A stretch of DNA of 33,482 nucleotides from Ehrlichia minasensis (lineage in GTDB: Bacteria > Pseudomonadota > Alphaproteobacteria > Rickettsiales > Anaplasmataceae): assembly GCA_000825765.1 (NCBI GenBank), contig CDGH01000028.1:1-33482 (forward strand). The letters run 5' to 3'. Below the pieces are notes generated by a model that made no database searches, was not told the DNA's origin, and saw only the letters and a program-made list of their open reading frames with translations. Numbering within the stretch: the first letter of the stretch is position 1; each line of letters opens with the position of its first letter. The position numbers were made by a program, and so were the translations under genes. Of the stretch, positions 1 to 33,482 are shown in pieces.

Positions 1-915
1 TCTCAACTTAAAGCAAATTAACAATCAAACAACGCACCTAACTTATCATCATATTACATACAAAAACATAAAAGCTGCACCCTCTCATCTACTGTTCCCA
101 TCACTTACCAGAAACATTAGCAAATGCATTTATAAACAAATCTAACTTCTATACACAGATCTGCTATCTAAGAGTATACAATATCACACATACATAAAAT
201 CCTCATTCATTTACACTTATACACAACTATTCATTAACAGCAATTCATTGTTAGCTTTTCTATTCATTATTATAGTTTCCATAGAATAAATTAACCACTT
301 ACAGCATCTAAATAATTCATAATTAGTATGTAATATTAAGGACTAACTTATATACAGATTCAAAAAACAAAACATCTCTTATAATTAAGTAGAACTACAA
401 TTTTATCTTCATTACTAAATGATATATCATATACAGCAATTTTCTTCTTAATCTATCTTTACTCTAAATTTAATATTTCAACTTTATTTTTATCAACATA
501 CAGATTGCCTTGAATATTTTCTCAACATGAATCTCAATCCTGCAATCATCCATATTAACTTAAGCATTTTGCTTAATATAAATTTCATTAACCTTATTAG
601 AAAACTTAAATGCAACTAAAATAACTATTACAATAAATTAATAATAATTACACATTCATTACATTTTTTTCACTTTAATATACTTTTAATTAGGCATTTA
701 TTATTTCTGCTACATAAGTAACTTGCCTTAACACAAAGACAATATCTTCACATTTATTATGACACTTATTAAAACATGAAGCAAAACATCACATAATAGC
801 AATATTATTTACATTACTAAATAAAACAAACTTAGATATAAAACTGTCTTACTCTTAAATCTTACAACTGAACATTTATTCACTAAAGTATTCTTCAACA
901 CAAACTCACTTCTTA
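1..915. other. Long gene-free stretch downstream of rho
   Basis: No open frame of useful length or recognisable RNA gene is visible on either strand. The sequence is AT-rich, and the + strand has far more C than G (bases 61-120 hold 19 C and 5 G by my count). A faint resemblance between about 250-300 and the rho 3' end (930-980) is too weak to call. The stretch may be eroded coding sequence or old repeats. Confidence 0.6.
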
Positions 916-2325
916 TTAGCTATTCATCATATCAAAGAACTCATTATTATCCTTAGTCATAGATAATTTATCTCTTAAAAATTCCATTGCTTCAACAGAA
1001 CCCATTGATGACAATAACCTTCTCAACAGCCACACTTTTTTCAAACACACATGATCTATCAACATATCTTCTTTTCTTGTACCTGATTTTGAAATATCTA
1101 TTGCTGGATATACTCTTTTATCAGATATCTTTCTATCCAATATTATCTCACAGTTTCCTGTACCTTTAAATTCCTCAAATATCACTTCATCCATTTTTGA
1201 ACCTGTTTCTATTAGAGCAGTTGCTATTATTGTTAATGAACCACCATTTTCTATATTTCTCGCTGCTCCAAAAAACCTCTTTGGTCTTTGCAAAGCATTA
1301 GAATCCACACCACCAGTTAATACCTTACCAGATGATGGTATTACCGAATTATATGCTCTTGCTAATCTCGTAATTGAATCAAGTAGTATTACTACATTTT
1401 TCTTATGCTCTACCATTCTTTTTGCTTTTTCAATCACTATTTCCGCAAGTTGTACATGTCTATATCCAGGTTCATCAAATGTTGAACTCACAACTTCTCC
1501 TTTTACAGATCTACACATATCTGTAACTTCTTCTGGTCTTTCACCTATTAGCAACACTATTAATTCTATATCCGGATGATTCACAGATATAGAATGCGCT
1601 ATTTGTTGCAATATTATTGTTTTTCCAGCTCTTGGGGGTGCAACTATAAGGGCTCTTTGTCCTTTACCCAAAGGAGCAACTATATCTATTACCCTCATAC
1701 TTATATCTTTTTTACTCAAGCTAACAGGATCATTAGTTTCCAAGAGTATTCTTTCTTCTGGATACAACGGGATCAAATCATCAAAGTGCACGTACCTTTG
1801 TAATTTTCCCATATCTGTAAAATTTATACTATGTGCTTTTACTAAAGTAAAATATCTTTCTTTTTCACTAGGCGCTCTTATTTCTCCACTTACTATATCA
1901 CCTGTTCTTAAATTAAACTTTTTTATTTGACCTGCAGAAATATACACATCATCTCCACTTGCAGCATAATTTGCTTCTGGAGATCTCAAGAACCCAAATC
2001 CATCAGATAATATTTCTACTACTCCACCTCCTATTGCTGCACCACCATCATTTACAACTTTTTTCATCAAGTGAAAGATTATTTCTTGTTTCAGCATTCT
2101 ACCATTACTTACTACACCAAGTTCTTCTGCTATTTTCAAGAGTTCTTCTATACTTTTCTTTTTCAACTCACTCAAATCCAAGACTTTCACTTCTTGTTCT
2201 GCTACTTCTACTTTTCCTTCTACTTCTTCCTTCTCTTCTACTACTTCTGATTTATCCTCTTCTTTTTCTAATACTTCAGGAGTTAACACCTCTCTATCTA
2301 ATACAACATCTTCTGATTCTGACAT
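916..2325 (-). CDS. rho: Transcription termination factor Rho
   Basis: Hexameric RNA-dependent ATPase helicase that ends transcription at Rho-dependent sites. Of 469 residues, about 1-48 form a low-complexity extension rich in Glu, Val and Lys that E. coli Rho (419 aa) lacks. The Rho N-terminal helical domain starts near [10 protein letters not shown] (49-58). The cold-shock-like RNA-binding domain follows at about 100-165, with GFGFLR at 109-114. The ATPase core has Walker A APPRAGKT (229-236), Walker B VVILLD (312-317), and the Q/R-loop region with [20 protein letters not shown] (334-353). The ATG start is preceded by an AGAGAG ribosome site on the minus strand. The gene stands alone, divergent from hslV across 0.9 kb. 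Identity is certain; the role of the acidic extension is unknown. Confidence 0.98.
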
Positions 2326-3226
2326 AAAAACTCTCTCTACACTAAAATGTTAGGTTACCAATGTTCAAGTATTTTATATAAGCCTTGCAAAAAAATATAC
2401 CTTCAACGCTATAAATATAGTACTTGAAACAAATTGATCAATAATGGCAAACTTACTACTCCAAGTATTTACATAGTAAATCTTGTGCATATGGTGACAC
2501 ATCTGCTAAATTAGCATATTTTTTTATTTTGACAATACATAAATTACTTAAACTGCAACAACCGTTAATTTTATTGCTATATTTGCTATGAACTCATCTC
2601 TGATATATCACATAATGCTTCTTCAGAAAAACTAAATTGAACAATATTACATAGCCTATTCATTAACTAATCAACATAATACTAAAAGATATTATCATAC
2701 AACTCAACACCAAAATATATTTTAAGAGATATATAAAAAAACTCAACAACCAATCACTATATATATGCTGTTGTAATACAATTGTCGTAATACAATGGTA
2801 ACTAACTATTTTATATATAAAACTCAAAAAGTCTAATAAAAAAATACTACAACATTTAACATTTGATCAAATCATAACAATTAATACTAGATAAGGTTAA
2901 AAAAACATTAATTGAAATTACTATTTGTCAGAAATCTATTATTCTGCTTAAATATAGAGAACTGTTAAAATAATATCGCATAATTTACTAGCTGTTATTA
3001 ATAATATTATCAATGTGACATTTTGTATAACAAGGAGGGTCAATTATTTAGTAGGCAATCATCTCAATGCAATTAACTTTATCTTTTAAAATATATATTC
3101 AGTGCAGCATAAAATTATAATCAAGTTATTTAATAATTTACATTTATTTTCTAAGTGATATAGATAAAGCCATGTATATTGAAAAAAAATTGCAGTAACC
3201 TTAAAGTATAATCAGGAGTTTAAGTA
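2326..3226. other. Divergent rho-hslV intergenic region
   Basis: About 900 bp between divergent starts. It must hold both promoters, but I could not pick a convincing -35/-10 pair for either gene. A strong Shine-Dalgarno-like AAGGAGGG at 3032-3039 (+) has no matching start codon; the next ATG (3066) opens only a 17-codon frame. No RNA gene is recognised. Confidence 0.5.
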
Positions 3227-3796
3227 ATGGAACATAAAGATCCTAGTAAAATGTATGGAACAACTATTTTGTGTATCCGTAGGGGCAGTAAAGTAATCAT
3301 TGCAGGAGATGGTCAAGTATCTTTAGGGCATACTGTAATAAAAAACTCAGCAAAAAAGATAAAACGTTTAGCTAATGATACAGTAATTACAGGGTTTGCT
3401 GGTGCAACAGCAGATGCTTTTACACTTTTTGAAAGATTAGAAAGTAAACTGGAAAAACATCCTGGACAACTACTCCGCGCATGCGTAGAATTAGCAAAAG
3501 ATTGGAGGATGGACAAATATCTGCGTAGATTAGAAGCAATGATGATTGTAGCAGATAAATCTATATCACTAATAATATCGGGTACTGGAGATGTGCTAGA
3601 ACCAGAAAATGGAATTGCAGCTATTGGATCAGGAGGTAATTATGCTTTAGCAGCAGCAAAAGCTTTGTGTGAGTCCAATGAGCAGTTTTCTCAAAACATG
3701 ACCTTAGAATACATAATTACTACTGCGATGAGAATAGCTTCTGAAATATGTATCTATACAAACAACAACATTATTATTGAAAAAATAGAGGATTAA
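3227..3796 (+). CDS. hslV: ATP-dependent protease peptidase subunit HslV
   Basis: Proteasome-like threonine peptidase of the HslUV (ClpYQ) protease, which degrades misfolded and regulatory proteins in the cytoplasm. The mature protein should begin at Thr12 (TTILCIRRG, aligned to the TTIVSVRR start of the E. coli enzyme), so residues 1-11 are a short propeptide, longer than the single Met removed in E. coli. The beta-subunit fold motifs GDGQVSLG (27-34) and [11 protein letters not shown] follow. The total length of 189 aa is normal. The ATG is preceded by AGGAG at 3214-3218. Its stop lies one base before the hslU start, so the two genes are translationally close and co-transcribed. Known to be heat-shock controlled in many bacteria; I could not identify a sigma-32 promoter here. 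Confidence 0.98.
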
Positions 3797-3797
3797 A

Positions 3798-5264
3798 ATG
3801 TTTGTTAAACTAAAATTAAATGATGATCTAGAAAGCAATACAACAAGTACATCAGATAATACTCATGACAATCAAGTTTGTGCACCAAAAAATAAAAACA
3901 CCATTAACATAACAGCATCTGAAGATGAAACAACTTCAGATGATTTACATAACACTCAAGAATTAACTCCTCAACAGATTACACAAGCACTAGACAGATT
4001 CATTATAGGGCAAGCAGATGCAAAACGCGCTGTAGCTATTGCTTTAAGAAATCGTTGGCGCCGTAATAGAGTACCTGAACCATTGAGAGAGGAGATTATT
4101 CCTAAGAACATCCTAATGATAGGACATACAGGTATTGGTAAAACAGAAATAGCACGCAGATTAGCAAAGCTTGCAAAAGCACCATTTATAAAAGTAGAAG
4201 CTACAAAATTCACTGAAATAGGATATGTAGGTAGAGATGTAGATTCCATTATACGTGACTTAGTTGATGTGGCTATTAATCTTGTCAAAGAAAAATTCCG
4301 TAAAATTGTAGAGAAAAAAGCAAAAGCCTTATCAGAAAGTATGATTCTTGATGCACTGATAGGACCTGATGCAAGTGAAGAAACAAAAACTACTTTTCAA
4401 GAAAAGTTAAGAGACGGAGAGTTTGAAGATTCTGAAATTTCAATCTCTATAAAGGAGAGCAAAAATACAATGCCTCCTATTGATATCCCTAATATTCCTG
4501 GCAATCAAGTCGGAATTATGAATATCAACGAGATTGTACACAAAATGCTAGGCAATAACAAACAACTTAAAACCATTAAAGTTACTGTCAAAGAAGCAAG
4601 AGAATTGCTTATTAATGAAGAAAGCGAAAAGTTGATGGATGAAGACAAGATTATAAAAGAAGCACTGCAACTAGCAAGTAACGACGGTATTGTCTTCTTA
4701 GATGAAATAGATAAAATTGCAGCTCGTACAGAAATTAGAGGAGAAGTTAACAGAGAAGGTGTACAAAGAGATCTTCTACCATTACTTGAGGGAACAAGTG
4801 TAACAACCAAATATGGGACCATTACAACTGACCATATTTTGTTCATAGCATCTGGAGCATTTCATTTAGCTAAGCCTTCTGATTTATTACCTGAATTACA
4901 AGGACGTCTTCCTATAAGAGTAGAACTTAAACCTCTTAGTAAAGACGATCTAGTACGTATACTAACTGAACCAGAGTCAAGTCTATTAAAGCAATACTGC
5001 GCATTAATGAAAACAGAAAATATTACTATTGACTTTACTGATGAAGGAGTATCTACCATCGCAGAAATAGCATCTACAGTTAATAGAGAGGTTGAAAATA
5101 TTGGAGCACGTAGGTTACACACTATTTTAGAAAAGCTAATGGAAGACATTAGCTACACTGCAACAGAGAATAGCGGTAAAACATATGTTATTGACAGCGA
5201 ATACGTAAAGCAGAAATTAGAAGATATTTCAAAACAATTAGACTTATCAAAATTTATACTATAA
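3798..5264 (+). CDS. hslU: HslU, AAA+ unfoldase of the HslUV protease
   Basis: ATPase ring that unfolds substrates and feeds them to HslV. Of 488 residues, the conserved start [18 protein letters not shown] begins at 55, so residues 1-54 are a polar Asn/Thr/Asp-rich extension absent from the 443-residue E. coli protein. Walker A is GHTGIGKT (109-116), with His where Pro is usual. The I-domain follows, then Walker [10 protein letters not shown]. The C-terminal tail ends in DLSKFIL, the peptide that docks into HslV pockets in the family (LSRFIL type). The extension is in frame from an ATG directly after hslV with no better internal start nearby; whether it is translated in full is an inference. 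The gene lies between hslV and ubiE with gaps of 1 and 2 bp. Confidence 0.98.
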
Positions 5265-5266
5265 CT

Positions 5267-5959
5267 ATGGAAGAAAGATCAAAGTTTGTTAATAAAGTTT
5301 TCACTTCAGTCGCCTCTAGATATGATTTAATGAATGATATAATGAGCTTTGGTCTCCATAGGCTATGGAAAAATAAAGTAATTCAGAATATCACTAGTGG
5401 AAGCTTACTTGATGTTGCATGTGGCACTGGAGATATAGCAATAAAGGTAACAAAAAAAACACAAAATGTAGACATAATAGTATGTGATATCAATCCTAAG
5501 ATGTTACGTCATGGCAGAGACAATGCAATAAATAAAAACGCATTAAACCTTAAATGGGTATGTGGCAATGCAGAACAACTCCCATTCCCAGATAACAGTT
5601 TTGACTATTATACAATTTCTTTTGGCATCCGTAATGTCTCTAACAGACAACTTGCACTTAACGAGGCATACAGAGTTCTTAAACAAGGAGGGAAATTTAT
5701 ATGTTTAGAATTCTCACCTTTAAAAGAAAGTCATCCTCTTCACAAATTATATAACTTTTATTCATTCAGTATTATACCTAACATAGGGCAATTGGTAGCA
5801 AAAGATAAAGCTTCATATCAATATTTAGTAGACAGTATAAGTGAATTTCCATATCAGGAAGACTTTTCACAAGAAATACAAAACTCTAACTTTAAAGAAA
5901 TCAAATATAACAATCTATGTTTTAGCATAGTCACATTATATACAGCTTTAAAGCTATAG
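5267..5959 (+). CDS. ubiE: Demethylmenaquinone/2-methoxy-6-polyprenyl-1,4-benzoquinol methylase
   Basis: SAM-dependent C-methyltransferase of ubiquinone biosynthesis, supplying quinone to the respiratory chain. In an alphaproteobacterium the ubiquinone role is expected. SAM motif I is LLDVACGTGDI (47-57). UbiE signatures FGIRNVSNRQLALNEAYRVLKQGG and the early RYDLMNDIMSFGLHRLWK (18-35) are present. The length of 230 aa is slightly short of the E. coli protein (251). It begins two bases after the hslU stop with no separate promoter space, so it is read with the protease genes, a pairing with no obvious functional logic. It is convergent with metG. Confidence 0.96.
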   Translation: MEERSKFVNKVFTSVASRYDLMNDIMSFGLHRLWKNKVIQNITSGSLLDVACGTGDIAIKVTKKTQNVDIIVCDINPKMLRHGRDNAINKNALNLKWVCGNAEQLPFPDNSFDYYTISFGIRNVSNRQLALNEAYRVLKQGGKFICLEFSPLKESHPLHKLYNFYSFSIIPNIGQLVAKDKASYQYLVDSISEFPYQEDFSQEIQNSNFKEIKYNNLCFSIVTLYTALKL

Positions 5960-6155
5960 CTGCTAATATCAAAGTTTTTTCTATTCACAGAATTCTTCAC
6001 CATATCACTTAACATAGAATTATCAAAACAAATTTTATAGATAAAGAAATTTTTAATACAACATACAGATCTAGTAAGTTTCATCATAAATACAATCTAA
6101 AAACATATACTGACTTCAATATCAAAGTACTTTACAATACGCCTAACAAATAAAA

Positions 6156-6192
6156 GCACAGTTATTTAAATTTTTAGAATCTTTAACTGTGC
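6156..6192. terminator. Hairpin, possible terminator between ubiE and metG
   Basis: Perfect 9-bp inverted repeat GCACAGTTA / TAACTGTGC with a 19-base AT loop. It lies about 200 bp beyond the ubiE stop and about 315 bp beyond the metG stop. No clean T-run follows, so intrinsic termination is only possible. Confidence 0.4.
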
Positions 6193-6208
6193 AATGAAAA
6201 TACTGTGC

Positions 6209-6458
6209 TTAAATAAAACAAAACTATTTCACACATAAAACTTTTATATCACTTGTACTTGCGCTTGCAGTAATATTACTTTTTTACTTGCACCTATAAC
6301 TTAATCAACTTTTTACATCATTTTTCTATCACACTGGACCACATGGGATGCTAAGTTCAGCAAGCATCCGTAAATTAACAAATCAGCATAAGTTTAAATA
6401 AAACAAAACTATTTCACACATAAAACTTTTTCACAGACATTGTACTGGCAGTAATATT
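6209..6458. repeat. Imperfect direct repeat, two copies about 185 bp apart
   Basis: Copy 1 is 6209-6277 and copy 2 is 6394-6458. The first 35 or so bases are identical; after that they diverge by small indels but both end in CAGTAATATT. The second hairpin sits between the copies. It looks like a small, partly eroded segmental duplication. Confidence 0.75.
6346..6369. terminator. GC-containing hairpin near metG 3' end
   Basis: Perfect 7-bp inverted repeat GGATGCT / AGCATCC around a 10-base loop, notable for its GC content in a very AT-rich gap. It could end transcripts from either side; no T-run is present. Confidence 0.35.
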
Positions 6459-6506
6459 TCTACCCATATTAACCAACATAACCATTAATTAACTATTTTA
6501 GATACC

Positions 6507-8027
6507 TCATATTATTTTTGCAAAAATAGGCTCTGGTTTCGGCAAAATTTCACCCATACTTATAGGTACGGAAAACTTGCTAAAATCACGTCTGCATCTT
6601 GGCAAATTAATTTGATCTAATATTTTAGATGACAAATCAGGTATTATAGGTTGCAGCAATAATCCTATACATCTGATATATTCAAGCAACTTATATAACA
6701 CTGCTTTCATAACTTCAGGATCACTTTTAGACAATTTCCATGGGACTCTAACTGCAATATATTCATTAGCTATAGAAGATAACTGTTCTATAATGTGTAT
6801 CAGTCCATTGAGGTTATAATACTTTATACAACCCCTCACCTTTTCAAGAATCTCTTGATAATCTGGCAAAATTTCTTCATTTCTTAACAGAGAATTATTG
6901 ACTACCGGTACTTTCCCTTCACACTCTTTATATAATAGCGAAACAGTCCTCTGTACTAGATTCCCTATATTATTTGCTAAATCAGAATTTACACACTTAA
7001 TAAAACTACTTCTTTTAAAATCTCCATCATTCCCTATTGGCATTTCTTTAATCAAAAAATATCTTAATTGATCAACTCCAAATTCTTTAACTAAGTCAAA
7101 AGGTTTTATAACGTTACCAAGTGATTTAGATATCTTTTGCCCCTCATTAGTCCACCAACCATGAGCTAGGATTCTTTTAGGTAAAGGCAATCCAGCTGCC
7201 ATTAAAATAGCAGGCCAGTATACAGCATGGAATCTTAATATATCCTTTCCCACAACATGCAATACAGTATTATTATCATTTTCCCAATAATCTTGATAAG
7301 CTTTAGACTTTACATCAGGAAACCCTAACACTGTTAAATAATTTGCTAAAGCATCAACCCACACATAAATCACATGCTTATCGTCATTTGGTACTTTTAT
7401 TCCCCACACAACATTTTTTCTTGATACAGAAAGATCTTTCAATCCTGATTTAACAAATGATATTATTTCGTTATATCGATACTTAGGAATAATAAAGTCA
7501 GGATGTTCCTCATAAAAAGTCAATAATTTTTCTTGAAAAGCTGATAATCGAAAAAAATAACTAGGCTCCTCTATCCACTCAACTTCAGCACCTGTAGGAG
7601 CTTTACCATCAATTAATTCTTTTTCTTGGTAGAATGCTTCATCTCTAACTGAATACCACCCAGCATAACTACCCAAATACATCATGCCATTATCACATAA
7701 ACTAGTCCATAACGCTGTGACAGCTTTTTTATGCCTCATTTCTGTTGTACGAATAAAATCATCGTAGCTATAGTTCATAACATCAGCTAACTGTCTAAAA
7801 ACAGCACTTGTACCATCAGTAAATTCTAACAATGACATATTACGCTCTTGAGCTGCTTTCTCTATTTTTTGTCCATGCTCATCTGTTCCAGTTACAAACT
7901 TTACATTATACCCATCAAGACGCATAAACCTTGCAATAATATCAGATATTAAAGTTGTATAAACATGTCCTATATGTGGAACATCATTAACATAATAAAT
8001 CGGAGTAGTAATATATATGTTATTCAT
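6507..8027 (-). CDS. metG: Methionyl-tRNA synthetase
   Basis: Class I aminoacyl-tRNA synthetase charging tRNA-Met for initiation and elongation. The HIGH motif is PHIGHVY (HIGH at 18-21) and the KMSKS loop is KISKS at 298-302 (GQKISKSLGN). The catalytic Rossmann fold is followed by an alpha-helical anticodon-binding domain to residue 506. The zinc-knuckle cysteines of the long form are not seen, and there is no C-terminal tRNA-binding (EMAP/Trbp111) domain, which matches the short MetG form of alphaproteobacteria. The ATG start is clear. It is convergent with ubiE and divergent from lysC. Confidence 0.98.
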   Translation of the reverse strand: MNNIYITTPIYYVNDVPHIGHVYTTLISDIIARFMRLDGYNVKFVTGTDEHGQKIEKAAQERNMSLLEFTDGTSAVFRQLADVMNYSYDDFIRTTEMRHKKAVTALWTSLCDNGMMYLGSYAGWYSVRDEAFYQEKELIDGKAPTGAEVEWIEEPSYFFRLSAFQEKLLTFYEEHPDFIIPKYRYNEIISFVKSGLKDLSVSRKNVVWGIKVPNDDKHVIYVWVDALANYLTVLGFPDVKSKAYQDYWENDNNTVLHVVGKDILRFHAVYWPAILMAAGLPLPKRILAHGWWTNEGQKISKSLGNVIKPFDLVKEFGVDQLRYFLIKEMPIGNDGDFKRSSFIKCVNSDLANNIGNLVQRTVSLLYKECEGKVPVVNNSLLRNEEILPDYQEILEKVRGCIKYYNLNGLIHIIEQLSSIANEYIAVRVPWKLSKSDPEVMKAVLYKLLEYIRCIGLLLQPIIPDLSSKILDQINLPRCRRDFSKFSVPISMGEILPKPEPIFAKII

Positions 8028-8399
8028 AAGTTAATATCATTGTTACTTCTATAATCAGTAATCTACCATACAATTTCAGTGATATTAATTCAATATTTAC
8101 AGATGCCATAAAAATATTTGTTTATCTTAAAACTACACCCACAAAAATTTCATGATTACACTACATATACATAGGTTAACTAATTTATACTTCCATACAG
8201 ATCATACAAATTCACCATGCAACAAATACATAATTTTTAAATAACCACATTATAATAACGACAATATACTGAATATCTATCACTTACTGTCAAAAAAATT
8301 TAGTAGTAAATTATTTAATAATTTTGTTATATTCTTTAACGATTAAATAACCTAATTTTGCAAACTATACAAAAACTCATCAAAAAAACATACATCAAG

Positions 8400-8460
8400 A
8401 TTAACAAGTCTATTAACTAATATTAACAGATTACAACTTGAATATCTTTTACTTGTTAAT
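8400..8460. repeat. Perfect 10-bp inverted repeat with 41-base loop
   Basis: Arms ATTAACAAGT and ACTTGTTAAT match exactly. The loop contains two further TTAAC words. It is about 180 bp upstream of lysC and 370 bp upstream of metG. It could be a regulatory structure or an eroded inverted duplication. Confidence 0.6.
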
Positions 8461-8585
8461 TATTCAAATTAGTAATATTCACAGTATAAGCTAGACTTTC
8501 TGATAATTAATATACAAGCTAATAAAAATTTTACTCAGAATTATTAATTTTACAATTCAAATACTCACTATTCTTACATACAACT

Positions 8586-8613
8586 TTGCAAAATATAAAA
8601 AATAACTTATTAT
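8586..8613 (+). promoter_or_regulatory. Predicted sigma-70 promoter of lysC
   Basis: TTGCAA (8586-8591), 16-bp spacer, TATTAT (8608-8613). Transcription would start near 8620, about 23 bases before the lysC ATG. No Shine-Dalgarno sequence is visible. The hit is by eye in AT-rich DNA. Confidence 0.4.
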
Positions 8614-8642
8614 TAACATTCATATATTTCTAGCACACAATA

Positions 8643-9896
8643 ATGGAAAGGATTTTAGTCAAAAAATTTGGAGGAACTTCTCTACAGGATATAAAATGTA
8701 TTAACAAAGTTGCAGAAATCATAAAACAAGATATTAACAATAATTACAAAGTAGTTGTAGTAGTATCAGCTATGGGAAAATTTACTGATAATATTATTTC
8801 ACAAATTAAACAAATTTCTGACATAAAATCCACATCTGAGCGTTCGGAATATGATTTAATTATCTCTTCAGGAGAACAAATATCATGTGGTCTATTATCA
8901 CTAGCTTTGCAAAAAGTAGGTATTAATGCACAATCATGGTTAGGGTGGCAATTACCTATAGTAACAACTGAAGATCACACTAAAGCAAGAATCATAGACA
9001 TTAACATAAACTCATTGCAGGATTCACTAGCTAATAATGACGTTGCCATCGTTGCTGGATTTCAAGGCATGCATAAAAACAATAGAGTAACAACATTAGG
9101 TAGAGGTGGTTCTGATACATCAGCTGTAGCAATTGCAGCAGCATTAGGAGTTGACCTATGCTACATCTATACAGATGTTGATGGAATATATACAGCAGAT
9201 CCTAATGTAGTACCAAAAGCACATAAGTTAGATCACATCACATATGACGAAATGATAGAGATGTCTTCTCTCGGAGCTAAAGTGTTACAAGTACGCTCAG
9301 TAGAAATAGCAATGAAATATAATATAAAATTGTGCATACTATCTACTTTTAATCCTGGGAAAGGAACAATGTTATGCAAAAAAGGAGAATTTCATATGGA
9401 AAGTCAACTTATCACTGGTATCACATGTAATAACAAAACAGCAAGTATTACATTAAAACAAGTAAAAACACTATCTGGTATTACTACAGTATTTAATGCA
9501 ATAGCAGAAAAAAATATCAACGTTGACATGATCATTCAAAACATGAATGATAATAACATCAATGATATTACTTTCACAATTTCAGAAGAAGATTTACCAA
9601 CAACAAAAAAATTCCTAATAGAAATTCAATCTGAACTTATGTATCAAGATTTAATAATCAATTCTGAAGTCGCAAAAGTTTCCATTATTGGTGTAGGTAT
9701 GATTTCCCACTCTGGAATAGCTTATAAAATGTTTAACACACTAACATCAAACAATATAAAGATATTAGCAGTCACTACTTCAGAAATAAAAATTAGCGTA
9801 TTAATATATAGAAAAGATAGTCAACTTGCTACAGTAGCCTTACATTCTGCTTTTGAACTTGACAGTACAGAATCAAATTTACACACAATAAGTTGA
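8643..9896 (+). CDS. lysC: Aspartate kinase
   Basis: Phosphorylates aspartate, the first step to diaminopimelate/lysine, threonine and methionine; Ehrlichia are known to keep part of the lysine/DAP route. The amino-acid kinase domain opens with VKKFGGTSL (KFGGTS at 8-13), then VVSAMG, TLGRGGSDTSA and the aspartate-site region YTDVDGIYTADP. Two regulatory ACT domains occupy roughly 265-417. Feedback regulation by lysine or threonine is typical of the family, but which effector applies cannot be read from sequence. At 417 aa it is a normal monofunctional enzyme, not fused to homoserine dehydrogenase. It is a single gene with its own predicted promoter. Confidence 0.97.
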   Translation: MERILVKKFGGTSLQDIKCINKVAEIIKQDINNNYKVVVVVSAMGKFTDNIISQIKQISDIKSTSERSEYDLIISSGEQISCGLLSLALQKVGINAQSWLGWQLPIVTTEDHTKARIIDININSLQDSLANNDVAIVAGFQGMHKNNRVTTLGRGGSDTSAVAIAAALGVDLCYIYTDVDGIYTADPNVVPKAHKLDHITYDEMIEMSSLGAKVLQVRSVEIAMKYNIKLCILSTFNPGKGTMLCKKGEFHMESQLITGITCNNKTASITLKQVKTLSGITTVFNAIAEKNINVDMIIQNMNDNNINDITFTISEEDLPTTKKFLIEIQSELMYQDLIINSEVAKVSIIGVGMISHSGIAYKMFNTLTSNNIKILAVTTSEIKISVLIYRKDSQLATVALHSAFELDSTESNLHTIS

Positions 9897-10387
9897 AATT
9901 CTTGTTTTTTAATTCAAAAAAAGTTTTTCTACATAAAATCTAAGTAACCCAACTTAAAACCCATAAAATTTAGGCAATATATGCTTAAAAATTTTAAGAC
10001 TTATTATAAATTGAGAACTTTCTTTAATATATAATTTCCTATATTAAATAACAAAGATTACTTCTTAAGTATATTTTTAAGTGACTACAACTTAATGTTC
10101 AAGATTCTACGCAATAACTCTATCAAAACTTTTGAATATCTAACTTAGTAACAAATTAACTTTTTAGTATAAGAAAATCATATAACAGTAAATAATGTTA
10201 AAGACTTTGTCAAATGACAATAACTTATTAAAAAATTGAAAATTAATTTCGTTATAATAACAACGCTAAATTATAGATAGATTTATAAGTGCTATAGCTT
10301 TTAGTTATAATTAATAATTACAAGTTTATACTTATTAAAAAGTAGTATAAAGTTATTGCATTTTAACAGTCAAAATGATAAAGATAA
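9897..10387. other. lysC-coxB intergenic region
   Basis: 490 bp without a gene. It should hold the coxB promoter. A TATAAT at 10253-10258 has TTGAAA only 11 bp upstream, too close for a standard promoter, so I do not call one. No repeat or RNA gene is seen. Confidence 0.5.
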
Positions 10388-11182
10388 ATGATTAATAGTG
10401 TAGCATTTATGTTAAGACTTCTGACTTTTTTTTTATACATGTTTAGTTCTTTTAGTGCACTTGCTGCACCAGTAAAATGGCAAATGGGGTTTCAGACTCC
10501 AGCAACAGAAATAATGGAATCCATTATAAAGTCACATAATTTCGTTATGCTTGTTATGTCAGTGGTTGTGGTAGTTGTCTTCTCCATAATGTTATACGTA
10601 CTTATAAAATTTAGAAAAAAACCAGAAGATAAAATTGTATTCAATACTAAACATTCTCATAATACAATCCTAGAAATACTATGGACATTAATTCCCTTAA
10701 TAATAGTAGGGTTTCTAACCGTAAGTAACGTCAAGTTGATTAGACATGAACAACAAATTCCTCAAGTAGAAATGACACTCAAAGCAATTGGATACCAATG
10801 GTATTGGGGATATGTATACCCAGATTATAAGAATCTTGCTTTCGATAGCTATATGAAAGCAACAGATAGTTTAGAAAATCAGGATTTACGCTTACTTGAA
10901 GTAGATAATAGAGTAATAGTACCTATAAACACAAATATTCTACTACAAGTCACAAGTGCAGATGTAATACATAGTTGGGCAGTGCCAGCACTAGGTGTAA
11001 AAATTGATGCAGTTCCAGGCAGACTAAATGAAGCATGGTTTAATATAAAAACTCCAGGAATATACTATGGGCAGTGTTCAGAACTTTGCGGAAGATTACA
11101 CGGATTTATGCCAATAGTAATAGTTGCTGTTGAGAAAGAACAATTTGATGAATGGATACAAAAAAAGACACTTGATTTATAG
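10388..11182 (+). CDS. coxB: Cytochrome c oxidase subunit II
   Basis: Carries the CuA centre that takes electrons from cytochrome c in the aa3-type terminal oxidase. An N-terminal signal peptide ends near ALAA (24-27). Two membrane helices (about 51-75 and 93-115) precede a periplasmic cupredoxin domain. CuA ligands are all present: His195 (VIHSW), Cys230, Glu232, Cys234, His238 and Met241 in GQCSELCGRLHGFM. The aromatic electron-entry patch is YQWYWGY (136-142). The 264-aa length is usual. An ATG at codon 8 (10409) is an alternative start; neither has a good ribosome site. The gene is followed 8 bp later by coxA. Confidence 0.98.
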   Translation: MINSVAFMLRLLTFFLYMFSSFSALAAPVKWQMGFQTPATEIMESIIKSHNFVMLVMSVVVVVVFSIMLYVLIKFRKKPEDKIVFNTKHSHNTILEILWTLIPLIIVGFLTVSNVKLIRHEQQIPQVEMTLKAIGYQWYWGYVYPDYKNLAFDSYMKATDSLENQDLRLLEVDNRVIVPINTNILLQVTSADVIHSWAVPALGVKIDAVPGRLNEAWFNIKTPGIYYGQCSELCGRLHGFMPIVIVAVEKEQFDEWIQKKTLDL

Positions 11183-11190
11183 AGGCATGA

Positions 11191-12747
11191 ATGAGTAGCG
11201 AACATACACCAAAAGGAATAAGACGTTGGTTATTTTCAACAAATCATAAAGATATAGGTACACTATATATAATTTTTTCTATTATCGGTGGTCTTGTAGG
11301 AGGAGCATTATCCCTCATATTAAGGTTACAACTTGCACATATCAATGTATTACATGATAATTATCAACTTTACAATGTTATAGTGACAGGACACGCATTA
11401 ATTATGGTATTCTTCATGATAATGCCAGCCTTAACTGGAGGTTTTGGTAACTGGTTTATACCATTGCTTATAGGAGCACCAGATATGGCGTTTCCTCGTC
11501 TTAATAATGTAAGTTTTTGGTTATTAGCTGCTTCATTGGTTTTATTATGTACATCTGTATTAATAGGTGAAGGAGCAGGTACAGGATGGACATTATACCC
11601 TCCATTATCCTATATAGGATCTCACCCAAGTGCTTCCGTTGACATAGCAATATTTGCTTTACATGTTGCTGGAGCTTCATCAATCGTTGGATCAATAAAT
11701 TTCATTGTGACAATATTTAATATGAGAGCTCATGGAATGACATTACTAAAAATGCCATTATTTGTTTGGACCATTTTATTAACATCCTTCATGTTAATAG
11801 TGACAATTCCAGTACTAGGAGGCGCTGTAACAATGCTATTAACAGACAGAAACTTTGGGACTAGCTTTTTTGATCCTTCTGGTGGGGGTGATCCTCTATT
11901 ATTCCAGCACCTATTTTGGTTTTTTGGACATCCTGAAGTGTATGTAATAATATTTCCTGCCTTTGGAATAATAAGCCAAATCGTTTCTACTTTTTCCCAT
12001 AAAGCAGTGTTTGGGTACTTAGGCATGGTATTAGCACTAGTTGGTATTGCAGTTGTAGGTGCAGTAGTATGGGCACATCATATGTTTACTGTAGGGTTAA
12101 ATGCAGAAATCATGACATATTTCAGTGTTACTACCATGTTAATAGGTGTACTAACAGGAGTTAAGGTATTCAGTTGGATTGCAACTATGTGGGGAGGACA
12201 AATAGAATTTAAAACTCCAATGTTATTTTCAATTGGATTTATCTTTGTATTCGTAGTAGGTGGAGTTACAGGCATCGTAATCTCACATGGAGGTATTGAT
12301 AAAGCATTACATGATACATATTACGTAGTTGGACATTTTCACTACGTCATGTCAATTGCTGCATTATTTGCTGCCTTTGGAGCTTTTTATTATTGGATAG
12401 GCAAAATATCTGGTAAACAATACAACGAACGCCTAGGGAAAATACATTTCTGGTTAACTTTTATTGCAACTAACATTACTTTCCTACCTCAGCACTTTTT
12501 AGGAATAGCAGGTATGCCAAGACGTATCCCAGACTATCCAGATGCTTTTATTCCATGGAATTATATATCATCAGCAGGAGCAGTCTTATCATTTATTTCA
12601 GCATTATTTTTTGTCTATATCGTTATTTCAACATTAAGAAGTGGTAAGAAATGCCCTAGTAACCCATGGGGAGGAGATACATTAGAATGGACAGTTCCAT
12701 CACCTGCACCTTTTCATACCTTTGAAGAAATACCAAAGGTTGACTGA
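11191..12747 (+). CDS. coxA: Cytochrome c oxidase subunit I
   Basis: Catalytic subunit of the heme-copper oxidase, reducing oxygen and pumping protons. It has about 12 membrane helices in 518 aa. Heme a ligands are His68 (TGHALIM) and His384; the heme a3 ligand is His382 (GHFHYV). CuB ligands are His247, His296 and His297, and Tyr251 is the cross-linked tyrosine of WFFGHPEVY. Glu249 is the D-channel gate glutamate; Asp98 and Lys325 match D- and K-channel positions. GAGG at 11182-11185 serves as the ribosome site. It is co-transcribed with coxB and ctaB. Subunit III is not in the window. Confidence 0.99.
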
Positions 12748-12749
12748 AC

Positions 12750-13637
12750 ATGAATTCTAAATGTGAAACTACTAAGCTACAGGTAGCAAATAGTATAACA
12801 GACTATTGGAATCTACTAAAACCAAAAATAATGTATTTGGTAGTTCTCACAGGAATTACAGGTATGGTAATTGCACCAGGGAGCATCCATCCTTTTATTG
12901 CAATTATTAGTACATTATGCATAGCACTAGGATCTGGTGCAGCAGGCGCAATAAACATGTGGTACGACAGTGATATAGATGCATTAATGACACGAACTAA
13001 AAATAGACCTATACCTGCTGGAAAAATTTCAAAATCCAGTGCAATTGAATTAGGGTTGGTGCTATCTGTCATATCTGTAACAGTAATGATGATTTCTGTT
13101 AACTACATATCAGGAATACTATTAGCAATCAGTATAGGACTTTATACACTGATATACACAATGTATCTAAAAAGAAGAACTCCACAAAACATAGTCATAG
13201 GAGGTATTGCAGGAGCAATTCCACCAATTATTGGATGGACCTCTGTAACTAGCTCTATTTCCATAGAAAGTTTGGTATTATTTCTGATCATATTTATGTG
13301 GACTCCACCACACTTTTGGGCATTATCTTTATTAAATTACCAAGAATATGAAAAAGCCAAAGTACCAATGTTACCTGTAACACATGGTATCTTTGTGACT
13401 AAAGTTCACATATTAGTATACAGTATTGTACTATTCATCATAACGCTATTACCTGGGTTATTTTTAAAGGATTACTTATTATACGAAACTTGTGCTATAC
13501 CACTTGGCATAACATTTTTATTCCACGCTTTTAAAGTGTTTACTTCAAGCAATTACTATAAATATAAAGCAATGTTTACCTACTCTATTGCATACCTTTT
13601 TATTTTATTTATATGTATTATTCTTGCTAGCTTCTAA
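12750..13637 (+). CDS. ctaB: Protoheme IX farnesyltransferase (heme O synthase)
   Basis: UbiA-type membrane prenyltransferase that attaches farnesyl to heme b, making heme O, the precursor of the heme a needed by the adjacent oxidase. The first aspartate motif NxxxDxxxD is Asn69, Asp73, Asp77 in NMWYDSDIDALMTRTKNRP. The second region is YLKRRTPQNIVIGGIAGAIP. There are about nine hydrophobic helices in 295 aa. It starts 2 bp after coxA and closes the operon, so cofactor and apoenzyme are made together. Also named cyoE. Confidence 0.97.
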   Translation: MNSKCETTKLQVANSITDYWNLLKPKIMYLVVLTGITGMVIAPGSIHPFIAIISTLCIALGSGAAGAINMWYDSDIDALMTRTKNRPIPAGKISKSSAIELGLVLSVISVTVMMISVNYISGILLAISIGLYTLIYTMYLKRRTPQNIVIGGIAGAIPPIIGWTSVTSSISIESLVLFLIIFMWTPPHFWALSLLNYQEYEKAKVPMLPVTHGIFVTKVHILVYSIVLFIITLLPGLFLKDYLLYETCAIPLGITFLFHAFKVFTSSNYYKYKAMFTYSIAYLFILFICIILASF

Positions 13638-13964
13638 GATTTTTAGTTAACATCCAAAATCATTAACACGAAAAATCAGCAGTTACATCCAAATATACTA
13701 CCCAATTCTACTGCTACAAAGCTTCATATACAAATCATCTGAAAATAATCAACAAGTTACATTACCATGCAGTTTTGTATAACAACATAAGTAAGCACGA
13801 TACCAAAATATTATAACTTGTGTGATTGATTATAATTTTCAAATATTACCAACTATGCAAAACACAATACATTACACCTACATAAATTGCTCAACCTTAA
13901 CGTATTATTAAACAATGACATCACTTTTAAGAACTACAATGCAATACTCCAAAATTTTATTTTT
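13638..13964. other. Gene-free stretch after ctaB
   Basis: About 330 bp between the ctaB stop and the repeat array. AT-rich with C exceeding G on the + strand. No frame, hairpin with T-run, or RNA gene is seen. Confidence 0.5.
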
Positions 13965-14720
13965 CAAAAGTACTGTTAGAAGAAGACTATATCACAAAAA
14001 CATAATAATAAAATATGCTTTATAATATCATTAAACTTTCTTACATTTCTTTAATTTCACCATTATAGGCTATTTATCAAGACAAATCACAATACATTTA
14101 TCTCAAATCCTTGAACCATATTACTGACAAAATATAACACATGGTCACGCTAAGAGAACCATAATATCATCATCTCTAAATAAATCTTATTCTACAAAGT
14201 ATCTCTAGAAAAAAACTACATTCAAAAATATAAGCATAAAACAAGAAACATGCTTTCATATCACTTTAAAGATTCATCATTTCATCATAAATTATAGAAT
14301 ATTTACAAATATAAATCACACACACTTATACTAACGCTCTTTTCTAATTTCATATTTGACAACACACAATGCACAGTACTGTTAGCTTTCAAGTACCACA
14401 ATGACAAAATCTTCTAAACCTTATCTCACAAAGCATCTCTAGGAAAAAACTACATTCAAAAATATAAGCATAAAACAAGAAACATGCTTTCATATCACTT
14501 TAAAGATTCATCATTTCATCATAAATTATAGAATATTTACAAATATAAATCACACACACTTATACTAACGCTCTTTTCTAATTTCATATTTGACAACACA
14601 CAATGCACAGTACTGTTAGCTTTCAAGTACCACAATGACAAAATCTTCTAAACCTTATCTCACAAAGTATCTCTAGGAAAAAAATTACATTCAAAAATAT
14701 AAGCAAAAAATATACTCAAT
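13965..14720. repeat. 234-bp tandem repeat array
   Basis: Copy 1 is 14197-14430 and copy 2 is 14431-14664; they are almost identical along their length. A third partial copy starts at 14665 and fades near 14720. Upstream, about 13965-14196 is a much more diverged copy of the same unit: shared landmarks are an ATATGCTTT-like block, an AAATCACA block and a final CTTATTCTAC / CTTATCTCAC. The array therefore has an old copy, two young ones and a stub. No open frame is carried. Confidence 0.93.
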
Positions 14721-14951
14721 ATCACTTAAATGACTTATACACGCTTATACTTTACAAATTTCATTACAAATATTTCATAAATAAATTACAATACAAATTA
14801 TAACTTATAAGGTTTTTTCCTTCCCAAAGTGTAAGTATTGCCAGCTAGACTATAATACTTTAAAATTAAGCAAACCTATCATGTGTATCAAGCATTTTTA
14901 AAAATGCACGTCAATAATAACAAGGGTTACATACAAATATTCTAGAAGCAA

Positions 14952-15716
14952 CTATTTACTATCAGTTACTAAATCTGGTTCTCTATACCACCCAGTATCA
15001 ATACAACATTCTTTTAATAAAGACATATACTTTGCATAAGCAGTAACATCTCCTAAAGCTAAATATGCTTCAGCAATCCTATACAAGCTCTCTGAATAAT
15101 ACTTTGTATCTTCATATTTATTCAATATTGTACTAAATCTTTTAATAGCAGCAACATATTCACCACGTTGTAAATAAAATTTACCTATTGAAAATTCCTT
15201 AGCAGCAATATGTTGATGAACTAGATTTAATCTTTTCATCACTTCTTCTAAATATATAGAATCAGGGAAAAGACGTACAAATTCATTTAATAATTCCAAA
15301 ACCTTACTTACACTACTTTGATCACGATCTATATCACTAATCTGCATATAATTTGCCATTATCCTTAAATAATACGCAAAATCTATATCTTTACTATCAG
15401 GATACAGTTGAATATAATCACCTGCATAAATTTCAGCACGAGAATAATCACCAAGTTCGTAATTCAAAAACGACATCATAAGACGTGCTTTAATTGCTAC
15501 AGGAGAAAACGGATAAAGATTATCTATTTCTTCCAAATCTTTTACTGCACTTTTATAATCTTTAATAGCAGACTTTCTTAATGCACTCTCATATATTTCA
15601 TCTGCTGTTCGTTCTTCAACAAACTTTATATCTTTTTTGACAAGAGAGCAACCTAGCATAAAAATACAACAGCATAATAAACAAATAGTATTTCTAATAA
15701 CTTTAGAGTGATTCAT
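14952..15716 (-). CDS. bamD: Outer membrane assembly lipoprotein BamD
   Basis: Lipoprotein partner of BamA in inserting beta-barrel proteins in the outer membrane. The signal peptide ends in lipobox LGCS with the lipidated Cys at residue 23. The mature part is a run of TPR-like helix pairs (for example ADEIYESALRKSAIKDYKSA and YYLRIMANYMQ), and the 254-aa length fits the family. It was once named comL. It is divergent from purD across 182 bp and convergent with ctaB across 1.3 kb. Ehrlichia lack LPS, but surface barrel porins still need this machine. Confidence 0.95.
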   Translation of the reverse strand: MNHSKVIRNTICLLCCCIFMLGCSLVKKDIKFVEERTADEIYESALRKSAIKDYKSAVKDLEEIDNLYPFSPVAIKARLMMSFLNYELGDYSRAEIYAGDYIQLYPDSKDIDFAYYLRIMANYMQISDIDRDQSSVSKVLELLNEFVRLFPDSIYLEEVMKRLNLVHQHIAAKEFSIGKFYLQRGEYVAAIKRFSTILNKYEDTKYYSESLYRIAEAYLALGDVTAYAKYMSLLKECCIDTGWYREPDLVTDSK

Positions 15717-15839
15717 ATTTTATCGCCTGTAAATATAAGCTTGTAATATAAAATATCTTATTGAAACATAAAGATGTATCCCAGACAAGCAATTTTTACG
15801 AATGTACAATAGACCTATTATATATGAAGCATATAATTA

Positions 15840-15867
15840 TTGACAACTATCATATTGATACTAGAAT
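15840..15867 (+). promoter_or_regulatory. Predicted sigma-70 promoter of purD
   Basis: Consensus TTGACA (15840-15845), 16-bp spacer, TAGAAT (15862-15867, one mismatch). Transcription would start near 15875, about 25 bases before the purD ATG. Confidence 0.55.
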
Positions 15868-15898
15868 GCATAGCAAGTAATTTAAGTAAAGCATACTA

Positions 15899-17164
15899 AT
15901 GAATGTATTGGTAATTGGTTCTGGTGGACGTGAACATTCAATGTTACATCACATTCGAAAGTCTCCATTGCTAGATAAATTGTTTATTGCACCAGGACGT
16001 CAAGGGATGGCTGGATTAGCAGACATAATAGATATAGATATCAACAACGCCATAGATGTAATTCAAGTATGCAAAAAAGCAAAGATTGAATTAGTAGTTA
16101 TTGGACCTGAATCTCCACTAATGAATGGGTTGTCAGATACATTAACAGAAGAAGGCATATTAGTTTTTGGACCTTCGAAAGCAGCAGCTCGTCTTGAATC
16201 TTCAAAAGGATTCACAAAAGAATTATGCGTGAGATACGGTATTCCTACAGCAAAATATGGATACTTTGTTGATGTAGGTCCAGCTTACAAGTTCATTGAC
16301 AAACAGAAGCTACCTTTAGTTGTCAAGGCAGATGGATTAGCACAGGGTAAGGGTACAATAATATGTCATACACATGAAGAGGCATATAATGCCGTAGATG
16401 CAATGTTAGTTCATCACAAATTTGGAGAAGCTGGATGCGCAATAATCATTGAAGAGTTTCTCGAAGGCAAGGAAATCAGTTTCTTTACATTAGTTGATGG
16501 ATCTAATCCAGTTATACTTGGAGTAGCACAAGATTATAAAACTATAGGAGATAACAACAAAGGTCCCAACACTGGTGGTATGGGTTCGTATTCTAAACCA
16601 AATATCATAACACAAGAGATGGAACATATAATAATTCAGAAGATAATATATCCAACTATTAAGGCAATGTTTAACATGAACATACAATTCAGGGGACTGT
16701 TATTTGCTGGTATTATAATCAAAAAAAATGAACCAAAGTTACTTGAGTACAATGTACGATTTGGTGATCCCGAAACACAATCAATATTACCAAGACTAAA
16801 TTCTGATTTTCTAAAGCTTCTATCGTTGACAGCTAAAGGCAAATTAGGGAATGAATCAGTAGAATTAAGCAAAAAAGCTGCGTTGTGTGTCGTGGTAGCC
16901 AGTCGTGGGTATCCAGGAGAATACAAGAAGAATTCTATAATCAATGGAATAGAGGATATTGAAAAGTTACCTAATATTCAGCTTTTACATGCAGGTACAA
17001 GAAGAGAAGGTAATAACTGGGTATCAGATGCTGGTAGAGTGATAAATGTTGTAGCACAAGGTGAAAATTTAGCTAGTGCAAAACACCAAGCATATGCTGC
17101 TCTGGATTTATTAGATTGGCCAGATGGAATTTATAGGTACGATATAGGATCATGCGCACTATAG
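15899..17164 (+). CDS. purD: Phosphoribosylamine-glycine ligase (GAR synthetase)
   Basis: Second step of de novo purine synthesis, joining glycine to phosphoribosylamine with ATP. The N-terminal domain starts [13 protein letters not shown] (GGREH at 9-13), followed by the conserved [10 protein letters not shown]. The ATP-grasp domain has [14 protein letters not shown], the acidic [10 protein letters not shown], and [11 protein letters not shown]. The C-terminal metal-site region [13 protein letters not shown] is intact. The 421-aa length is standard. Ehrlichia keep de novo purine synthesis, unlike Rickettsia; prs in this window supplies the PRPP for the same route. Confidence 0.98.
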
Positions 17165-17455
17165 TACTTTTATCATTATTATAATCTAACTATATCTAAG
17201 GCATTCACGGCTAATTTTTAAAAGTTATATCTGTATCTTATTTTCATTAATTACTTTATTCAGTAATATCGTATAGGTAACACAGTAAACTTATACTTTT
17301 AATGTTAAACAATTACAATCCAATCAACAGAGTACTCATTACTAAAATATTACGATATTTAGATAAATGTCAGACAGATCAAGAAGTCATCTATCAATAA
17401 TTTTATTAATCAACAGAAATTATCAACCAGTAACGCATCCAACTTTATTATTTTA
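17165..17455. other. Gene-free stretch after purD
   Basis: About 290 bp with no frame or RNA gene. It grades into the eroded repeat array to its right. Confidence 0.45.
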
Positions 17456-18200
17456 AGTACATATACACTAAAACATTAACCATTTAGTTGAAGGCAAAAA
17501 TTACCTGTTATACTTCTATCAATCACTTTATATAACCAAACAATTCACAAACACAATTCTAAAAGTTTCTAATTATGGCAATGACAATGTAGTAAATAGC
17601 TTTTTAATTACAAAATATAACATGCAATCTCAACATGATATGTAAAACCAGTTTATCAATTTACATAAGCATAATGATTAATATTTGCTCAGTTTAACTT
17701 CACTGTTACAGGAAGTACATATATCTTAAAGCATTAAAACATCTTTTGTTACAAACCAACTGTTATAGTTTCCACCTTATTAATACATTGACAAGCATAA
17801 TACAAAAACATGAGTATTTAACATCTTTAATAATTACAACACAGTACATAGCCGCTAAATTGCCAAATATTCAATTTCAAGTAAGATAAATATTTATCAA
17901 TAATTTCACAAATTACAAAAACTACAAGATTGGATCACAATATGCATTCCAGTGTTACACTACATATATCCTAAAGCATTATATTCAGTTAAGGAAAAAC
18001 TACCTGTTATAGTACCAATCTTTCATTTAATTATGTAACTAACAAATATCGCAAAAAATATGTTCAATATCTCTAAAAATTACAATTTAAGTACATGGCA
18101 CCTAAAACAGTAAAACGTTAATATTCAATTTCAAGAAAACACATTATATTTACTTTTTGCAATAATTTAACACGATCTAAATATTATAAAACTTTAGCAA
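17456..18200. repeat. Eroded tandem repeat, about 245-258 bp period
   Basis: Three diverged copies begin near 17456, 17714 and 17959. Each starts with a block of the form (A)GTACATATA..CTAAA.CATTA and then a block ending CCTGTTATA or AACTGTTATAG about 45 bases on. A second pair of landmarks (AATTACAA...GTACAT..C, then ATATTCAATTTCAAG) recurs near 17832 and 18080. Many indels separate the copies, so this array is much older than the 234-bp one. Confidence 0.65.
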
Positions 18201-18257
18201 AATAAAATTTATATTTTAATATCAATAAAGACATCACCCTCTTCTATAAAATCTGTA

Positions 18258-18286
18258 TTGACAATTAATACTGTTTTTGATAAAGT
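18258..18286 (+). promoter_or_regulatory. Predicted sigma-70 promoter of yajC
   Basis: Consensus TTGACA (18258-18263), 17-bp spacer, TAAAGT (18281-18286). Transcription would start near 18293, 25 bases before the ATG at 18318. The TTG of the -35 box is in frame with yajC and can be mistaken for a start codon. Confidence 0.5.
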
Positions 18287-18317
18287 AGTCCCACTCATCA
18301 GTCCATTGGTATTAAAA

Positions 18318-18698
18318 ATGTCACTTATTTCTGAAGTTTTTGCAGCAGCAACAACAACAGCACCTGCTTCGGGAGTAGGTAGTTCAATTGCAGGGTTAAT
18401 TCCTTTAGTACTGATCTTTTTTGTTTTTTACTTTTTTATTATTCGGCCGCAACAAAAAAAAATTAAAGAGCATAATAAGCTATTAGATAATATAAAAAAA
18501 GGAGATAAGGTTATTATTTCTAGTAGTATTTTAGGTTCAGTTACAAAAGTTGATGCAACAAATGGATATTTTTTTGTTGAGATATCAGAAGGCGTTGAGA
18601 TTAAGGTACTAAAATCTTCGATATCTGAAGTACTTAACAAAAATAACAAACCTACATCAAGTACAGTAGAAGCACTACATTCAGTCTCTAATAGCTAA
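18318..18698 (+). CDS. yajC: Preprotein translocase subunit YajC
   Basis: Small inner-membrane partner of SecDF at the Sec translocon. With the ATG at 18318 the protein is 126 aa: a short periplasmic N-terminus rich in Ala/Thr, one membrane helix (about residues 28-44, IPLVLIFFVFYFFIIRP), then the family's PQQKK(I)KEH.KLL and a cytoplasmic domain with KKGDKVIISSSILGSV. An in-frame TTG at 18258 would add 20 residues, but that TTG is the -35 box of a good promoter and YajC proteins normally begin just before the helix, so I reject it. It is convergent with dnaN. Confidence 0.95.
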   Translation: MSLISEVFAAATTTAPASGVGSSIAGLIPLVLIFFVFYFFIIRPQQKKIKEHNKLLDNIKKGDKVIISSSILGSVTKVDATNGYFFVEISEGVEIKVLKSSISEVLNKNNKPTSSTVEALHSVSNS

Positions 18699-18805
18699 TC
18701 TTCTTAGTAGTTAAAAACCTAGTACATTACCTTTTCTATTACTATCAACAAGAAGTACACTAATTTTTTTGAAGTTTGAACATATAGCAGGCTAATATTA
18801 TATTA

Positions 18806-19933
18806 TTATATCCTCATAGGCATAATAATATAAGTAAAATCATCTATATTCTCTTCCTCTTGCATTAGAACAGATGTACCAGCATCATAAAATGACAAAA
18901 TACATTTTCCTTTAACACAGTATAATGCTTCCATCAAATACCTTGCATTTAAACCAATAGTCATATCTTCGCCAGAGTAATCAACTTCTAATTCTTCTCT
19001 AGCATCACCCTGATTTGAAGAAGCAGCACTTAATATAAGCTTATTATTAACAAAGCGTAACTTTATTACTTTTACCTTATCAAAAACTACAACAGATACT
19101 CTATCTATTGCATTTGATAATACTTCAGATTCAATCAATACACTTTTATTATGAGACTTAGGGATAATAGCATTATAATCTGGGAAAGTGCCATCTATTA
19201 CTTTAGATATTAAAACATACTCTTGATATTCAAAACATATCTTTCGATCTGATAAACTGACTGAGATTAAATCATTACTGCTACCATGACTTACTATTTT
19301 CAAAATCTCATTAACTGTTTTCTTAGGCACTATAATACCAAAATTTGACAACATATTTTGAAATTTACTTAACTTAGTCAATGATAACCTATGACCATCT
19401 GTAGCAGCACAACACAGAACACTATCAGATGTATGAACATACACCCCATTCAAGTTAAACCTACTTTCCTCAACAGAAATTGCAAATTTAGTTTTACCAA
19501 AGAGATTTACTAATTCAGACACTTGCAAAGTAAACTTATTTTGTAACTCATTATTTTCAATAATAGGAAATTTTTCTATGTCAACCACAGGAAGAAAAAA
19601 CTCTGTACGACCACACTCTATAACCAGCCTTCCATCCTTACCAATAACAAACTTAATCTCAATGTCATTTGGCAATTTTTTCACAATATCATAAAGAAGT
19701 TGTGCAGAAACCACAACAACCCCATTTACATTGATATGAGCAGAAATAGATGCAATTATTGAAATATCAAGATCTGTAGATGTTAAATTAATCTGATGAT
19801 CTTTTGCTTCTATTCTTACACATGACAATACAACAATACTATGACGCTTTTCTACAACACTATTAATATAAGATAAGGCTTGCAGAAGCTTATCTTTACT
19901 AACAAAAAAGTTCAACTTAATACTACCATTCAT
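18806..19933 (-). CDS. dnaN: DNA polymerase III beta subunit (sliding clamp)
   Basis: Ring-shaped dimer that tethers DNA polymerase III to the template and recruits repair factors. The three-fold clamp domain repeat fills 375 aa, with the family's ATDGHRLSL in the middle domain and the C-terminal MPMRI (usual MPMRL). The middle-domain FNLNGVYV also fits. It is not next to dnaA or recF here, which fits the scattered replication genes of Rickettsiales. A good promoter lies 30-58 bp upstream, so it need not depend on rnd. Confidence 0.98.
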   Translation of the reverse strand: MNGSIKLNFFVSKDKLLQALSYINSVVEKRHSIVVLSCVRIEAKDHQINLTSTDLDISIIASISAHINVNGVVVVSAQLLYDIVKKLPNDIEIKFVIGKDGRLVIECGRTEFFLPVVDIEKFPIIENNELQNKFTLQVSELVNLFGKTKFAISVEESRFNLNGVYVHTSDSVLCCAATDGHRLSLTKLSKFQNMLSNFGIIVPKKTVNEILKIVSHGSSNDLISVSLSDRKICFEYQEYVLISKVIDGTFPDYNAIIPKSHNKSVLIESEVLSNAIDRVSVVVFDKVKVIKLRFVNNKLILSAASSNQGDAREELEVDYSGEDMTIGLNARYLMEALYCVKGKCILSFYDAGTSVLMQEEENIDDFTYIIMPMRI

Positions 19934-19962
19934 ATATTTCTATCAATCTTAACCACTGAGGT

Positions 19963-19991
19963 TTTATACAAATTAAATATCAACAAGTCAA
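19963..19991 (-). promoter_or_regulatory. Predicted sigma-70 promoter of dnaN
   Basis: On the minus strand TTGACT (19991-19986), exactly 17-bp spacer, TATAAA (19968-19963). Transcription would start near 19956, about 22 bases before the dnaN ATG. It lies in the 82-bp gap between rnd and dnaN. Confidence 0.6.
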
Positions 19992-20015
19992 GGTATGGTT
20001 CACTTTACTATACAT

Positions 20016-20630
20016 TTATGAGGAATGGCTAAATATATCAACACCTTCCCAACCGAGTAAATCAAGCTGAGCTCTTGTTTGAAGAAATTTAAAACAAGCA
20101 GCTGCTAATTCTTGCTTATTTTCACGCTGTAACATTGCATCTAGCTTGCTTTTTAAAGCATGCAAATAAATAACATCTGATGCTGCATAATTTAATTGTT
20201 CAGATGTTAAACTTTCTTTTCCCCAATCAGATGATTGTTGCATTTTATTAAGTTTTACACCCAGCAATTCATAACATAGCTCCTTTAATCCATGATGATC
20301 CGTATATGTTCTAACTAACTTCGAAGCTATCTTAGTACAATAACATGGATTAGTCCATACACCAAGATAATAACGCATTACAGCAATATCAAAGCGAGCA
20401 AAATGAAAGATCTTAGTTATCTTTGAATCTGAAAGTATACTTACTAAATTAGGTGCCTGATAATTACCTGAAAACTTAACCAAGTGGACACTACCACTAC
20501 TATCAGCTAATTGAACTAAGCATAATCTATCACGTCTACATACTAAACCCATAGTCTCAGTATCAATAGCAACAGCACCTTCAAAGTTTAGCTCATTAGG
20601 TAAATCACAATCATGTACAAATACAGGCAC
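20016..20630 (-). CDS. rnd: Ribonuclease D-like 3'-5' exonuclease
   Basis: DEDDy exonuclease acting in tRNA or small-RNA 3' trimming. Catalytic residues are Asp23 and Glu25 (AIDTETMGL), Asp81 (HFARFD) and Tyr148/Asp152 (YAASD). At 204 aa it has only the exonuclease domain; the two HRDC domains of E. coli RNase D (375 aa) are missing, as is common in Rickettsiales. The start is GTG at 20630 with a strong GGAGG 9 bases upstream. It could equally be described as an Rrp6/WRN-type exonuclease domain protein, and the substrate is not certain. It lies between ctrA and dnaN on the same strand. Confidence 0.9.
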   Translation of the reverse strand: MPVFVHDCDLPNELNFEGAVAIDTETMGLVCRRDRLCLVQLADSSGSVHLVKFSGNYQAPNLVSILSDSKITKIFHFARFDIAVMRYYLGVWTNPCYCTKIASKLVRTYTDHHGLKELCYELLGVKLNKMQQSSDWGKESLTSEQLNYAASDVIYLHALKSKLDAMLQRENKQELAAACFKFLQTRAQLDLLGWEGVDIFSHSS

Positions 20631-20713
20631 GTAAAATTTCCTCCACCCATAGAAAAGATATATCTATAACATCTTCACTATTTTATCATGTAGTAAGAGA
20701 ACGCTCAACTATA

Positions 20714-21511
20714 TTATGCCTCTTCAACATACTTTTTATTTTCTTGCGCTCCATAAACTGAATCAATGTTGGACCCATCATGGTCCCATCTGTAACCTTC
20801 TCTATCATCACTTTCATCTTCATCAACACACTCTTTTAATACATAACCACGTCCCCAAACAGTTTCTATGTAATTCTTCCCATTATTAGCAACTTTAAGT
20901 TTCTTACGAAGCTTACACATAAACACATCTATAATTTTATCATCAGAAGGTTCATCTAACTCCCTATACAAATGCGATAAAAACATTTCTTTTGTGAGAA
21001 CTGTACCTAACCTAGAGGATAACAATTCTATCATACCATATTCTTTTTTAGTTAAATGTACTATTTCACCATTACATTCAACACATTTATGATCAAGATT
21101 TATTGCAATATTACCAACACGTACTATTGATTCAGGGTGTCCTCTAGTGCGACGTACAATAGCTTTTATTCTTGCAAGCAACTCACTCTTATGAAAAGGC
21201 TTAGTGACATAATCATCTGCACCATAATATAAACCTTTCACTTTATGTGATACTGATGAAATACATGATAATATCAGTACTGGAACTTTTATACCAGATT
21301 CACGTAACTTGACTAGAATATCATATCCATCTATTTTTCCAGGAAAATGTATATCTAATATCACTACATCATAGTCATCATTTTTTGGAATGATACTACC
21401 ATAACAATCCTGAGCAGAAGTCATAGTTTCACAAAAATGCCCTTCTGAAGATAAAGAAGCTTCTACTGCCTTTGCACATGCAATATCATCTTCTATTAAT
21501 AATATACGCAT
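20714..21511 (-). CDS. ctrA: Cell cycle response regulator CtrA
   Basis: OmpR-family DNA-binding response regulator, master cell-cycle regulator of alphaproteobacteria; in Ehrlichia chaffeensis it is linked to developmental stage and stress resistance. The start is the ATG at 21511 (MRILLIEDD), with AGAGG just upstream; an in-frame ATG 18 codons earlier lacks support. The receiver domain has the acidic pocket E7/D8/D9, phospho-acceptor Asp53 (VVILDIHFP) and GADDYVTKPFHKSEL. The winged helix has HLTKKEYGMIELLSSRLG, LTKEMFLSHLY, KIIDVFMCKLRKKL and NYIETVWGRGYVL, near-identical to Caulobacter CtrA. Unlike it, the protein adds an acidic tail of roughly 35 residues and ends in EEA, not the AA-type degron. 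265 aa. Confidence 0.96.
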   Translation of the reverse strand: MRILLIEDDIACAKAVEASLSSEGHFCETMTSAQDCYGSIIPKNDDYDVVILDIHFPGKIDGYDILVKLRESGIKVPVLILSCISSVSHKVKGLYYGADDYVTKPFHKSELLARIKAIVRRTRGHPESIVRVGNIAINLDHKCVECNGEIVHLTKKEYGMIELLSSRLGTVLTKEMFLSHLYRELDEPSDDKIIDVFMCKLRKKLKVANNGKNYIETVWGRGYVLKECVDEDESDDREGYRWDHDGSNIDSVYGAQENKKYVEEA

Positions 21512-21676
21512 AAATACCTCTAAAAACTTAATAATCAAAAATTTAACATATAAAGCACTTAGCACTAATCTAAAGACATAATCAACCTATAACAACTAAA
21601 TATTTCATCAAAAGTTAATACATAGTGTTACTATGCTATTCAAGTATAATAGTAAATTACATGTAATATACTTTCC

Positions 21677-21698
21677 TTGTGTTGCATATATAACACAA
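21677..21698. promoter_or_regulatory. Dyad TTGTGTT-N8-AACACAA upstream of ctrA
   Basis: Perfect 7-bp arms with 8-base spacing, 166 bp upstream of the ctrA start. The spacing and symmetry suit a dimeric repressor or activator site. No regulator can be assigned. Confidence 0.4.
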
Positions 21699-21790
21699 TA
21701 CCACCCCAAAGGTTATTAAAGACATTATAGTAAACACAACTAATTTTCGTTAATTAGTAAAACACTTTACTGATTATATATAAGCACAAG

Positions 21791-21805
21791 TTAATACTTT
21801 ATTAA
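21791..21805. promoter_or_regulatory. TTAA-N7-TTAA, possible CtrA box
   Basis: Exact match to the core of the CtrA binding motif (TTAA-N7-TTAA), 280 bp upstream of ctrA. Several such pairs are expected by chance in DNA this AT-rich, so support is weak and rests on position. Confidence 0.2.
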
Positions 21806-21893
21806 TAATAAAAATGGTTAACACACGTATCATTATACATTAACAATGACATATACACTAATATAAAATTCCAAAATTTGACATCTATTTCAT

Positions 21894-22529
21894 TTACAAA
21901 GACCGTGCATACCAAATTACTCTCCCTAATATCTCCATGTCCTCCAAATGACACTCATAAGAAGAATATTTTTTATTATCTGACACTACATGCAATTTTA
22001 TTTTTTGGTTTTCTTTTAAATATTCCAATCTCCTGATTGATACACCAACCGTATCAACTATTACAAATAACCCAGCAGGATGAGGAATTTTATCACCTAT
22101 ATCTACTAAAACAATATCCTGGTTCATTAATGTCGGAATCATACTATCACCTTTTACGTAGTATACACGTAAATTTTTCATGTTAGAAGTTAAATTAATG
22201 TTTGAAGACAAATACAAATTCACATCACCTGAAGATGATACCTTGCCATTTTCTAATTCTAAATCATACACAGGTAGTATATTCATATTACCTTGTCCAT
22301 AAGTATAATTATCATCACTAATTAAATATGACAATGAAACATTTAACACTTTTGCTATTGCCATTAATTTTTTAGATGTAGGATTTGTTGACTTTCCACT
22401 TAGTATATCATACACAAAAGATTTTCCAACATCAGCTTTGTGAGCTAGCTCACGTGCATTTATCCCCATTTTATCCATTTGGTACTTCATTCTAGTAACT
22501 ATCATACTATTATCACTACTTGTTTTCAT
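21894..22529 (-). CDS. HTH (XRE) / S24-type transcriptional regulator
   Basis: CI/LexA-like regulator of 211 aa. A Cro/CI helix-turn-helix occupies about 14-70 (INARELAHKADVGKSFVYDI, then LMAIAKVLNVSLSYLI). A C-terminal S24 peptidase-like domain occupies about 118-211, with the serine in VKGDSM (Ser129). The position of the LexA catalytic lysine (VKRL in E. coli) reads IRRL here (Arg166), and no Ala-Gly cleavage site is seen in the linker, so self-cleavage is doubtful. It may instead be a non-cleaving repressor with a dimerisation domain. AAGGTGA precedes the ATG. No phage genes surround it; it sits upstream of ctrA on the same strand. Targets are unknown. Confidence 0.9.
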   Translation of the reverse strand: MKTSSDNSMIVTRMKYQMDKMGINARELAHKADVGKSFVYDILSGKSTNPTSKKLMAIAKVLNVSLSYLISDDNYTYGQGNMNILPVYDLELENGKVSSSGDVNLYLSSNINLTSNMKNLRVYYVKGDSMIPTLMNQDIVLVDIGDKIPHPAGLFVIVDTVGVSIRRLEYLKENQKIKLHVVSDNKKYSSYECHLEDMEILGRVIWYARSL

Positions 22530-22561
22530 AAATTCACCTTACAGTTAATATTTATTACATT

Positions 22562-22590
22562 TTTGTACAATCTAAAGTACATAAACTCAA
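22562..22590 (-). promoter_or_regulatory. Promoter of the S24 regulator with embedded operator
   Basis: On the minus strand TTGAGT (22590-22585), 17-bp spacer, TACAAA (22567-22562). A dyad TGTAC-N8-GTACA (22564-22568 and 22577-22581) overlaps the spacer and -10; with one mismatch the arms extend to nine bases (TTTtTGTAC). This is where an autorepressor would bind. The first transcribed base would be about 25 nt before the ATG. Confidence 0.45.
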
Positions 22591-23053
22591 GTAATAATTG
22601 AATTATTCACTAATAGTTGAGCATCAAATCACAAAATCACTAGTAAGTAGCACTAAATATTCTGAAAATTAACTTCAATACAAATGCTCACTACCATGCA
22701 AACCAGAAATCATCAAATGACATAATCAGCATCAATTTAATTCCAAAACATCAATTAAATGCAATTCACAAACTTTTACACTTACAAAAAACAACACATT
22801 CCATACCAATAACCTTTTAAAAAAACATCATATTAACAATCAAATAACATGATACCACAACACTACCTACAGAAAGCTCATATTTCTGTCACAGTAAAAT
22901 ATCTCGGTAATTTATTGCTTATTATTAACATTATAGTATATCAAAATAACCAAACAAGTATATATTTCTAGCTAAAGTTATTATAAAAACCTGCATTGCG
23001 AGACATAATAAAAGCACTATACCATATAACAATATGTAATAAACTATTGCTAT
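22591..23053. other. Gene-free stretch upstream of the S24 regulator
   Basis: About 460 bp without a gene. Its right end (about 23028-23060) resembles the end of the 222-bp unit that follows, suggesting a further, badly eroded copy. Otherwise nothing is recognised. Confidence 0.45.
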
Positions 23054-23498
23054 AAATCAATATACTGATCAGCTAAAGCACCTATATAAGATCTTCTATA
23101 ACTTTAATTCTTGTCAAACATCCACAAATACGAATTTATCCTCTGACAATAAAAAATCTCTGACTAAAAAAATTTCTTACACTTATTAAACAAAAAACTT
23201 GTACTTTGTAAGTAAAACTACTACATCACATCAATAATATTATATAAACTTAGGCTATAAGTTATTATGATAACAAAATCAATATATCTACTTAGCTAAA
23301 GCACTCAATATAAAGCCTTCTATAACTTTAATTCTTGCAAACATCCACAAATACGAATTTATCCTCTGACAATAAAAAATCTCTGACTAAAAAAATTTCT
23401 TACACTTATTAAACAAAAAACTTGTACTTTGTAAGTAAAACTACTACATCACATCAATAATATTATATAAACTTAGGCTATAAGTTATTATGATAACA
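23054..23498. repeat. 222-bp tandem repeat containing decayed ppa 3' ends
   Basis: Unit 1 is 23054-23275 and unit 2 is 23276-23498; the third start (23499) runs into the true end of ppa. The first 85-95 bases of each unit (about 23065-23149 and 23288-23372) align with the last 85 or so bases of ppa (23511-23597). The remaining 130 or so bases are downstream spacer, identical in both units. On the minus strand unit 2 still reads EDKFVFVDVCKN, a shift, then FILSALAK and stop, against EDKFVSVDGWKD...FILNALAK in ppa. Confidence 0.92.
23288..23372 (-). pseudogene. Decayed C-terminal fragment of ppa (unit 2)
   Basis: About 28 codons of the inorganic pyrophosphatase C-terminus, including the same stop codon (23288-23290), with one frameshift and several substitutions. 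It has no start and cannot be expressed as a protein. A sister fragment lies at about 23065-23149. It arose by tandem duplication from the intact ppa immediately to the right. Confidence 0.85.
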
Positions 23499-23510
23499 AA
23501 ATCAATATAT

Positions 23511-24029
23511 CTACTTAGCTAAAGCATTTAATATAAAATCTTCTGCAACTTTCATATCTTTCCAACCATCTACAGATACAAACTTATCTTCTTCTAGCTT
23601 TTTATAAAAAGAAAAGAAATGTGCTATAGAATTTAAAAATGATACAGGAAAATCAGAATAATTCTTTATATTAGCATAGTATTGATCTATCTTACTTGTA
23701 GGTACAGCTAATATTTTGACATCTTCTCCACCCTCATCACGCATAATTAACACACCTACCGGCCTTGCACAAATCACTGCTCCAGACATTACAGGAAACC
23801 TAGTTGCCACTAAAACATCAACAGGATCACCATCTCCAGCACAAGTATGTGGGATAAACCCATAGTTACATGGATAATACATAGATGTAGGTAAAAATCT
23901 GTCTACACAAAATAAATTTTTCTTTTTGTCAAACTCATATTTTACTGGACATGAATTCTGGCTAATCTCAATAACAACATTGATCTCCTTGGGTACATTA
24001 TCACCACTAGTCAAATTATCTAAATTCAT
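23511..24029 (-). CDS. ppa: Inorganic pyrophosphatase
   Basis: Family I soluble pyrophosphatase hydrolysing PPi and so driving nucleic acid synthesis and tRNA charging. The signature DGDPVDVLV is at 66-74, with metal-binding Asp66, Asp68 and Asp71. YPCNYGFIP (52-60) and KILAVPTSKID with downstream Lys/Tyr ligands also fit. The 172-aa length is usual for alphaproteobacteria. An AAGAGA ribosome site and a good promoter lie upstream. The 3' end is the parent of two decayed copies downstream; its own C-terminus (NALAK) is intact. Confidence 0.98.
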   Translation of the reverse strand: MNLDNLTSGDNVPKEINVVIEISQNSCPVKYEFDKKKNLFCVDRFLPTSMYYPCNYGFIPHTCAGDGDPVDVLVATRFPVMSGAVICARPVGVLIMRDEGGEDVKILAVPTSKIDQYYANIKNYSDFPVSFLNSIAHFFSFYKKLEEDKFVSVDGWKDMKVAEDFILNALAK

Positions 24030-24818
24030 AATTAATCTCTTAACATAACAAAATGCGCAATTTGTATACCAGATCAGGAAATGATCATTAAACTTAATAA
24101 TACTAATCCCTTTATACTCTAGTCAATCCTTTTCTAATTCAATATTCAAGCAATACAACACCACAATTACTGCAGTACAATACTAATAAACACCGCACTT
24201 AAGTGAACAATTATTTTCTAATGTGCCTTAAGCTTATACTGCCATAAACTTTTACACACAGAATAAAAAATTCCATATTACCTAATTTAAGCTTAATCTC
24301 AAACGCATTCTGTAAATTACGCATTTTAAAGCAGCTGGCAAATAATTAATGAATCAATTCATCTTTTCACAACATGCTTAAATAAAGTAACATTTGATTA
24401 ATAAGCCAATATAAATCATTTATAAACACATGTAACAACCTTTAATAGCTCAAAGTTAACGCACCAACATATCATACTTAAAATACTACAGTACTAACCA
24501 TTATACTGCTAGCCAACTATTATAATACAACACCAAACTAACATTTCATCAAAAACTTTACAGAATTTTTTATTCACCATTTTGATAGTTGGACATATAA
24601 ATTATGTTGTCATGTATAAGCAGCTTTAAAAGATAAGTAATGTTTTCATAACATTGAAATTTCGCACTACCAATAAACTACTAATAATAAAACATAGTCT
24701 TACTATTTCTAGACAAAGGTTATAAAAATACATTTTTCAATGCGTAATCACATGTACTACTTAATTAATAAACTTACATAAATTACTTATACACAGATGT
24801 TTGCAATATTTATCAGAT
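24030..24818. other. argC-ppa intergenic region
   Basis: 789 bp between two minus-strand genes. Apart from the ppa promoter at its left end I see no gene, RNA gene or clear repeat. The + strand is C-rich relative to G. Confidence 0.5.
24097..24126 (-). promoter_or_regulatory. Predicted sigma-70 promoter of ppa
   Basis: On the minus strand TTGACT (24126-24121), 18-bp spacer, TATTAT (24102-24097). The leader would be about 60 bases. This supports ppa being transcribed separately from argC. Confidence 0.5.
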
Positions 24819-25859
24819 TTAAAAATAAGGAATATTAGACAATGCAAGTTTCTCTTCATAAGACATCATAATATTAAAGTTCTGTACAGCTTGACCAGCA
24901 GCACCTTTTAACAAATTATCTATGACAGATATTATAACAATTGTATTAGGCAATCTCCCAGGGAAAACTCCTAAATAACAATAATTAGTACCTACAACAG
25001 ATCTAGTTGTTACAGCTTTTTCTTCATCCACAACAACAAAAAATGAATCCTTGTAAAAAAGTAGCAATGCTTCACGAACATCAGTAAGAGATACGCCAAC
25101 TTCTAACTCAAGATATATGTTAGACATCATACCTCTTTTCACTGGAATTAAACTAGGTACAAATTGTAAATTAATATCTTCCCTACATGCAGCAAAACAC
25201 AATTCTTGTTCTATTTCAGGAATATGCCTATGATTAGAAACTTTATATGACTTGATAGCATCATATACTTCACAAAATAAATTATCTTGCTTTACAGACC
25301 TACCGGCACCACTCACTCCTGATTTAGCATCTACTATTATATTGTTACTTTTTACTAGACGTAGTCTTAATAACGGAAACAATGGTATCAACACAGAAGT
25401 AGGATAACACCCTGGACAAGCTATAAAGCTCGATTTTCGAATATCTTCATAATATATTTCAGTTAATCCATAAACAAAATCTTTTATAAGATCTGGACAA
25501 TAATGGACACCATACCATTGTTTATATATATCAGGGTCTTTAATTCTAAAGTCAGCTGATAGATCTATGACTTTAACCACATCATGAATTTTTTTTACAA
25601 CTTCACTTGACGCCCCATGAGGTAAACATAAAAAAACTACATCTACCTTATCTAAATCAATATCATCAAAAGATGAGACACTAATAGAGATACAACTCTG
25701 AGAAATATGAAAATAACTAGAAGAAAGCAACTTTCCAGTAGATTGAGTTGCACACAAATACCTTATCTTAACCATAGGGTGAGACAGTAATAAGCGAACC
25801 AACTCAACCCCTACGTAACCTGTAGCACCAACTACAGCAACTGATACCTGATAATTCAT
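24819..25859 (-). CDS. argC: N-acetyl-gamma-glutamyl-phosphate reductase
   Basis: NADPH-dependent third step of arginine synthesis from glutamate. The nucleotide-binding GATGYVGVELVRLL is at 11-24 and the catalytic Cys151 lies in ACPGCYPTSV (147-156). The SADFR motif (101-105) and SNHRHIPEIEQEL follow. The 346-aa length is full. It starts 8 bp after rpsI, so it is carried on the L13-S9 ribosomal transcript, an unusual placing for a biosynthetic gene. Ehrlichia are among the few Rickettsiales with arginine biosynthesis genes. Confidence 0.97.
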   Translation of the reverse strand: MNYQVSVAVVGATGYVGVELVRLLLSHPMVKIRYLCATQSTGKLLSSSYFHISQSCISISVSSFDDIDLDKVDVVFLCLPHGASSEVVKKIHDVVKVIDLSADFRIKDPDIYKQWYGVHYCPDLIKDFVYGLTEIYYEDIRKSSFIACPGCYPTSVLIPLFPLLRLRLVKSNNIIVDAKSGVSGAGRSVKQDNLFCEVYDAIKSYKVSNHRHIPEIEQELCFAACREDINLQFVPSLIPVKRGMMSNIYLELEVGVSLTDVREALLLFYKDSFFVVVDEEKAVTTRSVVGTNYCYLGVFPGRLPNTIVIISVIDNLLKGAAGQAVQNFNIMMSYEEKLALSNIPYF

Positions 25860-25867
25860 GTAGTAAA

Positions 25868-26317
25868 TTATCTTTTAGAATATTGACAACTTTTTCTAGC
25901 TTTATGTTGACCATATTTTTTACGCTCAACAACACGTGAATCTCTTGTCAAAAATCCACCTGCTCTTAAAATAGCATGAAGACCAGGATTAATATCTTTA
26001 AGTGCTTTACTGATCCCATGAGCTACAGCTCCAGCCTGCCCTGAAATTCCACCACCACGTACAGTAGCAACAACATTATAACACCCAGAAGTTGATGTTG
26101 TAATAAATGGGTGATAAACCTTCCTACACAAAGTATTTTTTTTAAAATAGTTGAAAATATCTAAGCCATTAACAGTAACATTTCCTTTTCCTACCGTTAA
26201 CCACACTCGTGCAACAGCTTCCTTTCTTCTACCAGTAGCATAAGCACGGCCATAAGCATCTACTTTTAGGCGACTACCTTGTAGATGATCGGGTAACACA
26301 TCAGGATTATTTTCCAT
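25868..26317 (-). CDS. rpsI: 30S ribosomal protein S9
   Basis: Small-subunit protein whose C-terminal tail reaches the P-site t[18 protein letters not shown] near the start, [15 protein letters not shown] in the core and the basic tail [22 protein letters not shown] are all typical, and the 149-aa length is normal. Its ATG overlaps the rplM stop (TAATG arrangement) and is preceded by AGGAG within the rplM end, so the two are translationally coupled. Confidence 0.98.
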
Positions 26318-26787
26318 TATCTCCTCTTATTATTTTTAGCATTCATTGACAAAAAATCCAATTTTACAGGCTGTTGTGCACTGTGCTTATGCTCTGGACC
26401 AGAATATATATATAAATTTTTTAAACGGCGACGTGCCATTGGACCAGTACTAAGCATACGACGAATTGCCATATTAATTATACGCTCTGGATGTTTGTTT
26501 AAAAGTAAATCAGCTGGCGTACAACTTTTTAACCCACCAGGATACCCAGTATGTTTATAATATACTTTACCCTTTAGCTTACTACCAGTAAACTGCACTT
26601 TTTCAGCATTAATTATAATAACATTGTCTCCGCAATCCATATGAGGCGTATATTCAGGTTTATCCTTACCACGTAATATATTAGCAACAAAAGCAGCAAG
26701 TCTACCAACTACTACTCCACTTGCATCTATTACAACCCAACGCTTTTTTATCTGACTTGCCTTTAAAGAAAAAGTCTCCATTTGCAT
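26317..26787 (-). CDS. rplM: 50S ribosomal protein L13
   Basis: Large-subunit assembly protein. [16 protein letters not shown] (about 16-31), [26 protein letters not shown] and the [20 protein letters not shown] segment identify the family. At 156 aa it is full length. Two start codons are two codons apart (26787 and 26781); the second (METFSLKAS) fits the family alignment at least as well, and neither has a clear ribosome site. It leads the rplM-rpsI-argC operon. Confidence 0.97.
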
Positions 26788-27283
26788 CTATCATTAATAA
26801 ATCTTCATGTTAATCATACAATCAATTTTTGTCAACATAAACTAATCATATATTTACCTTATATGTTGCAAACAGCACAAAATCTGTTAAATACTCAGAA
26901 GTGGATATCACCTAGTATTAAACTTTAAAAACTAGCTTTGCAAAATCACAATATAGTTCCTAAACAAGTGATTATACAACCAACTTAAAAAAATTACTCA
27001 TTTTTATGTAATGAACTGAGTAAACAATCAAAAATATACTATACTTTTTCATATACTAATTATTGAATTTTATATACAAAAAATATATTAAGTTGATATA
27101 TCATTATTATTTGTCATATTTTTGAAACTAAAACTTATCATTTGAGTAAAAAACAATACAGCACTCAATTAATTAAACTTGTTACTTAATTCTTGCCAAT
27201 CAAAACTAATTACAGTTTAATCATTGTCAGTATTATTCTTTTACATAATAGTTGGTAGCATTTTAATGATAATTAAATTTAAC
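26788..27283. other. Divergent rplM-tolC intergenic region
   Basis: Must contain the promoters of the ribosomal operon and of tolC; none is clear enough to call. It contains a remnant of the tolC coding sequence (26862-26923), listed separately. Confidence 0.5.
26862..26923 (+). pseudogene. 62-bp remnant of tolC coding sequence
   Basis: Aligns with 28321-28382 inside tolC at roughly 85 percent identity by eye, with two single-base indels. The central block TCTGTTAAATACTCAGAAGT is identical. In tolC it encodes part of MLQAAQDSVKYSEVVLSGIK. Fainter matches, with gaps, may continue to an AACTGAG at 27014-27020 that corresponds to the last codons of tolC. The orientation is the same as tolC, about 1.46 kb upstream. 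Confidence 0.8.
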
Positions 27284-28543
27284 ATGCACAAAATTTACAG
27301 CATATTGATACTAATATTTATCATATCAACTACACCACATAGTAGTTATTGTACTAATCTAGATCAAGCCTTACATGCAGCATTATCAAATAACCCAAAT
27401 ATAAAAGCTAAATTTTATAGTTATTTAGGTAACAAACAAAAAATTAAATTGAACAGTATATCAAAGTTTTTACCTTCAGTTACATATTTAGCAGAAACAT
27501 ACCAACCAGATCTATCTTTAGGTAATAACAATAGAACTATGCGCCTTATAGTAACACAACAAATATTCAACGGAGGTGCTGATGCTGCTGCTCTTCAACA
27601 GTCAAAGTATCTATCAAATATAGAAGACTTTGAATTTCTATCAGAACAACAAAATGTTGTACTTAACACAGTCAAAGCTTACATGAAAGTTCTAACAACA
27701 GCTGAAGTATACAAATTAACACAACACACTAAAAAAGTATTTACAGAACATCTAACAGCTACACAAAAACGTTTTTCATTAGGAGAGGTTACCAAAACAG
27801 ACGTATCGTTGGCTACTGCTAGATTATCATCTGCTACATCAGAATCAATCAAAGCGTACGGTGATATGAAAGCTGCAGAAGCTAACTACATACATATAGT
27901 TGGAGAAATACCAATAGATCTACAACATCCTACTATACCAGCAATACCATCATCTGTAGAAGAAGCCTTAACAATAGCACAACAAAATAATCTTGCTCTA
28001 AAAGCATCCCACAATGGGTATCAAGCCGCAAAACAAGGAGCTTTAATGGCTATTGCAAATTTATTGCCATCTATTAGTATATCATCAATAAATTCTTACA
28101 CTTACACAGATACTCATAACCCTCTCATAGACCCTAAAAAGATAGATCACTTTTTTGAAATAAAAATGTCATTGCCTATATTTCAACAAGGATTAAACAT
28201 TGCTGCTATTACGCAATCAAAACTCGCAATAAAACAAAAAATGTATTCACACTATGAAGTATTAAATGCTATTAAGGAGGCAGTAGTTTTAAATTGGGAA
28301 AATATTTCCACAGCTAATTCTATGTTGCAAGCAGCACAAGATTCTGTTAAATACTCAGAAGTGGTACTATCTGGTATTAAACAGGAAGCAGAGTTAAATT
28401 TAAGAACAGTTTTAGATGTACTGGATGCAGAACAAGAATTATTAAAAGCAAAAGTCAACCTGGTTAACGTACAAAGTAATGTTGTAATAAGTATGTATAA
28501 TTTACTTGCATTAATAGGACAACTGAGCACTAATTATATTTAA
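27284..28543 (+). CDS. tolC: TolC-family outer membrane efflux protein
   Basis: Outer-membrane channel-tunnel of type I secretion and efflux systems. The signal peptide MHKIYSILILIFIISTTPHS is followed by LDQALHAALSNNPNIKAKF, the usual opening of the first OEP repeat. The second OEP repeat begins near SVEEALTIAQQNNLALKASHNG, with the coiled-coil RFSLGEVTKTDVSLATARL half-way and the matching LNLRTVLDVLDAEQELLKAKVNLVN near the end. I chose the ATG at 27284 (419 aa). An ATG at 27266 is possible; the TTG at 27224 is unlikely. Ehrlichia export repeat effectors by type I secretion, so this is the likely outer channel. It is followed 11 bp later by the PopZ-like gene. Confidence 0.93.
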   Translation: MHKIYSILILIFIISTTPHSSYCTNLDQALHAALSNNPNIKAKFYSYLGNKQKIKLNSISKFLPSVTYLAETYQPDLSLGNNNRTMRLIVTQQIFNGGADAAALQQSKYLSNIEDFEFLSEQQNVVLNTVKAYMKVLTTAEVYKLTQHTKKVFTEHLTATQKRFSLGEVTKTDVSLATARLSSATSESIKAYGDMKAAEANYIHIVGEIPIDLQHPTIPAIPSSVEEALTIAQQNNLALKASHNGYQAAKQGALMAIANLLPSISISSINSYTYTDTHNPLIDPKKIDHFFEIKMSLPIFQQGLNIAAITQSKLAIKQKMYSHYEVLNAIKEAVVLNWENISTANSMLQAAQDSVKYSEVVLSGIKQEAELNLRTVLDVLDAEQELLKAKVNLVNVQSNVVISMYNLLALIGQLSTNYI

Positions 28544-28554
28544 TACGAAAATTT

Positions 28555-29283
28555 ATGAGTAATACTAACGACTTTCAACCAATCAAAGATGTGATCGCAA
28601 ACATTAGAAAAGTTATGTCTAACAATGATAACGGAGATTCTACGCCTGAACAACATGATACTAATACTCAACATGATGGTACTGAGTATGAAGTACTAAA
28701 TTTAGAAAACCCAGAAAATCATGTAGAGCTACATAATATACGACATGTACACAACACGTTAAATGAAATAAATCAAACATTTCAAGCAATAAGTGATTTA
28801 CCAATAACAACATATCAAAATAAAACACAACCAGATATACAAATATCAGTTAAGCAAGAGAAAATCTATCCAGATCAATTATCCAATGTAAACCAATTCA
28901 TATCAATAGAACAATCAACACAACGACTATCATCTCAAGAAAGAAGATTAACAACAACACATACTCTTTCAGAAGAAATATCTAAGAACACATCAGAAAT
29001 TAAAGGCATTCATCAACAAAATACCTTCATATCCGAAAATTTATTATCACCTGAAAGTATAGTTGCAAGCAGTGAAGAAATAAAAAAGCTAATGACACAA
29101 GTACACAACTATACAAAATCAACTAATGTTTCAAGCGATAAAAGTCCTACAATAGAAGAATTAGTAATAAACATGCTTAAGCCAGAATTATCAACATGGC
29201 TCAATAATAATCTACAGAAGCTAGTCAAAGAAGTAGTAGAAAAAGAAATAAAGCATATTATAAAAAAATCAAATAAAAACTAA
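28555..29283 (+). CDS. PopZ-like polar organising protein (DUF2497)
   Basis: 242 aa. The N-terminal helix PIKDVIANIRKVMSNND (9-25) matches the start of Caulobacter PopZ (MEEILASIRRIISEDD). The C-terminal 46 residues (197-242: IEELVINMLKPELSTWLNNN, then LQKLVKEVVEKEI) match the PopZ oligomerisation region (LEDLVREMLRPMLKAWLDEN type). The middle (about 30-190) is a low-complexity, hydrophilic, disordered stretch rich in Gln, Asn, Thr, Ser and Glu, as in PopZ although less proline-rich. In Caulobacter PopZ makes a polar condensate that anchors ParB-origin complexes and signalling kinases. Its place directly after tolC matches the alphaproteobacterial tolC-popZ order as I recall it. The function here is inferred. 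Confidence 0.82.
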   Translation: MSNTNDFQPIKDVIANIRKVMSNNDNGDSTPEQHDTNTQHDGTEYEVLNLENPENHVELHNIRHVHNTLNEINQTFQAISDLPITTYQNKTQPDIQISVKQEKIYPDQLSNVNQFISIEQSTQRLSSQERRLTTTHTLSEEISKNTSEIKGIHQQNTFISENLLSPESIVASSEEIKKLMTQVHNYTKSTNVSSDKSPTIEELVINMLKPELSTWLNNNLQKLVKEVVEKEIKHIIKKSNKN

Positions 29284-29302
29284 AATTTGCACTGGATAGG
29301 CT

Positions 29303-29548
29303 GTGGATATACCAAAATCTTATAATCTGACTTCTGCAAATTTATTAGAGTATTTGCAGGTACTTTACATTCCCCTAAAATTTACATTTATTATTTCAAA
29401 AGGAAACCATCTTAAAGTTAATACACAAAGGTATAAGTTTAGAAATTTTACTACCTCAAAAAATAATAACTTGATTATGCTGAATATTTGGATATACACT
29501 ACAAACCTAGTATTATATGCTATTAGAGATCTGATATTATATATCTAG
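29303..29548 (+). pseudogene. Short frame after the PopZ-like gene, possible gene remnant
   Basis: An 81-codon frame from GTG at 29303, 19 bp after the PopZ-like stop. Its first residues (V)DIPKSYNLT recall the N-terminus of valyl-tRNA synthetase (xxxPKNYNF type), and valS often follows popZ in alphaproteobacteria. After about ten residues the likeness is lost. There is no good ribosome site. It may be a valS vestige or a chance frame; I would not count it as a working gene. Confidence 0.2.
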
Positions 29549-29720
29549 AACATCCCATAAATTCCTTTATAGAAAAGAAAACCATAAAATAAAGCTATAA
29601 TTTTCAGGTTATATTTCATATTCATTCAAAAATTTAAGAGCAACATTCAAGGAACACTATGTTAAAAGACCAAAGTATACCAATTTATTTAAAAGTCATA
29701 AGTTTAACAATGCTTCTGAC
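29549..29720. other. Gene-free stretch before the 240-bp repeat
   Basis: No feature is recognised. The sequence is AT-rich and without frames. Confidence 0.4.
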
Positions 29721-30200
29721 AACACTGCTATAATAATGCTTTCAACAGCTCAGTGCTAGGTTATTTTACATTTAGATGTGTGTATAAAAATTTCAATATC
29801 AAAATCTTACACAAAAAAAACACTTAGAATACCAAGCACTTTTTTACTTAATAATCTCTTCCACTCAATGTCTTTCTAACAGAATTATATTAATCACTCT
29901 TTACAATAGCATTACTAACTGCACCTTATACACAACACAAAAATTTAAAAATACTTTTATAACACTACCATAGTAATTCTTTCAACAACCTCAGTATTAT
30001 ACTATTATTTACATTCAGATGTGTGTACAAAAATTTCAATATCAAAATCTTACACAAAAAAACACCTAGAATATCAAGCACTTTTTTACTTAATAATCTC
30101 TTCCACTCAATGTCTTACTAACAGCATTATATCAATTACTCTTTACAAGAGCATTACTAACTGAATCTTTTATGCAAAAATTTAAGATTAACATTTATAA
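29721..30200. repeat. 240-bp tandem repeat, two copies
   Basis: Copy 1 is 29721-29960 and copy 2 begins at 29961 and runs to about 30200. Both start AACACT.CTA or AACACTACCA and share AGATGTGTGTA(T/C)AAAAAT and a long common block ending TTACTTAATAATCTCTTCC. Copies differ by scattered substitutions and small indels. No reading frame is carried. Confidence 0.88.
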
Positions 30201-30599
30201 CAAATCTTAGTAATACTACCTGAACATAACCAATATTTTCCATCAGTACTACACAACTAAAGCTTTTTCCAATGATACTATTATGAACATTTTCAAAACA
30301 GAGGCATACTATTCTCTACTTCAACTTATAACTTAAAATTAAGATTCACCATTATAACAAACTTAGTACCACAAATAACTCAGAAAAAACAATCAATGAC
30401 TCCACACACAGCAAGTATTTAATATTCTTTATTCGCAATAATAACACTTTAAAATGTTAAAAATTTATATCATAACTCATACTCAGATATTGAAGTAAAA
30501 TTTCAGTATTTTACAAGAAAAACAATCATACAACATAGACAATTAACATCAGATTTGAATTCCAAAATATTGTCTACTGTTACTCTTTAAAGTATGATA
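30201..30599. other. Gene-free stretch downstream of mrp
   Basis: About 400 bp with no gene. A third, badly eroded copy of the 240-bp unit may start near 30200, but I could not follow it. Confidence 0.4.
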
Positions 30600-31670
30600 T
30601 CATAAGTCTGTTTTCAATACGTATTTTTCTAAACTGCACAACATGTTATCAGTAATATTATCATAAATTTTACATATTTCATGATCTAATGATAATGGCG
30701 TTCCTAGTTCCGCTACATTACATATCTGAGGAGACAATGGTACTTCTCCAAGCAAACTTATATTCAATTTACTTGCTATTCTAGATACACCTTGTTTGCC
30801 AAAAATATAAGTCTTACCTCCAGAATTAGCATCAACAAAATAACTCATATTCTCTATTATGCCAACGATATAAACATTCATTTTTTTCATCATATCACAT
30901 ATCTTTACTGCATCAATTATCGCTAAATCTTGAGGTGTGGAAACAACAACAACACCTGTAATATCAAATTTTTCAACAAGACTAAGATGCACATCCCCCG
31001 TACCAGGAGGTGTATCTATGATTAAATAATCTACTTCTCCCCACGCAGTATTTGTCATAAGAGTATATATTGCTTTTGTTACCATAGGGCCACGCCAAAT
31101 AGTAGCATTATCCTTAGCAATTAAATATCCAATAGATATGCTTCTGAGACCGTACCTAGTAATTGGTATCATTTTATTATCATTGTCTACTTCAGGATTA
31201 GTGAAATCTTTTACTCCCAACATATGAGGGATAGATGGACCATAAATATCAAGATCAGCTAATGCCGCTTTATATCCTTTACGCAACAATGAAAATGCTA
31301 TGTTCATTGCAAGTGTAGATTTTCCAACACCACCTTTACCTGAAGATATAAGTATTAGATTTTTTACACCAGTAATTGACATCTTTTCTGCAGAAATCCT
31401 TCTATTCACTTTGTTAACAGTATCATGTGCAGCAGTAAAAACAATTTTTATATCTTTAACATATGGTATAGTCTTAATTGCATCATTACATTTTTTCTCA
31501 ATTATACTCTTCTGCACTACCTGACGTTCATCCAACAAACTTAATATGCAATGAACTACACCATCTTTGATTAACACAGACGTTATTAACCCTAATTCAA
31601 CAATATTCCTATTGCTATCACAATCAACAACTGTTGATAACACATTCAGTACATCTTGCTTAGTTATCAC
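30600..31670 (-). CDS. mrp: Mrp/ApbC iron-sulfur cluster carrier ATPase
   Basis: P-loop ATPase of the Mrp/NBP35 family, a scaffold or carrier of Fe-S clusters. An N-terminal MIP18-like (DUF59) domain covers about 1-80. The deviant Walker A SGKGGVGKST is at 110-119, DLDIYGPSIPHMLG near 139-152, and Walker B/switch LIIDTPPGTGDVHL at 216-229. The segment after IENMSYF (272-278) reads VDANSGG, so the CxxC that binds the bridging cluster in E. coli-type Mrp is absent; some alphaproteobacterial Mrp proteins also lack it. The start is GTG at 31670, with AAGGA five bases upstream. It is divergent from prs. Confidence 0.94.
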   Translation of the reverse strand: MITKQDVLNVLSTVVDCDSNRNIVELGLITSVLIKDGVVHCILSLLDERQVVQKSIIEKKCNDAIKTIPYVKDIKIVFTAAHDTVNKVNRRISAEKMSITGVKNLILISSGKGGVGKSTLAMNIAFSLLRKGYKAALADLDIYGPSIPHMLGVKDFTNPEVDNDNKMIPITRYGLRSISIGYLIAKDNATIWRGPMVTKAIYTLMTNTAWGEVDYLIIDTPPGTGDVHLSLVEKFDITGVVVVSTPQDLAIIDAVKICDMMKKMNVYIVGIIENMSYFVDANSGGKTYIFGKQGVSRIASKLNISLLGEVPLSPQICNVAELGTPLSLDHEICKIYDNITDNMLCSLEKYVLKTDL

Positions 31671-31789
31671 TATTATCCTTCAAACAAAGATCATCTTATA
31701 ATAACACACATTATTAAAAAAATACCTATTTACTTTTAGTAAACCATTATGTATGATCAGAACATCCATTCTACATATAGATTTTTTAA

Positions 31790-32746
31790 ATGTTAATATC
31801 TTCTGGTACATCTAGTATTAACTTAGCAAGTTGTATATCAAAAATTACAGGTGTCAAGTTGATTAATACCTGTATTACGCGTTTCTCCGATCAAGAACTA
31901 AATGTAGAAGTACAAGAAAATCAAGATGACAAAAATAAGCATATTATAATTATAAATTCACTATGCTTTCCAGTTCATGATAATTTAATAGAACTACTAT
32001 TACTGATAGATGCAACCAATAGAGCATTGTATCCAAGCAAAATAACTTTGATAGTACCATATCTGTGTTATACTAGACAAGATAGGGTTATGTATAGAAA
32101 TCTAGATAGTAGTAGTTTAATGGTTTCTGCATTAAGTGCAAAAGTCATTATTAACATACTAAAAACAGCAAATATACATAACATCATTTTTATTGATCTA
32201 CATTCAAATCAATTAACTGGTTTTTTTGATACATCCATTATTAACTTAAGTTCACACACTATTTTTATAGAAGATATTGTAGGAAAATATGACATAGACA
32301 ATCTTGTCATTGTATCACCTGACTATGGTGCATTAAACAGAACTAGAGTTTTTGCAAATGCATTATCAAGGCAGTATCAACTAAACAATGAAATTCAAGT
32401 AGCAGTAATAGATAAATATAGAGCAAAACCTGGTGTATCTGAAGTGATGCATATAACTGGTAACGTAGAAAATAAAGATTGTATTATAATAGACGACATA
32501 GTAGATTCAGCTGGAACATTATGCAATGCAGCATCAGCTCTAAAAGACAGTGGAGCATTAAAAGTCAGTGCATATGTTACACATGGAATATTATCCGGTA
32601 ACGCAATACAAAAAGTTACTAACTCAAAATTAGATAATTTAACAACTACCAACACAATTAATCATAGTTCACTTAATACACCAAAAATTCAAATTTTACC
32701 CATTGATAAATTTTTAAGCAATTATATACTATATAATTTAGTCTAA
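31790..32746 (+). CDS. prs: Ribose-phosphate pyrophosphokinase
   Basis: Makes PRPP from ribose-5-phosphate and ATP for purine, pyrimidine and other nucleotide synthesis, feeding the pathway of purD. The PRPP-binding loop is CIIIDDIVDSAGT (231-243). The flexible-loop RQDR is at 96-99, DLHSNQLTGFFD at 136-147, and SPDYGALNRTR replaces the usual SPDxGGVxRAR. The catalytic-loop region is DKYRAKPGVSEVMHITG, with the Lys209 and Arg211 positions kept. Between RQDR and the next conserved AK there are about 17 residues against 9 usual, so the active-site loop is longer. The sequence is divergent but the fold motifs are complete at 318 aa. gatC follows after 14 bp. Confidence 0.93.
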   Translation: MLISSGTSSINLASCISKITGVKLINTCITRFSDQELNVEVQENQDDKNKHIIIINSLCFPVHDNLIELLLLIDATNRALYPSKITLIVPYLCYTRQDRVMYRNLDSSSLMVSALSAKVIINILKTANIHNIIFIDLHSNQLTGFFDTSIINLSSHTIFIEDIVGKYDIDNLVIVSPDYGALNRTRVFANALSRQYQLNNEIQVAVIDKYRAKPGVSEVMHITGNVENKDCIIIDDIVDSAGTLCNAASALKDSGALKVSAYVTHGILSGNAIQKVTNSKLDNLTTTNTINHSSLNTPKIQILPIDKFLSNYILYNLV

Positions 32747-32760
32747 GCTTAAGGAACAAA

Positions 32761-33099
32761 TTGACAGATAATAAATTTGAAAATTCTAGCTCATGTATAC
32801 AAACAGATAAATCACTAACCAAAAATGACTTGTTACAAGCTGCAAAGTTAGTGAGGATAAAGCTAGATGATAGTGAGATTGACTACTATCTTAAAGAACT
32901 AAAAGTAGTATTAAGTTGGATACAAACAATATCACAAGTTGATACTCAGGGTGTCACTCCTATGAGCCACGGTGGCATTAATGATACATTACCCTTACGT
33001 GAAGATATTATAAACGATGGTAACATAAAAGATGCAGTATTACTCAACTCTCCTGAGCAAAAACATGATTTCTTTGTTGTGCCAAAAGTAATTGAATGA
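32761..33099 (+). CDS. gatC: Asp-tRNA(Asn)/Glu-tRNA(Gln) amidotransferase subunit C
   Basis: Small subunit that wraps and stabilises GatA-GatB in the amidotransferase converting Glu-tRNA(Gln) to Gln-tRNA(Gln). The conserved LTKNDLLQAAKLVRIKLDDS begins at 19, then YYLKELKVVLSWIQTISQVD, TPMSH, LREDI and the C-terminal HDFFVVPKVIE. The length is 112 aa. The start is TTG at 32761 with AAGGA at 32751-32755, five bases upstream; the next in-frame ATG is far inside the domain. About 18 residues precede the usual start. gatA and gatB are not in the window, so the operon is split or continues elsewhere. Confidence 0.95.
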   Translation: MTDNKFENSSSCIQTDKSLTKNDLLQAAKLVRIKLDDSEIDYYLKELKVVLSWIQTISQVDTQGVTPMSHGGINDTLPLREDIINDGNIKDAVLLNSPEQKHDFFVVPKVIE

Positions 33100-33111
33100 G
33101 AAACATTCAAT
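33091..33111 (+). terminator. Hairpin across the gatC stop codon
   Basis: Perfect 8-bp inverted repeat ATTGAATG / CATTCAAT with the loop AGAAA; the gatC TGA is at 33097-33099. The stem is AT-rich and no T-run follows, so it may protect the 3' end or help termination, but it is not a textbook terminator. Confidence 0.35.
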
Positions 33112-33231
33112 AGTACTCATCATAATTTTACTCTTTTTCTTAATGGCATATTCAGTAATCTGCTATAAGTTTTTTAATCTGATACAGTATTATTATAAGT
33201 GAAATGTATTTAGCAGCATTAGAGCTTAGTA

Positions 33232-33482
33232 ATATATAAGAAACTCCACAGTGCCATATTTAGTTGGGTTTGAAAACCGATTAACTACTAAAACTTAATC
33301 AATACAAAACATCTCAACCTTCAAAATTTTATAACATACAAAAGGATTTATAACTCACTCTATACATATATAAAGCAACTCTACAGCTTCATATTTAGTT
33401 GGATCTGAAACACTGATTAATTACTAAAACTTAATCAATACAAAACATCTCAACCTTCAAAATTTTATAACATACAAAAGGA
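33232..33482. repeat. About 135-bp tandem repeat, runs off the window
   Basis: Copy 1 is 33232-33365 and copy 2 starts at 33366 and continues past the last base. The shared block AAAACTTAATCAATACAAAA onwards to ACATACAAAAGGA is identical in both; the leading 50 bases differ at several positions. The window end cuts the array, so the total copy number is unknown. Confidence 0.88.

Follow-up and report, generated by a model that had tools for sequence, protein, structure and literature searches.

A tandem array with decayed copies of the ppa 3' end in Ehrlichia minasensis

The ppa locus and the layout of the array

The window analyzed here is a 33,482-nt stretch of Ehrlichia minasensis DNA (assembly GCA_000825765.1, contig CDGH01000028.1). 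Positions 23511 to 24029, on the minus strand, hold an intact ppa gene encoding an inorganic diphosphatase of 172 amino acids (NCBIfam NF002317, 239.6 bits against a cut-off of 200). The downstream neighbor on the same strand, at 21894-22529, encodes a putative regulator of S24 type, from the ECH_1013 family. A regulator of this family also follows ppa in all five of the other loci examined. The two genes are separated by a gap of 981 bp, within which lies a tandem array. TRF places its limits at 23054 and 23592 and gives a period of 223, 2.4 copies and a score of 904; 82 bp of this interval fall within ppa itself.

Two exact blocks make up the repeated part. The longer one (189 bp; 23115-23303 and 23338-23526) recurs at an offset of 223 and the shorter one (21 bp; 23093-23113 and 23317-23337) at an offset of 224, a single extra base separating the two, for a total of 210 identical bp. 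Between the blocks, at positions 23304-23316, is a 13-bp patch that matches neither the corresponding ppa segment (23527-23539) nor its counterpart in the next unit (23080-23092), the exact-match runs stopping on both sides of it. A tandem repeat with decayed ppa ends had been proposed at this place by a sequence-only reading. TRF, the exact blocks and the shuffle tests described below all confirm it, with the correction that the units are spaced by 223/224 bp, not 222 bp.

Read along ppa on the minus strand, the parts follow one another in the order ppa-P0-D0-P1-D1-P2-D2, and are then succeeded by conserved flank toward the next gene. P0 (23511-23594) is the last ~84 nt of ppa and the parent of the captured ends. 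P1 (23288-23369), which contains the 13-bp patch, corresponds to the last ~27 codons of ppa in decayed form, and P2 (23065-23146) is a second decayed end. The noncoding part of unit 1, D0 (23370-23510), and its second copy, D1 (23147-23287), are identical at 141 of 141 bases, in agreement with the earlier description of the noncoding remainders. D2 (22960-23064), the oldest of the flank copies, is the original ppa 3' flank and passes without a break into the conserved downstream DNA. The array was originally assigned to 23054-23597; it is indeed found there, but the structure continues to about 22960, the older flank at 22960-23064 having escaped notice. Tandem duplication of a single segment, composed of a gene end plus its flank, yields this succession of three gene ends and three flanks.

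The repeat unit is not dispersed in the genome: at E <= 0.01, a search of the whole assembly returned the two array places at full length plus one 24-bp match, and loosening the threshold to E <= 1 added only short matches. Each 223-bp unit also contains, at the far end of D, a direct repeat of 16-17 bp (23141-23181 and 23364-23404), perhaps a small slippage product inside the unit.

Relatives of the captured ends and their flanks

To characterize the captured ends, their alignment scores were compared with those of 1000 dinucleotide shuffles per comparison. The stretch beginning with P1 (23288-23373) scores 80 against ppa, with shuffles averaging 19.8 and peaking at 37; the stretch beginning with P2 (23065-23150) scores 68, with a shuffle mean of 19.4 and a maximum of 32. 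When the near-identical tail was excluded and only the first 60 nt were considered, P1 and P2 scored 42 and 48, with shuffle maxima of 32 and 36. None of the 1000 shuffles reached the observed score in any of these comparisons. Chance resemblance, which the sequence-only reading had itself raised as the case against its proposal, thus does not account for either copy.

Estimates of divergence vary with the alignment used. In pairwise alignments, ppa differs from P1 at 14 of 81 positions and from P2 at 17 of 81, with three gap openings each, and P1 differs from P2 at 7 of 85 positions with two gap openings; the corresponding values in a nine-sequence MAFFT alignment are 18/82, 19/82 and 12/81. 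The copies were said to be closer to each other than to ppa. This is true of their 5' part but not of the 3' end of P1, whose last 16 nt are identical to ppa. Similarly, the stop codon attributed to both copies is retained in P1 (TAG) but reads CAG in P2. Both ends are frameshifted, as proposed, each having lost a net 2 nt relative to ppa in the pairwise alignments. The possibility that the captured ends are selected as coding DNA was considered and rejected: differences from P0 by codon position are 3/6/9 for P1 and 7/5/7 for P2 (MAFFT alignment), and their presence at all three positions, together with the frameshifts, indicates no clear coding constraint. In the MAFFT alignment both copies are nearest to P0 and to the E. 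canis end, and more distant from all five other Ehrlichia tails compared.

E. minasensis is the sister species of E. canis. The ppa gene of the window is 93% identical to that of E. canis Jake, as compared to 83% for E. ruminantium Welgevonden and 82% for E. ruminantium Omatjenne, which argues against the initial attribution of this DNA to E. ruminantium. E. minasensis and E. canis were each represented by one genome. In E. canis Jake, ppa is directly followed by a single flank, that is, the same place is in a single-copy state; TRF found no array in the 10.5-kb E. canis Jake locus, nor in the Welgevonden ppa locus. Arrays of other kinds were seen near ppa elsewhere. In Omatjenne, the same gap between ppa and the regulator holds a different, 116-bp array of 5.4 copies (5835-6461 of locus L005), which gives no blastn match to the Omatjenne ppa at E <= 1, and in E. 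muris an array of 136-bp units (3.4 copies; 4043-4506 of locus L003) lies upstream of ppa.

The noncoding parts also lead back to the ppa 3' flank. The best match of D outside the array lies in E. canis directly after ppa (E 1.1e-9, 75 of 141 nt covered). The homology links the ~75 nt of D0 that adjoin ppa with the E. canis flank, beginning right after the stop codon. Positions 23399-23510 align with this flank better than any of 1000 shuffles. D2 scores 120 against the same flank (0/1000 shuffles) and represents its orthologue. When D2 and D0 are compared directly, the similarity is weak (score reached by 8/1000 shuffles), so that their kinship is drawn through E. canis. A source was not found for the ~65 nt at the far end of D.

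Searches for additional ppa remnants gave mostly chance-like scores. Positions 23370-23430, in the middle of the unit, were rejected as decayed ppa body (423/1000 shuffles equal against ppa), as were further fossil units within 22541-22935 (784/1000 shuffles as good). The segment 22940-23010 resembles a ppa end plus flank, with a score reached by 1/1000 shuffles. Its E. canis counterpart is chance-like (412/1000), and the segment was not adopted as an older fourth ppa end; we keep it as a weak lead, perhaps a fourth, older copy, or else chance.

Arrays elsewhere in Ehrlichia and the origin of the ppa array

Arrays with a period of at least 60 were surveyed with TRF in the window, in 20 of the 187 contigs of the same genome (at most the first 20 kb of each; 231 kb) and in 400 kb each of E. 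canis and E. ruminantium Welgevonden, taken as 20 stretches per genome. The survey yielded 65 arrays: 8 in the E. minasensis contig sample, 18 in E. canis, 36 in Welgevonden and 3 in the window. Sixteen lie inside ORFs of at least 100 amino acids and 49 do not. An ORF end is overlapped by at least 25 bp in 10 of these 49 (1/7 in the contig sample, 2/10 in E. canis, 6/29 in Welgevonden, 1/3 in the window); genes were called mechanically, and the counts are rough and silent on any excess over random placement. Eight of the overlapped ends are 3' ends and two are 5' ends. Of the eight, L054 more closely resembles an ORF that extends into in-frame repeats. Copies were compared in the six 3'-end arrays that have at least two further copies, leaving aside two with a single further copy and the two 5'-end arrays. 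The similarity among copies exceeds their similarity to the gene in five of the six, L048 being the exception.

In Welgevonden, an array of 10.3 copies (L080, 2886-4344) covers the 3' end of a 673-aa ORF. Each of its nine copies has 4 to 7 differences from the gene end over 120 sites; with a mean difference of 2.4% among themselves versus 4.9% to the gene, the copies fit homogenization. The window harbors two arrays besides the one at ppa. The first (14181-14710; period 234, 2.3 copies) is fully intergenic; its alignments with E. canis, in several registers, all fall at one place (20157-20502 of the joined stretch), so that E. canis is probably single-copy there. The other (33232-33482; period 136) reaches the contig's end, and the assembly probably broke in this repeat.

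We interpret the ppa array as the product of a tandem duplication at the 3' end of the gene, non-coding and selectively neutral, followed by recombination or slippage between copies, and assign this reading a probability of roughly 0.85. Judging from the single-copy site of E. canis and from the order of the parts, the last ~27 codons of ppa would have been duplicated in tandem along with roughly 75-140 bp of adjoining DNA. The gene-proximal copy would have remained under selection as the true ppa end; the distal one, presumably released from selection, would have decayed through substitutions and frameshifts. Misaligned recombination or replication slippage may later have added a copy or overwritten one, leaving the 210 bp of identity and the 13-bp patch. 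The array and its internal identity, the homology to ppa beyond the shuffles, the order of the parts and the single-copy site in E. canis all support this reading. So do the location of the best outside match of D, at the same place in E. canis, and the finding of no clear coding constraint and no terminator, Rfam or fold signal. The survey adds further support, with gene ends in 10 of the 49 arrays outside ORFs and copies mutually closer than to the gene in five of six. On the opposite side, some 65 bp of the unit are without a found source, D2 and D0 are weakly similar, the 13-bp patch is not expected from one clean duplication, in L048 the copies resemble their gene at least as much as one another, and copies could have been collapsed or mixed during short-read assembly.

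The sequence-only reading had held the order of events to be readable: capture of the gene end, decay, then recent duplication of the decayed unit. A gene-end duplication and decay, then a more recent second duplication or homogenization, are supported, with E. canis in the single-copy state at this site. The order is less cleanly readable than claimed, however, because the 13-bp patch, set between blocks that total 210 bp and are identical but for a single extra base, matches neither ppa nor P2, and because the divergence of the captured end from ppa (17-23%) is at least that of intergenic DNA from E. canis. The decayed 5' parts that P1 and P2 have in common, and their mutual closeness, suggest that one decayed copy was reduplicated, or the copies homogenized, recently. 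The patch is possibly the junction of a second event made with errors, or a relic of a further copy since lost.

The age of the first event was approached by counting private sites. Among ppa, E. canis and P1, the MAFFT alignment gives 15 private sites out of 82 in P1, 3 in the ppa of the window and 5 in E. canis; with P2 the values are 15, 4 and 4. Pairwise alignments anchored on ppa or on E. canis give 12 and 12 for P1, and 15 and 12 for P2 (79-82 sites). Calibration was provided by the 16 other intergenic gaps of at least 60 bp in the window, in which 1309 of 8371 aligned positions (15.6%, about 7.8% per lineage) are different in E. canis; a first clock taken from the nearby flank (34/417) was dropped as too slow. 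A copy as old as the split is expected to carry 6.2-6.4 private differences. Poisson probabilities of the observed numbers are 0.003 (MAFFT, 15) and 0.003 to 0.031 (pairwise, 12 to 15). With a divergence at least equal to that of intergenic DNA, the first event is not clearly younger than the split from E. canis. Local intergenic rates vary widely, 82-bp stretches differing by up to 38%, and the counts depend on the alignment, so that the duplication is not firmly datable to before or after the split; the private sites mildly favor an origin of the captured end that would predate it. One can envisage that the array already existed in the common ancestor of E. minasensis and E. canis, that E. 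canis lost it cleanly by recombination, and that repeated exchange kept the E. minasensis copies uniform with the gene-proximal copy pinned by selection. We regard this full sequence of events as doubtful. If it were true, gene-end arrays would not be recent accidents but would persist over long times in a flickering state, and array turnover could be timed by a built-in clock, the anchored gene end.

The rival explanations carry little weight. The genome appears to be that of strain UFMG-EV, whose assembly (as E. mineirensis, now E. minasensis) was made with SPAdes from 2x150 reads and 516-bp inserts (PMC4319577). With short reads of this type, set against an identical block of 210 bp, the number of units may be underestimated, and the authors of three E. 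ruminantium drafts noted that some assembled tandem repeats were missing units. It is nevertheless unlikely that a longer or different array was misassembled into the observed unit number and P1 mosaic: the 13-bp patch occurs in three distinct versions, so more than one decayed end must exist, and similar arrays occur in single-contig genomes of E. canis and E. ruminantium. Slightly less probable still is a regulatory role, in which the repeated ppa 3' ends would serve as spare transcription ends or as spacers ahead of the regulator, their copy number tuning read-through. The position of the array between two same-strand genes in conserved order is compatible with such a role, as is the folding of the E. 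canis flank, slightly better than that of shuffles (z -1.5, 16/200 as good). In the window itself, no terminator-like sites were found in 22500-24100, promoter-like sites are rarer than in shuffles (6 versus a mean of 11.7), and the folds of D0, D2 and the P1 stretch (z 0.36, 0.94 and 1.71) do not surpass those of shuffles. Moreover, the array does not extend into the 81 bp by the start region of the regulator, which match E. canis exactly. Searches also returned no ORF of at least 60 amino acids in 22530-23510 and, in the window, no Rfam family at gathering thresholds. Finally, the 12 to 15 private differences of P1 and P2 might suggest that the ppa-like ends were acquired by transfer from another Ehrlichia and not from the local gene. 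Their proximity to P0 and E. canis rather than to the five other tails, and the local origin of the attached flank, make this highly improbable.

Under the neutral-duplication reading, the locus offers a clear case of non-coding DNA growth in Ehrlichia: a gene end is duplicated, one copy is held by selection, and the rest decays and is recopied. In gene-end arrays of this type the selected copy can serve as an internal yardstick, by which duplication and homogenization can be timed relative to each other.

Comparison with known repeats

Intergenic tandem repeats of E. ruminantium, gene fragments included, were reportedly described by Collins et al. in 2005 and Frutos et al. in 2006. The copy number of E. 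ruminantium arrays is reported as variable, and that of the ppa array may well be so by analogy. The features taken here to typify Ehrlichia intergenic tandem repeats were chosen for this analysis and not taken from a published definition. The ppa array consists of head-to-tail direct copies whose unit (period 223, 2.4 copies) falls within the range of ~100-400 bp, and most sampled arrays have similar periods; it is mainly non-coding, locus specific, and single-copy at the same place in E. canis Jake. It resembles the E. ruminantium repeats in its long non-coding units, present in few copies between genes; the arrays sampled in Welgevonden are alike, some of them extending over gene ends. It differs from them in that it occurs in another species and is known from one genome. 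The captured ends of the five other arrays in the comparison have also, on average, diverged less from their genes than the one captured here. The titles and abstract openings of the literature matches listed contained no description of the ppa locus.

A second point of reference is the partial duplicate of ntrX in E. ruminantium, for which sequence exchange with the parent gene is reported (PMC9937504). Both systems involve a partial gene copy near its parent, with exchange between copies reported for ntrX. The ntrX copy is inverted and its exchange reportedly disabled the gene in one strain; the ppa copies are direct repeats downstream of an intact gene, and any exchange between them is deduced from one genome, in which 210 identical bp lie beside a 13-bp patch unlike both neighbors. 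Showing no sign of function, the ppa array is a clean example, in another species, of the known non-coding tandem repeats of Ehrlichia.
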